Assembly (NCBI RefSeq): GCF_000969885.1
Contig: NZ_CP009501.1
Span: 3,045,877 to 3,109,876 of the forward strand
Source: Methanosarcina thermophila TM-1
Lineage (GTDB): Archaea > Halobacteriota > Methanosarcinia > Methanosarcinales > Methanosarcinaceae
Direction of reading: 5' to 3'
Length of the DNA: 64,000 bases
The translations under genes and the position numbers were made by a program. The notes below the pieces were generated by a model. It was not told the origin of the DNA and searched no databases. It was given only the letters and a program-made list of their open reading frames with translations. Positions within the stretch are counted from its first letter, which is position 1. Every line of letters begins with the position of its first letter. This document shows positions 1 to 64,000 of the stretch, piece by piece.

Positions 1-1
1 G

Positions 2-913
2 GAAAAAGCTGCAAAATTATGGATTCAGAAAAAAATGCTCGATGACGCCGAAATCCGTTATTTTGCAGATATAGAGGATGCGTTTCAGGCAGTTGTAGAG
101 GGAAAATCCGATTTCTCAGTAATTCCGATAGAAAACTCTATTGAAGGCTCGGTAGGGGTTACTCTCGATCTGCTTCTTGAGAGCGGGGCTGAGATAATCG
201 GAGAAATTGTTGTCAAAATCGAACACTGCCTGCTCTCGAAAGGCGAGCCTGAGAAAATCAGGGTTATACTTTCGCACCCACAGGGGCTTGCCCAGTGCAG
301 ACACTTCCTGAAAACTAACTTCCCTGAGGCAGAACTCAGGAGTACAGGCAGCACTTCCCACGCAGCAAGGCTTGCATGCGAGTTTGAAGAGATGGCAGCG
401 ATAGCCTCCCCTGAGGCTGCCGAATGCTATGGGTTAAAAGTGCTTCTCTCAAACATTCAGGACCGGAAGGAGAATTACACCCGTTTCATTGTTTTGCGAG
501 CCTCAGAGAAAAATCGGGTTCAGCAAGTTTCCTTTACTGCAGAAAATGAGTCAGATGAAGTAAAATCATATTCCAGCCCTGAACAAGAATCGGAGCGCGA
601 GTTTTATCCTGAAAGTAAAACCGAGCCTGAGCACTCCAGCCTTTCGGCTTCCAAAACCTCCATTATAGTATATCTTGAGAAAGACAGACCTGGTGCATTA
701 TACGAAATTCTCGGAGCATTTGCAAAAAACAGTATCAACCTCACAAGGATCGAATCCAGACCCTCGAAAAAGGAACTCGGAGACTATTATTTCTACATTG
801 ATTTTGAAGGGAGAGCCAGCGATCCAGTTGTAAAAGAGGCGTTAAAAGAAATAGAGAACAAAATTCATACCCTGAAAATACTGGGTTCATATCCTGCTTT
901 TAAAAAGCTGTAA
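2..913 (+). CDS. pheA: Prephenate dehydratase with C-terminal ACT domain (5' end outside window)
   Basis: The enzyme converts prephenate to phenylpyruvate in phenylalanine synthesis. The frame is open from base 2, and the codons before the first in-window ATG (35) encode EKAAKLWIQKK, which fits the family's N-terminal region, so the gene starts upstream of the window. Visible signs are the IPIENSIEGSVG segment and the NYTRFIVL motif, the family's catalytic threonine-arginine-phenylalanine region. A Ser/Glu-rich linker of about 50 residues follows. The last ~85 residues are an ACT regulatory domain with GALYEILGAF and ESRP, where phenylalanine feedback normally binds. The linker is longer than I would expect for the family. 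The identification is secure; the true start cannot be seen. Confidence 0.93.
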   Translation, partial: EKAAKLWIQKKMLDDAEIRYFADIEDAFQAVVEGKSDFSVIPIENSIEGSVGVTLDLLLESGAEIIGEIVVKIEHCLLSKGEPEKIRVILSHPQGLAQCRHFLKTNFPEAELRSTGSTSHAARLACEFEEMAAIASPEAAECYGLKVLLSNIQDRKENYTRFIVLRASEKNRVQQVSFTAENESDEVKSYSSPEQESEREFYPESKTEPEHSSLSASKTSIIVYLEKDRPGALYEILGAFAKNSINLTRIESRPSKKELGDYYFYIDFEGRASDPVVKEALKEIENKIHTLKILGSYPAFKKL

Positions 914-1205
914 TTACTCAGATTTAGAATTCCACACTATTTATGTTATTATTTACAGAAAGCGGTAATAAGATGTCTGCATGTTAGAAAGCATAAATCT
1001 AAAGACAGAGTTTTCTAAATATCGGTTTAGTGCACGGATTTGAAAAATGCATGTTCCAGAACGTGTACTTTTATATACTATCTTTCTATACTATCTTTCT
1101 AGAAGATCTTCTTATAGTATATTTGCATGTTTCATGCACAGGTCTTACTCATGATTATTCATTATCACAGCCGTTTTCCAGGCTGCAAAAAGGAGCGAGG
1201 TTGCT
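914..1205. other. Intergenic region upstream of the MoxR-VWA operon
   Basis: No gene is seen. The stretch is AT-rich. It contains a short direct repeat (ctatctttctatactatctt) around 1078-1100, beside the TATA-like box listed separately. Confidence 0.6.
1070..1080 (+). promoter_or_regulatory. Candidate TATA box for the MoxR-VWA operon
   Basis: The sequence tttatatacta matches an archaeal box A. It lies about 130 bases before the first gene of the operon, so a leader of about 100 bases would be expected. It is the best TATA-like match in this spacer. The assignment is inferred from sequence alone. Confidence 0.4.
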
Positions 1206-2093
1206 CTGAGTATTGAAGAAATAGTAAAAAGACACGAATCAGCCCTAAAAAAATATAGATTACTCTATGCTTTTGCAGACCTGTTTGCAAGCTTTCTTGT
1301 AATTTATGTCCTTTTCGTGCTTTTCAATATGCAAGATTTATTTCTAATGTTTAGCACTTTCGAACCTTATACCGGTGCAAGATACAATATTCTGGGCTTC
1401 AATGCTCTTTTTGAAACGCTGGGGCTTATTTCCCTGGCTTTTATCCTCTCTCTTATCCTAACAGCCGTCAGGCACTATAGGGCTGAAAAGAAAGATGCGA
1501 TTGCCCTCATAGAGGAAACACACCCTGTACTCAGGGAAAGATTGAGGACTGCATACGATAACCGCAATATTGACAATATTATTGTCCGGGACCTTATAGG
1601 CGGGGTAATAATCGATTCGAAATCCGTGAAGTCCTCTTCCTTTCTTAATCGGAAAAAGCTTGCAAGAGACCTGGTTGTAATAGTATTTGCATTTACCGTT
1701 CTTGCATACGTTGCAGGAACTGGATACCAGACAACGCTCAGCCCCACTGACCTTAATGGAGTGATTGAAAATATTCCCTTTGTCTCGAATTCGAATAGCG
1801 AGCTTTACCCTGTAGAGGAGAACGGTGGGACCTCGAATAATGAGAGCCAGGAAGACATTTTCGGAGAGCCTGCCGTTATCGTTGTGGAAGGCAAGGAAGT
1901 TGACCTGAAAATCCCTCCAGGTGCGGGGCAGGGTTTTACAAGCCAGGAAACAGGAGAACAGATTAACGGATCATTTATCCAGTCAGGCACGGTAAACCCT
2001 GAAGCGGTTGCCTCCCAGTCTTATTATGAGAATTTGCCGGAAGGATATCGAAATGTTATCCAGAGTTACTTTGAAGAACTTGCAGAAGAATAA
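1206..2093 (+). CDS. Uncharacterised membrane protein, first gene of the MoxR-VWA operon; apparent CTG start
   Basis: I do not recognise the family. The protein has a charged N-terminal helix (SIEEIVKRHESALKKYR), two hydrophobic segments within the first ~90 residues, a cytoplasmic basic stretch, a third membrane segment (DLVVIVFAFTVLAYVAG), and an acidic tail of about 130 residues probably outside the cell. The first GTG (1317) lies inside the first membrane segment. The frame upstream stays open to a stop at 1152, but has no ATG, GTG or TTG. AGGAGCGAGG (1191-1200) sits just before CTG at 1206, giving a protein beginning xSIEEIVK of about 295 residues. Position ahead of moxR suggests an accessory role in that system. 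Confidence 0.7.
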   Translation: MSIEEIVKRHESALKKYRLLYAFADLFASFLVIYVLFVLFNMQDLFLMFSTFEPYTGARYNILGFNALFETLGLISLAFILSLILTAVRHYRAEKKDAIALIEETHPVLRERLRTAYDNRNIDNIIVRDLIGGVIIDSKSVKSSSFLNRKKLARDLVVIVFAFTVLAYVAGTGYQTTLSPTDLNGVIENIPFVSNSNSELYPVEENGGTSNNESQEDIFGEPAVIVVEGKEVDLKIPPGAGQGFTSQETGEQINGSFIQSGTVNPEAVASQSYYENLPEGYRNVIQSYFEELAEE

Positions 2094-2274
2094 TTTGGAA
2101 AAATCTATCTAAAATCGGATTTACCTGCACTCAGTTTTCTCGAAGATTGTCTGAAAGCAGTTTTTGAATAACAAGCAGTATGTATTTTGGAGGCACATTG
2201 TTGCAAAAGCAGGTAAAGTTCGGAAAAGCTGGCTTTAAGCCTCTAAAAACAGAAACCTAAAGGGTGAAGCAGAT

Positions 2275-3249
2275 ATGAGTGAGAATATTACCGTCTCCGG
2301 GCAGGCTGCCACGACCTATCAGAACGCAGGCAGGATTTTCAAAAGTTTTTTTGAAGAGATCGGAAATGTTATTGTGGGCCAGAACAGAGTGGTGGAGCAG
2401 ATAGTAATTGCTATACTCTGTGAAGGGCACGCCCTTGTTGAGAGCAATCCAGGACTTGGAAAAACACTTATGATTTCCACAGTTTCAAAGGCAATGAACC
2501 TGAAATTCAGCAGGATTCAGTGTACTCCTGACCTCATGCCTTCTGACATTACAGGGACAAACGTCATTGAAGAGACGGACCACAAAAAGGAATTCAGGTT
2601 CCAGCCAGGCCCAATTTTCTCAAACGTAGTACTTGCTGATGAGATTAACAGGGCATCCCCCAAGACCCAGTCAGCTCTGCTGGAAGCGATGCAGGAAAAA
2701 CAGGTAACAGTCGGAAATGATACCTTCCTGCTGGACAGCCCCTTCTTCATCCTTGCCACCCAGAATCCCATAGAAATGGAAGGCACGTATCCTCTGCCTG
2801 AAGCTCAACTCGACCGTTTTCTTTTAAAGATTCTCGTAGATTATCCCTCCTATGAGGAAGAAATGGAAATAATAAACCGGTATACGAAATCCGAAGTTCC
2901 GAAAATTTCCAGAGCCCTGGATAAAACCACACTTCTGGATTTGCAGAAACTCACACGGCAGGTTCCGATCTCCGAGGAACTCAAACAGCGCGTCCTTAAT
3001 ATTGTTGGTATGACAAGAAAAGACAAAGAACGTATCGAGTATGGAGCTTCTCCGAGAGCGTCAATAGGTCTCATTCTTGCTGCAAAAGCCAGAGCCCTTA
3101 TAGAGGGCAGGAACTTCGTAAGCAAAGAGGATATCGATTACATGGCATACCCTGTCCTCCGCCATAGGCTTATCCTGACCTTCGAAGCCGAAAGAAGCGG
3201 AATAACCCCTGACCAGGTTATTGAGGATATTATTAAGAAAGTAAAGTAA
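2275..3249 (+). CDS. moxR: MoxR-family AAA+ ATPase
   Basis: MoxR ATPases act as chaperones that load or activate VWA-domain partners. Walker A is NPGLGKT (residues 58-64). Walker B is VVLADEINRA (about 118-127), the typical MoxR form, followed by SPKTQSALLEAMQEKQVT. The sensor region FFILATQNPIEMEGTYPLPE and the arginine-finger segment EAQLDRF follow. The length of 324 residues is normal. The next gene is a DUF58 protein and then two VWA proteins, the classic MoxR partnership. A start at 2275 is supported by AAAGGGTG about ten bases upstream. No sign of damage. Confidence 0.95.
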   Translation: MSENITVSGQAATTYQNAGRIFKSFFEEIGNVIVGQNRVVEQIVIAILCEGHALVESNPGLGKTLMISTVSKAMNLKFSRIQCTPDLMPSDITGTNVIEETDHKKEFRFQPGPIFSNVVLADEINRASPKTQSALLEAMQEKQVTVGNDTFLLDSPFFILATQNPIEMEGTYPLPEAQLDRFLLKILVDYPSYEEEMEIINRYTKSEVPKISRALDKTTLLDLQKLTRQVPISEELKQRVLNIVGMTRKDKERIEYGASPRASIGLILAAKARALIEGRNFVSKEDIDYMAYPVLRHRLILTFEAERSGITPDQVIEDIIKKVK

Positions 3250-3369
3250 AACCTGAACTTTGACTGATCTCTGGTCAGGAAAAGGAACTGCAAATAAGTT
3301 AAATAAGTTAATAACCCAGAAGGTTTTACCCGAGTCCAGGGCAAACCGAGCTTTTATTGACGATCCAGA

Positions 3370-4251
3370 ATGACTCGCACAAAACAAAATATTGAAACGG
3401 ACTTCTTCAGGCAGCTTGACCGCTTTACATTTTCTGTCCGGAAGAGGGTATCGACTGTTTACGCCGGAAACCGCCCATCTACCCGGAGCGGGCATGGCAT
3501 TGATACCATCGGGTTCAGGGAATATGACCTTAATGACAGCCTGAAAGATATTGACTGGAAAGCCTATGCGAGGACTGAAAAACTTTATGTGCGTCAGTTT
3601 GAGGAAGAGAAAACCCTTACGACCCATATCCTTCTGGATGCCAGTAAAAGTATGGATTACCCTGAAAAAGGAACTTCAAAGTTCGAGTACGCTGCCATGC
3701 TTGCTGCAGGCTATGCCTACATGGTAACAAAATATAATGATAGGTTTGCGATCTCGACATTTACACAGGAAGTCGACATAAATAAGCCAAGACGTGGGCG
3801 AAAAAATCTTCTCCAGGCAATAGACAGGCTTGGAGAGCTCGAACTGTCAGGAGGAACCTCTATAGGGGAAGCTGTTATAAAGTACAGCCAGGAGATCAAA
3901 TCCAGGTCCCTTGTAATCCTTATCTCGGACTTTCTTCAGGAACCCGAGGCAATAGAAACTGCAGTTTCCAGGCTATCGAGCCATGACCTGATTCTTATCC
4001 AGGTGCTCGACCCCACGGAAAAAGTGCTCCCTCTTCAGGGTAACAGCAAGCTTATAGACCTTGAAACCGGAGAAGAGATCCGAACGTACGTCAGTGAGAG
4101 ATTCAAAGAGAAATATCTTGAAAAGCTTGAAGACCATGGCGCAAGAATTAAAAAAGCCTGTATGAGAGCAGGGGCTGAGTTTTACAGTTTTACAACCGAT
4201 ACCCCTATCTTTGATGCTTTCTACCATACCATCAGGAGAAGGAGACGTTAA
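3370..4251 (+). CDS. DUF58 protein with VWA-like metal site
   Basis: DUF58 proteins are the usual partners of MoxR ATPases; their molecular role is not established. The family signature REYDLNDSLKDIDWKAYART is at residues 50-69. It is followed by a VWA-type strand ending in a MIDAS-like DASKSM (residues 90-95) and a second strand with VILISDF. No membrane segment is evident, so it is probably cytoplasmic or peripheral. It lies 120 bases after moxR, and its stop is two bases before the next ATG, which indicates one transcript. 293 residues is usual for the family. Confidence 0.93.
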   Translation: MTRTKQNIETDFFRQLDRFTFSVRKRVSTVYAGNRPSTRSGHGIDTIGFREYDLNDSLKDIDWKAYARTEKLYVRQFEEEKTLTTHILLDASKSMDYPEKGTSKFEYAAMLAAGYAYMVTKYNDRFAISTFTQEVDINKPRRGRKNLLQAIDRLGELELSGGTSIGEAVIKYSQEIKSRSLVILISDFLQEPEAIETAVSRLSSHDLILIQVLDPTEKVLPLQGNSKLIDLETGEEIRTYVSERFKEKYLEKLEDHGARIKKACMRAGAEFYSFTTDTPIFDAFYHTIRRRRR

Positions 4252-4253
4252 AA

Positions 4254-6134
4254 ATGCCTTTTGAGAACCCTTTTGCTCTTGTCGCTCTCCTGAGTGTCAT
4301 CCCGCTTATAATTATCTACATGCTCCGCCCGAAGCCGACGGTACTTGCAATTCCCACACTCATGTTTGTCCTTAAGCTTGAGAGGGAAAGAAAACGGGTT
4401 TATGCTTCGCTAACCAAGATCGTACAGGACCCACTTTTCCTGGTTCAGCTTCTAGTGCTTATCCTGCTCTCCATTGCGGCAGCAGGCTATTATTACAACT
4501 CGGAAGAGCCTCTGAGCGGAGAGCATACCGTACTTATCCTCGATACTTCTGCAAGCATGCAGGTCGATTCCCGTTTTGAGGATGCTGTCGGTATTGCTGA
4601 CGGTTATGTAAGCAAGAAGAACAGCATAATTCTTGCTTCGGATATGCCTTTGACTGTCCTTGAAGGAGGAAGCGCTTCAGCCGCCCATGATATTCTCAAT
4701 AAGGTCAGACCGAGTGCAGGCACTGCCGACCTGTCTGCAGCAATTACCACAGGCATGCGAGCTCTTTCCACGGAAGGCGGAAGAATTATCGTTATTTCAG
4801 ACTTCACGAACTCAAAAGGCGATGATCCAGTTGCTTCCAAGAACCTTGCCGAGTCCTACGGGATTAAGGTGAATTTCATAAAAGTAGGGAATCCTGCCGA
4901 CAATATTGGAATTATCAACGGCTGGATTGAAGCTACGGATGGCAATTACAGCTATACCGGTGTGGTCAAGAACTACAAGAACAGCAACCAGAAAATTGAG
5001 ATTGAGACCGGGAGAGGTATTTCAGGGAATGCATCAACGTCCTTTACCCTTGATGTCCCTGCAAGCGGAACAAACCAGTTCACTCTCGGAAATATCGGAC
5101 CAGGTCTTACGACGGTCCGGCTTAATATCGAAGACAGCCTGCCTGTTGACAATAAAGCCTATATTTCCATTCCAGAGACCTCAAGCCAGCGTATACTCTA
5201 TGTTACTGATAATGGAAAGCTGCCTTCGAAAACTGCACTCTCCCTGCTTCCAAACAGTAACATGACCATTTCGAAATCCGTGCCTGCCGAGCTTGATAAT
5301 TACACACTTGTCGTGCTTGCGCAGAAAGATACCCCTATAGGGAATAGCTCGGTAGATAGAATAGAAAGCTATGTCAGGAACGGAGGTAATGCGGTATTTA
5401 TTGTGAGTGGAGCCCTGGTTCCTGAGAAAACAGAGGTCGACCTTATTAAGATCCTGCCTGTGAAACCTCTACGGCTTGAGGATGCCGAAAACGGACTTGG
5501 GGTTGAAGAAGTCCTGAAGAGCAGCATTACGAAAGATATAAGAAGTAACGAAATCTCGGTACGCAGATACTTGAATGCAACTGAGAGAACAGGCTCGACA
5601 ACCCTGGTAGCACTGAAAGAAAACAATGTTCCTGTACTTAGTTACTGGCAGGTAGGCAGGGGAACGGTTTTCTATATGGGGCTGAGCGATGAGCTCGGGG
5701 AAAATTCCTGGAACAATTTCCATAACCTGCCTGAATACCCCGTTTTCTGGATAAAACTTGTCCAGTGGCTTGGAGGAGCAGGCGATATCTCGGAATACAA
5801 CCTGAAAACCGGTTCACTGACCTCACTTTCGAGAACTGAGGAAATCCGTACGCCTACAAAGACCTTCACCTCAAACCGCATTCTTTTTGACGAAGCCGGA
5901 ATCTATGAAATTGCAGGTAAAAGAATTGCAGTCAATCTGTACAATGACAGGGAATCGAATACTACGGTTGACGCCTCGGAATTAATGAAAAGGGCTGTTT
6001 CGGACGATGAGCCCAAACTTGTGAGAGCTGATACTTACACTGCCAAAAATGACATTACCAACTACCTGATAGGAGTTATATTCCTGCTAATACTGCTTGA
6101 AATCCTAATTGTGCGCCAGCGAGGTGAACTATGA
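4254..6134 (+). CDS. BatA-like membrane VWA protein
   Basis: The N-terminus (FENPFALVALLSVIPLIIIY) is the BatA-type double-membrane region, with a second hydrophobic segment around residues 61-80. A VWA domain follows with the MIDAS sequence DTSASM at 97-102 and a later VISDF strand. The middle has beta-rich and GATase-like segments, for example VRNGGNAVFIVSGA. A C-terminal membrane helix (YLIGVIFLLILLEILIV) ends in a short basic tail. Most of the protein therefore probably faces outward between two anchors. The gene begins two bases after the DUF58 stop and overlaps the next start by four bases (ATGA). The role is inferred from bacterial Bat/MoxR systems; the substrate is unknown. Confidence 0.88.
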   Translation: MPFENPFALVALLSVIPLIIIYMLRPKPTVLAIPTLMFVLKLERERKRVYASLTKIVQDPLFLVQLLVLILLSIAAAGYYYNSEEPLSGEHTVLILDTSASMQVDSRFEDAVGIADGYVSKKNSIILASDMPLTVLEGGSASAAHDILNKVRPSAGTADLSAAITTGMRALSTEGGRIIVISDFTNSKGDDPVASKNLAESYGIKVNFIKVGNPADNIGIINGWIEATDGNYSYTGVVKNYKNSNQKIEIETGRGISGNASTSFTLDVPASGTNQFTLGNIGPGLTTVRLNIEDSLPVDNKAYISIPETSSQRILYVTDNGKLPSKTALSLLPNSNMTISKSVPAELDNYTLVVLAQKDTPIGNSSVDRIESYVRNGGNAVFIVSGALVPEKTEVDLIKILPVKPLRLEDAENGLGVEEVLKSSITKDIRSNEISVRRYLNATERTGSTTLVALKENNVPVLSYWQVGRGTVFYMGLSDELGENSWNNFHNLPEYPVFWIKLVQWLGGAGDISEYNLKTGSLTSLSRTEEIRTPTKTFTSNRILFDEAGIYEIAGKRIAVNLYNDRESNTTVDASELMKRAVSDDEPKLVRADTYTAKNDITNYLIGVIFLLILLEILIVRQRGEL

Positions 6135-8584
6135 ACCTCTCGCTTGAACATCCAGAGATGCTCTTCCTGATAATCCCTGTGATTATTGTTGGATTTTATC
6201 TTCTGCGGAAGACAAAAACGAAACTTGTAGAATGGAGAATGCTTGTAGCTTTCCTGCTTGTGCTTGCCCTTGCTTCTCCCTATACCACAATTACGCAGAC
6301 CATAAGCGAAGAAGACCCCTCGCTTGTGCTGATTCAGGACCAGACATCAAGCATGGGTATTTTTTCTGAAGAAGCAGGCAGCGAACTATATAAAGCCCTT
6401 GTAGCCAATACCCCGACAACTTTAGTCCAGCTAACCGGAGATAAAACCTCGCTTGGGGATACAATTACGCAGTACGCAGGCAGCGGCAACCAGATAGTCC
6501 TGGTCAGCGATGGAAACAATAACGCTGGCAAGGATCTCTCTGAAGCTCTGGAGTTTGCAAAAGAGACCAGTACGCCTGTCTATCTTGTCGAGCCCGAACT
6601 CACGACAAATGATCTCAGTGTCGAGATAGTCGGGGACAAGACTGTTGTTGTGGATAATCGAAACGAGTTCGGGATAGTTGTCCGTCAGGCTTCAAATCAG
6701 AGTGTCAGCTATTTCCTTGAGGTATTTGTGGATGGGCAGCTTTCTCAGAGCAGGGATTTTATCCTGGAGGGCAGGAACAACAGCGATAATCCAATCCCAA
6801 TTAATCAGGCTTTTACCACCCTGGGCGCCCATAATCTCAGGGTAAGAATCACTCCGCACGGAGAGGACCGCAATGCAGTTAACAATGAGTTCTTCAAGTC
6901 CGTGTATGTTATTCCAAAGCCCAGGCTTACCCTTGTTACTAATGAGCCGGACTCACCTCTAGGCAGGATTCTGGATAACCTTTACAATGTCTCAGCATTC
7001 AGCACCTATCCCGGAGCAGCGGCTCTTGAAAGCAGCAAGGTTCTTGTGCTTGATAACCAGATAATGGGTTCCTTTTCCGAAGCCCAGATTAAAGAAATCA
7101 AGAATTATGTCAGCAACGGAGGCGGGCTTGTTGTTGTGGGAGGAGAGCAGGCTTACAATTATGGGAATTATCTTAATTCCTCGCTTGAAGAAATCCTCCC
7201 TGTTCTCTCAAAGCCTTCCGAATATAAAGGTGGAAGAAACCTCGTCCTCATACTTGATGTTTCTCCAAGTACTGCTGCCCATGGAACCCAGGCAGATATC
7301 CTGGCAAATGCTATCTATATTATTCAGAATGAAAACCTGAGAGATGCAAACGCAGGAGTTATAGCATTCGGAAGTGAAGGATACGATGTTTCAGGAGGAT
7401 TCGTGTTCCTGGGACTTTCCCAGAACCGGGAAATTCTGGAAGACAAGATTTCGAGGCTGACTCCTGACGAGCAGAGTAAGACTTCCTTAAACGAAGGGCT
7501 TAATGTCACAAAAACTATGCTTTCAGGCAGCGATGGAGAACTTGATGCTATTATTATTTCAGATGGAGCAATTGAGGACTCCTATGCCCCTAGCCTTCGG
7601 GCTGCAAGAGAACTTCAGGAAATGGGTGTAAATCTGTACTTTATCCATATCCACTCGGTAGCTCCTTCCCAGACTGATAAAGCCAGAAACTATTACGCTG
7701 AGAACCTGATGAAAGAGCTCGGGCTTGAAAATAACTATTTCCACATTAATAAGGGAGAAAGGGCAAATATAGGCTTTGAGCCGCCGGCAGAGCCTCCTGA
7801 GGAGGGAGAAGAAGAGGAAGTCGAGCTTGATGCTTACCCCCTGCTTGAGTACTCTCCAGACCACTTCATTACAAAGAATGTGAATCTTTCAAATGCCACT
7901 ATTACAGGATATAACGACGTTACTCCGAAAGCTGGAGCTGAACGACTTGTTATCACGGTCACCGGAAAGCCTGTACTTACCACCTGGCGCTTCGGGCTTG
8001 GCAGAGTTGCAGCCTTTACCACAGACAATGGAGAAGGCGCCGGTTCCCGCTGGGCATCTGCCCTATATAACGGCTCAAGTGCGAGACTTATTTCAGGCAT
8101 GACGAACTGGGCAATAGGAAACCCGAGAGCTGAAGAAGGAGCCTCGCTGGATAGTCCGGATACCTGGCTCGGCACGCCTTCCGACCTGACTCTTACAATG
8201 TACGATGAGGGAATTCCTGAGCTTAAAATGGATGGAAGCCCTATCGATCTTGCTTTAACCGGAAGGAATACCTATGAGGCAAGTGTAAACCCAGAGACCA
8301 TTGGAATACATGATATCTCAGGATATCCACTTTCGGTAAATTACCAGCTTGAGTACCGGGATGTAGGGGTTAATGAGGATATAAAGTCTCTTATCCTTGC
8401 AACCGGTGGGAAGATATATACCGAAAAGGATGCAAGAGCCCTTCTCCTTAAAGATGCGCGGCAGAACTCTGAAAGGCAGTCAGACGAGCCAGTGAGCTTG
8501 AAGATGCCTGTGCTCCTTGCAGCGCTTGTGCTTTACCTGGGTGAAATCCTTGCAAGGCGCATAAAGGAGATGAGAAAGCTTTAA
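6131..8584 (+). CDS. Large membrane protein with two VWA-type domains and a GATase-like segment
   Basis: This 817-residue protein has two N-terminal membrane helices (about 11-25 and 37-52). A first VWA-like domain follows with the divergent metal motif DQTSSM (70-75), where Thr replaces the first MIDAS serine. A beta-sandwich-like stretch leads to a GATase1-like region (ALESSKVLVLDNQIMG to GGGLVVVGGEQAYNYG, about 298-345). A second VWA domain has the canonical DVSPS (376-380) and IISDGAIEDS. An acidic linker (EEGEEEEVELD) and a C-terminal membrane helix finish it. The ATGA overlap with the preceding gene implies translational coupling. It resembles membrane VWA partners of MoxR; the function is not known. 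Confidence 0.85.
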   Translation: MNLSLEHPEMLFLIIPVIIVGFYLLRKTKTKLVEWRMLVAFLLVLALASPYTTITQTISEEDPSLVLIQDQTSSMGIFSEEAGSELYKALVANTPTTLVQLTGDKTSLGDTITQYAGSGNQIVLVSDGNNNAGKDLSEALEFAKETSTPVYLVEPELTTNDLSVEIVGDKTVVVDNRNEFGIVVRQASNQSVSYFLEVFVDGQLSQSRDFILEGRNNSDNPIPINQAFTTLGAHNLRVRITPHGEDRNAVNNEFFKSVYVIPKPRLTLVTNEPDSPLGRILDNLYNVSAFSTYPGAAALESSKVLVLDNQIMGSFSEAQIKEIKNYVSNGGGLVVVGGEQAYNYGNYLNSSLEEILPVLSKPSEYKGGRNLVLILDVSPSTAAHGTQADILANAIYIIQNENLRDANAGVIAFGSEGYDVSGGFVFLGLSQNREILEDKISRLTPDEQSKTSLNEGLNVTKTMLSGSDGELDAIIISDGAIEDSYAPSLRAARELQEMGVNLYFIHIHSVAPSQTDKARNYYAENLMKELGLENNYFHINKGERANIGFEPPAEPPEEGEEEEVELDAYPLLEYSPDHFITKNVNLSNATITGYNDVTPKAGAERLVITVTGKPVLTTWRFGLGRVAAFTTDNGEGAGSRWASALYNGSSARLISGMTNWAIGNPRAEEGASLDSPDTWLGTPSDLTLTMYDEGIPELKMDGSPIDLALTGRNTYEASVNPETIGIHDISGYPLSVNYQLEYRDVGVNEDIKSLILATGGKIYTEKDARALLLKDARQNSERQSDEPVSLKMPVLLAALVLYLGEILARRIKEMRKL

Positions 8585-8615
8585 AATGTGCAGTTTGAGG
8601 CAGAAATATGAACAT

Positions 8616-8636
8616 AAGAGCCCCTAATGGGCTCTT
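8616..8636 (+). terminator. Hairpin downstream of the MoxR-VWA operon
   Basis: An 8-bp perfect stem (aagagccc / gggctctt) with a 5-base loop starts 31 bases after the last stop codon of the operon and is followed by an AT-rich stretch. It may terminate or process the transcript. Archaeal terminators are usually U-tracts, so the function is uncertain. Confidence 0.45.
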
Positions 8637-8784
8637 TAAATGTTGAGACTCTTTAGATGTTCAGAAATTTCTTTCACGGAATACCCATCGGAAAAAAATT
8701 CTTCAAGCCATGGTGTACTTCTATAGCACCTTCTGAAACATCCTTCAAATTAAGGATACTCTCTTATAATCTTTTTTAAATTTA

Positions 8785-9381
8785 TTACAAACATGCCAGA
8801 AGAGCTAGGGTTACTTGTCCGAAAAAACCGGAGAAAACCGGCACTATAAGGTTATCATCAATTTTGTTGACTGCAGTTTCCATAAGGGTTGCAAAGAAAG
8901 CCATTACCAGGGAGACTATGAGGTTTCCGACTATAAGCATCCCGATAAGGAAATCAATAATGAATTCTGAGGCTGAGCCTTCAATTGATTTATCGTTTTT
9001 AAATATTTTTTGAAAAACCCGTCTTTTCCCGTAGAATTTCCCTATCAGAGCCGCAGACAGGTCCCCGAAGGTCGTCATAAGGATAGCAGCATAAGCGATT
9101 TCCCGGCTGAAAAGCGAGATTACAGAAATAGCTCCGAGCGCAAAAAAGATGTGACCTCCAAAGCGGTCGGCTTCAGTTTTTCTGTACATGATATAGAAAA
9201 GAGGTATTCGAATATTATGTTCAATCCGGAGATAGTCAAGCGCAAGAACAGTTACAAGAAATAGCATGAGCACCCACAGCACGGCTTCCTTTCCGAAAAA
9301 TTCGTAGATGAGCACGATAAGGATTGAGACCAGATGCACACTTTTTCTCAGAAGTTCCAGGATAAATTCTCTGGACGGCAT
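8785..9381 (-). CDS. Dolichol kinase / SEC59-like membrane protein
   Basis: Members of this COG0170-type family phosphorylate lipid alcohols such as dolichol, phytol or diacylglycerol, often with CTP. Visible features are RKSVHL near the N-terminus, GDLSAALIGKFYGKRR in the middle (the conserved D-x-x-A-x-x-x-G pattern) and DKSIEGSASEF (K-S-x-E-G), plus six or so hydrophobic segments. The 198-residue length fits. It faces the preceding VWA operon tail to tail. Which lipid is used cannot be told; archaeal polyprenols or geranylgeraniol are plausible. Confidence 0.8.
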   Translation of the reverse strand: MPSREFILELLRKSVHLVSILIVLIYEFFGKEAVLWVLMLFLVTVLALDYLRIEHNIRIPLFYIMYRKTEADRFGGHIFFALGAISVISLFSREIAYAAILMTTFGDLSAALIGKFYGKRRVFQKIFKNDKSIEGSASEFIIDFLIGMLIVGNLIVSLVMAFFATLMETAVNKIDDNLIVPVFSGFFGQVTLALLACL

Positions 9382-9511
9382 GGTAAAAGAATCCGTGAGG
9401 GTTAGTATAATTTATATGTGTTTCTTTATTTTCTTCCTTGCTGTATATCTTTTCCAGTGGATATTCCCAATATTAAATAAAAAGAAAAAGCAGGATAAGG
9501 AATCCGGCTAA
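9380..9511 (+). CDS. Possible single-span small membrane protein
   Basis: A 43-codon frame starts on the complementary strand of the start of the lipid-kinase-like gene. It encodes a basic start, one hydrophobic helix (IIYMCFFIFFLAVYLF) and a lysine-rich tail (NKKKKQDKESG), which looks like a tail-anchored micropeptide. There is no good ribosome binding site and no family assignment, so it may be chance. Confidence 0.3.
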   Translation: MVKESVRVSIIYMCFFIFFLAVYLFQWIFPILNKKKKQDKESG

Positions 9512-9549
9512 TTTATCCGTACAGGATTCCATCCTTTGAAACTGAAATC

Positions 9550-10728
9550 TTACGAGCCATCATGTGCGGTATCATAATCGGGGTTAATTACGATATCCTT
9601 TATGTTTGAGTTTTCTCCTATAGTGACTTCAGGCCAAACCTTAACCCCTGAGTGTATTGTTGAATTGTTTCCAATGATTACTTTATGCCCAATAACAGTT
9701 CCGTTTTCAAGGAAACAGTGGTCTCCAATTACGGTTTCGTCTGCTACCACCCCGCCTGAAATATTGGAATCCTTTCCTATGGACACATTATCGAATAGAT
9801 ATGATGAGAGAATCTTTGCGTTATCCTCTATAATACAATTTGAGCCTATAACACTGTAAGGTCCAATGAGAACATTGTCGCCTATAATTGTATTTTCCCC
9901 TATGACTATTGGTCCCACAAGGGAAGAATTCGAACCTATGCACACGTTGTTTCCTATGGAGAGAGGACCTCTTATTCTTGCGTTCCGGGTCGTGAAATGC
10001 CCTTCGATTGTCGTTCCGGGAAGGGCATCGAGCATCCAGCGCTGTGCCTGCCTGTAAGCTGCTGAACTTCCGACATCAGTCCATTGCCCCCGCACAAGCA
10101 CGCCGTTGATTTTCTTGCCGGCTTCAAGCATCCAGGGAAAGAGGTCTTTTGCGAAGTCGAATTTTCTGTGTCTGGGGATCCATTCAAAAATCAAAGGATC
10201 ACAAACGTATATTCCTGTACTCGCAAGGTTGCTGAATATCTGACCTGCTTTTGGTTTTTCCAGGAAACGACGAATCCGATTATTTATATCCATATCCGCA
10301 ATTCCGAATTCTCTCGGATCGTCTATCGAAATAAGCCCTATAGTTACCGGAGCATCGTTCGATTCATGAAAACGGTACATCTCTCTTAGGTTAAGGTTGA
10401 GAACATGATCTCCCCCAAGTACAATAAATGGTTCATCTTTCAGGTATGCTTCGGCATTTTTTACTCCCCCTGCTGTTCCGAGCTTTTCCCTCTCGTACAC
10501 ATAATCGATATGTACGCCAAACATATGCCCGTCCCCGAGTTGCTCTTCTATGAGTTCTCCCATATATCCCAGGGTTATAACTATTTCATTGAACCCTTCT
10601 CTTGAAAGATGCTCTATCAGATGCAGGACTGACGGCTTATTAAGGATTGGTATGCTCGGTTTAGGGTGCTTGAATGTCAATGGCCTGAGTCTTGTCCCTG
10701 CCCCGCCGCACATGATACACGCTTTCAT
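9550..10728 (-). CDS. Sugar-1-phosphate nucleotidyltransferase with left-handed beta-helix domain
   Basis: The enzyme joins a sugar 1-phosphate to an NTP to make an activated sugar. The N-terminal signature is GGAGTRLRPLT with the PKP lysine motif, and GGDHVLN carries the metal-binding aspartate. From about residue 240 the sequence is a run of isoleucine-rich hexapeptide repeats (for example IGNNVCIGSNSSLVGPIVIG) forming a beta-helix. It resembles mannose-1-phosphate guanylyltransferases and GlmU-like proteins; the sugar and base cannot be assigned. It is a single-gene unit and is paralogous to the two transferases at 50286 and 54742. Confidence 0.9.
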   Translation of the reverse strand: MKACIMCGGAGTRLRPLTFKHPKPSIPILNKPSVLHLIEHLSREGFNEIVITLGYMGELIEEQLGDGHMFGVHIDYVYEREKLGTAGGVKNAEAYLKDEPFIVLGGDHVLNLNLREMYRFHESNDAPVTIGLISIDDPREFGIADMDINNRIRRFLEKPKAGQIFSNLASTGIYVCDPLIFEWIPRHRKFDFAKDLFPWMLEAGKKINGVLVRGQWTDVGSSAAYRQAQRWMLDALPGTTIEGHFTTRNARIRGPLSIGNNVCIGSNSSLVGPIVIGENTIIGDNVLIGPYSVIGSNCIIEDNAKILSSYLFDNVSIGKDSNISGGVVADETVIGDHCFLENGTVIGHKVIIGNNSTIHSGVKVWPEVTIGENSNIKDIVINPDYDTAHDGS

Positions 10729-10863
10729 ATTTTTCCCATATGTTCCTGTATGAATATATTATTTACAATAGACTGTTATCTTTATCTGAAAAGTTATTGA
10801 TAATGATTACTCAAGATAATACTATTTAAAGAAAAAGGTAATCACATCGAAGAAGGGTGGTAA

Positions 10864-11280
10864 TCATTTCGTAGAATAATCATCACTCAAAAGAATATCT
10901 TCTTTTCTTTCCACCGTGATTTCTCTTTTCCCTTTATATTCTGAGACTGTACCCGTTAAACCTATAAAATCTCCTTCCTGGATTGACATATTTAGGGCGT
11001 CTGCACCTGCGGTCTTCGGGATAAAAACGCTCAGGACTTCGGAGTCGCAGTCTACCTGTAAAAGCAGGTGTCCGCCTGTATAAGTAAAACGTTTGCTCAG
11101 AACTTCGGCTTCAAGGAATACCTTGTCTCCTACACCAGATTCCCTGCTGTACTGCTTGATTTCTTTCCCTGATTCCTGTCCAGACGCTGTAATTTCCGGT
11201 CCGAAGCAGAGATAAGCTGTCATAAGAGAAGTCAGTGTCATAAATAAAAGCAGTACCATAACTTTTTCTTCTTTTTCCAT
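10864..11280 (-). CDS. Membrane-anchored OB-fold protein
   Basis: A 138-residue protein with one N-terminal hydrophobic segment (VMVLLLFMTLTSLMTAYL), a short linker and an OB-fold-like domain. The pattern GDKVFLEAEVLSKRF ... SIQEGDFIGLTGTVSEYKGKREITV resembles the tRNA-anticodon-type OB domains found in small secreted nucleic-acid-binding-like proteins. It lies 30 bases downstream of an FKBP gene on the same strand and may be cotranscribed with it. The ligand is unknown. Confidence 0.7.
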   Translation of the reverse strand: MEKEEKVMVLLLFMTLTSLMTAYLCFGPEITASGQESGKEIKQYSRESGVGDKVFLEAEVLSKRFTYTGGHLLLQVDCDSEVLSVFIPKTAGADALNMSIQEGDFIGLTGTVSEYKGKREITVERKEDILLSDDYSTK

Positions 11281-11310
11281 ACTTTATCCCTGCATCTCCG
11301 GGCTCTGGAA

Positions 11311-11781
11311 TTATTTTACAATCGAGACAAGTTTTATCTTAAGGATCAGGGTTTTGCCTGCAAGTTCATGGTTAAAATCCAGGGTGGCAGCAGTTTCCGT
11401 GGAGTTGAGCACTCTGACTTCTCTGCCGCCAGGTGTTGTGATTTTCTCTCCCGGCTTAGGAGGGGTCTGGAGTTCAAGCCTTACCAGAGGTATCGTCTGG
11501 ACAAGATAATCCTTATATTCTCCATAGGCATCTTCAGGCGGGATTATAAGGGTTTTTTCTTCCCCCTCTTTCATTCCAAGTACACCCTGATCGATACCTT
11601 TTATTACCTGGCGTGCATCCACCCGGAAAAACAAAGGTCTATAATCCTTTTTTTCGTCATATATGCCTGCTTCGAGGGCTTTTTCCTTAGAAGTGGTATC
11701 GAATACCGTTCCATCTTCGAGTTTTCCAGTGTAGTCAATAAGAATATAGTCTCCTTTTTTTACAGTGCGAGAATTTTCCAT
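11311..11781 (-). CDS. FKBP-type peptidyl-prolyl isomerase (SlyD-like)
   Basis: The enzyme catalyses cis-trans isomerisation of proline peptide bonds and acts as a folding chaperone. FKBP motifs are GDYILIDYTGKLEDGTVFDT at the N-terminus, VIKGIDQGVLGMKEGEEKTL, and the closing strand DFNHELAGKTLILKI. The stretch between them, with DAYGEYKDYLVQTI, is the insert-in-flap domain of SlyD-type FKBPs. No export signal is seen, so it is cytoplasmic. A paralog lies next to it at 11906-12385, which suggests a gene duplication. Confidence 0.93.
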   Translation of the reverse strand: MENSRTVKKGDYILIDYTGKLEDGTVFDTTSKEKALEAGIYDEKKDYRPLFFRVDARQVIKGIDQGVLGMKEGEEKTLIIPPEDAYGEYKDYLVQTIPLVRLELQTPPKPGEKITTPGGREVRVLNSTETAATLDFNHELAGKTLILKIKLVSIVK

Positions 11782-11905
11782 TTTCCCTTTCTCCTATGCA
11801 TTCTCCTTCCGGTATTCTGCCGTTTCAAAATCTGCCAGGATACCGAAAGGATGCACATTTTGAAAAAATGTTACAATTCTCAATTTGACTTTCAGGAACT
11901 TAAAT

Positions 11906-12385
11906 TTATTCTATTGAGACGAGTTTTATATCAAAAATCAGGGTTTTGCCTGCAAGCGGGTGGTTGAAATCTACAACAAAGCTGTTATTGCTGACTTCTG
12001 TGACTGTGCCAGTCAGACCACTGTCCGTAGCCAGCCGCATTCCGATCTCAGGAGTAAAATCCACAGTATCAACAGACAACTCTCTTGCAAACTCCTCTCT
12101 GTATTCCCCATATGCTTCTTCAGGCGGGATTGTAATAGTCTTTTCTTCTCCCTTTTTCATCCCGATAACCCCCTCATCAAACCCCTTTATCATCTGGCCT
12201 GCGCCGACCGTGAATGTGAGGGGTTTATACTCTCTCATCTGGTTGTATATCCCTGCATCTATAGCTGCTTCCTTTATGGAAGTATCGAAAATTGTGCCAT
12301 CTTCAAGTCTTCCAACATAATCAACCGAGATGGTGTCCCCCTTCTCAATTGTTTTGCTGGTCTCTTTTGGTATATCTTCAGCCAT
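11906..12385 (-). CDS. FKBP-type peptidyl-prolyl isomerase, second copy
   Basis: This is a paralog of the neighbouring FKBP with the same order: GDTISVDYVGRLEDGTIFDT, MIKGFDEGVIGMKKGEEKT, an insert-in-flap region, and DFNHPLAGKTLIFDI. I place the start at ATG 12385 (MAEDIPKETSK, 159 residues). The frame is open to 12484, but the extra residues are hydrophobic, AT-rich and outside the family pattern. If that upstream start were used, a signal-anchor-like N-terminus would result, so the start deserves checking. Between the two FKBP genes is a 124-base spacer. Confidence 0.92.
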   Translation of the reverse strand: MAEDIPKETSKTIEKGDTISVDYVGRLEDGTIFDTSIKEAAIDAGIYNQMREYKPLTFTVGAGQMIKGFDEGVIGMKKGEEKTITIPPEEAYGEYREEFARELSVDTVDFTPEIGMRLATDSGLTGTVTEVSNNSFVVDFNHPLAGKTLIFDIKLVSIE

Positions 12386-12504
12386 AAGAATCAATAAAAC
12401 AAACGAAAACATACTAGATAAACGTGCTGATAAAATAAAAGTCAAAAATTGATTAAAAAAGAATTCCAGGAGTGGTAAACACAATAATCCTGAAGTTCTC
12501 TTTC

Positions 12505-13164
12505 TCAGGTTTTAATCGGAGATCTCGTCTCTTTCAGTTCTTTTTGATATTCAAGGTATGAATAAACAGCCGTGAACCCCGCATTAAAGAGTGCAGGCAC
12601 GAGAATGAAAAAGAATGCAAGCTCATGGAAAAAAATTCCCAGCACAGCAACTGCTCCTGCAATCCTGAACAGCTTTCCTCCAATCCGGTTAGTCTTCCTC
12701 CAGACCCTGTCGCTGCTGAGAGTCCAGGGAGTCCTTATGCCGATGAACCAGTTTCTCTCCGCATTTTCCATAAGGATTCCTATGTAGTAAAACAGAAGCC
12801 CTATTCCAATGGGAATTACTTCATTCGGGCTAATCTGGATGCCTGTATTCCAGAGCAGCATCTGTAGATGGACGGCAAGCATAAAGAGAACCAAAATAAT
12901 TATAAATTCGTCATAATACTTTCTGAATTTAGTTATATTCTCTCTCATCGGATCGATTCTGGGAATTGCCAGGAACAATACTGCAAGCCCTGTGATCAAT
13001 AAAGGCATGAAGAAAACTCCCCAGAATCTTGACATATATCCATCGACCTCTCCCTTGAAGTTCCAGTGGGTTGCCATCGGGTCAGACACATGCGGATAAA
13101 AATAAATTGAAACTATATAAGAAAGGAGGATAAGTCCTGAGACTATAGCTGTGGCTTTACGCAT
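12505..13164 (-). CDS. SdpI-family membrane protein (DUF1648-like N-terminus)
   Basis: SdpI proteins in Bacillus give immunity to a toxic peptide; archaeal members are uncharacterised. The N-terminal half has the DUF1648 look (ATHWNFKGEVDGYMSRFWG). The C-terminal half carries the SdpI signature: ENAERNWFIGIRTPWTL followed by VWRKTNRIGGKLF. Six hydrophobic segments are visible. ATG 13164 (MRKATAIVSG) is preferred over the upstream frame to 13341, which adds 59 residues with no family resemblance. No toxin-like partner is obvious nearby, and the 120 bases to the FKBP gene allow cotranscription. Confidence 0.87.
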   Translation of the reverse strand: MRKATAIVSGLILLSYIVSIYFYPHVSDPMATHWNFKGEVDGYMSRFWGVFFMPLLITGLAVLFLAIPRIDPMRENITKFRKYYDEFIIILVLFMLAVHLQMLLWNTGIQISPNEVIPIGIGLLFYYIGILMENAERNWFIGIRTPWTLSSDRVWRKTNRIGGKLFRIAGAVAVLGIFFHELAFFFILVPALFNAGFTAVYSYLEYQKELKETRSPIKT

Positions 13165-13551
13165 AGAAGCTATTAAGATTTTTAAATTATTTAAAAAATT
13201 GGGAACTTGAGTATGCTGCAGACATCTGGAAATACGCTGTCGGAAATATAAATGAATGTTATTGAATATTTGAGAACCTAAAATATTTTGAGGTTTTACT
13301 GTTGCGTAAGAGATCTTAAATCCGGTAGCATAAAATTTCACAGTTGTCTGTCATTTAAAAATTTATGCTTAATTGTTCTTTAAATCGCTTTAGATTTCTG
13401 AATTATAAAAATTTATACGAATTTACTTTTGCTGTACTATAATAAGAGATGTCTATTTTCTGACTACTTTTTGTTTTTATTCCCCATAAACGAAGAGTTA
13501 AAATACTACGACATATACAGTATAAACAAAATTACTATGTGGCGGGAAGTT

Positions 13552-14076
13552 ATGGCAACAAGTCGGGAGAGGCAGAAGGCAAATCTGGCAAGAATGAAAA
13601 GAATAATGGAAGAAATTGAAAGTACAACAGATGATTATGATCTGATTGTGGAATTACAGGAACTTTTAAGAAAACCTTATCCTCTGTCTTTGAAATGGCA
13701 TATGATTGTTTTTAAAAGCGAGATTGAGAGAAGTTTGTGGTATCTCGAAGACATAAGAAAAGAAGAAATTAAATTAGAAAAAAGAAAGAGGAGGCGGGGG
13801 AAAGAGATAGATGAAAAATCAAACCGGTTTAACTGTAAATTTTCTGAGAAATTGAGTTCTATTGGGCTTGATTCCCAGATGGTATACGATGCGAAATCAA
13901 ATAAGTATAAATTGTCAAAATCCGTGGTTTCCAGAACCTCGCGAGCAAACGTTTTTGCAATCCCAAAGTCCATGATAGGAGAATATAAACTCCAGTGGAG
14001 CGACGAAGTGAAACAAATCTGGGGAGAAGATACTATCGGGAAAAGGGAACTGCTTGAAAGGGGCATTTGCAATTGA
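13552..14076 (+). CDS. Uncharacterised charged protein
   Basis: I do not recognise this 174-residue protein. The first ~75 residues are helical and charged (SRERQKANLARMKRIMEEIE). A basic stretch follows (KLEKRKRRRGKEIDEKSNR), and the C-terminal third is mixed. ATG 13552 follows GGCGGGAAG and starts MATSRERQK; ATG 13537 and 13429 are alternatives in the same frame, the latter adding AT-rich, hydrophobic residues that look untranslated. The gene stands alone with its own AT-rich upstream region. The lysine- and arginine-rich core might bind nucleic acid, but nothing specific supports that. Confidence 0.65.
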   Translation: MATSRERQKANLARMKRIMEEIESTTDDYDLIVELQELLRKPYPLSLKWHMIVFKSEIERSLWYLEDIRKEEIKLEKRKRRRGKEIDEKSNRFNCKFSEKLSSIGLDSQMVYDAKSNKYKLSKSVVSRTSRANVFAIPKSMIGEYKLQWSDEVKQIWGEDTIGKRELLERGICN

Positions 14077-14389
14077 GTTTACAGTAGTTTTATGTTTTGT
14101 ATATATTGGATTTACTTCTGAAAAAACCTAAATAGTCTTCTACTTCCTTCTTTTATTACTCTTTCAAATAAAAAATTAATATATTGATCAAAACACGTAA
14201 AAATTTACACATATTAAAATACACATATTAAAATAAAATATCTATATTAAAATAAAAGTCTGTTTTATATTAAGAATCACTGAAAAATATTTCGCTGGTT
14301 AGCAGTTACCATTTAGCTTGCAGCATTCTGTTTTTGTTTTTATTTCTTTTCTTTGCTAATGGATAAAATGAAGCTGTCGGAAAATGGCG
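14077..14389. other. AT-rich intergenic region
   Basis: This gap lies between two convergent genes. No gene is seen. It contains the short tandem repeat listed separately. Confidence 0.6.
14206..14258. repeat. AT-rich short tandem repeat
   Basis: Three imperfect units related to tacacatattaaaat lie head to tail. They are probably slippage products in a spacer. Confidence 0.6.
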
Positions 14390-15754
14390 TCACTTATTGA
14401 CCACCATAGCCTTTATATTAGTGAACTGTTTGAGCCCATAATGAGAGAGTTCTCTACCAACACCAGATTTTTTAATCCCGCCAAAAGGAAGCCTTGGATC
14501 AGATCTCACCATTCCGTTAACTGCTGCAAATCCAGCTTTTATTCTTCTTGCCAGTTTTTCAGCTCTATCGAGGTCTCTTGACCATACTTGAGCTCCAAGC
14601 CCTAATTCGGTGGAGTTTGCAACTTTTACTGCTTCCTCCTCATCCTTCACAGTAATTATCGGTGCAATAGGTCCGAAGACCTCCACATTGCACACATCCA
14701 TATCAGGACTGGCTGCATGTATAATGGTTGGTTTAAAGAAAAAGCCTTTTTCACAATCTTCTCCACAAATAAAGGGTTTTGCTCCTTTTTTTACCGCATC
14801 CTCAATAAACGCTTCGAGTTCTTCAAGAAGTTCCCTCTTTGCAACAGGACCGATGTCAGTCTCTTCATCCATGGGGTCTCCAACTTTCAATTTATTTACT
14901 TCCTGTTCAAATGCCTTCGTAAAATCGTCAGCGATACTTTCCAGTACAATAAACCTCTTGGCAGCATTACAGCCCTGTCCTGTATTACGAAATCTAGACT
15001 TTGCAGCAACCTGAGCAGTTTTTTCAATATCAGCATCCTCAAGTACTATAAATGGGTCTGAACCTCCAAGTTCCATCACAATTGGCTTGATGAACCTTCC
15101 AGCCAGTTCTCCAATTCTAGAACCAGTATTTATACCGCCAGTAAGTGAAATCCCATCTACCATATCCTCTTTAATAATATCCATTGCAGTTTTGGAGTCG
15201 ATCAACAGGGTCTTAAAGACATACTCAGGAAATCCAGCCTTTAAGAAAACTTTTTCGACCTCTATAGCAGATCTTGGCACGTTTGAAGCATGTTTAAGCA
15301 CACAGACATTCCCTGCGCACATTGCGGAGATTGCAAATTTGAATACCTGCCAGAACGGAAAATTCCAGGGCATTATTCCGAAAATCACTCCCAGAGGCTC
15401 AAAAGTTACATAACTCTTTTCAACCCCTGTATCAACGAGTTCGTCTTTCAAAAATTCTACAGCATTTTCAGCATAATAATCACAGACCTGGGCACATTTC
15501 TGAACTTCGGCTCTCGACTGCTTTATTGGCTTCCCCATTTCCTTTGTAATAATCTCGGCATAAAAATCAAAATTTTTCCTGAGCACTTCTGCAGCCTTTG
15601 CAAGATACTTTGTCCTCTCTTCAACAGACAGGGAACTCCACTCTAGGAAAGATTCCCGTGATTTTTTAATATGGGCTTCACATTCCTCAAATGAAAATGT
15701 ATCATATTCCCAATTTACTTCTTCAGTATATGGATTGATTGATTTTAGTACCAC
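14390..15754 (-). CDS. NAD(P)-dependent aldehyde dehydrogenase (succinate-semialdehyde dehydrogenase type)
   Basis: The enzyme oxidises an aldehyde to a carboxylic acid. Family motifs in order are PWNFPFWQ, the glycine motif SLTGGINTGSRIG, the general-base glutamate in MELGGSDPF (E228) and the nucleophile in NTGQGCNAAKRF (C262), with FGPIAP near the end. The length of 454 residues is normal. I choose GTG 15754, which follows GGGGGT six bases upstream, over TTG 15769. It most resembles GabD-type enzymes, but the true substrate in a methanogen is unknown. It is a single-gene unit. Confidence 0.92.
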   Translation of the reverse strand: MVLKSINPYTEEVNWEYDTFSFEECEAHIKKSRESFLEWSSLSVEERTKYLAKAAEVLRKNFDFYAEIITKEMGKPIKQSRAEVQKCAQVCDYYAENAVEFLKDELVDTGVEKSYVTFEPLGVIFGIMPWNFPFWQVFKFAISAMCAGNVCVLKHASNVPRSAIEVEKVFLKAGFPEYVFKTLLIDSKTAMDIIKEDMVDGISLTGGINTGSRIGELAGRFIKPIVMELGGSDPFIVLEDADIEKTAQVAAKSRFRNTGQGCNAAKRFIVLESIADDFTKAFEQEVNKLKVGDPMDEETDIGPVAKRELLEELEAFIEDAVKKGAKPFICGEDCEKGFFFKPTIIHAASPDMDVCNVEVFGPIAPIITVKDEEEAVKVANSTELGLGAQVWSRDLDRAEKLARRIKAGFAAVNGMVRSDPRLPFGGIKKSGVGRELSHYGLKQFTNIKAMVVNK

Positions 15755-16077
15755 AGCATACCCCCGCAAATATTAGATTCTGGTTAAAATTTAACAGACG
15801 AAATTTTGTAAATTTTATATCTCTCAAGGCTTTACTCCCAAGAAGCCATGAGATATATAAAATCTATTGTATAAAAAATATATATGGTGCGCGCGCACTG
15901 AGCAAAAAAGACATTTTGAGGGGAAACTTCTGATACGCTCTATTTGCAAAGTATGAATAGATCCAGAAGGCAATTTTGGAAAGAGTAGAAAAGGGTATGA
16001 AAAAGTAGAATAGAGTAGAAAAGAGTAGAAAAAGGTAGAAAAGAGTAGTATTGATCAGGAGTATTAAAAATATTAAG
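15755..16077. other. Intergenic region between aldehyde dehydrogenase and tRNA-Ala
   Basis: No gene is seen. It holds a TATA-rich stretch around 15850-15890, in the orientation expected for the dehydrogenase promoter or an unmapped transcript, and the purine repeat listed separately. Confidence 0.5.
15980..16050. repeat. Purine-rich tandem repeat (agtagaaaag-like)
   Basis: Seven or so imperfect units of agtagaaaag/aggtagaaaag follow one another, nearly pure purine on the + strand. The tract sits immediately downstream of tRNA-Ala, so that strand's transcript would end in a pyrimidine (U-rich) run. This could help terminate the tRNA transcript. Confidence 0.6.
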
Positions 16078-16149
16078 TGGACCGGTCGGGATTTGAACCC
16101 GAGGCCTCTACCATGCCAAGGTAGCGATCTTCCCCTGATCTACCGGCCC
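16078..16149 (-). tRNA. tRNA-Ala (anticodon GGC)
   Basis: The 72-base gene folds into a full cloverleaf. The 7-bp acceptor stem GGGCCGG/CCGGTCC contains the G3:U70 pair that defines alanine tRNAs. The D stem is GATC/GATC. The anticodon stem CTACC/GGTAG has loop TTGGCAT, so the anticodon is GGC. The T arm is TCGGG-TTCAAAT-CCCGA and the discriminator is A. The CCA end is not encoded, since CTT follows. A TATA box lies upstream. Confidence 0.97.
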
Positions 16150-16191
16150 ATGTAAGACTTGCTTAATCAGCAACCCTCATACACTCGGTAT

Positions 16192-16201
16192 CTTATATAA
16201 A
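16192..16201 (-). promoter_or_regulatory. TATA box for tRNA-Ala
   Basis: On the minus strand the sequence is tttatataag, a strong archaeal box A, 43-52 bases before the tRNA 5' end. Transcription would start roughly 20 bases before the mature tRNA, as expected for archaeal tRNA genes. Confidence 0.7.
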
Positions 16202-16372
16202 CCTGTCGCTAATTAAGCTCGGCGTATTGTAAATAAACTTTTGGAGTTTAGAAATTTAAAATCTCCAAGCAAAAGCTATAAGTAGTAAATTGAGTATTAG
16301 AAGTGTTGTCGGATTGGGATGCTTTCCCGAAAAAGCTTTCAACTTCGATAATTCTAAAAAACCTGCCATTTG

Positions 16373-16449
16373 GGGCCCGTAGCTTAGCCTGGCGGAGCGC
16401 ACGGCTGATAACCGTGAGGTCCTGCGTTCGAATCGCAGCGGGCCCACCA
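16373..16449 (+). tRNA. tRNA-Ile (anticodon GAT), copy 1
   Basis: A complete cloverleaf of 77 bases including an encoded CCA. The acceptor stem is GGGCCCG/CGGGCCC, the anticodon stem CACGG/CCGTG with loop CTGATAA (anticodon GAT), and the T arm CTGCG-TTCGAAT-CGCAG. The sequence is identical to the second copy 61 bases downstream. Confidence 0.97.
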
Positions 16450-16510
16450 AATTCAATATCCTTTTTCAGGAAAATTTCAGGTTTTTACAATAGTATTCGT
16501 TCTCCATTTG

Positions 16511-16587
16511 GGGCCCGTAGCTTAGCCTGGCGGAGCGCACGGCTGATAACCGTGAGGTCCTGCGTTCGAATCGCAGCGGGCCCACCA
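16511..16587 (+). tRNA. tRNA-Ile (anticodon GAT), copy 2
   Basis: Identical in every base to copy 1, including the encoded CCA. The preceding bases ccatttg are also shared, whereas the spacer and the downstream sequence differ. Cotranscription from a promoter before copy 1 is likely because the spacer contains no clear TATA box. Confidence 0.97.
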
Positions 16588-17102
16588 GATTTTTTGAATA
16601 TCCATCTTTTTTTGAATCTTTATCCATCTTTTTATTCGTTTTTGGCATCTTTATCCTGTTTCTAAAAAGAGCCTCAGATTGAGTATAAATGAGTTTAAAG
16701 ACGCCGCAAGCAACAATAAAATTCCAAAGGTTTGTTTAATAAATCTGGAGTGCAACAGAAAAGTTTGATCAGGGAAAAGTTTGATCAGGGAAAAGTTTGA
16801 TCAGGGAAAAGTTTGATCCAGGGAAAGTTTGAGTGGGTAATTCCCTTGAAGAATTTCAGACAATGTGTTTCAGGCGCTCAATTTTTCTGAGCACGACTTT
16901 TAATATTCACTTATTCTAAAAGGGTCGAATGATGCTGTTTATTCGTTTCGGCAAAACTCGATATTTTTTATTTTCTGAAACTATATATTTTAAGAGTTTT
17001 GTAATGTTCCTTATCCACTAAGGGTTCTCTACACTCTCAGCTTTGAGACTCTAACATCAAAAAAGAAAGCTTATGCTTTCAGGAAGGCTTGAGGTAGTTT
17101 AA
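16588..17102. other. Intergenic region after the tRNA-Ile genes
   Basis: No gene is seen. It contains the 16-bp tandem repeat listed separately and a TATA-like ctatatatttt near 16981. Confidence 0.5.
16759..16837. repeat. 16-bp tandem repeat (aaaagtttgatcaggg)
   Basis: Three perfect units of aaaagtttgatcaggg are followed by a 17-base variant with an extra C and a partial, diverged unit. Each unit holds a GATC/TGATCA palindrome. It lies in a non-coding spacer, so it is either replication slippage or a spaced binding-site array. Confidence 0.85.
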
Positions 17103-17378
17103 ATGCTTTTTACTTCACTAATTTTCCTAAATTTATTATACTGTAAAAAAGAAGTTATAGCATACTCTTTAAGAAAAAGCTCATCAAGTTTTCAAGATGC
17201 CCTCTTTATCTCTATTAAGATGTTTCTTCCCGGTATACTTTGTATTCTTAATCCTCTATTCGAGAAATTTTACCCCCTCTATCCTTCTCGAGTTCATACC
17301 TGGATGAAAAAATTAATACCATATGGAGGGAAAAAAGATTTTATAAGAAAGGATAATGAGCAATATAGTTCTAGGTGA
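17103..17378 (+). CDS. Possible small hypothetical protein
   Basis: A 91-codon frame starts at an ATG seven bases after GAGGT, a fair ribosome binding site. It begins with a hydrophobic stretch (LFTSLIFLNLLY), has a second one (FISIKMFLPGILCILNPLF), and ends basic and polar. No family is recognised and the composition is AT-driven, so it may be chance. The opposing regulator gene begins 550 bases away. Confidence 0.3.
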   Translation: MLFTSLIFLNLLYCKKEVIAYSLRKSSSSFQDALFISIKMFLPGILCILNPLFEKFYPLYPSRVHTWMKKLIPYGGKKDFIRKDNEQYSSR

Positions 17379-17532
17379 GTGCGGGAGGTCTATAAACGGT
17401 TTAATACCTACGTAGGCTATAAGAGGTCGTTTCCGGGTTATAAAACCCAGACTCAAATATCATAATTAGTTTTTGAAGGTTTACAGAAAACATCTGTTAA
17501 AACATCTATTATATCTCAATTTTCAGTTGATC

Positions 17533-17934
17533 TCAGGAAAGACTCTTAAGGCGCTCTATATTCTGAAGTACTGCCTTACTTTCAGCCATTATGTTTTCTT
17601 CTATTGCGTTGATAATCGTTTCCATCTGGACCGTTAGTTTATACAACTTGATAGGTCTGCCTTTGCCCTGGTTCTTCTTTTCTTCCCGCATATCTACCCA
17701 GTCATTTTCACGAAGATAGCGCATTGCAATGCTAACTTCTGGCTGCCTCAAACCTGATACCATCTCGATACACTGGGAAGAAATCTCCTCCCCTTTGGAA
17801 AGGCATGCGAGGGTTAGAGCTACTGGTCTGCTGACATTAAGCTTTCTTAAAAGCTCTACCATCTCATATTCAACCTCTCCCATCTTAAATTCATTGTCCT
17901 CTGATGTAAACTCATTATCTGCCACAATTATCAT
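17533..17934 (-). CDS. Winged-helix transcriptional regulator
   Basis: A 133-residue protein with a helix-turn-helix (VSRPVALTLACLSKGEEISSQ followed by LRQPEVSIAMRYLRENDW) and a basic wing (EEKKNQGKGRPIKLYKL). This fits small archaeal ArsR/TrmB-like DNA-binding proteins. A helical C-terminus (METIINAIEENIMAESKAVL) probably dimerises. It is transcribed away from hdrA, whose start is 513 bases off, so control of the Hdr genes is possible but not shown. No effector domain or cysteine pair is present. Confidence 0.8.
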   Translation of the reverse strand: MIIVADNEFTSEDNEFKMGEVEYEMVELLRKLNVSRPVALTLACLSKGEEISSQCIEMVSGLRQPEVSIAMRYLRENDWVDMREEKKNQGKGRPIKLYKLTVQMETIINAIEENIMAESKAVLQNIERLKSLS

Positions 17935-18446
17935 CTACCATTTATACCGGAAGAGAAGCTTGTAAGCGCTTCAAATACCTTTCTTGTCCGGTATTATCAG
18001 TAATAGAAACATATTATTTTAGATATGTTATTTTTACTATCTTTTATTGCCCTTATTAAATATATTTCTATTTATATGAGTTTCGGATCTGCGGAGTATC
18101 TAATAAAATCTGTTTTTCTCATTTGATTTAAATAATAATACTTTCTCCTTATATATAATTATATGCGTATAAAAACTTCCTGACAATAATACATTCTATT
18201 CTTTTATGCACAGAAAGTCCCAATTTACAGAATTGTAATATTTTATAGTAAGTGTCAACTTCGTAACATTCTTATTTTGCTGAGTGAATGAATTATATAA
18301 TTAATTTAATAAATGGAAGGTCAAAGACCGTTTTTTCTCAGAATTTATCCCATTTTTGCAGACAAAACTCATGTTTTCACCTTATTGTGACATTGATATG
18401 GTTATTCTGGCAAATCTTAAATACCGATTCCTAAAAGTTTAGTGTA
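17935..18446. other. Divergent intergenic region between regulator and hdrA
   Basis: No gene is seen. It is very AT-rich and holds several TATA-like stretches, among them aattatataatt (18290-18301) and cttaaatac (18416-18424). This is long for a promoter region and could hold regulator binding sites. Confidence 0.5.
18416..18424 (+). promoter_or_regulatory. Candidate box A for leaderless hdrA mRNA
   Basis: cttaaatac is centred about 27 bases before the hdrA ATG, and no Shine-Dalgarno sequence precedes that ATG (gtttagtgtaATG). Both facts fit a leaderless transcript starting at or next to the ATG. A second TATA-like box at 18290-18301 would give a leader of over 100 bases. Confidence 0.4.
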
Positions 18447-20858
18447 ATGAACCCTTGTCTGGATAAAACTGCTGTATTTATCTGCCATTGCAGTGGGAAT
18501 ATTTCCGAACATATCGAAATTGATTCTATTAAGAAGACCCTTAAGGCAGAAGGGATTCCGGTCTTCGATTACGAGTATCTCTGTTCGAGAGAAGGACAGA
18601 CCCTTATCAAAAATAAAATTTCTGAAGGGAAACTTGACCGGGTAGTAATTGGTTCGTGTACTCCTTCAAAACACGGTACACTGTTTAAAAAGTGCATTCA
18701 GGAGGCAGGTTTGAATCGTGCAATGCTCGAGATTGCAAACCTCAGGGAGCACTGTGCCTGGGTACATCCAGATAAAGCCGAGGCCACTGAAAAAGCTCTC
18801 TCACTTATTCGCGGGAAACTCAAACGCCTGGAAAAACTTGAGCCTCTTGAAGAAATAAAAGTAGATATCGTCCCGCAGGCTCTTGTCATCGGCGGAGGGA
18901 TTGCAGGGATAACCGCAGCACTGAACCTCGCAGACAATGGAATTTCCACCTACCTTGTTGAGAAAGATTCCAGTATCGGTGGGAATATGGCAAAAATAGG
19001 CAAGGTCTTTTCTCCTGACAAGCTTGCAGAAGAGTGCGCAATGTGCTCCTTAAGCCCGTTGATGAATGAGGTAGTGGCTAATCCAAAAATAACTCTCCTG
19101 ACCTTGACTGAAGTAGAACACTTACATGGAAGTGCTGGCAACTTTACAGTCAGGTTAAGGAAAAAACCCAGATATGTTCATGACAACTGTACGGGATGTG
19201 GACGGTGCAGTCGGGTGTGTCCTGTTCTGGTTGAAAATGAGTTCAACTGCGGGCATATGGACAAAAAAGCAATTTCCCTGCGTTTCTCACAATCCGTCCC
19301 AAAGACTTACTGCATAGACCCGGATCACTGTCTGCAGTTAAGTGGCAAAACGTGTGGAAAATGTGAGGAAGCCTGCAAATCCGGAGCAATTGACTTTTCG
19401 CAAAAGGAGGAGATTATTGAGCTCAATGTTGGTGCAATTATTGTTGCTACAGGATTTGAAGAGTATGACGCATCCCAGAAACCCCAGTACGGATATGGGA
19501 TATTCAAAAACGTAATTACCCAGATGGAACTTGCCAGAATGCTTGGGATCAATGGTCCTACAAAAGGGGCACTGCTCAGACCTTCGGATTTCAGCTTTTA
19601 CCCTGATACTGTCAGCTCAACAGGTATCTGTGGGAACGAAAGTTCATCTGAGAATTCTTCTGATGAGAATTCAGGAACTCCGAAAAGAATAGTTATGATC
19701 CAGTGCGTGGGCTCACGGGACGAAAAAGAAGGTGGCAACCGCTACTGCTCCAAATACTGCTGCATGGCAGCTCTGAAGCACTCCAACCTTATAATGAAAA
19801 AATACCCGGGTACTGAGATCACAATTTGCTATATTGATTTGAGGGCGCTTGGCTTTTACGAGAACTACTATAGGGCAGTTCAGGACATGGGTGTCAGATT
19901 TGTAAGGGGAAGACCAGCTGAAATTGTGGAAAAGCAGGATAAGAGCCTTGTAGTTAAACTTGAAGATACCTTATCCCAGCAAATAAAAGAACTCCCTGCC
20001 GACCTCGTTGTACTATCTGCAGCTATGGTTCCTTCTAAAAGAACCAGAAAAATTGCCAGTGTACTGAATATCAGCCAGGATGAAAGCGGTTTTATCAAGG
20101 AAAGGCATTCAAAACTGAGACCTGTAGACAGCTCACTTGATGGGATTTTTGTCTGCGGCACTGCTCAGAGCCCCAAGGATATTACAGATACGATTTCCCA
20201 GGCAGGGCTTGCGGCGGCAAGGGGAAGGGCATTTATTGCAGACAGTCCAAAAACTTTGATCAATGAAATTCCGATTATCAACCCGCTTCTATGTACTCAG
20301 TGTAAGGAATGCCTCAGATGCCCGTTCGAGGCTTTCTACATAAATGAGAGTGGAAAGGTTACTGTAGACCCGCTTTCCTGTACGGGATGCGGTTACTGTA
20401 CAGGGCTCTGTCCGAGTGGAGCTATCCAGATTGCAGGTTTTACAAAAAGCCAGCTAAAAGCCGAAATTGAGGGTGTAATAAGTCAAGGAGACCTGCTAGG
20501 CTTTGTAAACAGCGGGATTGCATCCTTGACCTGTGACAATATCGGAAATAGTGCCCTGAACTATCCTTCAAATGTCAAGTTAATTAAGGTACCAACAAAC
20601 CTTGTAGTTGACAAAGAACTGTTGCTTCATGCTTTCAAATGCGGGGCATCGGCTGTCCTGTTTATTGAGGATCCTCCAGACAGCCCGAGAGCCGAGATTA
20701 TATATCCTTTAACTGTCCGCCATTTCGAGAAAATGAAAGAAGAAATTGGAGATTCAGGAAAGCGGATCTATTTCAAGAAAGCTTATGTTCCAGATACAAA
20801 GGGGTTAGCAGGCACTTTTACCAGCCTTGCCAGGGAAGGGGAGGAGATGATACAATGA
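18447..20858 (+). CDS. hdrA: Heterodisulfide reductase subunit A with C-terminal cysteine-poor MvhD-like domain
   Basis: HdrA is the flavin subunit that bifurcates or transfers electrons to HdrBC. Order: N-terminal HdrA domain with Cys13/Cys15; FAD-binding GGGIAG (149-154); the cluster motif ECAMCSLSP (196-204); a ferredoxin domain with CTGCGRCSRVCP (248-259) and a second cysteine set (295, 303, 306, 310); NAD/FAD-type strands; then a 2x[4Fe-4S] segment CTQCKECLRCP and CTGCGYCTGLCP. The last ~125 residues align with MvhD (YPSNVKLIKVPTNLVVDKEL, AFKCGASAVL) but lack the MvhD cluster cysteines. Length 803; the A-C-B order matches the HdrA1C1B1 type of Methanosarcina. The first operon gene. Confidence 0.95.
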   Translation: MNPCLDKTAVFICHCSGNISEHIEIDSIKKTLKAEGIPVFDYEYLCSREGQTLIKNKISEGKLDRVVIGSCTPSKHGTLFKKCIQEAGLNRAMLEIANLREHCAWVHPDKAEATEKALSLIRGKLKRLEKLEPLEEIKVDIVPQALVIGGGIAGITAALNLADNGISTYLVEKDSSIGGNMAKIGKVFSPDKLAEECAMCSLSPLMNEVVANPKITLLTLTEVEHLHGSAGNFTVRLRKKPRYVHDNCTGCGRCSRVCPVLVENEFNCGHMDKKAISLRFSQSVPKTYCIDPDHCLQLSGKTCGKCEEACKSGAIDFSQKEEIIELNVGAIIVATGFEEYDASQKPQYGYGIFKNVITQMELARMLGINGPTKGALLRPSDFSFYPDTVSSTGICGNESSSENSSDENSGTPKRIVMIQCVGSRDEKEGGNRYCSKYCCMAALKHSNLIMKKYPGTEITICYIDLRALGFYENYYRAVQDMGVRFVRGRPAEIVEKQDKSLVVKLEDTLSQQIKELPADLVVLSAAMVPSKRTRKIASVLNISQDESGFIKERHSKLRPVDSSLDGIFVCGTAQSPKDITDTISQAGLAAARGRAFIADSPKTLINEIPIINPLLCTQCKECLRCPFEAFYINESGKVTVDPLSCTGCGYCTGLCPSGAIQIAGFTKSQLKAEIEGVISQGDLLGFVNSGIASLTCDNIGNSALNYPSNVKLIKVPTNLVVDKELLLHAFKCGASAVLFIEDPPDSPRAEIIYPLTVRHFEKMKEEIGDSGKRIYFKKAYVPDTKGLAGTFTSLAREGEEMIQ

Positions 20859-21565
20859 TTCAATATGTAAACGAGTATGATACACCGGAATGTAATACTC
20901 TTGCAGAAACCGCAAAGAAGAGCATCCGGACACCTGCCTCTCTGGGGCTTGACCGCTGTATACAATGCGGAGCCTGCACGGCTTCCTGTCCTGCAGCTCG
21001 CTTTACCGACTACAGTCCGCGTCAGATTGTGAAAAAGGTGCTGGAAAATGATCGGAGTGTGCTTGAGTCCGAAATGATCTGGTCCTGCTTCTATTGCTAT
21101 TCCTGCAACCTGCGCTGTCCCAGAAATAACAGCCCTGTAACAATTGTGCAGGTGCTGAGGCAGATAGCTGTTAACAATGGTATAGGAGTTGAAAAGCTTG
21201 TTTATTTCCTTGAGATAGGAGAATATCTTGCAGAAAATGGAGCCAGCAAAGTACCAGGAGCCGGAATTAAGAATATGGAAAGAGACCTTGGGGAGCGCTG
21301 GATAAGGATTAAGAAAAATCTTGAATCAACCCGCGTTGAACTTGGGCTCAGTTCCAGGGATGTAAGGAATACCCATGGAGAAGTTCAGGCTATTCTTGAA
21401 GCTACAGGCTATTTTGAAAGGGAAAAATGGGTCAAAGCAAAAATACAGGAAAAAGGTTCGCATCAGCTCCTGAAGAATAAATGTATCAAAAATGAAAATA
21501 AAAGCGGAGACTTCGGCTTTGAAAGCGATAGAGAGTATCCCGGACAGCCAGCTTTTACTATTTAA
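20855..21565 (+). CDS. hdrC: Heterodisulfide reductase subunit C
   Basis: HdrC carries electrons between HdrA and HdrB through two [4Fe-4S] clusters. The two motifs are CIQCGACTASCP and CFYCYSCNLRCP. The ATG overlaps the hdrA stop (ATGA), indicating translational coupling. At 236 residues it is longer than minimal HdrC proteins. The C-terminal extension after FEREKWVKAKIQEKG is lysine-rich and overlaps the next gene by 74 bases, so the last residues may be non-essential or the hdrB start may lie further in. No membrane segment, as expected of a soluble Hdr. Confidence 0.93.
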   Translation: MIQYVNEYDTPECNTLAETAKKSIRTPASLGLDRCIQCGACTASCPAARFTDYSPRQIVKKVLENDRSVLESEMIWSCFYCYSCNLRCPRNNSPVTIVQVLRQIAVNNGIGVEKLVYFLEIGEYLAENGASKVPGAGIKNMERDLGERWIRIKKNLESTRVELGLSSRDVRNTHGEVQAILEATGYFEREKWVKAKIQEKGSHQLLKNKCIKNENKSGDFGFESDREYPGQPAFTI

Positions 21566-22463
21566 AAGCTGCATGGTCGGGCAGGAGTATCCAGGAGTGG
21601 AGACCTCAACCCGTTATGTGTTTGACAGGATTGGAGTAGATTACTGTATTAACGATGAGCAGTCCTGCTGCACAGGAATAGGACATTATACTGACATCTT
21701 TGAGGGACTGACAACAATAGCTATTGCAGCCCGAAACTTCGCAGTCGCAAGAAGATGCGGCTATCCCAATATAACTTGCCTCTGTTCAACCTGTTATGCC
21801 ATAAACAAGGAGGCGTGTGAAGTTCTTAATACCAACACCGAAGTGCGGGAAAGAATTAACGCTATCTTCAGGGAACAGGGTCTTGAAAATCTTGTTTACG
21901 AAAAAGACGACATGAACCCGAGGACTAACTTCTACCATGCAGTAGAGATTCTCTTAAGCAAAGTCAACGAGATCAAGAAGCAGAAGAAATTCGATTTCTC
22001 AGGGACCAAAGCTGCAGCCCACCATGCTTGCCACTATTATAAAGTTAAGTATCTCGATGTCCTCGGAAATCCTGAAAATCCCCAGTTAATAGATACCATA
22101 GCTGCAGTCTGTGGAGCCGATCCTGTGCGCTGGTACGAAGACCGCACTCTTACTTGCGGGATGGGCTTTTCCCAACTCCACCTCAACAAAGACACCTCGC
22201 TTCAGGTGACAAAGACAAAACTCGATAGCCTACAGAAAGCAGGTGTGGAACTTATGATCCACATGTGCCCGAACTGCCATATCCAGTATGACCGCTACCA
22301 GCCTGTTATTGAGGAAGAGTTTGACGTAAAGTATGATATGGTTCACATGAATATTGCCCAGTTCGTAGCACTTTCTATGGGTGCTGACCCCTACAAAGTG
22401 TGCGGCTTCCAGACTCATTCCGTGCCTCTTGAGGAATTCCTGGAAATACACGGGATAATCTGA
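21492..22463 (+). CDS. hdrB: Heterodisulfide reductase subunit B with altered second CCG motif
   Basis: HdrB reduces the CoM-S-S-CoB heterodisulfide at two non-cubane [4Fe-4S] clusters, each held by a CCG motif. The first is complete: C27, C59-C60, C98-x-x-C101. In the second, C180, C222, C259 and C262 are present but the first cysteine of the CC pair is Thr221 (TLTCGMGF). I use ATG 21492, since the C27 segment (LLLFKSCMVG) needs upstream residues; this overlaps hdrC by 74 bases. No clear ribosome binding site precedes it, so coupling to hdrC is probable. 323 residues. Confidence 0.92.
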   Translation: MKIKAETSALKAIESIPDSQLLLFKSCMVGQEYPGVETSTRYVFDRIGVDYCINDEQSCCTGIGHYTDIFEGLTTIAIAARNFAVARRCGYPNITCLCSTCYAINKEACEVLNTNTEVRERINAIFREQGLENLVYEKDDMNPRTNFYHAVEILLSKVNEIKKQKKFDFSGTKAAAHHACHYYKVKYLDVLGNPENPQLIDTIAAVCGADPVRWYEDRTLTCGMGFSQLHLNKDTSLQVTKTKLDSLQKAGVELMIHMCPNCHIQYDRYQPVIEEEFDVKYDMVHMNIAQFVALSMGADPYKVCGFQTHSVPLEEFLEIHGII

Positions 22464-22679
22464 AAAATCCAGGTTTTGATGTTAAATCTATATTACTTTC
22501 TTACTTTTTTAGGGTCTTCTGGATTTAAATAAAAATAAAAAATAAAAGTTCCGTTTTTCTAGTTAGCCAATTTTACAATTTTTAAGTGCTTCTCCCTGGG
22601 ATTTTCCTTCTATCTAAGGTTTTACCCTTTCTCATGGCCTCGCTCTGTCTCCAAAGTTCTGCCTTAATCCGAATTTCCT

Positions 22680-24254
22680 TTAACTTTCAATAGACTCTAT
22701 AGCTTTTTGAGCTTTTTCTATTAATATGGTAGCTTGATTGCTGTTCAGCTCGCAGCGTCTGCTCATTTCATTAATTAACTCGATTAGCTTTTCGAGTTTA
22801 CAGACAGCTTTTTCTTCTTCTCCATTTACTATGTGGCAGGATATTTCTTCTACTCTATTATTGAGAGAGCTAGTATTGTTGTCTGTAATTTTCAGGCTGT
22901 TTATGCATCTCTGGAGTTCATGAACTTCAGTTCCCTCATTTTTTTCTTCACATGTTTTATTTTCATATGTTTCATTTTCCTTTCCGTCAGTCTCATTTTT
23001 CTCTCCACTTAACTTAATCAGCCAGGCATCGGTCCTCGACCTGTCAAAATAGTATGTTTCTCCTGCCAATATGTATCCTTTATCACTGGTTTCCTGAACT
23101 GAAGTAACCCGTTCCTGAGTATTTTCATCGTTATCAGTCGGGCTCTCAATTGTCATATTCCATTCTTCATTCCCATTGGAGTCGGTTTTAATCAGCAAGG
23201 CAGCGGAGGGTTCAAAATAACCACGTTCTGAAAGCACGCCATCACATATTATTTCACCACCTAATACATATCCCCCATCACTTGTTGACTTGACAGAAAG
23301 CACCTGGATTTTATTTCCCCCTCCAAAGGTTCTTTTCCATTCTTGATTCCCATCAGAATCTATCTTCATCAATACTGCATTTTCGTTACCATTGGCATCA
23401 ACTGCGGTTCCTGCCAGTATACACCCTCCATCTGCAGTACTACTTAAGGCTATATATCTATGGTAATAAGGTGCTATATCTATCCGTTCAAATGTTTTAT
23501 TCCATTCTTCATTTATATCTGAATCTGTTTTGATCAGCAAGAATTTTGTATCACTAGAGCCTGTCTCATCTTGATAACTCCTCGCGCCTGCAAGAATAAA
23601 GCCGCCATCCTCAGTTTTTTGGATATTGTAGATTGAATCCGATGAATATCCCAGTGTCTTGTTCCATTCTTCAATTCCTCTTGAGTCCGTTTTTATTAAA
23701 TAGTTAGGGATATACTTATCGCCGAGATCGATATGTCCAATTATTATATATCCACCATCATCGGTTTTTTGGATCGCCTCTGCATTGCCACCCTCTCCAT
23801 CACCAAAGGTTCTTTCCCATTCTTCTTTTCCATTGGAATCAGCTTTTGCCAGCCAGGGATAGGAGGAGGAGTTATACCAATCTAATTCGTCATGAGTTAC
23901 GATATTTCCGGCAAGCACATATCCTCCATCTATGGTTTGCTGAAGACAATTTTCGGTATAAAGGTGCGTCGATCCATTGAAAAAGTCTTTGGACCACTCC
24001 ACTTTTCCTTTGGAGTCAAATTTTGTCAGCCGTGCACTCTCGTCTCCATATTCAACCCAACTTTCCCCTGCCAGAATGTATCCACCATCTCTGGTTTCCT
24101 GGACAGCGTATGCAAGCTCATGATATCCGCCTTCGTAACCTTCATATGTCCAGTTCCACTCTTCCTCAGGCGCTACAGAAGCTGATAAAGCAGTACCTGT
24201 ACACAAAATCAAGAATATAAAGTAACAGAAAGTTAAGCAACATTTAAATTTCAT
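22680..24254 (-). CDS. Secreted seven-repeat beta-propeller-like protein with coiled C-terminus
   Basis: A 524-residue protein starting with a signal peptide (CLTFCYFIFLILCTGTALSAS). It has seven repeats of about 50 residues, each with the core DGGYILAG followed by KTDSNGNEEWNKTF-like ends. Seven units suggest a seven-bladed propeller exposed on the cell surface. A Glu/Asn/Lys-rich linker (ENETYENKTCEEKNEG) and a helical, probably coiled C-terminus follow. Many N-x-S/T sequons suggest glycosylation. The repeats resemble those of surface-associated proteins in Methanosarcina; the ligand is unknown. The gene is single and the spacers on both sides are AT-rich. Confidence 0.8.
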   Translation of the reverse strand: MKFKCCLTFCYFIFLILCTGTALSASVAPEEEWNWTYEGYEGGYHELAYAVQETRDGGYILAGESWVEYGDESARLTKFDSKGKVEWSKDFFNGSTHLYTENCLQQTIDGGYVLAGNIVTHDELDWYNSSSYPWLAKADSNGKEEWERTFGDGEGGNAEAIQKTDDGGYIIIGHIDLGDKYIPNYLIKTDSRGIEEWNKTLGYSSDSIYNIQKTEDGGFILAGARSYQDETGSSDTKFLLIKTDSDINEEWNKTFERIDIAPYYHRYIALSSTADGGCILAGTAVDANGNENAVLMKIDSDGNQEWKRTFGGGNKIQVLSVKSTSDGGYVLGGEIICDGVLSERGYFEPSAALLIKTDSNGNEEWNMTIESPTDNDENTQERVTSVQETSDKGYILAGETYYFDRSRTDAWLIKLSGEKNETDGKENETYENKTCEEKNEGTEVHELQRCINSLKITDNNTSSLNNRVEEISCHIVNGEEEKAVCKLEKLIELINEMSRRCELNSNQATILIEKAQKAIESIES

Positions 24255-24668
24255 TTAAAGCCCTCCTATATTTAATTTAACAGTTTACATCCTTCTTATG
24301 TGTTATATAACATGTATATAAATGTAAATTATGCGAAAGTAGATTGTATAATATTAACTGAAAACTAAAGAATTGATTTATAAAGATCAATTCTAGAAAA
24401 AAATTAAAAAATAATTTTAGATCTAATTTTTAAATCAAAATGTGTAATATTATAAAGAAGGAAAAAGAAATCCATTTTATTTCTTCATGTTTTTGATTCA
24501 CTATCTTCTTAAGTTTAATAATTCTCCGTGCTTTCTTGATTAAAGACTGTTAATGAAGTTTTCAGCTTTAAAGCCATTAAGTATATATATTTAATTATAA
24601 AGAATTCAGAAATCTGAATTTTTCCTCATATCATATTGTCATTTGATCATCAGACAGGAGACTTACTT
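24255..24668. other. Intergenic region before the LeuC/HacA-like dehydratase
   Basis: No gene is seen; the region is AT-rich and includes several TATA-like tracts serving the divergent genes on either side, for example aagtatatatttaa near 24579-24591. Confidence 0.5.
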
Positions 24669-25910
24669 TTGGGAACAATTAGTGAGAAAATCTTCTCCCG
24701 GGCAGCGGGAACAGAGGCAAAGGCAAATGATTTTGTCCTGGCAGATATCGATTATGCGATGGCGCATGACGGCACCTCGATACTTGCAGTTAATGCTTTC
24801 AAGGAAATGGGGATGAAAGAGGTCTGGGACTCCTCAAGGATAGTAATTCCTTTCGACCACATTGCGCCTGCAAATAATGAAACGTCAGCGACACTACAAA
24901 AAGAGATCAGAGAATGGGTAAAGGAGCAGGGCATCCCGAACTTTTATGAGATTGGGGAAGGAATCTGCCATCAGGTACTTCCTGAAAACGGATTCGCACT
25001 GCCAGGAAAACTGGTTGTGGGAGCCGATTCGCATTCCTGCACCTATGGGGCTTTCGGGGCTTTTGCAACAGGCGTGGGAGCTACGGATATGGCTGAGATT
25101 TTCGCCACAGGCAAACTCTGGTTTAAAGTGCCTGAGAGCCTCAGGTTCACGGTTGAAGGAAGGCTTGGAGAAGGTGTTTATGCGAAAGACCTGACTCTTT
25201 ATCTGATAGGGAAAACCGGAATTGACGGTGCCACGTATAAGGCTGTAGAGTTTTACGGATCATCTATTTCCGAACTATCGGTTTCAGGCAGGATGACGCT
25301 CTGCAACATGGCAATTGAAATGGGAGCAAAAACCGGGATTGTTCCGCCGGACGAGAAAATCTTCAATTTCCTGAATAATCGGGCAGTTGCTCCCTATGAG
25401 CCGGTTTATGCCGACCATGACGCAGTCTATGCAGAAGAATTAACTTACTCTGCTGATGATATCGAGCCTCAGGTCGCCTGCCCGCACCAGGTAGACAATG
25501 TAAAGCCTGTGGGAGAGGTCGAAGGTATCCATGTAGACCAGGTATTTATAGGGACATGCACAAACGGGAGGCTTGAGGATCTTGAGATTGCAGCCTCAAT
25601 CCTTAAGGGGAAAAAGGTTGCGGTCAGGACCGTAGTAATTCCTGCATCCCGCACAACTCTCCTTGCGGCAATTGAAAACGGGACAATGGAAACTCTGCTC
25701 AAAGCAGGCGTCACTCTTGCGACACCAGGCTGCGGGCCCTGTCTTGGTGCTCATCAGGGAGTGCTCGGGGAAGGCGAGGTCTGTATTTCAACTGCAAACC
25801 GGAATTTCAAAGGCAGGATGGGAAAAGGCGGTTTTATCTACCTTGCGTCTCCTGCAACCGCAGCAGCTTCGGCACTATCAGGTGAAATCACAGACCCAAG
25901 AAAAATTTAA
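24669..25910 (+). CDS. 3-isopropylmalate / homoaconitate dehydratase large subunit
   Basis: Large subunits of this aconitase-type family hold a [4Fe-4S] cluster and isomerise isopropylmalate, citramalate-derived or homocitrate-type acids in leucine, isoleucine or coenzyme B synthesis. Motifs seen: [29 protein letters not shown] and [11 protein letters not shown], with the three cluster cysteines in the last two. I choose TTG 24669, eight bases after AGGAG, giving [14 protein letters not shown], the usual family start; the frame runs on to 24636. Methanogens carry two paralogs (LeuC and HacA) and I cannot tell which this is. The small subunit is not adjacent. Confidence 0.93.
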
Positions 25911-25949
25911 ATCTTAGAAGTGAAAACCAGATTTTTATCTGTTTTTTAC

Positions 25950-26095
25950 TTTTTGTCATTTTATATTTTCTATTTTTGTCATTTTATATTTTCTATTTTT
26001 TATCATTTTATATTTTTTATCATCTTACGTTTTCTGTTTTTTTGTTATCTCACGTTTTCTATTTTTTATCTGCATTTTATTTTTTCTGTCAAGCA
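25950..26095. repeat. Pyrimidine-rich degenerate tandem repeat
   Basis: About six units related to tcattttatattttctattttt follow the dehydratase gene. On the + strand this is a long T-rich tract, ideal for archaeal termination of the upstream gene. Confidence 0.75.
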
Positions 26096-26168
26096 TTGTA
26101 AAAATTTTGTTTATATCCAGCGGACATTTATACCTTGAGTTGCATATATTTGAACAGGAGGGACAACT

Positions 26169-26387
26169 ATTACTGAAGAACTCAGTCACGAAAATCTTTC
26201 GAGTTTAATTGACCACTGGATCGAACATAACGAAAGCCACATACAGAGCCTCAAGGAATGGGCTCAGAAAGCCAAAAAAGATGGTTTTCTCGATGCTTCT
26301 AATGATATCCTCGAAGCTGCCAATAAAATCGAGGAAGCTAACAAGCATCTCAACAAGGCAAAAGAAGGGCTTTTCCATCTTCATTGA
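26169..26387 (+). CDS. Small acidic helical protein with apparent ATT start
   Basis: The frame encodes 72 residues: TEELSHENLSSLIDHWIEHN, then SHIQSLKEWAQKAKKDG, then a helix rich in Ala, Glu and Lys ending GLFHLH. Composition is protein-like (two predicted amphipathic helices) and unlike AT noise around it. A perfect ribosome binding site AGGAGG (26156-26161) stands seven bases before an ATT codon at 26169. An in-frame TGA at 26151 rules out an upstream start, and there is no ATG, GTG or TTG before residue 35. No family is recognised. A start-site mutation of a once normal gene is the alternative. Confidence 0.7.
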   Translation: MTEELSHENLSSLIDHWIEHNESHIQSLKEWAQKAKKDGFLDASNDILEAANKIEEANKHLNKAKEGLFHLH

Positions 26388-26569
26388 AAGATGTAAGAGC
26401 TAAAGCTTAAGAACTGATTTTTTAATTATGTGACGGGCTTCTCCCGCCACCATCTTTCATTTTTTTGCGTGCTGACAGATTTTCAGACTCTGCCCAGGCA
26501 AGGAATTCTTTCTTCTTTTTATCTGAATACTGCCTGTATGTTTTAATACCTTCAAGAGAAGAATATCTT

Positions 26570-27167
26570 TTAATCCATTGAGGTGTGCTTCAGGCTCATA
26601 ACCGTGTCGATCTGGGCAGGTATAGTGCTTGACACAGGTATGACTTCACCTGTCTCTGGTTTAATCTCAAGCCTGAATTCACTGTTAACCACATCCCCTG
26701 CTTCCGTGCTCTGCAATGTTGAATTGGCTGGTGCAGTAATGTTGATCTCTACTTTTTCATATTGCTCCAGCAGATCATCTCCATCATTCTCCCTATAAAC
26801 TCTTGGTCCAGTTTGTACTTGCTACATAAGTGACACGGTCTAAATAGGATATTATCATCAGTCCTTGACTGCTATCTACTCCTACATTTACCGGTGGCTG
26901 GTCTTTTGCGAGTTGAAGCGTAAGGATAATATTGTTTACTTTACTGTCGCTTGCTTTTGCTATCACGCTCCCCGCAAGTTCAATGGATGGACCTGATCGT
27001 TCTACAACCTCATTAGATGTAACTCTTTCAAAAGTAGAGTGTTCTGCCCCGATAATCACATAAGAGAACGCTGCTGCAATCACTAAAAAAGCAGTCATTA
27101 CTATTGCAGATTCAAGTGCAGTGAAGGCTATTTCCCCTTTCTTAAAAATACTGGAAATTCCTTTCAT
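26570..27167 (-). pseudogene. flaB: Archaellin (flagellin) gene broken by a +1 frameshift
   Basis: Archaellins form the archaeal motility filament. The first frame (27167-26793) gives a class III signal peptide (MKGISSIFKKGE, then IAFTALESAIVMTAFLVIAA) and the N-terminal half, ending early after TNWTKSL. From about 26803 another frame continues to TAA at 26570 with VYRENDGDDLLEQYEKVEI and an archaellin-like C-terminus (LQSTEAGDVVNSEFRLEIKP). Joined, they give about 199 residues, a normal archaellin length. The shift lies in accaagagttt (about 26800-26808). No other archaellum gene is adjacent. Sequencing error or a recoding site cannot be excluded. Confidence 0.85.
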
Positions 27168-27691
27168 TCCATCTTACTCCTTTTTTCCTCTGAATGAAAG
27201 CATTATAAAACGTGAAGGTTATGACACCATGATTCTCCTCTATTGCCTCCAGATAGAAATTTGCTACAGGAAATAATGCGCAGAGGCTAATTTGCATGGT
27301 ATCTATCGGGTTTTGTATTGGTTACTCACTTTGCGTGGGCTTCATCAGCCCCTCACATAATAATAATTTTTAGAAAGAAAACATCTTTAAATTTATTAAC
27401 TTTTCCTGCTAAACCTTTAGCTTATTGCATTAACATTTTAAAAACTTATAAATGCTCTATAAGTAAAATAACAAACAGAAAATTTTAAAACCTATATCGT
27501 TATTTTTGGAAGAATTAAATGTATTTTTACCGAATAAGCCTTGTAATGAGCCCCATTCTGAAATGAAAGAATTAGATAGCGGTTCTGTTTATACTGGCAG
27601 CTCTGAACTTAACGTCTTCTGCGTAAAGCTGGAATCCCAGCAGTGTTATAAATAATAATAGAAAATAAATAAAAATAGAAAAGAAAAAAAT
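27168..27691. other. AT-rich intergenic region between archaellin and 2-oxoacid oxidoreductase
   Basis: No gene is seen. The region next to 27168 is the promoter side of the archaellin gene; the region near 27640-27691 (aataataatagaaaataaataaaaatag) lies downstream of the oxidoreductase and would be its terminator tract. Confidence 0.5.
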
Positions 27692-28543
27692 TTAATAAAA
27701 TCTCTCAATCTCGCGCTTTGCTTCTTCAAGGGAAAATTTCTGTCTTACAAGGGGCTTTTCCTGAATTGCCGGCACTCTATCCTCAAAGACGTCTCTCTTG
27801 CATTTGTAAAAAATCCCATTAGGTATCTTATCTCCCCACTCCAGAGCCTTTTCGAATGCTTTAATACGGTCCGAAGGGTCATAGTCGTCTCCTAGCCTGT
27901 AAATTCTATCCCGGTACCACTTGAAGGTATTTATCTTGTTAAAGGTAACACAGGGTTGAAGAATGTCAAGAAGAGCAAAGCCCCTGTGTGTTATTGCAGC
28001 TTTCATAAGTTCTTTAAGAAATTCCTGATCTCCTGCAAAACCCCTGGCTACAAAACTGCAGTTTTGAGAAATTGCTATGGCTAGCGGATTCATCGGCTCT
28101 TGGAGTACGCCGTAAGGCTGAATTGTTGTGTATGTTCCCTCGGCTGTAGTGGGAGATGCCTGCCCCTTGGTCAGTCCATATACCTGGTTATTATGCACGA
28201 ACAGCGAAATATTCGGGTTCCGTCGAATTGCATGAAGAAAATGGTTTCCTCCCTCCCCATAACAATCGCCATCTCCAGCAACTGCAATCACGTGAAGGGA
28301 ATGGTTGGCAAGTTTTGCAGCAGTAGCTACAGGCAGGGTTCTTCCATGCAGCCCGTTGAATGTATGACATTTAATATAATGGGGCAGTTTTCCAGCCTGC
28401 CCTATCCCCGAAACGACAAGGACCTGACAGGGCTCAATTCCAAGTTCTACAAGTGCATGTTTGATAGTCGAAAGAATTTGAAAATTCCCACATCCGGGGC
28501 ACCAGGCTGGAACCTGACCTTCATAATCTTCAAAGGTAGGCAT
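27692..28543 (-). CDS. korB: 2-oxoacid:ferredoxin oxidoreductase beta subunit
   Basis: The beta subunit binds thiamine pyrophosphate and an Fe-S cluster, and with the alpha subunit converts a 2-oxoacid plus CoA to acyl-CoA and reduced ferredoxin. The N-terminus has CPGCGNFQ; the TPP motif is GDGDCYGEGGNHF followed by NPNISLFVHNNQVYGLTKGQ, the usual KorB/OrB form. Length 283 is typical. Its start overlaps the upstream alpha-subunit gene by 14 bases, so translation is coupled. The sequence looks more like 2-oxoglutarate or generic 2-oxoacid enzymes than pyruvate ones; substrate is unproven. Confidence 0.9.
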   Translation of the reverse strand: MPTFEDYEGQVPAWCPGCGNFQILSTIKHALVELGIEPCQVLVVSGIGQAGKLPHYIKCHTFNGLHGRTLPVATAAKLANHSLHVIAVAGDGDCYGEGGNHFLHAIRRNPNISLFVHNNQVYGLTKGQASPTTAEGTYTTIQPYGVLQEPMNPLAIAISQNCSFVARGFAGDQEFLKELMKAAITHRGFALLDILQPCVTFNKINTFKWYRDRIYRLGDDYDPSDRIKAFEKALEWGDKIPNGIFYKCKRDVFEDRVPAIQEKPLVRQKFSLEEAKREIERFY

Positions 28544-30269
28544 GCAACTCCTCCTTCAGGTTTTCAATTGTAAAAGGTCTCCCGTCGTATTTACTGATCT
28601 GATGGGAGAATTCAAATCCGGTTTCTGCCCTTATAAGTTTTGCAAACTGCCCGGTGGCGTTGTTTTCTATGCAAATTGTAAGGTCTGCGTTCTTAAGAAG
28701 TTCAATATAATCGAACCTATCCAGCTTGGGAAGAGGGAAGATCTGGCTGAAGTGCAGCATTGCAGCTTTCTTTTCCTTGGGAATGGTATCAACTACCTCT
28801 TTTATCACTCCGTAGGTAGATCCGTGTCCTACAAGCACTATTTTTGGGGAGGGATCTCCATATAAAAGAGGAGCTTCGATTTCATCTTTTATAAGCGGCA
28901 GTTTATTCAGAAGCCTTTTCTGAACCATTTTAATGCGGGTCTCGGAATCCTCTATAATGTGTCCTTCCTCATCATGCTCATCACTATCTGCCACGACAAG
29001 GTGCTTTCCTGCTTCTCCGGGAACCGCAAGCAGGGAAATTCCTGTACTGGAATACTTGTAGCGTTCATACTTCTTAACGCCTTTAAGATCCTCTTCCCTC
29101 ATCCGGTAATCGTTATAGATCAGCTTTTCTGAATCTAGGCTATCAAAGGTCCATTCGGATTCTGCAAGATACTGATCAGACTGGATGAACACAGGGATCT
29201 GGTACTTTTCAGCAAGTTCAAAAGCCCTATTAGTCAGGTAAAGAGCCTGTTTAGGAGTTCCTGGTTCAAAAATCACTCTTGGAAATTCCCCATGACCTGC
29301 GTGAAGAACAAAAAGCAAATCTCCCTGCTCGGTGCGTGTGGGAAGACCCGTAGCCGGTCCAGGGCGCTGCATTTCCGCAATCACAAGAGGAGTTTCGGTC
29401 ATTCCTGCAAGGGCAAGACCCTCTACCATGAGAGCGAATCCTCCTCCGGACGTCCCGGTCATAGCCCTTACACCTGCAAAAGAAGCCCCTATTGCCATAT
29501 TAATAGCTGCAATTTCGTCTTCAGCCTGCTCAACAACAAGATTATACTCCTCTGCTCTGGAAGCCAGGTACTCCATAATTCCTGTTGAAGGTGACATAGG
29601 ATACGCTGAGTAGAACTTGCATCCTGACATAATTGCTCCAATTGCGATTGCCTGCAGTCCGGTTATAAGCATGAGCCTTTTGTTTTCAGGCTCACGGATT
29701 CCGAAAGCTTCACATCTGGGGCAGTTTGTAAGAGCATATTTGTATCCTGCCTCTGCGCAGGCTATATTATTCTGGACTACTTCTTCTCCTTTTCTGCTGA
29801 AAGTTTCTCTCAGGATCTGTTTAAGTGCCTCCAGCCCCAGATCAAGCAGCCCAAGAACTGCCCCGGTTGCTACGGTATTTGCCATAACACTTTGTTTTCC
29901 GACATCCAGTGCTATCTTTCGGAAAGGAATATCTATGAATTCCGGCTCTTCAAACTTCTTTTTAGCAATTTCGGAGTCATAGAGAATAAATCCTCCGTCT
30001 TTCACACTCTTTCTGTGAATCTCAATAGTGTTCAGGTCAAGAGCGAGAAGAATGTCAAGTATCTCTCTGGAAGCTGATATTTCATGGTCGGAAAATCGGA
30101 TCTGGTAAAAATTATGCCCCCCTCGTATCCTGGACATGTAGTCCTGGTGTGAAAACACATGGTATCCTATTCGCGAGAAGACCTTTGCAAGAGCTCCTCC
30201 TATTGTCTGTAGCCCCTGTCCGGCTTCTCCTCCTATCCGAAGCGTATATTCCAGAAACTTAACCCCCAA
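28530..30269 (-). CDS. korA: 2-oxoacid:ferredoxin oxidoreductase, fused gamma-alpha subunit
   Basis: Residues 1 to about 185 form a gamma-type domain (LRIGGEAGQGLQTIGGALAK, YMSRIRGGHNFYQI). Residues from about 200 form the alpha subunit (YPMSPSTGIMEYLA, AINMAIGASFAGVRAMTGTS, then TRTEQGDLLFVLHAGHGEFP). At 579 residues the fusion matches archaeal KorA-type proteins. The separate delta ferredoxin subunit of other enzymes of this class is absent on either side. The start is TTG 30269 (GVKFLEYTLRIGG); a ribosome binding site is not evident. It is the first gene of a two-gene operon with korB. Confidence 0.92.
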   Translation of the reverse strand: MGVKFLEYTLRIGGEAGQGLQTIGGALAKVFSRIGYHVFSHQDYMSRIRGGHNFYQIRFSDHEISASREILDILLALDLNTIEIHRKSVKDGGFILYDSEIAKKKFEEPEFIDIPFRKIALDVGKQSVMANTVATGAVLGLLDLGLEALKQILRETFSRKGEEVVQNNIACAEAGYKYALTNCPRCEAFGIREPENKRLMLITGLQAIAIGAIMSGCKFYSAYPMSPSTGIMEYLASRAEEYNLVVEQAEDEIAAINMAIGASFAGVRAMTGTSGGGFALMVEGLALAGMTETPLVIAEMQRPGPATGLPTRTEQGDLLFVLHAGHGEFPRVIFEPGTPKQALYLTNRAFELAEKYQIPVFIQSDQYLAESEWTFDSLDSEKLIYNDYRMREEDLKGVKKYERYKYSSTGISLLAVPGEAGKHLVVADSDEHDEEGHIIEDSETRIKMVQKRLLNKLPLIKDEIEAPLLYGDPSPKIVLVGHGSTYGVIKEVVDTIPKEKKAAMLHFSQIFPLPKLDRFDYIELLKNADLTICIENNATGQFAKLIRAETGFEFSHQISKYDGRPFTIENLKEELHAYL

Positions 30270-30920
30270 TCTGTTTCTTAATTTTTGATTTATCTCAGTT
30301 TTTCTGGCTTGCTCAGTTTAACGTCACTTTTGCCTTGTAAGTTTTAATTGTGTGAGTCCTGATCTCATGCCTTAGCTGTGCGAATTTAATTATACGAACA
30401 TTGTTGTATGAGCAACAGCAAAATAGAGATTTTTATCGGCTAATTTTTTCCTTTCTCTGCTGTCACTTACCTTATTAGCCTTCCCCTCTTTTGAGCTCCT
30501 CGAGAAAAATATTATTATTAAACCTTAAATAATCTTGCTTCTTCTCGTTGTTTGGAAAACTCGTGAGGGAAATACATTATAAAGTTGGGTTAAAAATATT
30601 ATTAAAACAAGGGCAACTCCGAGTATCAATATCTCCTCCTGCAGCGCATATTATTAAAAACAAAGCAGTGAAGTTATTGCACAGACCAGGAGATCTACAA
30701 GATTGCTCATGCCGCCTCCAAATTAAATTCAAAAAACCGTATTTTAATAAACATTTCTAATTTCTTTAACAGTTATATAAAAAATCTTAAAATATAACTT
30801 TCCCTCATCAGGCGAAATCCAGCTTTTACTAACAAACTCTCAGATCGTAATTTCCCAAGAAGATCTGCACAAGCCCTCTTTGAAAGGGCTTGTTAGCGCC
30901 GTTGATCACACTGTTATGTC
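30270..30920. other. Intergenic region upstream of the korA-korB operon and downstream of hmgA
   Basis: No gene is supported. The part near 30300-30450 is the korA promoter side. A hairpin gcacaagccctctttgaaag/ggcttgt at 30867-30893 belongs to the repeat family listed next. Confidence 0.5.
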
Positions 30921-30978
30921 GTTTTCGCTCAAGCCTTTTTTCAAAAGGCTTGTGATCAAACTTTTTTCTAAAAAGTTT
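30921..30978 (+). repeat. Dispersed palindromic repeat, copy A
   Basis: A 58-bp sequence identical to copy B at 32726-32783. It contains two hairpins: caagccttttttcaaaaggcttg, and aaacttttttctaaaaagttt. It ends three bases before the hmgA stop codon (TTA at 30982 on the + strand), so hmgA mRNA folds into both hairpins right after its stop. Confidence 0.9.
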
Positions 30979-30981
30979 GCG

Positions 30982-32238
30982 TTAGAACTTTCCACGGCCG
31001 AGCTGGGCGTGAGCACGTGCAAGATGTCCTGCAGCCTGGGCTCCAATAAGAGAAATTTCTCCTGCAAGCACGGCGGCAGCTACGATTTCAGCAAACTTTT
31101 TGGAGTTTATCCCGGGAACATCCCCTGCACCTGAAACACCGAGAAGGTTCAGGCAATCTCTCTGGGTTCCAAGCCCGGTGCCTCCCCCAACAGTCCCCAC
31201 AAGCAGGGCAGGCAGAGTAACAGTACAGTGAATCTCTTCATATTTTGTAAGCTCCATGCTCGTAATGGCAGTGCTCCCTTCAACAACATGAGCTGCATCC
31301 TGTCCGCAGGCCAGGTAAATCGCAGCAATGATATTTGCAGCATGGGCATTGAAGCCAAGTGCTCCTGCTCTTGCTGAGCCAAGAAGGTTTTTGCTGTAGT
31401 TTACCTCAAACATGGATTCAGGCGTACATTTGAGAACTTCTTTGACAATCTCTTTTGGAATTGTGACCTCGGCTACAACCGTTTTTCCTCTTCCAAGAAT
31501 TGCGCTTATTGAAGCGGGTTTTTTGTCAGTACACATATTTCCTGAGAGGGTAACCGGATGTGCGCCGAATTCATCTTCTATCAGGTGCATGATTGCATCC
31601 GTAGCTATAGTCACCATGTTCATACCCATGGCATCTTTTGTATCGTACGAGAATCTGAGATATACGTATGTGCCTGTTATGAAAGGTTTTACAGAGATCA
31701 GTTTTCCAAAACGGGTTGTTTTTTCGGCAACTTCTTTCATCTGTTCAAAAATCTCAGGGCATTTTACCCATTCATAAAATTTCTTGGCTCTTTCAAGGCT
31801 ATCAAGCTTAAAAACAGGAGCTCTTGTCATTTCATCTTCAAAAATCCTGACGTTTGCCCCTCCTGATTTTGTGATGACCGAGCATCCGCGGTTTACGCTG
31901 GCGACAAGGGCTCCTTCGGTTGTAGCAAGCGGGATATAATATTCGGAGTTAGCATATTCACCATTTACTTTCAGAAGCCCAGCAACTCCTAGTGGAATCT
32001 GAACTGCCCCTATCATGTTTTCTATATTCTTTTTCGATATAGCCTCTACATCAAGGGAAAAATTCTGTATATGTTCGAACTCTAGCTTCGCAAACTCCTG
32101 TATTGCAAGCCGTCTAATTTTTACTGCCGTTAACGGGTCTGCGACCTCCTCAATCTTACGAAGCGCCACATCTCCATCCAGAACCTTTTGTAAGAGAATT
32201 TTCTCTTCCTCGCTCAGTTCATAATCCTGCAAAAACAC
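30982..32238 (-). CDS. hmgA: Class I HMG-CoA reductase
   Basis: The enzyme reduces HMG-CoA to mevalonate with NADPH, the committed step toward archaeal isoprenoid lipids. Class I signatures are ENMIGAVQIPLGVAG, TTEGALVAS (catalytic Glu108), DAMGMNMVTIATDA, GQDAAHVVEGS, GTVGGGTGLGTQ and the C-terminal ARAHAQLGR with catalytic His410. The length of 418 residues is typical of archaeal enzymes, with no membrane domain. The start is GTG 32238, five bases after AGGTGG. The stop lies against repeat copy A, which forms the whole 3' untranslated region. Confidence 0.97.
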   Translation of the reverse strand: MFLQDYELSEEEKILLQKVLDGDVALRKIEEVADPLTAVKIRRLAIQEFAKLEFEHIQNFSLDVEAISKKNIENMIGAVQIPLGVAGLLKVNGEYANSEYYIPLATTEGALVASVNRGCSVITKSGGANVRIFEDEMTRAPVFKLDSLERAKKFYEWVKCPEIFEQMKEVAEKTTRFGKLISVKPFITGTYVYLRFSYDTKDAMGMNMVTIATDAIMHLIEDEFGAHPVTLSGNMCTDKKPASISAILGRGKTVVAEVTIPKEIVKEVLKCTPESMFEVNYSKNLLGSARAGALGFNAHAANIIAAIYLACGQDAAHVVEGSTAITSMELTKYEEIHCTVTLPALLVGTVGGGTGLGTQRDCLNLLGVSGAGDVPGINSKKFAEIVAAAVLAGEISLIGAQAAGHLARAHAQLGRGKF

Positions 32239-33122
32239 AAAACCACCTGCTTAACCTATTTTCTTCCCTAACTTTAAAATTAATTAACTGAATAGCTAAA
32301 ACATTCATATTAATTTAGTATTCTGAAATCACATATTTTATGTTAAAACTATTTTCTCCTGATTATGTGCACATTAATTATAATTCGCAAACGTTACCAG
32401 TTTGATCATAGATGCTGCCCTGTTTAATCACAAACACTCGCTGGTTTGAGCCGCGTTTTTATATTTTTATTCTAATTATGTGCATATTGACATATAACTC
32501 ATTCCTTAATGTGATTTTTTCTGCTATGACCAACCTGTTTAACTAATCTATACCAAAGATTAAAGGTTCTGTCGATACAGGTTAAAATTAAAAAATAGTA
32601 TGAAACTTCTCTCAAAACTCGAGATATAACAAAAATTTTTATTGCCAGTTACAGCCCATTGAACCGCAACCGTTGCGCCGGTTTATCATCAAGAGTTGCA
32701 CTGCTTGACTACGCCGTTGCTCGGGGTTTTCGCTCAAGCCTTTTTTCAAAAGGCTTGTGATCAAACTTTTTTCTAAAAAGTTTTCAGTTAAGCACTTTTT
32801 ACGCTCTTTTTTGAAAAAAATTTGTATTTCAAATTCAAGAAACAGTTAGGATTTAAAATGGCTGAAATGTATTGAGGTAGAAATATTGAAGTAGAAATGT
32901 ATTGAGGTGTAGCTTAAAGATCTACAGGCAGGTCACAGGCAGGTCATTATTGGCAGGTGTTCCCTGGCTCAAGCGCCTGTTTGGCAGGGTATAATCAGCT
33001 AGGCAGGGTACAGCTAGATTGAAGAAAACCTTACTTAAGAAAGAGCTAGAGTAAAACATATCCAATTACTTAAAGTCTTTATTTCTTAAATGCCTAGTTT
33101 AATCTTTAGAAGTTTCTCAGGC
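32239..33122. other. Intergenic region upstream of hmgA, containing repeat copy B
   Basis: No gene is seen in this 884-base stretch. The part near hmgA is AT-rich promoter sequence. A second part holds repeat copy B, and around 32920-32965 a direct repeat (caggcaggtca) occurs twice. Confidence 0.6.
32655..32783 (+). repeat. Dispersed palindromic repeat, copy B with extended flank
   Basis: Positions 32726-32783 are identical to copy A. The upstream flank (aaccgttgcgccggtttat, then acgccgttgctcgggg) is absent from copy A, but is shared in inverted orientation with copy C at 60582-60647. The copies therefore belong to one family of modular non-coding elements. Confidence 0.88.
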
Positions 33123-33491
33123 TCAGAAACTGATAATCAGCTGGTTTTCTTCGGTATATGTCAACAGGAGCTCAGCTACATCTTTTGAGCAGATGAACTC
33201 GATTCCAGGAATTAACTCTTCTTTCTTAAGCCCGATCATGTCCGAGGCAAGCTGGCAGCATCGGAACTCTACTCCCATGTCAATGCATTCCTGAACAGAA
33301 ACATCATATTTGGGTGATCCTCTTGTTTTGTCTTTCTTTGCAAGCAACACTCCCATAGGTCCCCATAGGATAACAAGTACGTCAAGCCCCTTACTCCGAT
33401 AATACTTCGCAAATTTAAGAGTTTCCTGTGGGCTGGTGCTCTCGTAAACCATGTTTTTGAGCAGCAGTAGTACCTTTTCGACTTTTGTCAT
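33123..33491 (-). CDS. DsrE/DsrF-like protein
   Basis: A 122-residue protein with the DsrE-like pattern: VLLLLKNMVYESTSPQETLK, an alternating Rossmann-like core with DVLVILWGPMGVLLAKKD, then ECIDMGVEFRCCQLASDMIG and a C-terminal strand. DsrE-type proteins carry or handle sulfur in some bacteria; archaeal ones are uncharacterised. It has cysteines Cys78-Cys79 (RCCQL) and one near the end (FICSKD), which could bear sulfur. It stands alone with long AT-rich spacers on both sides, so context gives no clue. Confidence 0.8.
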   Translation of the reverse strand: MTKVEKVLLLLKNMVYESTSPQETLKFAKYYRSKGLDVLVILWGPMGVLLAKKDKTRGSPKYDVSVQECIDMGVEFRCCQLASDMIGLKKEELIPGIEFICSKDVAELLLTYTEENQLIISF

Positions 33492-33983
33492 AAGAACTCC
33501 AGATCTGAATAATACATTTCTGAAACAGATTACCTAGATGTATATAAAGTTTCACATTGAAAAAGCGAGTCAATATTTTTTCACATTATTTAAATAATTT
33601 TGTTTATCTATAAGGCATTCTGTGAAGTCTGGATACTTACATCTGGTCAACTGATTCAATCGCAATGTAAAATTAGACAATTGTTTTATCACCTCACAGT
33701 TATCCTGAACTTTTTGACGCCAAAAATTTTTTAAAGTTGGAGGCTAATTCTAAATGATTCGTATTGGAAATTTCTACTTTGCAAGAGTCCTCAATCTAAG
33801 CTGGGCAATTTATATATTTTCCTTCTTATTGTATTTTCCTTCGTATTGTAAACTGAAAATCTATTTTTGCCGTCATTGAAATATAAAAATTCCGGTATAA
33901 TGAGAAACTATTTCAGGAAAATAGGTTTTACAGTTCGCAGATTAAAGTCGGAACTTGAGTTTACATATAAACATTAACGTGAA
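33492..33983. other. AT-rich intergenic region upstream of the DsrE-like gene
   Basis: No gene is seen. The stretch ends at the TATA box of the hairpin-flanked element listed next. AT-rich promoter-like sequence (agatgtatataaagtttc near 33536-33553) serves the DsrE-like gene. Confidence 0.55.
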
Positions 33984-33992
33984 TTTATATAA
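33984..33992 (+). promoter_or_regulatory. TATA box in front of the hairpin-flanked element
   Basis: tttatataa is a good archaeal box A. About 26 bases on, transcription would begin in or near the first hairpin of the element at 34003, reading through it on the + strand. Confidence 0.5.
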
Positions 33993-34002
33993 GAGCGTAA
34001 AA

Positions 34003-34195
34003 CTCCTGAGTCTTTATCTCAGGGGTTAAACAGGTCTTGAATAAATGCACTGTAACAGGTTCGTTTTCATGTAAAGCCGATACAAACGAATGGACAACTC
34101 AGTAGGATAGGAACTGCCCGATTCGAGCCTATTTGATATGCCAAAAGGTCATCTGTGAACCAGGAAGCTGCTAAATAAGTTTAGCAGTAGTTCAC
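34003..34195 (+). mobile_element. Non-coding element with hairpin near each end, IS200/IS605-like (candidate reRNA/omega-RNA gene)
   Basis: The left hairpin is ctcctgag-tctttat-ctcagggg (34003-34025). The right end is gaagctgctaaa-taag-tttagcag-tagttcac, with hairpin 34168-34187 followed by the tagttcac tail at 34188-34195. A subterminal hairpin next to a conserved ...TTCAC-type tail is how many archaeal IS200/IS605 and IS1341 elements end, and TnpB guide RNAs derive from that end. A third stem, ttcgttt/aaacgaa (about 34059-34090), lies between. No tnpA or tnpB is present. It may be a non-autonomous derivative, a remnant, or a domesticated RNA gene. Homology was not checked. Confidence 0.5.
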
Positions 34196-34302
34196 GAGTC
34201 TAATCTTAAGATGTCCCGTTTTGAGATGTTCGTAAAAACCGCAAAAATAAGCTTAATTTGAGCAATAAAGGATATTTTTTATGAAAAAAGGTAAGCAGAA
34301 GC

Positions 34303-36912
34303 TTACCTTACAATCACAATAACCGCACCTCTGACTTCAAGCACATCGACCTCTCTGCCGCCAGAGATCACTTCTTTCCTTATCTCCACGGCTTCGGGTT
34401 CAAGTTCGATCGACTCGTCATTTACAATAACAGTTATTTTTCCGGATACCTTCTGGGCTTCAACAGCAGCAGGGTCTTCTGCCTTGAGAGCTTTCACGAC
34501 AGCGCCTGCATCTTTTCTGAATCTCGGGCCCAGGATACCCATATTTGGTTTTACTTCCACTGGTACATATTCAAAGGAAGGAGCACCTTCCATCAACTCA
34601 ACTTCCGAGTTCGTTGCACCTGCGATATCTCCTGTATCTATATCGACATTATAAATCTCAAGCTTTTTCAGAGGAGCATTAAGTGCCATTCCAAGCTCGG
34701 ACTTGTACCTGCGGACCTCACCAGTTATATCCTTGATAAGCTCTCCAGCGGCTTCGGCTTCTTCGTTTATGAAGCTCTCATTGACTGCAGGCCAGGCCTG
34801 TGTATGGACACTTTCATCGCTAAACCTGGAATAAAGTTCCTCCGCAAAGAAGGGTATAAATGGTGCCAGCAGAAGCGAAAGAGTCTTAATTGTCTGGTAG
34901 AGCACATACTGCGCTGCTCTCCTGCCTTCAGGCTCACCGCCGTAAAGTCTGCCTTTTACGAGTTCCAGATAGTTATCGGCAAGGACTTCCCAGGCAAAAC
35001 CTCTTATAGCCTTAAATGTGGAATCAAACTGGTATGCATCAAGCTCTTTTGTCGCAGTGTCCACAAGCTTGTTCAGCTTACTCAGAAGCCACCTGTCGAT
35101 TGTACGGAGGGAATCTGTTGGGAATTTCTCGGCATCTTCAGGTCCAAAGTCCTTCAGATGAGACATTGAGAATCTGTAGATACTCCACATCTTCTGAAGG
35201 AAGCGAGAAGCTGAGACCACATCCTTCCAGCGGAACATTATATCCGAGCCTGTTGAGCCGCCAACAGCACCCCACTGCCTGAAAGCATCGGCACTGTATT
35301 GTGAGACAACCTCTTCTGGGGAAATTATGTTTCCAAGGGACTTGCTCATTTTATGACCATCAGGCCCGAGCACCATGCCATTGATAACTATAGAATCCCA
35401 GGGCTTTTTCCCTTCAAGGGCAAGGCTCCGCAGGATCGTGTAAAAAGCCCAGGTTCTAATAATATCATGACCCTGGGGACGAATCTGTGCAGGCAGACGG
35501 AGTTCATGTTCGCTTTCCCAGCCCGTGACATGTAATGCCGTAATAGAGGAGTCCATCCAGGTGTCCAGCACATCGGTTTCAGGTTCAAATTCGGTTGAAC
35601 CGCAGGCGCAGGCTTTCTTCGGGGCTGCTTCATTCGGGTCAATCGGGAGCCAGCTCTCTTCTGCAACCATTACTTCCCCACATGATTTACAGTACCAGAT
35701 TGGGATTGGGGTTGCAAAGACTCTCTGCCTGGATATACACCAATCCCATTCCATAGTGCCTGTCCAGTTCTGGAGTCTGACTTTCATATACTCAGGATAC
35801 CATTTGATCTCATCTGCAGCTTTCAGGATGCCGTCATTGTCAATCTTTACGAACCACTGGGGCTCTGAAAGAATCTCGATGGGGGTGTCGCAGCGCCAGC
35901 AGAGCCCAACATTCTGCTCCAGAGGTTTCTGGTCATAAAGGAAACCTGCAGCTCTCAGGTCAGCAATGACAGCTTCCCTGCATTCTTCAATGCTCATACC
36001 TTCATACTTGCCTGCTGCTTTTGTCATCCTGCCCTGCTTGTCGATTGCTTTTATAAGGGGCAGCTGGTATTTAACCCACCAGCGAACATCCTGTTTGTCT
36101 CCGAAAGTACAGATCATTACGGCACCTGTACCGAATTCAGGCTCAACATCCTCATCGGCAATTATGGTCACTTTCTGCCCAAAGATAGGTACTGTAATTT
36201 CCTGACCGACGTACTGTTTGTAACGTTCATCTTCGGGATTTACTGCAACTGCAACACAGGCTGCCATAAGTTCGGGTCTCGTGGTTGCAATGTCTACCTT
36301 GTCAAAATGGACAAAATTAAGCTTTGTTTGCCTTGATTCGTACTCAACTTCTGCAAAAGCAATGGCAGTTTCACAGCGGGGGCACCAGTTGACAGGGTGT
36401 TCTTCGTGATATATGTATCCATCATTGTACATCCTGACAAAAGATTTCTGTGTTTTTACAAAGTATGATGGATCCATGGTAACGAATTCGTTGCTCCAGT
36501 CGACGGAAAAGCCAAGGCGTAGCATTGTTTTTCGCATCTTTTCGATATTTTCTGCGGTCAGTTCCCTGCACATCCTGCGGAACTCGGCACGTGGAACCTC
36601 ATTTTTCGTTATACCGTGAATCTCTTCTACCTTGACTTCAGTTGGAAGACCATGGCAGTCCCAGCCCTGGGGGAACATCACATTGTACCCGCGCATACGT
36701 TTGTATCGGGCAATAAAGTCAATATAGCACCAGTTAAGCGCATTTCCGATATGAAAATTGCCTGTAGGATAGGGAGGTGGGGTGTCAATAATATACTGGG
36801 GGCGGGGGTCCTCTTCCCAGTTGAAATGGTACATGGAGAGGTTCCATTTCTCCATCCACTTTTCCTCAACCTCTTTTGCATTGTATTCTTTCGGGATTTC
36901 TGATTCTGTCAT
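34303..36912 (-). CDS. valS: Valyl-tRNA synthetase
   Basis: Charges tRNA-Val. The class I motif HIGN is in [16 protein letters not shown], and KMSKS is in [12 protein letters not shown] zinc-binding region is visible ([14 protein letters not shown] ... [13 protein letters not shown]), and the editing domain lies in between. The length of 869 residues is right for archaeal ValS. ATG 36912 follows GGAGTG. It is a single-gene unit, with the hairpin-flanked element 108 bases beyond its stop. Confidence 0.97.
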
Positions 36913-37526
36913 AAAGACACTCCATGAGTGGGGAATAGTGTAAGAATTTCTTGGGTTTTAGAGTGCTTGCGATTATTTAAATATATCTAGGTTTGTGCGA
37001 AGTGAAAATTTCTTACTATCCGGTAACAATTCGATATTTTCTGAAATATATATATTTGAGTTACCCTGATTGCATTTTTTCTATGAGAAATCAGTTTACA
37101 GAAAAAACATTTGTGACCAGTTTGATAACAATCTCACAGTTTTCAGCATATAGTAACCCTGTTAGAATATAGCAGTTTTCATGAAAATGTGAGAATTTAG
37201 AGTGGAAAATTAAAGGATAGAAATAACTACAATAAAATGTGTGAAGAGAATCTAGCCTGAATTCAGCTTAGATTCAACTTTGATCCGGTTTAATGAGGGA
37301 TTTTTTTCTTCGTATAGGCTGGTTCTTTCTTCTTTCTACCATGTGTGCCTGTTATGCATATTTCCATGCCTTGTGGATCTGTATTGCATTAATTCCCAGG
37401 CTCTGAGGCGGATATATCGTTTTCTGGTGGTTTTTAAAAAGCAGAAAAACCCCATAAAAAGAAAAGGATTAAGCAAGCTTTTAAAATCTCACTATTTTCA
37501 CGAAAACTGTTTACTTTTTTATACAG
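36913..37526. other. Intergenic region upstream of valS
   Basis: No gene is seen in this 614-base AT-rich stretch. The part near 36960-36980 (gattatttaaatatatcta) is the likely valS promoter. Confidence 0.6.
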
Positions 37527-38192
37527 TTAGTCCTTCAAACCGAAATGCTCCCAGGCTTCACTAATACGCATGGCTCGCATTCCCAATTTCCTTGCAGGCA
37601 ATATATCGTTTTCGTAAGAATCTCCAATAGACACGACACACGTGGGTTCGAGTTCAAGGTCCATCCTTTTAAGCGCAGTCATAAAAAGCCTGAGATCAGG
37701 TTTCTTGTATCCCACATCCGATGAGAAGATTACGAAATCGAAATAATCGTAAAGCCCGAGAAATCGAAGTTCCAGTTCGGAGAAAACTCTTTGCCCATTT
37801 GAGACTATGCATTTGGGGATATTTATACAATGTTCAATCAGCTTAATGCTCTGGGGGAAAGGGCGGAGTTTTTTCATTGAGGCTGCTCTAAAAACCCTTG
37901 AAGTTTCTATTCCGAGGCTTTTTTCATCAATTCTCCAGATCGCATTTTCCTTGCAGATCTCGGCAAATATTTCTTCTACTCTGACTTCAGGATATATTTC
38001 CCTCGAATCCTCCATTTTTTCCCTGATTTTAAACATATAAGTGTCCCGCAATTTTTCTGGCTTTATTTTCACTCCCTGATAGGCAAGCCACTTGGTTACA
38101 ATCTCATACGTTTCCAACCTGTGCTCATCAGTTTCGATATCTATGAGGGTCTGGTAGCAGTCAAAAATAACTCCTTTTGTCTGACAGCTTTC
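37527..38192 (-). CDS. HAD-superfamily hydrolase with unresolved or non-standard start
   Basis: HAD proteins are mostly small-molecule phosphatases. Motif II is CIVSNGQRV, motif III VGYKKPD and motif IV VVSIGDSYENDI. The first usable start, TTG 38117, excludes motif I, yet motif I (GVIFDCYQTL, Asp codon 38160-38162) is in frame upstream. The frame stays open to a stop at 38298-38300, with no ATG, GTG or TTG. AGGAGG is at 38198-38203. A GTG at 38301 in another frame runs into a stop at about 38260, so one indel near gggaaattat would restore a full N-terminus. It follows an APH-like kinase gene and probably shares its transcript. Confidence 0.72.
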   Translation of the reverse strand, partial: ESCQTKGVIFDCYQTLIDIETDEHRLETYEIVTKWLAYQGVKIKPEKLRDTYMFKIREKMEDSREIYPEVRVEEIFAEICKENAIWRIDEKSLGIETSRVFRAASMKKLRPFPQSIKLIEHCINIPKCIVSNGQRVFSELELRFLGLYDYFDFVIFSSDVGYKKPDLRLFMTALKRMDLELEPTCVVSIGDSYENDILPARKLGMRAMRISEAWEHFGLKD

Positions 38193-38323
38193 AAATGCCT
38201 CCTCTCCCTTCTCGGAAGAATGGCTCAGAGATGTGATTTTACCTTCGCTTTCTTCAGTTTCATAATTTCCCGGTATACTCTTTCCCCCATATCTCTTTCA
38301 CTTAAGCTTTATTTAATTGCGTT

Positions 38324-39271
38324 TTACATGTAATTAATTGCTTTTAAACACTCATGTGCTTCTTTAATTAAATAGTTTTTATAGTCGCCCTGATGGAGCC
38401 TTGCCGAACGGAGATGTCCTATACTCATGAAAAAAGGCAAAACTCTGGTAATATATTTAAAATGCTTTTCATCTATGCTATACTCCCAGAGAAAATTTCC
38501 TATATACGGTTCGGCTTTCCACCCACCTCCTTTATGCAGTTCAAACTCATTTTTAAGTTCTGCGGTAAGAATACCGAGATCTCTTACAGGATGTGCCTGG
38601 AACCAGGAGCTCTCAAAATCGAGGGCATAAGGCTTGCCTTTGTGAAAAATATAATTTGAGGGAGTAGCATCCCTATGAACCATACAGCCATGCTCCCTGT
38701 TAAGTAGGGAACTGTACCACCATTTTCCAAGCAGTTTGTTAAAACTCTCTCTGGTATCATAATCCAGTTTCAGGTAATCCAGTACCTCATGAAAATTTCT
38801 GAATTCGTTTTCCTTATTGTAGGAAGCCTTTGTGTTCTCATGGAGCTGCCTGAGCATGTGTGCAACTGCAGCAAGCTTCTCATAAAGTTTTTCTTCATGG
38901 TTGAAATACCAGGCAAGAGATTTCCCAGGTATGTGTTCGGTTACAAGAACGCAATTGAACTTTTTATTGACTGCAAGAGGCTTTGCAACGTTTATTACCG
39001 ATGCAGCTTTTTTAAGATTCTGGTATTCGTTCATCATGCCATTATGGGGGTTATAATCTTTCAGCCGGCCGGTAGGTTCGGCAAAAAATTTTGCCATTAC
39101 ACTGAGATTTTCTCCAATGAACTCATATCTGCAGACGGTATGGGAAGAGTTGTACTTAAAAACGTTAACAGAACATTTTTTATTTTTGAGTCTATGCCCA
39201 ATAACCTCTTCAACAAGCCAGTCCCTGAAAGGATCCCCTGGGTTTAAAACATTAACATGGCGAGAAGCCAC
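38324..39271 (-). CDS. APH-like phosphotransferase
   Basis: Aminoglycoside-phosphotransferase-fold enzymes phosphorylate small molecules such as choline, homoserine or sugars. Catalytic features: HRDATPSNYIF (the H-x-D and Asn of the family) and ALDFESSWFQ with metal-binding Asp. The N-lobe is weaker but has a VTEHIPGKSLAWYF hinge. 315 residues. ATG 39271 is close to no clear ribosome site. It lies immediately upstream of the HAD gene, so a phosphorylation-dephosphorylation pair on the same metabolite is possible, but the substrate is unknown. Confidence 0.82.
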   Translation of the reverse strand: MASRHVNVLNPGDPFRDWLVEEVIGHRLKNKKCSVNVFKYNSSHTVCRYEFIGENLSVMAKFFAEPTGRLKDYNPHNGMMNEYQNLKKAASVINVAKPLAVNKKFNCVLVTEHIPGKSLAWYFNHEEKLYEKLAAVAHMLRQLHENTKASYNKENEFRNFHEVLDYLKLDYDTRESFNKLLGKWWYSSLLNREHGCMVHRDATPSNYIFHKGKPYALDFESSWFQAHPVRDLGILTAELKNEFELHKGGGWKAEPYIGNFLWEYSIDEKHFKYITRVLPFFMSIGHLRSARLHQGDYKNYLIKEAHECLKAINYM

Positions 39272-39460
39272 TTTAAATTACCCCCACTTTCCAGAAGTAT
39301 TCCCACAGTTGTAACTTTTTTCCCTGCAGTATGTTCTCATCCCAAAGTTAATTTTTGTGATAAAACGGCTGCCAATTTTTTGTTTTGGTCTCATAACTGG
39401 CAACATACTATAAGTTTGGATATATTATATTTTTATTGGTGTTTGATTGATGAGGTTTAT

Positions 39461-40120
39461 TTATCTCTCAAGTTCAGGTCCACCGACGTCAGCCGTGTTA
39501 TTATATCCCCTTTCCTCCCAGTATCCCCTGTAAGGCGAGTCACTCAACTCAATTCTTATTATCCATTTTGCCCATTTATATCCATATTTATCTTCGGCTA
39601 CAAGCTGAAGAGGAAAACCCCTGTCCGGAGGCAGGGTTACATCGTTGAGCCTATATGCAAGGATTATATCATTTTCTAGCAGGTAATCTCTGTCAAGTGA
39701 AGTAGAATAGCCATCCGCGCAGTAAAAAATCGCGGTAGTTGCGTTCTCCATAGCCCCTGCCTCTTCAAAAAGGTCAGCTATCCTTACTCCTGTCCACTTT
39801 GCAGTAAAGCTCCAGCCTTCCACACAGTTCAGCTCCACAACTTTCGAAACCTGAGGCATTGCAGTTATTTCTTCATAAGTAAGATTTAGAGGCTTTTCCA
39901 CCAGCCCGTTGACCTGCAGTCTGTAGCTCTCCCTGTCAATATATTGAGTCCCTTTAATGGCATTATTTCGTTGCTGTGCTATTGGAGTCAGTGATTTTCC
40001 TTCATATGAGAGGTTTTCAGTTTCATTATCATAGGTTTCCGGTTCTTCTCTTTCCGAGATGCAACCAGAGGTAGTTAAAAGAATTATTAAAACGGTAATG
40101 AATAAAGAAATTAATTTCAT
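39461..40120 (-). CDS. Lipoprotein with sulfite-oxidase-type molybdopterin domain
   Basis: The N-terminus is a lipoprotein signal (MKLISLFITVLIILLTTSGC) with the lipobox cysteine at residue 20, so the protein is anchored outside the cell. The domain is oxidoreductase-molybdopterin-binding: LQVNGLVEKPLNLTYEEI, then the cofactor-binding cysteine in VELNCVEGWSF, and WTGVRIADLFEEAG. GYSTSLDRDYLLENDIILAY and DRGFPLQLVAEDKYGYKWAK follow. ATG 40120 follows a long G run; the frame extends to 40207 but without lipoprotein features. It resembles MsrP/YedY-type reductases, or a cofactor-free relative. Confidence 0.85.
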   Translation of the reverse strand: MKLISLFITVLIILLTTSGCISEREEPETYDNETENLSYEGKSLTPIAQQRNNAIKGTQYIDRESYRLQVNGLVEKPLNLTYEEITAMPQVSKVVELNCVEGWSFTAKWTGVRIADLFEEAGAMENATTAIFYCADGYSTSLDRDYLLENDIILAYRLNDVTLPPDRGFPLQLVAEDKYGYKWAKWIIRIELSDSPYRGYWEERGYNNTADVGGPELER

Positions 40121-40403
40121 GTATTTGTTTTGCCCCCCCTCAGCCCTTTTCTCATTATAAAGCCATTTTATTGTCTTTTTATATGCTATTTTATTGTCTT
40201 CTTGCATGTTATTTTATTATATTCTAATTATTCTCGCTCAAAAATATGCACACAGCCTGAATAATGTTCTAAGAAGATAATGCAGGAATATTCTCAGGAT
40301 AAGAAAAAACAGGTGGAGTAAAAATTAACAAAGGGGTAGATAAAGGGCAAATAAAGAAACAAATTGTAGATAAAATTAAAAGTATTGTAAAACCTGATGA
40401 ATT

Positions 40404-41603
40404 TCAGGCTTCATAATACCCTATTTCTTCTTTTGTCAGGTAACAAGCAGGATCGTCTGCCCAGACATTGCCGTATACGGCTTCAGCCCGCACCCTGAAA
40501 TTCCCATTGCAAACCTCTAACCATTTACACCGGGCACAGCGGTCGGCGTGAGCTTTTATCAGGGGTTTCCGGTTTTTGAGCCCTGCCATGAGTTCATCAC
40601 TCAGATCATTCCAGATTTCACTGAATGGGCGTTCTCGCACGTTCCCAAAGGAGTAATGTCTCCAGAACTGGTCAGCATGCACCGAACCATCCCAAGAGAC
40701 ACATCCTATACCTATTCCTGAAGAATTGCCCTGGTTCATTGAGAGAAGTTCAAATACCTCAGCCGCTCTTTCCGGGTTTTCTTTAAGGAGTTTCATATAA
40801 AGGTAGGGACCATCACAATGATTGTCAACGGTCAGGACTTCGGCAGGAAAACCTTTTTCGTGCAGGCTTCTTGTCCTCTCGAGTATGAGGTCTACAGCCT
40901 TCCTGGACTCTTCAAGGGAGAGATCTTCACTTATCATTTCCGAACCCCTGCCCGCATAAACCAGATGGTAAAAACATATTCTCGGAATTTTTTCTTTCTC
41001 AAGCAGGTCAAAGATTGCGGGAATATCTGCAACATTTTGTTTGTTAATTGTAAAACGCAAGCCCACTTTTATGCCTTCTTCTTGGCAATTATGAAGCCCT
41101 CTAAGAGCTGCGTCGAATGCTCCTTTCACTCCCCTGAATTTATCATTCGTTTCTCTTATGCCATCCAGGGAAACTCCCACGTAAGATAGCCCGACGCTCT
41201 TCAGTTTTTTTGCCATATCCCGGTTTATCAGTGTCCCGTTTGTAGAAATTACTGCCCTCATCCCTTTTTCACGGGCATAGGCTGCAAGTTCGGGCAGATC
41301 TTTTCTCAGGGTAGGTTCTCCCCCTGAAAAGAGGATTACCGGACTTCCAAATTGTGCAAGGTCATCGATAAGAGCTTTGCCTTCCTCGGTCGAAAGCTCA
41401 TTTTGGAACTCGACGTCTTTTGCCTGGGCATAACAATGGACGCATTTCAGGTTGCAGCGGCGGGTCATATTCCAGACCACAACTGGCTTTTTATCTTTTG
41501 AAAACTGTAGCAGGTGTGAGGGAAGCTTTTTTGATTCCCTTTCATAGCGAAGGGCATCAGAAGGTTCTACAGTCCCGCAGTAAAGTTTTGATATACCTAT
41601 CAT
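40404..41603 (-). CDS. ahbC: Radical SAM heme-pathway enzyme, AhbC/NirJ type
   Basis: AhbC removes acetate side chains from 12,18-didecarboxysiroheme in the archaeal heme route. The radical SAM motif is CNLKCVHC (C50, C54, C57), with SGGEPTLRKDL for SAM binding. The C-terminal SPASM-like region has CVSWDG and CARCKWLEVCNGNFRVRAEA. Position directly after hemD and cobA, which supply the precursor, strongly favours AhbC over other NirJ-like proteins; AhbD (Fe-coproporphyrin decarboxylase) is the close alternative. The gene begins two bases after the hemD stop. 399 residues. Confidence 0.85.
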   Translation of the reverse strand: MIGISKLYCGTVEPSDALRYERESKKLPSHLLQFSKDKKPVVVWNMTRRCNLKCVHCYAQAKDVEFQNELSTEEGKALIDDLAQFGSPVILFSGGEPTLRKDLPELAAYAREKGMRAVISTNGTLINRDMAKKLKSVGLSYVGVSLDGIRETNDKFRGVKGAFDAALRGLHNCQEEGIKVGLRFTINKQNVADIPAIFDLLEKEKIPRICFYHLVYAGRGSEMISEDLSLEESRKAVDLILERTRSLHEKGFPAEVLTVDNHCDGPYLYMKLLKENPERAAEVFELLSMNQGNSSGIGIGCVSWDGSVHADQFWRHYSFGNVRERPFSEIWNDLSDELMAGLKNRKPLIKAHADRCARCKWLEVCNGNFRVRAEAVYGNVWADDPACYLTKEEIGYYEA

Positions 41604-41604
41604 G

Positions 41605-42423
41605 TCAATCCTTCAAATTCTTGAGCTGGTTCTTTATAGCCTTTAGCAGGGCTTCAAAGGTGTATTCGTCAGGGATTACATTTGTATTAATCCCATATTT
41701 CTTCAGGGTTTTTCCTGTAGGCACGCCAATCGCTCCCACCACGGCTCTATTGAGAGTTTCTTTAATAGTTTCCTCGGATCCCAGCTCTTTAGCATGTTTC
41801 ATAAAGCCTTTAACCATCATGGAGCTTGTAAAAGCAAAAGCGTCCACTTCCCCTGCAAGTGTGCGCTCAATCAGCTCTTTCTGAGCCTTTCCTTCAGGGA
41901 TACTGAGAGTGTACACGTGGGTCTCATAAACCGTAGCTCCACACTTTTCGAGCCCTTCTATTAAGACTTTAGCCCCAAAAGCACTCCTGGCAAGATCTAC
42001 TGTTTTTCCTTTTATCTCAGGGCAGAGAGCTTCTACAATCCCTTCTGAGCTATAATCGGCTGGCAGGAAAGAATTGTCAACCCCTATTTTTGCAAGTTCC
42101 TTTTCTGTGTTGGGTCCGATTGCGATTATTCTGGATTTTTTAAGTGCATTGATAAATTTTTCTTTTTCTGCTTCGGAGAGCTTATCCAGGGTAAAGGTTA
42201 CCCCGTTTGCACTGGTAAAAACCACGTAGTCAGACTTACCGGAAAGGACTCTCCGTACAAAAGGCTCAAATCCTTCATCTTTTATGCCTTCAAGCTTTAT
42301 CATAGGGGCATATAGCGGATTAAAGCCGTAATTCCTGGCAAGAGCCTCGGATTTTTCCCTGTAGCTTTCCGGCCTCATGATTGCAAGGACCGGTATTTTC
42401 GTCTTCTCCTGTTCTCCTGTCAT
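41605..42423 (-). CDS. hemD: Uroporphyrinogen-III synthase
   Basis: HemD closes hydroxymethylbilane to uroporphyrinogen III, the precursor of siroheme, heme, cobalamin and F430. Family pattern: SDYVVFTSANGV, then IIAIGPNTEKELAKIG, DAFAFTSSMMVKGFMKHA and the closing VVGAIGVPTGKTLKKYG. The protein is two-domain alpha/beta with length 272. It lies 20 bases after the cobA stop and runs directly into ahbC, so the three genes form one operon. Confidence 0.94.
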   Translation of the reverse strand: MTGEQEKTKIPVLAIMRPESYREKSEALARNYGFNPLYAPMIKLEGIKDEGFEPFVRRVLSGKSDYVVFTSANGVTFTLDKLSEAEKEKFINALKKSRIIAIGPNTEKELAKIGVDNSFLPADYSSEGIVEALCPEIKGKTVDLARSAFGAKVLIEGLEKCGATVYETHVYTLSIPEGKAQKELIERTLAGEVDAFAFTSSMMVKGFMKHAKELGSEETIKETLNRAVVGAIGVPTGKTLKKYGINTNVIPDEYTFEALLKAIKNQLKNLKD

Positions 42424-42443
42424 ATCGTAATCCCTTCGTACTC

Positions 42444-43211
42444 TTAAAACTCCGTCCCTGTACGCTGTTCCCCAAGGATTGCATGAAGCCTTACCACATC
42501 TCCTATGACCGTGATGGCAGGAGCCTTTACTTCACGTTCCTTCGCAAGTTCTGCGATATTTGCAAGAGTTCCAACAGTAACTCTCTGGTCGGGTCTGGTT
42601 CCTTTCTCTATGACCGCAACGGGTGTATTAGGATCCTTACCGTGCTTCATTAGCTCATTAGCGTTACGCTCGAGCATTTTCACGCCCATAAGGATTACAA
42701 TTGTTCCTCCGAATTTTGCCAGGGTTTCCCAGTCAAGACAGCTCTCAGGCTTTGTTGGATCCTCATGCCCGGTTATGAAAGTGACCATTGATGTGCTTTC
42801 TCTATGTGTTACCGGAATCCCAGCATAAGCAGGCACTGCAATTGCAGAGGTTATTCCTGGCACGACCTCAAACTCAATGCCTTCAGATACAAGTACCTCG
42901 GCTTCTTCTCCCCCTCTCCCAAAGACATAAGGATCGCCTCCTTTAAGCCTGACCACCATTTTTCCTTCTTTAGCCTTTTTCACAAGCAATTCATTAATCT
43001 CAGCCTGGGTCATGGTGTGGTTGCCGGCATATTTTCCGACATCAATCTTTTCCGCACTTGCCGGCATCGAATCCAGAATAGCTTTTCCGGGAAGCTGGTC
43101 GTAAATAATTACTTCAGCACTGTCTATCAGACGGCGGGCTTTCAGGGTAAGAAGCTCGGGGTCTCCTGGACCCGAACCTACGAGGTAAACTTTTCCGTAT
43201 TTTCCTGACAT
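42444..43211 (-). CDS. cobA: Uroporphyrinogen-III C-methyltransferase
   Basis: SUMT adds two methyl groups from SAM to give precorrin-2, the branch point to siroheme, heme, cobalamin and F430. Motifs: VYLVGSGPGDPELLTLKA at the N-terminus, VRLKGGDPYVFGRGGEE (SAM-binding), VVPGITSAIAVPAYAGIPVTHRE and MGVKMLE. Length 255 is typical. First gene of the operon cobA-hemD-ahbC. Confidence 0.96.
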   Translation of the reverse strand: MSGKYGKVYLVGSGPGDPELLTLKARRLIDSAEVIIYDQLPGKAILDSMPASAEKIDVGKYAGNHTMTQAEINELLVKKAKEGKMVVRLKGGDPYVFGRGGEEAEVLVSEGIEFEVVPGITSAIAVPAYAGIPVTHRESTSMVTFITGHEDPTKPESCLDWETLAKFGGTIVILMGVKMLERNANELMKHGKDPNTPVAVIEKGTRPDQRVTVGTLANIAELAKEREVKAPAITVIGDVVRLHAILGEQRTGTEF

Positions 43212-43748
43212 ATGGCGACGGTTCCTTTATCATTTTTGAATAGAAATGCGTAATCTGGAGAAGGTTAACGAGTTTTTAGAATATATAATATCCTGAAAAT
43301 TGAGGCAGTGATTTCCTAAAAAGCCAGGAAAATTAATTTATTTTATTTTCATCCTAAGCATAGAAATATTCAGCTTTCCTTAACTTGAGAGCTCCAATCA
43401 TCCTTATTTTCGCGAAAAAGATGCTAGAATTCGGAAAGTGAGGATTCAGAATCATTTTTTAGAATCTGAATTTCCAAAACTATATTGATCCTTGAATTTA
43501 ATTTTACATTAAACATTCATTCACTTCTATATTAACAGTGATTCATTTTTATTAGCAGTGGTTTAGCTTTGTACTGAAAGAAAATTTAATTCCATATTCA
43601 ATATCTGTTTAATTATATTAAATATTCATTCTACATTAAACGGTTGTTATTTTTACTTCTTGAGGTTAGCCCTTCAAATTGAGTTTCAGGTGATAATAAT
43701 ACGCTTACTTTCAATAATTTTCCAGACCAGTGCGGAGTGTGAGTAACC
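43212..43748. other. Divergent intergenic region between cobA and GH13 gene
   Basis: No gene is seen in 537 bases; the sequence is AT-rich (attatattaaatattcattctacattaaa near 43612) and holds the promoters for the cobA operon and the GH13 gene. Confidence 0.6.
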
Positions 43749-45626
43749 TTGCAGAGTAGATTTGATTTTCTGCCGCTTCATAAGCTTGGAGCCAGGGAGG
43801 ATAAACAGAATCCCGGGGTTATTAACTTCGGGCTCCTGTTGCCAGGAGTGTCAGCAGATAAAGGCAATAAGTTATGGGTGAGGGTGATTCATGAGAAAGA
43901 CCAGTTCCTTCAGGATATATTACCTTTGAATTTTGAAATGGAACATTCCGAAGATTCAGAGTATGGAGATTACTGGTCTGTAACAGTAAATATCGTACCT
44001 CAAGATAAGCCAAAACCGCACTCTGCATGGGGAACTCCAGGCAAATATGTCTATCGATACTGCCTTGAGAATCCGGATAAACAGAATCCTGTTGACTGGA
44101 TTATAGACCCTTTTGCCAGAGAGTTTGGAGTCGGCAAGTTGTCTGCGTTTACGCTCGGATACGAAAATTACGAATGGAGCGAGCATGAACTGGTATGGAA
44201 GACTCCCTCAATTAATGATATTATTCTGTATGAACTGATGATCAATGAATTTGCAAATGACCTGCAGGGAGCAATTGAACAGCTGGATTATCTGGCAGAT
44301 CTTGGGATAAACTGCATAGAACTTATGCCTCTTTCCAATGTTGAAAAAAGGGTAGACTGGGGATTTATGCCAATAGGGTACTTTGGTGTGGATGAGCGCT
44401 TCGGAAACAGGAAGGATATGCAAAAATTAATCGATGCGGCTCACCAGAAAGGGATAGCAGTTATAGTTGACTCTGTATATGCTCACACAAGTCAGCTTTT
44501 CCCTTATTTCTATGTTTATAACGAACTCGGATGGAGCATAGATGAAAATCCCTTTATGGGTCCTTTTGCTGAAAACGCATTTGGAACGAGTACGGATTTC
44601 AACCATAAATTTACCAGAGACTTCTTTTTGACAGTAAACTATCACTGGCTCGACGCTTACCACATAGATGGTTTCAGGTATGATTATGTGCCAGGTTACT
44701 GGCTTGAGAATTCGGAAAACGGTTATACGAAACTGGTACGAGAGACTTACCTGATGGTCAAAGAAAAAAGAGGCTCTTCCGACCACTGGCAGCGATTTTT
44801 TAATAATGGCTCCATAAACCTTATTCAGTGCGCTGAACAACTGCAAAAACCAGTAGAAATTCTGAGAAAGACTTTCAGTAACTGTACCTGGCAAAACGGA
44901 ACTTTGAATGCAGCCAGGGAAGCAGCCAGAAATCCCGATCAATTGACCAGTCTGGGCTTTCTTTTTGGGCTATCTGGTTATCCGGCTGAGGTTCAGAACA
45001 ACGGCGATAATATTATGAAAACTGCCCTTCAGTATCTGGAAAATCACGATCATTCCCGTTTTATCTGCAACTTTGGAACAATTGACAGTGATAATGAACT
45101 TTTGAAAGAAGGCGACCGTGCGCTCTGGTATAAAGTTCAGCCCTATTTAATAGGTCTATTTACAGCAAAAGGAATTCCAATGCTATGGCAGGGACAGGAG
45201 TTCGGAGAAAACTATTTCCTTCCTCAGGAAGGCTGGGGAAGAGTACTTTTATACAGACCTGTACGCTGGGAATACTTCTATACTCATGAGGGCAGGTCTC
45301 TGATTCAACTCGTCAGAAAACTAATCAAGCTTCGTAGAAATAACTCTCAGTTTTCCAGGGGAGAACATTATTTCTACAATGATTTAACTCGCTATCAATG
45401 CCGGAATATTATGCTGTTTTCCAGGAGTCTTGAAGGAGTTTTTAGCCTCATAGCTCTAAATTTTGGAGATCAGGATCAGGAAGTGCTTTTTAAATTTCCG
45501 TTTAGTGGCAATTACGTGGAAGAACTTCACGGACTGGAAAATTTAAAGGGGGTCACTGCTGACGAAGGAATCCAGCTTAGAATTCCAAGTAATTACGGGA
45601 GAATCTGGACTGTGAAAGTTGGCTGA
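43749..45626 (+). CDS. Family GH13 alpha-amylase-type enzyme
   Basis: Hydrolyses or transfers alpha-1,4 glucans. An N-terminal CBM48-like beta-sandwich (about 1-130) precedes the TIM barrel. GH13 regions: I, VIVDSVYAHT (Asp241, His246); II, GFRYDYV with nucleophile Asp312; III, LIQCAEQ with acid/base Glu363; IV, LENHDHSRF with Asp434. Resembles branching enzymes and malto-oligosyltrehalose trehalohydrolases (625 residues). No signal peptide, so it is cytoplasmic, for glycogen or trehalose. Start TTG 43749 (a GGAG about 12 bases upstream). The last ~60 bases are tandemly duplicated downstream. No other glycogen gene is adjacent. Confidence 0.87.
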   Translation: MQSRFDFLPLHKLGAREDKQNPGVINFGLLLPGVSADKGNKLWVRVIHEKDQFLQDILPLNFEMEHSEDSEYGDYWSVTVNIVPQDKPKPHSAWGTPGKYVYRYCLENPDKQNPVDWIIDPFAREFGVGKLSAFTLGYENYEWSEHELVWKTPSINDIILYELMINEFANDLQGAIEQLDYLADLGINCIELMPLSNVEKRVDWGFMPIGYFGVDERFGNRKDMQKLIDAAHQKGIAVIVDSVYAHTSQLFPYFYVYNELGWSIDENPFMGPFAENAFGTSTDFNHKFTRDFFLTVNYHWLDAYHIDGFRYDYVPGYWLENSENGYTKLVRETYLMVKEKRGSSDHWQRFFNNGSINLIQCAEQLQKPVEILRKTFSNCTWQNGTLNAAREAARNPDQLTSLGFLFGLSGYPAEVQNNGDNIMKTALQYLENHDHSRFICNFGTIDSDNELLKEGDRALWYKVQPYLIGLFTAKGIPMLWQGQEFGENYFLPQEGWGRVLLYRPVRWEYFYTHEGRSLIQLVRKLIKLRRNNSQFSRGEHYFYNDLTRYQCRNIMLFSRSLEGVFSLIALNFGDQDQEVLFKFPFSGNYVEELHGLENLKGVTADEGIQLRIPSNYGRIWTVKVG

Positions 45627-45692
45627 CAGAGAAATCCGGTTTAGAATTCCAGGTAATTACGGGAGAATCTGGACTGTGAAAGTTGGATAAGT
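45566..45692 (+). repeat. 64-bp tandem duplication spanning the end of the GH13 gene
   Basis: The last part of the coding sequence and its stop occur twice, 64 bases apart. The core tagaattccaagtaattacg ... gactgtgaaagttgg is nearly identical. The second copy follows the TGA stop and ends in TAA instead of TGA. The spacing is not a multiple of three, so the second copy is out of frame and noncoding. Confidence 0.92.
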
Positions 45693-45851
45693 ATTCCAGG
45701 AATATCGGGATTTCTGATAAGCGCTCTAGAAATGCTAATTAGCGAATGCCCTGAAATAGGATTTTAGCTTAAAAAGTTGACTTTGTTGAGGATTTTCTGA
45801 TACTTTTAGTGGTAATCCATAAATACTCCCTGAGTGTTTAGTGGATTCGAT

Positions 45852-46769
45852 ATGCTTCGCATAATTTTTCTTGGTACTGGAGGCTCTCTGCCTACACGCA
45901 ACAGGAATCCGTCTGCAATAATGATCAATAGGGAAGGAGAGCTCATCCTGTTTGATTGTGGAGAAGGCACTCAGCAGCAAATGATGCGGGCAAAGACAGG
46001 AATGATGAACCTATCCTCGATTTTTGTCACCCACTTCCATGCAGATCATTTCCTGGGTATTCCCGGGCTGATTCAGACCATGTCTTTCATGGGAAGGAAA
46101 GAGCCCCTTCTGATCTATGGACCTGAAGGAACCAGAGAATTTACCGAGCTTTTTAAAGCTCTTGGATATTTCAATCTTAAATATGAAGTCCAGGGTATCC
46201 CATTGGAACCCGGGGATACTGTGGAAAAAGAAGGATACATGATCCGTGCCTTAAAAACCGAGCACAGTGTCTCAAGCCTCGGATATGCCCTTATAGAAAA
46301 CCCCCGCCCCGGGCGTTTCAATAGAGAAAAGGCAATTGAACTGGGAATTCCTCCGGGTCCTCTTTTCGCAAAGTTGCAAAAAGGAAATCCAGTAGAAATC
46401 GATGGAAAGCTTGTAAAACCCGAAGATGTAATGGGAGCCCCAAGGCCCGGAAGGACTATTGTATACAGCGGAGATACCAGACCCTGTGAGTCCATTCTTG
46501 AAGCCAGCAGGGATGCAGATGTGCTGATCCACGACAGCAGTTTCGCGGACGAGATGGCAGATTGGGCTGAAGAATCCAAACATTCGACAGCAGGGGAAGT
46601 CGCAGCTCTCGCAAAGGAAGCCGGGGTCAGAAAGCTCATCCTTACCCATATAAGTTCCCGGTATACTGATGATTCTGAACCTCTCCTTAACGATTCGAAA
46701 AAAGTGTTTGAAAACGTGATTATAGCCGAAGATCTGATGGAAATCGAGGTTCCCTACCGGTCTGAATAA
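45852..46769 (+). CDS. rnz: RNase Z (tRNA 3' endonuclease)
   Basis: RNase Z cuts the 3' trailer from pre-tRNAs. The metallo-beta-lactamase motif HFHADH (residues 61-66) is present, then YSGDTRPC and LTHISSRY, each contributing metal ligands; the N-terminal FLGTGGSLPTRNRNPSA is the family start. ATG 45852 gives 305 residues, while GTG 45834 would add six. A TATA-like ccataaatact about 30 bases before ATG suggests a near-leaderless mRNA. The tRNA-Ala here lacks an encoded CCA and so needs such processing. Confidence 0.95.
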   Translation: MLRIIFLGTGGSLPTRNRNPSAIMINREGELILFDCGEGTQQQMMRAKTGMMNLSSIFVTHFHADHFLGIPGLIQTMSFMGRKEPLLIYGPEGTREFTELFKALGYFNLKYEVQGIPLEPGDTVEKEGYMIRALKTEHSVSSLGYALIENPRPGRFNREKAIELGIPPGPLFAKLQKGNPVEIDGKLVKPEDVMGAPRPGRTIVYSGDTRPCESILEASRDADVLIHDSSFADEMADWAEESKHSTAGEVAALAKEAGVRKLILTHISSRYTDDSEPLLNDSKKVFENVIIAEDLMEIEVPYRSE

Positions 46770-46884
46770 AAAAATTGAGGTGATCTTTAAAGAAAGATTA
46801 GAAGTTGAGTTTTTATATCCGAACAGGTTAGCGTAAAGGGAGCTGTAATAGATCTATTTTACACCACAACAGATTCAGGATAAC

Positions 46885-47145
46885 TCAGATGAGAGTCCAA
46901 TCCAGTTTTCTGTCTTCAGCATCATAAAGTGTGACTTCCATGGTTTTGCCTTCGATATCATAAACCGGCTTGACGCCTATATAAAGAGTATCGCCGTAAT
47001 TGATATCAAGATCACCATTAACTCTGCTGAAATATACCCTGCCTTTTGTGCCCTTCTCTTCTACTGTTACACCTTTCCACATCAAATTTTTAATTACGTT
47101 TACAACTCTGCACTCAAACCTGTCGGCTTCACGTATTTCATTCAT
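46885..47145 (-). CDS. Small conserved-looking beta-rich protein
   Basis: An 86-residue protein with a regular strand-rich pattern (FECRVVNVIKNLMWKGVTVEE, then KGRVYFSRVNGDLDINYGDTLYI, and KTMEVTLYDAEDRKLDW), perhaps a small beta-barrel. No family is recognised. It is a single-gene unit transcribed towards RNase Z, with AAGGGGATCC upstream (GGGATC before ATG) as the likely ribosome binding site. Confidence 0.72.
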   Translation of the reverse strand: MNEIREADRFECRVVNVIKNLMWKGVTVEEKGTKGRVYFSRVNGDLDINYGDTLYIGVKPVYDIEGKTMEVTLYDAEDRKLDWTLI

Positions 47146-47341
47146 AGGGATCCCCTTTTATTTTTATTTCATTTTTGTTTGAGACTTATTTAAATCATTC
47201 TGCTAGAAAATGACTATTTTTATACATAAAATTATTCCTGCTCTTTATGGCAGGAGAAATGTATGTAAAAATGTTGCATGAGTAAGTAAAAAATATATTG
47301 AAGCAGGCAAAAGAAAAATTTCAAAAAATAAAAGGATTATT

Positions 47342-48460
47342 TTAAATATAAAGTTCAGAGGGTCCCTCTGGGAGGTCTCTCCTCCTGAGTTTTGCAAGCG
47401 CGTTTTCAAAATCTTTGCCTGTTACTATCTCCCGGTCTTCTATTATTGCTTGATGAAGAGCGGGTTTTAAAACTTTTTCCACAATATCTCTACCTGAAAG
47501 CCCATTTGCTTTCTTTGCAAGAGCCCGGAAGTCACAGTCTTCCACTTGCAGGGGGAAGGTTTTTACATTCGATTCAAATATCCTGAGGATCTCTTCTTCT
47601 TTGGGAAGTACGAATTCAATCTCTTCTTCAAATCGGCTTCTTATAGCAGAATCAAGGGTATAAATCCTGTTTGTGGAGCAGATGGTACATACTCCGTCGC
47701 GCTCCACTATACCATCCATTTCGGTCAGTAAAGCGTTTACAATTTCACTTACGTCTCCTCTCAACTCCTGGAATTTCCGATCCAGAGCTATGGCATCAAG
47801 CTCATCTATAAAGATTATACATGGAGCCATCTCTTCTGCTCTGTCATAAAGCTGGTGGATCTGGCGGGCTCCATCTCCCACATATTCTCCTATTAGCTGT
47901 GTAGCCTTGACCGGAATGATAGGTACATTGGTCTTGTTAGCAAGAGCCTTTGCAAGCATGGTTTTTCCAGTGCCTGAAGGCCCGAAAAAAAGGATATTTC
48001 TTGGCGCCCATTTCCCAAAGCGTTCGGGCTCTTCAAGGAAGCGTTCAATTAGCCTGCACTTTTGCTTTGCAAACTCCTGCCCGATTACATCTTCAAATTT
48101 TACGCTGCTCTTTATTTCTACCGAGGACATAAGCCCGTTTTCTTCTTCAGTAACAATAATTGAGGTTGAACTTCCTATTACGGACTCTGCAGGTTCCACA
48201 TCTATAATGCGGTAAGCAAAGTCCGGAAACATTCGCCTGTCAAAGAGATAATCTCCTTTGCGGGCAACATATCCGTTCCACTGTTCTCTGGCATAAAATT
48301 CAAAAACATCCCGATTTTCAATAACTGGATATTCGTCCATCATGCCACTCAACGGATAACCTTCGGGCTTCAGGATAAGAAGCTCGGAGGTAGATTTTCC
48401 AAACTCGGTATTGTTTTCATGAGCCTTTTTCGCGTTCACTCTTTGTGAGACTGGTCGCAC
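47342..48460 (-). CDS. AAA ATPase, single domain
   Basis: Walker A is GPSGTGKTML (160-169), Walker B IIFIDELDAIA, and the second region of homology TNRIYTLDSAIRSRFEEEIEF carries the arginine finger. The AAA domain resembles the proteasome-activating and Cdc48/Vps4 classes. The first ~115 residues form a divergent N-domain with no coiled coil like PAN. Length 372. Start is GTG 48460; a GTG eight codons in (GTGAACGCG) is an alternative. I know of archaeal paralogs but not their substrate. Confidence 0.85.
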   Translation of the reverse strand: MRPVSQRVNAKKAHENNTEFGKSTSELLILKPEGYPLSGMMDEYPVIENRDVFEFYAREQWNGYVARKGDYLFDRRMFPDFAYRIIDVEPAESVIGSSTSIIVTEEENGLMSSVEIKSSVKFEDVIGQEFAKQKCRLIERFLEEPERFGKWAPRNILFFGPSGTGKTMLAKALANKTNVPIIPVKATQLIGEYVGDGARQIHQLYDRAEEMAPCIIFIDELDAIALDRKFQELRGDVSEIVNALLTEMDGIVERDGVCTICSTNRIYTLDSAIRSRFEEEIEFVLPKEEEILRIFESNVKTFPLQVEDCDFRALAKKANGLSGRDIVEKVLKPALHQAIIEDREIVTGKDFENALAKLRRRDLPEGPSELYI

Positions 48461-49105
48461 TTTGTTATCAACTCGAATACTTTTGTATAACTCTATAGTA
48501 ATGTAATCTGAAGAGCTAATAAAATTTACCCCATAAACCAGGCAGAATATTCGACTGCGAATGACTTACCTCCCATGTGAAGCTGGGAAGCGGACTTCTA
48601 AAGACTTATGGTAAACTGCTCCCATATATTTATCTACATTTTCTCAAAAATCCAGATAATTATTATATACCGGTCTTCAATGTCACAATATATAAGTCCT
48701 TCAGGATATTTCATGAGTGTAAAATATTTATATGAGTAAACATAACTGATCTATTATCTCAAAGATACTTAAACCACAGGTTATGTAAGGTAACAGCTTT
48801 CCAGGGTTCTAATGTTAGAATCTTAGACTGTGGAGCTTTGCAGTGCACACAAAGGTCTGGTCTAAAAGAGAAAGCTAATATATTAGATGAATAATATAAA
48901 ACTCTTAATTATTGAATCAGATGTTATTTTCAAAGAAATTTGAAAATTTATCAATAATATTGAGTAAATTGCCTGACTAATATATGTATAATTAAAATTA
49001 TACAATTTAACATTGTACAGTATTATGCAGGTAATATCGAAGATTAACGACTTAAGAATTTCAGTGCCTAACAGGTAATTTTAGAGTATGATTTTTATGT
49101 TTACT
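48461..49105. other. Intergenic region between the AAA ATPase and a small protein
   Basis: No gene is seen. A stem of ctccca/tgggag-type (cctcccatgtgaagctgggaag, about 48570-48591) is present; it reads like a structured RNA or part of an end of a mobile element, but I saw no conserved tail. The rest is AT-rich. Confidence 0.45.
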
Positions 49106-49285
49106 ATGGAGAATACGGAAGGTTTTGATCAGAAAACTCTTGATAAGATGAATGCTGAAGTCAAGAAAAGGATGAGCAAGCACGATCCTAAATCGAAAGA
49201 CTATAAAAAATTATACGAACAGGTTGAAGACCAGGTCTTCGACAAATATTGTTCCGAGGTATTCAGACCCTCTCTTAAACTTTGA
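49106..49285 (+). CDS. Small charged protein
   Basis: 59 residues (MENTEGFDQKTLDKMNAEVK followed by KRMSKHDPKSKDYKKLYEQV and a short tail VFDKYCSEVFRPSLKL). It looks like a helical hairpin rich in Lys and Glu. ATG 49106 is chosen because the extra codons from 49088 are hydrophobic and AT-rich. No clear ribosome binding site or family. It is followed by T-rich sequence that would serve as a terminator. Confidence 0.6.
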   Translation: MENTEGFDQKTLDKMNAEVKKRMSKHDPKSKDYKKLYEQVEDQVFDKYCSEVFRPSLKL

Positions 49286-49568
49286 TAATTTATCGATATG
49301 GATTTACTATCAGTAAATGCGGCGTCGGTAAATTATATTTATTTTTTATTTTATTTTTTCTTATATCTTAGTTGAGTTCTCAATCGAGTACATTCTTGAT
49401 TTTCTTTATTTTGATTCTCTTTTTTTGACTCTCTTATTTTTGTTTATATTATGTTTTTTGTTATCCCTGTTTCTGATTTTGGTTTACTTCCTTTTTAATT
49501 ATTTTATCCTTTTTCAGGCTTAATTTGCTTCAATAACTTATTTATATTCATCCCTCTTATTTTCAATT

Positions 49569-50102
49569 ATGTTTTCTCCCAGTAAAACCAGAGCTCTGAG
49601 TTTTTTTCTTTTAATTATGCTATTGTTTGTACCGATAACAAGTGCAGCCTCTAATGCAGTAAACATTAAAGAAGCTGAACTTTACAAAGCGCCTGAGAAC
49701 TCCAGTATTGAAAATGATCTCTTTGCAGAACTGAGCGCAAAAGCCGAGCTTTATAATGAAAATTTCGATAAAGTTCCCTCAGTCCTTAAAAGGCTTGTAG
49801 CCAGTGAGGAAATTGCCGGAAAAATTAAGCTTGAAAACGGCGAGATGCTTTATGTGACTTTACTGATGCGAGGAGGAAAGATAGGAGAGTTTTACAAATA
49901 TGACACTCCTACTGATCCCAACTCAAAGATGGGACCTACCATAACAATAGAAACTGATGAGAAAACTATAAGGCAGATCCTTGATTCGGGCAAACCCCTG
50001 AAAGAAGCAGTAAAATGCATGAATGACGATTCCTTAAAGGTGGAAACCGAAGGACTCTTCCGGAGCACAATGCTCTGGTCCTTAAAGAAACTTTACGCAT
50101 AA
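49569..50102 (+). CDS. Secreted hypothetical protein
   Basis: 177 residues with a clear signal peptide (LSFFLLIMLLFVPITSAASN, cleavage probably after TSA). The mature part has a helical start and a beta-rich domain (GKIKLENGEMLYVTLLMRGG, then EFYKYDTPTDPNSKMGPTIT, then an alpha-helix with IRQILDSGKPLKEAVKCMND). The middle resembles sterol-carrier-type SCP2 folds, but that is only an impression. It is transcribed alone; a strong hairpin follows the stop. Confidence 0.7.
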   Translation: MFSPSKTRALSFFLLIMLLFVPITSAASNAVNIKEAELYKAPENSSIENDLFAELSAKAELYNENFDKVPSVLKRLVASEEIAGKIKLENGEMLYVTLLMRGGKIGEFYKYDTPTDPNSKMGPTITIETDEKTIRQILDSGKPLKEAVKCMNDDSLKVETEGLFRSTMLWSLKKLYA

Positions 50103-50145
50103 AAGCATCTTCATTCCGAGCTCGTTAGAAAAAGTTAATTTAAAT

Positions 50146-50171
50146 GCCCCTTTCCTTTCCGGGAAAAGGGC
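50146..50171 (+). terminator. Hairpin after the secreted hypothetical gene
   Basis: gcccctttcc-tttcc-gggaaaagggc forms a stem of about ten pairs 44 bases after the stop, followed by a T-rich stretch. Possible terminator or mRNA stabiliser for either facing gene. Confidence 0.5.
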
Positions 50172-50180
50172 TCCAGCTTA

Positions 50181-50221
50181 TTTTCAGAATCTCTTATTTT
50201 ATTTTTCAGAATCTCTTATTT
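50181..50221. repeat. 22-base-spaced direct repeat
   Basis: The sequence ttttcagaatctcttattt occurs twice (50181-50199 and 50203-50221), a small tandem duplication within the spacer between convergent genes. Confidence 0.85.
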
Positions 50222-50285
50222 GATCTCAGAAAATCATGGACTCTTTTTTAGAGTTGATCGGATTTTCGAGAACCCGAGTACTGGA

Positions 50286-51479
50286 TTAATGTTTTACAAT
50301 CTCTCCGGGATACGTAAATCTCCCTTTTTCCATTACCACGCCGGTATTTATACTTGTATTAATACCAGTATGCACGTCGTCTCCCATAATCACTCCGAGT
50401 TTTCTTCTGCCCGAGTCAAGAATTCTGCCTTTTATCATTACTTTTATATTTTTCCCATCATGCCGGAGATTTGCAACTTTCGTACCCGCTCCAAAATTGC
50501 AACGGCGTCCGATAATACTGTCTCCAACATAACTCAGATGACCTACATTGGTATTTTCCATGATAATCGTGTTTTTTATTTCGACCGCATTCCCTACCCT
50601 TACATGGTTCCCTATTGAAGTGTATGGGCGGATATAACAATTGGGACCTATATCGCAGTTCTCCCCTATTATTACCGGACCTTCGATGTAAGAACCGCTC
50701 CTGATAAGAGTACCTTTTCCTATTACAACCTCCCCTTTTATTGTCGCATTCGGTTCCACGGTACCCTCATACCTCTTCCTGAGATCTTTCAGTAGATGTT
50801 CGTTTGCTTTAAGGAGATCCCAGGGATACCCTATATCTATCCACCTGCCGCTGAGAGAGCTGTAGCCTACAGTCGCTCCTGTATCGATAAGCATCTGGAG
50901 TGAGTCCGTAATCTCGAATTCATTTCTTACGGATGGCTGTGTCCTGTCAATGAAATCAAAAATGGATTCCCTGAAAAGGTATATTCCGGCGTTTGCAAGG
51001 TTAGTGGGTGGGGTTTTAGGTTTTTCTATTACCCTTACAACCCTATCATTCTCAGTTTCAAGCACTCCGAAATCCGAAGGGTTTTCTACCTCTTTTACGC
51101 AAATGACCGCTTCCTCTGTCCTTGAAACCAGAGCTCTTAAATCTTCCTGTCCTATGAGCATATCTCCGTTGAGTACAAGGAAAGCTCCGTCAACATAGCC
51201 TTTTGCACAGCCTATCGCGTTTGCAGTCCCTAGCTGCTCTTTCTGCCGTACGTACTCTATGCTAACTCCCCATTTGCTCCCATCCCCGAAGTACTCTTTT
51301 ATCTGCTCCTCCAGATAACCCGTAATGAAAACAAAGCCGTCGATACCTGCTTCTATGGCTGAATTAAGTATGTGCTCAAGGATGGGCTTATTTGCGACCT
51401 TGAGCATGACCTTGGGGCAGTCGGAAGTCAGAGGTTCCATTCTTGTGCCTTTTCCTGCCACAAGGACAACTGCTTTCAT
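50286..51479 (-). CDS. GlmU-like bifunctional sugar nucleotidyltransferase/acetyltransferase
   Basis: N-terminal [10 protein letters not shown] and [11 protein letters not shown] belong to the nucleotidyltransferase domain, with the catalytic Asp in [11 protein letters not shown]. The C-terminal half is a left-handed beta-helix of hexapeptide repeats ([19 protein letters not shown] and further) ending in [16 protein letters not shown]. In archaea such enzymes acetylate glucosamine 1-phosphate and add UMP to give UDP-GlcNAc. 397 residues. Its ATG overlaps the glmM stop by four bases, so it is translationally coupled. A paralog heads the same cluster at 54742. Confidence 0.87.
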
Positions 51480-52780
51480 TTAAGCGCCTCCTTTGCTATC
51501 TTTTCAGCCATTTCGAAAATCTCATCAACATTCTCACGGGCTTCAGCCGTAATCCTCACTTTTGCTTCCGTGCCCGAGGGGCGCACAAGTACCCAGCCAT
51601 TGTCCATTTCCACGCGAATGCCATCAATATCAAGGACTTTTCCTAAAGGCTCAAGTTTAGCCTTCACTTTTTCCATAAACTCTGCTTTCTTTTCATTTGC
51701 GCAGGGTAGAGTTCCTCTTTTTGTGGCATACTTTGGAAGTTCTTCTCGAAGTTCGCTTAATTTCTTTTCCTTTACAATCTCGACAAGCTTTGCGGCTGCG
51801 TAAATCCCGTCAGGGCAGTAGGAAATCTTCGGGAAAATCCAGCTTCCTGACGGCTCGCCTCCGTAAATCGCACCGTACTGTTTTATTCCTTCAGCGACGT
51901 AGACGTCTCCCACTCTTGTCCTTACAATTTCAGAACCTTTAAGGAAATCGTCAACCATCAATGAAGTGTCTACAGGCACGACAACCGTTCCCTTGTTGCC
52001 GTTGCATTCATAGTGTCCAAAAATTGCAAGTAGCTCATCGCCTGAGACAAAATTGCCTTTCTCATCCACTGCCATCATCCGGTCTGCATCCCCATCATGC
52101 GCTATCCCGAGATCGGCTCCGAAATCAACAACAGCTTTTTTTAGCATGGAAAGGTTTTCATCATTCGGCTCTGGGTTTCTCGCAGGGAAGTGACCATCAG
52201 GCTGGGCATTCAGGGTTATTACTTCACAGCCCAGTTCCTGGAGGAGATAGGGGCTAATTGTCCCTCCTGCTCCGCATCCGCAGTCCAGTACTACTTTCAG
52301 GCTGGAACTCCCTACAAGTTTCTTAATCATATTCATATGGGCACGGACGGCATTTCCATCTTCTTCAAATCTGCCTATACGGTTCCATGGAACTCTGGAA
52401 AAATTCGCATCCTCAATGGCTCTCTCAATTTCGTCCTGCTGCGACGAGTCAAAAGCCATGCCGTCAGGGTTCCAGAGTTTGATTCCTACGTACTCAGAAG
52501 GGTTGTGGGAGGCTGTAACCATTACACCGCATTCGTATTCTCTGGCTGCATATGCCAGGGTAGGGGTAGTAACAAGGCCGATCTCTGTAACAGCACAGCC
52601 TGCTGCAGTCATTCCTGCAATCAGGGAGTGCTCGATCATCTGGGCCGAAACTCTGGGATCCCTTCCGATAACTGCAGTCTTTTTTCGGCTTCCCAATACA
52701 AGCCCTACATTTAGTGCAAGTTCGGGCGTGATTTCTTTGTTTGCTATCCCTCTTATTCCTGAAGATCCGAAGAGTTTCAT
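51476..52780 (-). CDS. glmM: Phosphoglucosamine mutase
   Basis: Interconverts glucosamine 6-phosphate and 1-phosphate. Active-site serine is in [13 protein letters not shown] (Ser91), the metal-binding loop in [10 protein letters not shown], the sugar-binding [10 protein letters not shown], and the phosphate-binding [10 protein letters not shown] near the C-terminus. 434 residues is typical of archaeal GlmM. Third gene of the cluster after glmS (89-base gap) and coupled by a four-base overlap to the next transferase. Related enzymes also act on mannose or glucose phosphates, but glmS next door settles the substrate with fair certainty. Confidence 0.94.
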
Positions 52781-52869
52781 ATGTCCCGCTCCGAAGTTTT
52801 CTGAAGTGTAAAGTGTATTCTCTTTAGGTTCTTTTGATTTTTTTTAATTTTAAGTTTTCAGTCTTTCCG

Positions 52870-54723
52870 TTATTCCACAGTGACACTCTTTGCAAGATTG
52901 CGTGGTTTGTCAATCGAGCAGCCCCGGGCAAGCGCAGTATAATAAGCAAGCAGCTGGAGGACTACAACACTGAGCAGCGGGGAAAGCAGTTCGCTACTTT
53001 GAGGAATCGTAAGGACAACATCTGCATATTTTCCAATCTCGGTGTCTTTATTCCCAGCAATTGCGATAACTGTAGCATCTCTGGCTTTTACTTCTTTTAT
53101 ATTGCTCAGTACCTTATCATATGTCTGCCCTTTTGTCGCAATAGTAACCACAGGAGTACCCTTTTCAAGCAGTGCAATCGGGCCGTGTTTGAGCTCACCT
53201 GCAGCAAAACCCTCAGCATGCAAATATGAAATTTCTTTTAACTTAAGCGCACCTTCAAGGGCAATCGGATAGTTCAGGTGCCTGCCGAGGAAGAAATAAC
53301 TCTTTGCGTGAGCAAAAGCCTCTGCACATTCCTTTACTGTCTCCTTCTGGTTAAGGATCTGCTGGATCTGTCCAGGTATTTTCCTTAGATCCGTAATGAA
53401 TCCTTTAACATAATTGTGACTTAATTTACCTCTTGATAAGGCGAACTTTACGGCAAGCAGATAAAGCAGCGTAAGCTGAGTACTGAAAGTTTTGGTTGCA
53501 GCAACCCCTATCTCAGGTCCTGCTCTAGTATAGAGCACACTGTCAACTTCTCTTGTAATGGTGCTCCCTACGACATTTGTAATCGCAAGAGTAGGACAGT
53601 TATAGGACGCTACCTCTCTCACGGCTGCGAGAGTATCCGCAGTCTCTCCTGACTGGGTAATTGCAATGGCAAGCATCCCGTCATCCATGACCGGGTTTCT
53701 GTACCTGTATTCCGAGCAGATATCTATATCGCAATGGATGCCTGCTAGCTGCTCAAATAGATATTTTCCAAGCAACCCTGCATGCCATGAGGTCCCACAT
53801 GCCAGAATCTGAATCCTTGAAAGCCTTCTTATCTCGTCCTCAGTCATATTAAGTTCTTTGAGATATATGGTTCCCTCAAGCTCTGAGACCTTACCTGCAA
53901 GTGTGTTATGAATCGCACTCACCTGCTCGTGAATTTCCTTCAACATGAAATGTTCGTAGCCGGCTTTTTCAGCAGCTTCAAAATCCCACTCGATCTTTTC
54001 TATTTTCTTTTCGCGGACTCTTCCTTCTCTGTCAAAGACCTCTACACTGGTAGGAGTCAGAACTGCAGTTTCAAAATCATCTACAAAAATAACATCCCTT
54101 GTGTAATTTAAAAAAGCGGTTACATCCGATGCGGCAAAGTTCTCACCTTCGCCAAGTCCTATAACAAGCGGGCTGTCTTTCCGCGCAAGCACTAGTTTTC
54201 CCTGCTCGTCAGCACAGATAATTGCAAGAGCATAAGAACCTTCAATCTCCTTTAGCGCTTCCCTGAGTCCTGTGAGAAGATCACACTTTGCTTCTTTCCC
54301 ATCGGGTTTTCCGTACAGGTGTTTGTGCAGGAGGTGTGCGACCACTTCTGTATCGGTTTCAGACTTAAACTCGTATCCTTCTGCAATCAGCTGCTCTTTC
54401 AGTGTCATATAGTTCTCTATAATCCCGTTATGCACGACTGAGATCTTATACGGGTTTCCGGAATTGTGTGGATGAGCGTTTATAGTGCTGGGTCTTCCGT
54501 GGGTTGCCCAGCGGGTATGCCCTATTCCAATATTGCCACCTATGCCTTTAGGAATTGTGGTTTCAAGGTTTGCGATTTTACCTACTGATTTGTATGTATC
54601 TACTCCGCTGCCCAGAACAGAAATCCCGGCAGAGTCATATCCGCGGTACTCAAGTTTTTTGAGAGATTCTACTATAATAGATGCAGCAGATTTTTCTCCT
54701 GCATAACCTACGATTCCACACAT
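52870..54723 (-). CDS. glmS: Glutamine-fructose-6-phosphate aminotransferase
   Basis: Makes glucosamine 6-phosphate from fructose 6-phosphate and glutamine, the entry to UDP-GlcNAc. The N-terminal glutaminase starts with the nucleophile Cys2 (MCGIVGYAG) and has GHTRWATHGRPS. Two SIS domains follow, with ILACGTSWHAGLLGKY, SQSGETADTLAA and ending CSIDKPRNLAKSVTVE. 617 residues matches the family. It lies 18 bases after the upstream transferase stop, so the whole cluster is one operon. Confidence 0.97.
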   Translation of the reverse strand: MCGIVGYAGEKSAASIIVESLKKLEYRGYDSAGISVLGSGVDTYKSVGKIANLETTIPKGIGGNIGIGHTRWATHGRPSTINAHPHNSGNPYKISVVHNGIIENYMTLKEQLIAEGYEFKSETDTEVVAHLLHKHLYGKPDGKEAKCDLLTGLREALKEIEGSYALAIICADEQGKLVLARKDSPLVIGLGEGENFAASDVTAFLNYTRDVIFVDDFETAVLTPTSVEVFDREGRVREKKIEKIEWDFEAAEKAGYEHFMLKEIHEQVSAIHNTLAGKVSELEGTIYLKELNMTEDEIRRLSRIQILACGTSWHAGLLGKYLFEQLAGIHCDIDICSEYRYRNPVMDDGMLAIAITQSGETADTLAAVREVASYNCPTLAITNVVGSTITREVDSVLYTRAGPEIGVAATKTFSTQLTLLYLLAVKFALSRGKLSHNYVKGFITDLRKIPGQIQQILNQKETVKECAEAFAHAKSYFFLGRHLNYPIALEGALKLKEISYLHAEGFAAGELKHGPIALLEKGTPVVTIATKGQTYDKVLSNIKEVKARDATVIAIAGNKDTEIGKYADVVLTIPQSSELLSPLLSVVVLQLLAYYTALARGCSIDKPRNLAKSVTVE

Positions 54724-54741
54724 TTTTTCACCTCTCTGGGA

Positions 54742-55959
54742 TTAAAGAACCACCGAGTGATGGGGCAGATCCCTGTATATAGTGTTTCCAGACTCTACCT
54801 GGCAGTCGACGGCTACAGTTACTCCGGCCTTCACAAGTACACTGTTTCCAATCCGGTTGTCGTCTCCAAAGATAGTACCGAGTTTGGGAGCTCGATGAAC
54901 AGTTCCATTCATAATGATCGACAGACCTTCTTTCTCCTCAACAAAGAATCCTGAACCAATTGTGTTATTGCTTCCAATTATGGAATTTGAGATTTGTCCG
55001 TGGGAATATATCCTGCAGTCGTTCATTATTATACTATTCTGAATTTCAGTGAATGACCTGATAGATACATTGTCTCCTATCGTTGTGGAGGGTAGAATGA
55101 CCACATTGGGACCTATGTCACAATTCTCTCCTATGACAGCAGGTCCTAAAATGTAAGTTCCGGAACGAATCCTGGTATTCTTTCCTATGGTTACATTTCC
55201 TCTTATGACAGCTCCCTCTTCTACTTCTCCTTCAATTCTCTGGCTTCTGGCGGAATCTAGGACTATTGCATTTGCTTTCAATAAATCCCAGGAATGGACA
55301 GCATCAAGCCACTTTGACTCGGTAGGAACTGAAGTAACAATTTTTCCTTCATCAATCATGAGCTGGAGGGTATCTGTTATCGCATATTCCCCATTTTCGG
55401 ATATCGGGGTTTTTTCGATGGTTTCAAAGACCTGCGGTGTAAAAACATAAATTCCGGTATTTACAATACGGCTCAGATCCCCGGGTCTTTTTTCCAGAAT
55501 TCTTGTAACTCTTTTCTTATCCGTAAGAACTACTCCATAGCCTGCAGTGTCTTCCATCCTTACGGTCAGAAGGCTTGCATCTCCCTCATAATTGTTGAGA
55601 AGGTCTGCTATTGTTTTCGGTTCCACCAGGTTGTCTCCGTTAAGCACGAGAAATTCCGAGTCCTCGGGGCCGATCATGCTTTTTGCTTGCTCGATTGCAT
55701 GTGCAGTACCGAGCTGAGCTTTTTGTTCGATGTATTTTATTTTCACTCCAAAGTTCAGTCCATCCTCAAAATAGTCCATTATGCGTTCTTTCTTATATCC
55801 AACAACCAATATAATATCAGTAATTCTGTTCTTTTCAAGCGAATCTATTACATGCTCTAGAATAGGTCTGTTGGCAATGGGAAGCATTACTTTTGAGCGA
55901 GTAAGAGTAAGAGGCCTGCAACGCAACCCTTCTCCAGCTGCAAGAATAATAGCTTTCAT
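54742..55959 (-). CDS. Sugar-1-phosphate nucleotidyltransferase with beta-helix, first gene of UDP-GlcNAc cluster
   Basis: N-terminal GEGLRCRPLTLTRSKVMLPI and FLVLNGDNLV mark the nucleotidyltransferase. The C-terminal half has about ten hexapeptide turns (IRGNVTIGKNTRIRSGTYI, GNSVLVKAG). 405 residues, close to the 397-residue paralog at 50286 in architecture. GLRCRPLT replaces the usual GTRLRPLT: the Thr is Leu and the next Leu is Cys, a departure in the NTP-binding loop worth noting. One of the two presumably makes UDP-GlcNAc, the other may prefer a different sugar. Confidence 0.85.
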   Translation of the reverse strand: MKAIILAAGEGLRCRPLTLTRSKVMLPIANRPILEHVIDSLEKNRITDIILVVGYKKERIMDYFEDGLNFGVKIKYIEQKAQLGTAHAIEQAKSMIGPEDSEFLVLNGDNLVEPKTIADLLNNYEGDASLLTVRMEDTAGYGVVLTDKKRVTRILEKRPGDLSRIVNTGIYVFTPQVFETIEKTPISENGEYAITDTLQLMIDEGKIVTSVPTESKWLDAVHSWDLLKANAIVLDSARSQRIEGEVEEGAVIRGNVTIGKNTRIRSGTYILGPAVIGENCDIGPNVVILPSTTIGDNVSIRSFTEIQNSIIMNDCRIYSHGQISNSIIGSNNTIGSGFFVEEKEGLSIIMNGTVHRAPKLGTIFGDDNRIGNSVLVKAGVTVAVDCQVESGNTIYRDLPHHSVVL

Positions 55960-56575
55960 AGATCTTAAAAACCTTCTTTAGAATTTATACATTACCTTTG
56001 AAAATTTTACGCAAAAACCTATGTCTAAATATATGTAAAATGTTATACCAGTATAAAGGATAGCTAACAATAAAAAAGTAATCCTCTATAATTAATAGTT
56101 AATCCTCCTTATAGAATAAAGCATTCTTGAGGACGTAAACCTTAAAATCTCTTCCAAATTTCTCTTGATTTTAGTTTTTATAGAGTATTTGAGCTTTTTG
56201 AATGTATAGAAAAATATTTATTTCATAACTCAGATAAATACTTCCTACTTTTTATGTCTTGTATTTTTTAAAGCTTAAAATTGAGGCAATTTTTGAGAAA
56301 TATCTAGATAAATTCCACTATATGATGTTATACATTTAACAATTAATTATTAAGATTCAGGGGAACAGTGGTGAAATTCTCGGAATCGTTCTGGGCACTC
56401 TGGAGTTTTCTATAATGCTACAGGATATATAAATTTAGGTATAATGGTGTATAAATGACGTATACATAAACATTTTAAAATGTAAATTGTATTTCAGCAA
56501 TAACTGTACTTTGAGAATAAAATGTTAGTTCAGGTAAAGATTGTCAGACGCTGATAATTTCGGGCACCTGCTTGC

Positions 56576-56835
56576 TCACATATTTTGCTTCTCAACGGCT
56601 TTAATCCACTCTGAAAGAGAACTTTTACAGCCAGCCACAAAATTCATGTTCACACTCTTAATTTCTCCTGTCAAATCCTGAAAGAATACAAAGATCCACT
56701 ATAATGTAGGGTTGTCATGCTGTATTTCGATATCTCTCTTTCAACCTTCAGGCTTTCTGGGATCTTGGAATCCGCTCCATGAGCCCTGCCATAACAACTG
56801 CGGCAGTCATTGACAATATGATAAGGATGCTTCAC
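56576..56835 (-). pseudogene. Possible frameshifted small gene
   Basis: On the minus strand, GTG 56835 opens 54 codons (KHPYHIVNDCRSCYGRAHGA and on) to a stop at 56671. A second frame then continues from about there with DLTGEIKSVNMNFVAGC, ending at TGA 56576. It reads like one ~85-residue protein with one frameshift, but the opposite strand also has a protein-like frame, so only one can be real. Weak evidence. Confidence 0.2.
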
Positions 56836-56913
56836 TTTTTCTCAATGTGTGAAGTAAGTGGAAGAGGCAATATCATGGAAGTGAAGGTTACAAATATGAA
56901 GATTACAGAATGA
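56710..56913 (+). pseudogene. Gene fragment, DUF2254-like membrane-protein motif
   Basis: An open frame without a start codon encodes LSFNLQAFWDLGIRSMSPAI followed by TTAAVIDNMIRMLHFF and a polar tail. The pattern D-x-G-I-R-x-M-S-P-A-I ... A-x-I-D resembles the conserved core of DUF2254 membrane proteins (R-A-L-S-P-A-I-N-D). A second piece (GIIGEGDIGKRAFDLLHK, about 56933-56986) follows in another frame. This is probably a decayed gene. The match was made by eye. Confidence 0.33.
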
Positions 56914-57325
56914 GCAAGGAATTAATTTTCTGGAATTATTGGGGAAGGAGATATTGGAAAACGTGCTTTCGATCTTCTTCACAAATAAGTTTAAGTACAG
57001 CCTGAGGATATATTCTATCAAAAAAAACTTAAAATGAAATATTGAAGTGAATTCAAAGTTGAACCCAGGCGGGCAGCAAGTATTACTGCTGGCGGGGATT
57101 AAAAATGATCTTAAAAAAGTAATTATTTCCCCGCATATGAATATCCTCAGGTACCAATTCCCCGGGTTTCGCAGAGTTTTTAAAACATGCTTTCCCATAA
57201 ATTGGTCACTGCTTGTGGTGAATACTTTCACTCCGCTTTCCTTAACTTTATATTCTGTGGCGTTGTAATTTAAAACGCCTCTCTATAAAATAAAGATAAA
57301 CAAGAGGCTTGTTGAGGTAGAAAGA

Positions 57326-58609
57326 ATGAAACAAACAGCCGAATCCATTCGAGACCGATTTTTGAAGCTTGGCATCGATATAAATGTAGAAGATATCGAA
57401 AGCAGACTTGATGAACTGATTACGAAATTTAAAGTTCCTTCTAACGAAGCGCAGCGCAGCGTGACCAATTACTTTTTGAAGAAATATTCTATTCCTAAGA
57501 ATGAATTTTATATGAGGCAAGCTGAGCCTCAGCTTACGAAGATTGCAGATATCTCGGAAAACGGGCAGTGGGCAAACCTTAAGGCAAAGGTTGTCCAGCT
57601 CTGGGAAAACACTCATGAGTCCATCTCTCAGGTAGGGCTTCTGGGGGATGAGACGGGCATCATAAAGTTTACCGCATGGAAGAATGCTGAACTGCCCAGG
57701 CTTGAGCAGGGAGAAAGTTACCTCCTCCGGAGTGTTGTTGTAGGAGAGTACAACGGCAGGTTCCAGGTTCAGCTCAACAAGAACAGCTCAGTGGAAAAGC
57801 TTGATGAGCCCATCGGAATTGGGGGCGGAGATTTTACACCAGCTGCAAGAGAATCTGAATTCAGAAATATCTCTGACCTTGTGGGAGGCCAGTGGGCTAC
57901 AGTCAAAGGAAAAGTGGTTCAGCTCTGGGAAAACTCTCACGAATCCATCGGGCAGGCAGGGCTTATAGGAGACCACACAGGGGTCGTCAAATTCACTAAC
58001 TGGGCAAGCTCCGAACTTCCTGACATGGAAGAAGGCAAGAGCTACATGTTAAAAAATGTAGTTGTTAATGAATGGGGCGGCAAAGTTCAGATCCAGCTTA
58101 ACCGGTCAAGTTCCATAGAAGAGCTTGATGAGGATATTGAAGTCGGGTCCGCAACCACCACATACTTTGGAGCAATGGTGGACATCCAGGCAGGCTCAGG
58201 CCTCATAAAACGCTGCCCTGAGTGTAAAAGGGCTCTGGTTAAAGGTGCCTGTGCGGAACACGGTAAAGTAAAAGGAGAATACGACCTGAGGATAAAAGCG
58301 GTTCTTGATTCCGGAACTTCCACCCAGGATGCCCTTATTAACAGGGAACTTACTGAAGAGCTTGCAGGGATTTCCCTTGATGATGCAATTGCAATGGCTG
58401 CAGATGCCCTTGATCCGGGAGTTGTGCTGGATAAATTGAAACATGAGCTAGTAGGCAGATATTATACCATCACCGGACACAAACTTGACCGTTATATCCT
58501 TGTCGATTCGATTACCCCCAAGACTTCTCTGGATAGAGAGATGCTTGATGAAATGCTTGATGAAATGCTTGCCCCTAATGAAACACTTAGCAAGTCGGAG
58601 GTGCAGTAA
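57326..58609 (+). CDS. rpa: Replication protein A-type ssDNA-binding protein with two OB folds and zinc finger
   Basis: Binds single-stranded DNA in replication, recombination and repair. After an N-terminal helical region, two OB folds of about 90 residues each follow, so alike that they are clearly a duplication: NGQWANLKAKVVQLWENTHE against GGQWATVKGKVVQLWENSHE. A zinc-finger region CPECKRALVKGACAEH follows (about 292-307), then an OB-like domain ending in acidic repeats (MLDEMLDEMLAP). 427 residues, the Methanosarcina RPA2/RPA3 layout. ATG 57326 follows GAGGTAG. The partner gene starts one base after its stop. Confidence 0.9.
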   Translation: MKQTAESIRDRFLKLGIDINVEDIESRLDELITKFKVPSNEAQRSVTNYFLKKYSIPKNEFYMRQAEPQLTKIADISENGQWANLKAKVVQLWENTHESISQVGLLGDETGIIKFTAWKNAELPRLEQGESYLLRSVVVGEYNGRFQVQLNKNSSVEKLDEPIGIGGGDFTPAARESEFRNISDLVGGQWATVKGKVVQLWENSHESIGQAGLIGDHTGVVKFTNWASSELPDMEEGKSYMLKNVVVNEWGGKVQIQLNRSSSIEELDEDIEVGSATTTYFGAMVDIQAGSGLIKRCPECKRALVKGACAEHGKVKGEYDLRIKAVLDSGTSTQDALINRELTEELAGISLDDAIAMAADALDPGVVLDKLKHELVGRYYTITGHKLDRYILVDSITPKTSLDREMLDEMLDEMLAPNETLSKSEVQ

Positions 58610-59176
58610 ATGCCAGGCTTTTTCAGAGAGGCTGCCCGCAGAGTTTTTGCCCAGGAACTGAAGGATTCTAACCTGACCTCAAGGGATGAGAATGATCAGT
58701 ATGCTCCGCAGTATATCCTTACTCCCACAGGGGCTAAGGTAAACCGAATTTTCCTTGTTGGCACACTTATCGAAAAGGAAGATATCGGCACTGATTCCGA
58801 ATACTGGAGGGGAAGGATTTCAGATCCTACTGGCTCCTTTTTGGTCTATGCAGGACAGTACCAGCCTGAAGCAGCCCAATTCCTTTCGGAATGCGAACCA
58901 CCAGCTTTTGTGGCAGTCGTGGGCAAGACAAGCACCTACATAACAGATGACGGAAACATCCTGACTTCCATCCGACCTGAATCGATCCAGCAGGTAGATG
59001 AACTTACCCGAGACCTCTGGGTGCTCGATACCGCAAAGCAAACTCTTGAGAGAATAAAGGCAGTTGAGGCAGAGGAAGACCCAGACGCAAAACTTGCAAA
59101 AGAACACTACTTGACCAATACGGATTCCTACCGTGCAATGGTCAGAAAAGCCCTTGAATCCCTCAAAGAAAAGTAA
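58610..59176 (+). CDS. RPA-associated protein
   Basis: 188 residues, COG3390-like protein that usually sits beside archaeal RPA and may form a complex with it. N-terminus FFREAARRVFAQELKDSNLT, then an OB-like core with GAKVNRIFLVGTLIEKEDIG, WRGRISDPTGSFLVYAGQYQ, and helices near the end (RAMVRKALESLKEK). The ATG follows the rpa stop directly (GTGCAGTAA ATG), and the preceding gene's end has GGAGG, which serves as its ribosome binding site. Two-gene operon. Confidence 0.88.
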   Translation: MPGFFREAARRVFAQELKDSNLTSRDENDQYAPQYILTPTGAKVNRIFLVGTLIEKEDIGTDSEYWRGRISDPTGSFLVYAGQYQPEAAQFLSECEPPAFVAVVGKTSTYITDDGNILTSIRPESIQQVDELTRDLWVLDTAKQTLERIKAVEAEEDPDAKLAKEHYLTNTDSYRAMVRKALESLKEK

Positions 59177-59532
59177 TGAAATCATAAATGAATAAAACAG
59201 CCTTATGGTAAAATAGGGGCAAAAGCCTCTCAATTCTTTTTTATTTAGAAAATTAATCTTTATCTTATCAGGTCTTTATTTCTTTTTTCTGCTTCCTCTT
59301 TCCCTGTCACCCATTCTCTGGAGTTTTTACTTCTTTCTATCTTTTTCCTGAAATTCTTTTACTTAATACTTAAACCCCGGTCGTATTAAGCAAACCTTTT
59401 TTATTCGCATCGGCCTTAAAGCCAGAAGAGGCAAAATATACATAAATGAACGAGACATGGTATAAAATAAGCAATGTGTGTTTGAATTAAACCTAACGAC
59501 AAAATAATTAAACTGATATGTGAGATGATGCT
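59177..59532. other. AT-rich intergenic region
   Basis: No gene is seen; T-rich runs just after the RPA operon may be terminators, and tataaaataag (59461-59471) near its end is a possible TATA box for the next gene. Confidence 0.55.
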
Positions 59533-59754
59533 GTGAAAACCTATCTTCTGGTCTGGTTCAGCAGTGAAGGGGCTCGTCCATCAGAGATTAACCATCGATT
59601 GATGTCCCTGGGTTTCGAGCCCATGCAGGGTAGCTACGATTTCGTATACAACTGGAACAGCAATGTCAGTGTTGAGAAAATTCTCGAATTTGGGGATAAA
59701 GTTTATCTGAGCCTTCAGGGTACAGGCGTTATGTTCAAACTGGAAACAATGTAA
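59533..59754 (+). CDS. Small conserved-looking protein
   Basis: 73 residues, start GTG 59533. The sequence KTYLLVWFSSEGARPSEINH, then LMSLGFEPMQGSYDFVYNW and a tail VEKILEFGDKVYLSLQGTGV, reads like a compact beta-alpha-beta fold (ferredoxin-like). No family recognised. It lies alone between the RPA operon and the phosphodiesterase, convergent with the latter. Confidence 0.72.
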   Translation: MKTYLLVWFSSEGARPSEINHRLMSLGFEPMQGSYDFVYNWNSNVSVEKILEFGDKVYLSLQGTGVMFKLETM

Positions 59755-59900
59755 ACCTGGATTGCGAAATTAGTTCCTGTAACCCCGCTTAGCAGGGCAT
59801 GTGCCTGATTCCAAGAGCAAATAAATCACTGTCAGGGCTATTACACAGGGTAGCCCAGATTGTAATTTCTTTCAGATCTATCTCCTGTAGTTTCAGATGT

Positions 59901-60461
59901 TCAAGCTTTTTTTTCGTTAAGGTCTTTTTCCTGCGTGCGCTTTTTAAGCGCATCCCGGAACTTTATATATTCACAGGTATTTCCTTCAAGCGTAACTATC
60001 CTGCCGTTAATATTTCCTTTCTCGATTACGAGTTCCACGACACTTGGATTTGACATTCTGGGTTTTGTAGGCGAGCCGGGACAGATGAGCATGACATCTC
60101 TTTTCTCTATCAGGGGCCTGTGCAGGTGCCCGAAAATCAGGATATCTACTTCCATTTCTTTAGCAAGGTAACCCTGTGCAGTTGTGTTGGTAACCGAAAG
60201 CCCACCTTCATGTACAACTCCTATTTTTACCCCTTCCACTTCGAATTTCAGCCTTTCGGGAAGGAGCTTTTTGAGTTCGGGAGCATCATCATTGCCAAAA
60301 ACCGCCTTTAATTTCCCGCTAGCATTGAAAGCCTGATAAGCCTCTACAGTACTGAAGTCCCCTGCATGTACTATAAGATCACACTCCTCAAGGAGCGTTT
60401 GCAGTTGCTGGGGAATTTCTCCGGTTTTCATATGAGTATCGGAAAGCGCAATCAGCTTCAT
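59901..60461 (-). CDS. MJ0936/YfcE-type phosphodiesterase
   Basis: A calcineurin-like metallophosphoesterase of 186 residues. Metal-binding motifs in order: LIALSDTH, VHAGDFST, FGNDDAPE, VVHEG and ILIFGHLHRPLI, ending in the structural strand LICPGSPTKPR, family-typical. ATG 60461 is three bases after GGAGATAT and gives the usual family N-terminus. The longer frame to 60554 passes through the repeat tract, so is rejected. Substrate unknown; MJ0936 enzymes cleave cyclic and bis-phosphodiesters in vitro. Confidence 0.9.
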   Translation of the reverse strand: MKLIALSDTHMKTGEIPQQLQTLLEECDLIVHAGDFSTVEAYQAFNASGKLKAVFGNDDAPELKKLLPERLKFEVEGVKIGVVHEGGLSVTNTTAQGYLAKEMEVDILIFGHLHRPLIEKRDVMLICPGSPTKPRMSNPSVVELVIEKGNINGRIVTLEGNTCEYIKFRDALKKRTQEKDLNEKKA

Positions 60462-60995
60462 GGGATATCTCCTGATTATATAAAACATGCCATTTAAAGA
60501 TAAATGTATGCGAAACTTTTTCACAAGCCTTTTGAAAAAAATGGCTGAGTGCAAGCCTTTTCAAAAAACTGCTTGAGCGCAAGCCTTTTCAAAAAAGGCT
60601 TGAGCGAAAACCCCGAGCAATGGCGTAATAAACAGGCGCAACGGTTTCGGTCAAGTTCTTTCGTAAAAGGCTTGTAGTGCAGCTTAAAATTTTTCAAGAG
60701 AGCTTTAATTGAAACCCGATATTTCAAGAAAATCGAGTATGTGTTTCCATCTTTGAAGCAAAACAGCAGGGATAAAAATTATTTTTGCTCAGGAGTTTAA
60801 TTCGTGCTTAGGAGCGATAAAATATAATTTCAAATTTTATGTTTGAGAATTGATCTATATTTTTTCCCTAAATAATCTTTTTTAGCAATAAGAACCCCCG
60901 ATATTATATTTGAGTTCTTCCTAATATATTAAAAGTTATTTGCGATCAAAAGTCGTAAAGAAGAGGATTGAATCAAAAATAAAAGGAGCCCAAAC
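60462..60995. other. Intergenic region containing repeat copy C
   Basis: No gene is seen. Repeat copy C occupies about 60510-60650; the rest is AT-rich and leads into the small membrane protein promoter. Confidence 0.6.
60510..60647 (-). repeat. Dispersed palindromic repeat, copy C (inverted, rearranged)
   Basis: Reverse complement of the copy A/B family. It has aaccgttgcgcctgtttat and acgccattgctcggggtttt, then gctcaagcc-ttttttgaaaa-ggctt. Instead of the second hairpin it repeats the gcaagccttttcaaaaa module three times. It lies just upstream of the phosphodiesterase start. Confidence 0.85.
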
Positions 60996-61250
60996 ATGAA
61001 AAAACTTACCAGGAAAGCATGGTTTCATAAAAGGAGGATTGGTTGGGGCGTTAGCCCAGCTAGCTTAGAAGGCTGGTTAGTAACTATTGCATTTATAATT
61101 ATTGTTCCTCTTGTAGGTATGCATTATCCTGAAGAAAGCATAGCTAGATATGCTATTCTTACAGCAATGGTGTTTATTTTTATTGCGATTATTCTTTTAA
61201 CTGGTGAGGCACCAGGCTCTGAAATGTGGGATAAGTTAAAAAATAAATGA
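60996..61250 (+). CDS. Small two-span membrane protein
   Basis: 84 residues: a basic N-terminus (KKLTRKAWFHKRRIGWGVSP), a helix (GWLVTIAFIIIVPLVGM), a second (ARYAILTAMVFIFIAIILL) and a polar tail. The ribosome binding site AAAAGGAGC is seven bases before ATG. The N-terminal R-R-I-G-W-G-x-x-P-x-S-x-x-G-W pattern is found in small membrane proteins of bacteria and archaea; role unknown. Single-gene unit. Confidence 0.8.
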   Translation: MKKLTRKAWFHKRRIGWGVSPASLEGWLVTIAFIIIVPLVGMHYPEESIARYAILTAMVFIFIAIILLTGEAPGSEMWDKLKNK

Positions 61251-61379
61251 TAAACAAGGAAAGTAACGCGTTATTTAGAGAGGCTCTGAGAAAACTATCC
61301 CGGGATGGCAGTATTTAGAAAAATTAGAATTTTTGATTCAGACCCGTAGGTCTGGAATCGATTTCAAAATTATCAGGAG

Positions 61380-62168
61380 TTATTCGAGGGTCAGGTCTAC
61401 AAGTTCGTACTCAAGGTTTTCGGTCTCCAGCCTGTTAAGAAGGGAAGAAACCTGCTCATCCACTGAAACCACAAGGGATGACAGCCCATGATACGCAGCT
61501 TCAATGACTGATTCATTAGTTCCAAACATAACATTTGGGGTTATGCCAATCTTGCGCAGGGCGATAAGTGCTTCCACACCTATAGCTGCTATATAGGGTT
61601 TTGAGTTTGCCATAATCTTCAGGCGTTCAATGTCCACCTTTCTTGACCCTCCACGCTCAATCCTGGGAACCTTGCAGATTGTAATTGTCGCATTTTCCAG
61701 GTCGATCAGGCCCTTTAAGTTTGTTACTCCTACATCTTCTCCTGCAGCCGCATCGGAGATAACATTGCCTGATGCACCCGTTTTTTCCGTGCTGCTAACG
61801 TACAGGAGCCCCTTTTCCATTTTCAGGTACACCTGCTGCCCTTCCTTTACATCCTCTTTTGCAATGGCTGTCCAGGTTGAAACATGGCTGATTATATCCT
61901 CCATGACAAAGCGAGCGTACCGCTTCATTTCGGTGGCATTCTCAAGAACCCACTCTACGCCTTCTTTTGTAATCCTGTACCGGACTCGGCCCTCAGTAAC
62001 TATAAGCCCATCGTTTACAAGTTCTTTAATATATTCAGAAACTGCCTGGGGAGTTATTCCAATCTTTGCAGCGATTTCTTTCTGTCTTACATTCGGCTGG
62101 TGGGCTGCAATTTCAATAAGGACCTGGAACTTGGTTACTCCGCTTTTAGTCTTGAGGATTTTAATCAT
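61380..62168 (-). CDS. Winged-helix regulator with large C-terminal domain
   Basis: 262 residues: an N-terminal winged helix (NVRQKEIAAKIGITPQAVSE, then YIKELVNDGLIVTEGRVRYR) and a ~180-residue C-terminal domain of unknown type (GLIDLENATITICKVPRIER, KPYIAAIGVEALIALRKIGI, NVMFGTNESVIEAAYHGLSS), probably effector-binding. No cysteine-rich motif. Its ATG overlaps the upstream gene's stop (TGATG), so the two regulators are coupled. It may sense a metabolite; the target is unknown. Confidence 0.85.
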   Translation of the reverse strand: MIKILKTKSGVTKFQVLIEIAAHQPNVRQKEIAAKIGITPQAVSEYIKELVNDGLIVTEGRVRYRITKEGVEWVLENATEMKRYARFVMEDIISHVSTWTAIAKEDVKEGQQVYLKMEKGLLYVSSTEKTGASGNVISDAAAGEDVGVTNLKGLIDLENATITICKVPRIERGGSRKVDIERLKIMANSKPYIAAIGVEALIALRKIGITPNVMFGTNESVIEAAYHGLSSLVVSVDEQVSSLLNRLETENLEYELVDLTLE

Positions 62169-62689
62169 CAGTCGTAGTTCTCCTCTACATCTTCAATTAA
62201 TTTTAATCTCTGTCCCATTACCGAAAGCCTTTCAGATCTGCGAGCAACTGCACAGATATAGAATGGGTTTTTATTAAGAGTCCGCGTGAGGTTGCTCATG
62301 GAGGTATTGCCTTCTTCAACAAGCCTTTCCAGTTCTTCGATTGCGTCTTTGACTTCCTCATACGGCTTAAAAGTAAGCATGATGATATCGCTCAGATCTT
62401 CAAACGAACACTGGAAGTTAACCTGAACTTTGGAATAGGAGCTGTGGTATTCTTTGGAGGGTTTTTGTCCTGCCTCCGGAACTCTCCACTGGCTCTCAAG
62501 AAGTCCGGCTTTTTTCAGAATGTGAAGGCTTTTTGACGAGTCTGCACCTATGAACTCATCAATCTCAGCTTTTGTCATCCATTTGTTTGAAAGTGCATCG
62601 AATATTTTTTTATGAGTTCTTGACCCAAAAGTCCTGAGCAATGGTACTAAATAGGAAGGATCGTTAATTATCCGAGTTCTTTTACCCAT
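62168..62689 (-). CDS. ArsR-type winged-helix regulator
   Basis: 173 residues. The N-terminal winged helix is FGSRTHKKIFDALSNKWMTK followed by DEFIGADSSKSLHILKKAGL, with a wing after it (ESQWRVPEAGQKPSKEYH). The remainder is alpha-helical. No metal-binding cysteines, so not a classical ArsR metal sensor. First gene of a two-gene operon with the overlapping regulator; the deoxyhypusine synthase stop lies 64 bases upstream on the same strand. Confidence 0.82.
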   Translation of the reverse strand: MGKRTRIINDPSYLVPLLRTFGSRTHKKIFDALSNKWMTKAEIDEFIGADSSKSLHILKKAGLLESQWRVPEAGQKPSKEYHSSYSKVQVNFQCSFEDLSDIIMLTFKPYEEVKDAIEELERLVEEGNTSMSNLTRTLNKNPFYICAVARRSERLSVMGQRLKLIEDVEENYD

Positions 62690-62752
62690 TTACTCCTCTC
62701 CTTCTCGTCTTACGTTATAAGCTTTCAAATATAATAAACATTTGTAATTTGA

Positions 62753-63790
62753 TTATTTTTTATAATCAATATCAAGCCCTTCAGGCCCTTCCCAGTTAAA
62801 ACTCGGGGCATTCCGCTTCAGTCCACGGCATTTTTCATGCAGTGCATGGGCAACAATAGGAAGAGCGATAGTAGCATCTACGAAAACCTGCACTTTTTTT
62901 GCCTGGGCTGCGATTTTTCCCCAGGAAACGGCTTCATCAAAAGTACAGCCTGAAAGTCCTCCCCAATGTGGAGCGTCAGTAGTGTATTGAAGCGCATAAT
63001 CATGCCCTCCGATATTCATCCCCAGGATAGAAGCTATTACCTCTGTCTGCTGGATGAAATTCTTCGGGACTCCGCCTCCAACATAGACAACGCCAGTCTT
63101 TCCTGACTTTTCTACAATCTGCGTAATTTCGTCAACGTCTTTTATCTGGTCTATATTAAGTTTCAAGCCTCTCCTTCTTGCAATCGTGAGTCCGATCCCT
63201 ATTGAACTGTCCGAAAGTGCAGGAACGAAGATAGGGACATTATGCCTGTATGCACTTACAACTATGGAATCTTCTGCAGCTCCGCGCCTTACCAATTCCT
63301 TTCCGAGAAGGTGCATGAACTCCCTTGATGAACAGGAAATTTCCCCAATTTTTTCTGCAAAATCCGCAATTAGGTTATCTGCAGCCCTGAACTCCTCCTC
63401 CACCGCGAAAATATCGTAAATTCTGTCCACGCCGTGCTCAAAGAGCTTCTTGTCGTCAGTCAGATGTGAACCTATATAATGCTTCTTGCCAAGTGCTTCG
63501 TGTGAGTCATGGAACAGGTTCGCCCCTGTACTTACAAGGCAGTCTATCATTCTCTCCCGGATCATATAAGAAATAACCCTTCGCATGCCAGCAGGGACCA
63601 TCGCCCCTGACAGACCCATAAGCACGGTCAAATTCTCTTCTTTTAACATATTGTACCAGGCTTGAACGGATTCTGCCAGCTTCCTTCCCTGGAAACCTGT
63701 TTTGAGCATTCCGTCCATCAATTCGCTTATAGATCTGTCCTTTACATCTATCGGAACGGTTGGGTTATCTGTGAATACATTAAGACGCAT
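62753..63790 (-). CDS. dys: Deoxyhypusine synthase
   Basis: Moves the butylamine group of spermidine to a lysine of aIF5A. Visible: LTVLMGLSGAMVPAGMRRVI, DCLVSTGANLFHD (NAD site), VVYVGGGVPKNFI and ALQYTTDAPHWGGLSG, then the catalytic lysine in DEAVSWGKI (Lys292, equivalent to human Lys329). 345 residues is normal. ATG 63790 follows GGAGAATGG. It precedes the two regulator genes by 64 bases on the same strand, so cotranscription is possible. Confidence 0.95.
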   Translation of the reverse strand: MRLNVFTDNPTVPIDVKDRSISELMDGMLKTGFQGRKLAESVQAWYNMLKEENLTVLMGLSGAMVPAGMRRVISYMIRERMIDCLVSTGANLFHDSHEALGKKHYIGSHLTDDKKLFEHGVDRIYDIFAVEEEFRAADNLIADFAEKIGEISCSSREFMHLLGKELVRRGAAEDSIVVSAYRHNVPIFVPALSDSSIGIGLTIARRRGLKLNIDQIKDVDEITQIVEKSGKTGVVYVGGGVPKNFIQQTEVIASILGMNIGGHDYALQYTTDAPHWGGLSGCTFDEAVSWGKIAAQAKKVQVFVDATIALPIVAHALHEKCRGLKRNAPSFNWEGPEGLDIDYKK

Positions 63791-64000
63791 ACCATTCTCC
63801 TGATAAGCAAATAGTCATAGTTTTGCATGTAATTCCCAATACCTGAGGGCATTGGGCAACAGGCAATAAGAAATACAAGTAGAGGTAGATAATTATATAT
63901 TTTTTATTAAATATCAATATATGCAGATTCTTTCACTGGGTGAGACCCAACAATTATGAATTTCTTAAAGAGCGCTAATTTGCCAGGTCTGAGCCAGAGC

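Follow-up and report, generated by a model that had tools for sequence, protein, structure and literature searches.

Location and ends of the element

The window is a stretch of 64,000 nucleotides from Methanosarcina thermophila TM-1 (GCF_000969885.1, NZ_CP009501.1; genome G000 of the analysis). A non-coding element, which we describe on the plus strand throughout, lies in the spacer that separates a DsrE-like gene (33123-33491, minus strand) from the 3' end of valS (34303-36912, minus strand). No open reading frame of at least 70 amino acids covers the stretch 33984-34195, Rfam at both gathering and permissive thresholds reports nothing relevant for it, and neither tnpA nor tnpB is found close to the element, an absence that the first-pass annotation had already pointed out. 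A bacterial promoter scan, unsuited to archaea, adds nothing here. Of 200 shuffled versions of the 212-nt stretch, 2 fold as well as the original (z -2.57). A terminator-like hairpin of valS lies at 34288-34309, separate from the element. Elsewhere in the window there are tandem tRNA-Ile (GAT) genes with equal Rfam scores (16373-16449 and 16511-16587, 61 bases apart), adjoined by a divergent tRNA-Ala (GGC) gene at 16077-16149.

The first-pass annotation described a hairpin-ended unit of about 195 bp. The unit is real, but its proper extent, given by the alignment to empty sites and by full-length relatives, is 33989-34195 (207 bp). The hairpins lie where it placed them, and the third stem and the tail that it listed are also present. 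The left end (33989-34028) carries a subterminal hairpin at 34003-34025 with arms CTCCTGAG/CTCAGGGG, and the right end carries another at 34168-34187, a perfect 8-bp inverted repeat with arms CTGCTAAA/TTTAGCAG and 8/8 pairs. The internal stem GGTTCGTTT...AAACGAATGG is helix 1 of the covariation analysis below. The right terminus TAGTTCAC occupies 34188-34195 and stops there. The element begins as TTTAT|ATAAGAGCG... and finishes as ...GTAGTTCAC, with subterminal hairpins at both ends and without terminal inverted repeats.

The ends resemble those of complete Methanosarcina IS605 elements. Window positions 33982-34028 match their left ends, with 86-88% identity over 49 nt to L029 and L030, which are the same IS605 copies as L033 and L034. 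Past the left-end match, L033 and L034 carry first a Y1 tnpA, encoded on the opposite strand, and next tnpB, which is the IS605 layout, and their right ends have the form GAAGC-hairpin-GTAGTTCAC, as in the window copy. The left end of the family to which the window copy belongs (see below) matches L034 with E 3e-17 and L033 with E 5e-16; the right end of the family matches L033 (E 1e-7), L069 (E 1e-7) and L072 (E 4e-8). Judged by these matches, the two ends are homologous to those of complete IS605 elements.

Immediately before the element, at 33984-33988, is the pentamer TTTAT, which is the target site of IS605 and corresponds to the TAM. A left-end profile from which the target bases were excluded recovers 41 distinct left ends in unrelated flanks; of these, 34 have TTTAT just upstream, with hardly any variation in offset. 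The proposal that the element has its own TATA box, TTTATATAA at 33984-33992, does not survive this result: because TTTAT is the target that precedes 34/41 left ends in unrelated flanks, these nine bases are the insertion target plus the left-end linker and are no evidence of a TATA box. Comparison with the orthologous valS/DsrE spacers of other species (rather than other strains) shows three empty sites, in G018, G022 and G010, where the element is missing and the retained TTTAT is joined straight to the counterpart of the window right flank. This arrangement indicates a clean insertion 3' of TTTAT, without target duplication, as expected of the IS605 family.

A family of gene-less elements

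The interior of the window copy is common to elements about 342 bp long, or 347 bp if the target is counted, which leaves no room for tnpA or tnpB. The loci that we fetched contain 24 distinct copies that are near full length and gene-less; they come from about a dozen genomes of Methanosarcina. In these copies, interior and ends show about the same conservation between species. In the M. thermophila genome itself there are one close copy and some relics. G025 holds roughly a dozen of these elements as well as about 30 lower-scoring right ends, many of them with equal score; one of these right ends we traced to a complete-looking IS605 (L044), in which a left end is accompanied by tnpA and the beginning of tnpB. 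A core-motif scan of the genome collection hits six Methanosarcina records and one unrelated bacterium, the latter taken as chance. The dispersal of the copies suggests that the family is mobile. In the 5' part of the interior (profile positions ~110-230) we see no recognisable tnpB and no part of any complete IS605. This region (profile ~111-230, for instance L005:1430-1550) carries a nearly invariant CATGTAAAGC, and we do not recognise a parent for it among complete IS605 elements.

The window copy lacks profile positions ~49-171. In the nhmmer alignment (L001), profile positions 10-48 and 172-347 adjoin; an interior deletion of about 123 bp has left its scar at 34024-34035, an approximate position for the breakpoint. 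The nearest species, G021, has the same copy at the orthologous site with the same interior deletion, and therefore both insertion and deletion predate the split between the two species. The right terminus has mutated to GTAGTTTAC in G021.

An alternative history is that a full tnpA/tnpB IS605 inserted here and lost its genes in place, as opposed to the insertion of a pre-existing tnpB-less element. Such relics do exist in this genome (L120/L157, a tnpB scrap plus right end), but from 34032 onwards the window interior matches the tnpB-less family throughout (79% in L003 and L004) and finds no match in the interior of complete IS605 elements, so we regard gene loss in place as very unlikely. 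The relic L120 (C1:2565935-2566114, minus strand) is a truncated IS605 with the last 23-27 tnpB codons and a well-preserved right end with GTAGTTCAC. Another element, L122 (C1 ~22236-22650, minus strand), is PATE-like (see the last section), with about 400 bp, a TTTAT target, IS605 ends and a different interior. As IS605 relics, this copy near C1:22236 and a further one near C1:855979 are weaker than L120.

The family is apparently unnamed: in a literature search thin on subscription papers we found no description of a Methanosarcina MITE or PATE, or of an orphan omega-RNA. TnpB work on Geobacillus reportedly mentioned gene-less IS605 relatives, and for this reason we do not claim the idea of such relatives as new.

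A guide-RNA-like scaffold and its decay

The RNA-like interior of the window copy has two parts. The 5' part (34032-34087), delimited from alignment A1 and its pair counts, has a stem TTCGTTT/AAACGAA around the conserved motif, with a 3' arm that extends a few bases beyond 34087. The second part (34088-34195), delimited by covariance model R1 and a pair tally, is a decayed scaffold of omega-RNA/reRNA type together with the right end. R1 was built from 21 tnpB-less right halves, with the window and G021 left out, and it matches the window with E 2.7e-15. In complete elements, too, it has matches, placed at the stop codon of tnpB: L069 (E 1.5e-10), L033 (E 1.1e-8), L072 (E 1.4e-8), L034 (E 5e-5) and L071 (E 5.4e-5), the last in a genome outside Methanosarcina. 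A further R1 match at window positions 9457-9538 (E 0.0045) is without the GTAGTTCAC terminus and we dropped it as chance. In ISDra2, the reRNA comes from the tnpB 3' end and the right end, with a guide of about 16 nt taken from the flank (PMC8612924), and the R1 matches in complete IS605 elements fall at this same position. Because a model made from tnpB-less elements matches both the window and positions directly behind the tnpB stop, we identify the right half, on homology grounds, as an omega-RNA/reRNA scaffold joined to the right end. A lack of resemblance between the last 60 bases and the right ends of IS605-type elements would have counted against the first-pass annotation; complete IS605 right ends do match (E 1.5e-10 to 5e-5), so its proposal is not refuted on this point. 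The bases after 34195, GAGTCTAATCTTAAGA at 34196-34211, do stand in guide position, again as the first-pass annotation proposed.

The structure also has covariation support. Standard pairs make up 95.4% of the pair cells in the 24 copies, and changes on both sides are seen in 64 cells, compared with 21.8 +/- 4.2 in shuffles and with 3-7 when partners are slid by 1-3 columns. Because the copies are related, these cells represent a smaller number of independent events, and the structure itself comes from the alignment in which the changes were counted. As many as 51/64 double-sided changes are outside the right-end hairpin, in helices 1, 3, 4 and 5, and therefore the covariation signal is not only that of the DNA hairpin of TnpA.

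At this locus the scaffold has decayed. The window copy keeps 27/31 pairs of the A1 structure and the G021 copy keeps 30/31; the four pairs lost in the window copy are in helices 3, 4, 5 and 6. Between the two species, identity is 90.5% in the element, 89.4% in the left flank and 92.2% in the right flank, so that in this one species pair we see no purifying selection above that of the flanks. An exact-match search of the genome with the guide-position flank returns only the site itself, plus three matches with 2 mismatches (4 in total, versus 5 for the reversed control). As there is no other exact match, it gives no evidence of a second target. We find no TnpB in the genome with PF01385 (no match), PF07282 or a TnpB query, the last giving two scraps only, of 27 and 33 residues. 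The one PF07282 match, below cut-off, is a NUDIX-type zinc ribbon and was rejected. There is one Y1 TnpA, only ~30% identical to the cognate TnpA.

These results bear on the possibility that the locus is an orphan functional guide-RNA gene (a trans-acting omega-RNA) or a domesticated small RNA. The homology to omega-RNA scaffolds, the compensatory changes found family-wide in tnpB-less copies and the retention of the copy in two sister species would all agree with it. Nevertheless, the genome has no TnpB, the element diverges as fast as its flanks, 4/31 pairs are lost and the guide has no second exact target; we consider such a gene highly improbable, and the earlier idea of domestication is not supported, given the first three of these points. 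A working guide RNA at this locus is unlikely, and the window copy is a relic. The remaining alternative, that the hairpins arose by chance in AT-rich intergenic DNA or belong to the ordinary regulation or termination of valS or the DsrE-like gene, could appeal to the intergenic position and the terminator-like hairpin nearby, but homologous copies at unrelated sites in many genomes, the separate terminator-like site of valS and the relatives without the element at this locus leave it a negligible probability.

Proposed history and comparison with known systems

We are confident that 33989-34195 is a non-autonomous IS200/IS605 element of the PATE type, in a degenerate copy with an internal deletion. 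The initial guess is thus largely right: both an IS200/IS605 derivative and a miniature mobile element are supported. In the history that we propose, the common ancestor of M. thermophila and G021 would have received a tnpB-less element of the ~342-bp family. By analogy with the mechanism of IS608 and ISDra2, an IS605 Y1 TnpA acting in trans would have excised the element elsewhere as single-stranded DNA by means of the two end hairpins, and would have inserted it 3' of TTTAT, downstream of valS, where target, ends and empty site are observed. From an intact element, an RNA could have been produced with a 3' end copied from the right flank. With such an RNA, a TnpB would be guided to the TTTAT site left empty by excision, where the element would be restored. 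About 123 bp would then have been lost before the species split, TnpB would have disappeared from the genome, and the copy would have been drifting since.

For copies in other genomes, we tentatively raise a further reading, with the odds against it, in which the ~342-bp family keeps an omega-RNA that is loaded in trans by a resident IS605 TnpB. The compensatory changes, and an interior about as conserved as the ends, fit this reading. If true, a gene-less hitch-hiker would be using the TnpA of a host element to move and its TnpB for restoration at its own site. At this locus, the analysis accounts for a prominent non-coding stretch next to valS and sets right a mistaken TATA box. More generally, a PATE family of Methanosarcina in which one half is omega-RNA-like and conserved in structure offers a natural test of whether gene-less elements exploit TnpB guide-RNA homing in trans.

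Three known systems are the closest comparisons. The complete Methanosarcina IS605 elements (L033, L034 and L069, with tnpA divergent from tnpB) share with the window copy the left end, the right-end hairpin, the GTAGTTCAC terminus and the TTTAT target; unlike them, the element has neither tnpA nor tnpB and its interior is mostly different. The reRNA/omega-RNA of TnpB in ISDra2 (PMC8612924) likewise spans the right end, has a structured scaffold with the guide position in the right flank, and shares its target motif with transposition. The difference is that here tnpB is absent both beside the element and from the genome, and the scaffold, that of a putative RNA, is decayed in this copy. Finally, the palindrome-associated transposable elements (PATEs) of Haloquadratum walsbyi, some of them derived from IS605 by core deletion, are transposase-free, with IS605-type subterminal palindromes and a short target sequence, and without terminal inverted repeats or target duplication (PMC3119063), all as in the element described here. 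Unlike them, the Methanosarcina element belongs to another family, and in it an omega-RNA scaffold with compensatory changes can be recognised; omega-RNAs had yet to be discovered when the PATE paper appeared in 2011.
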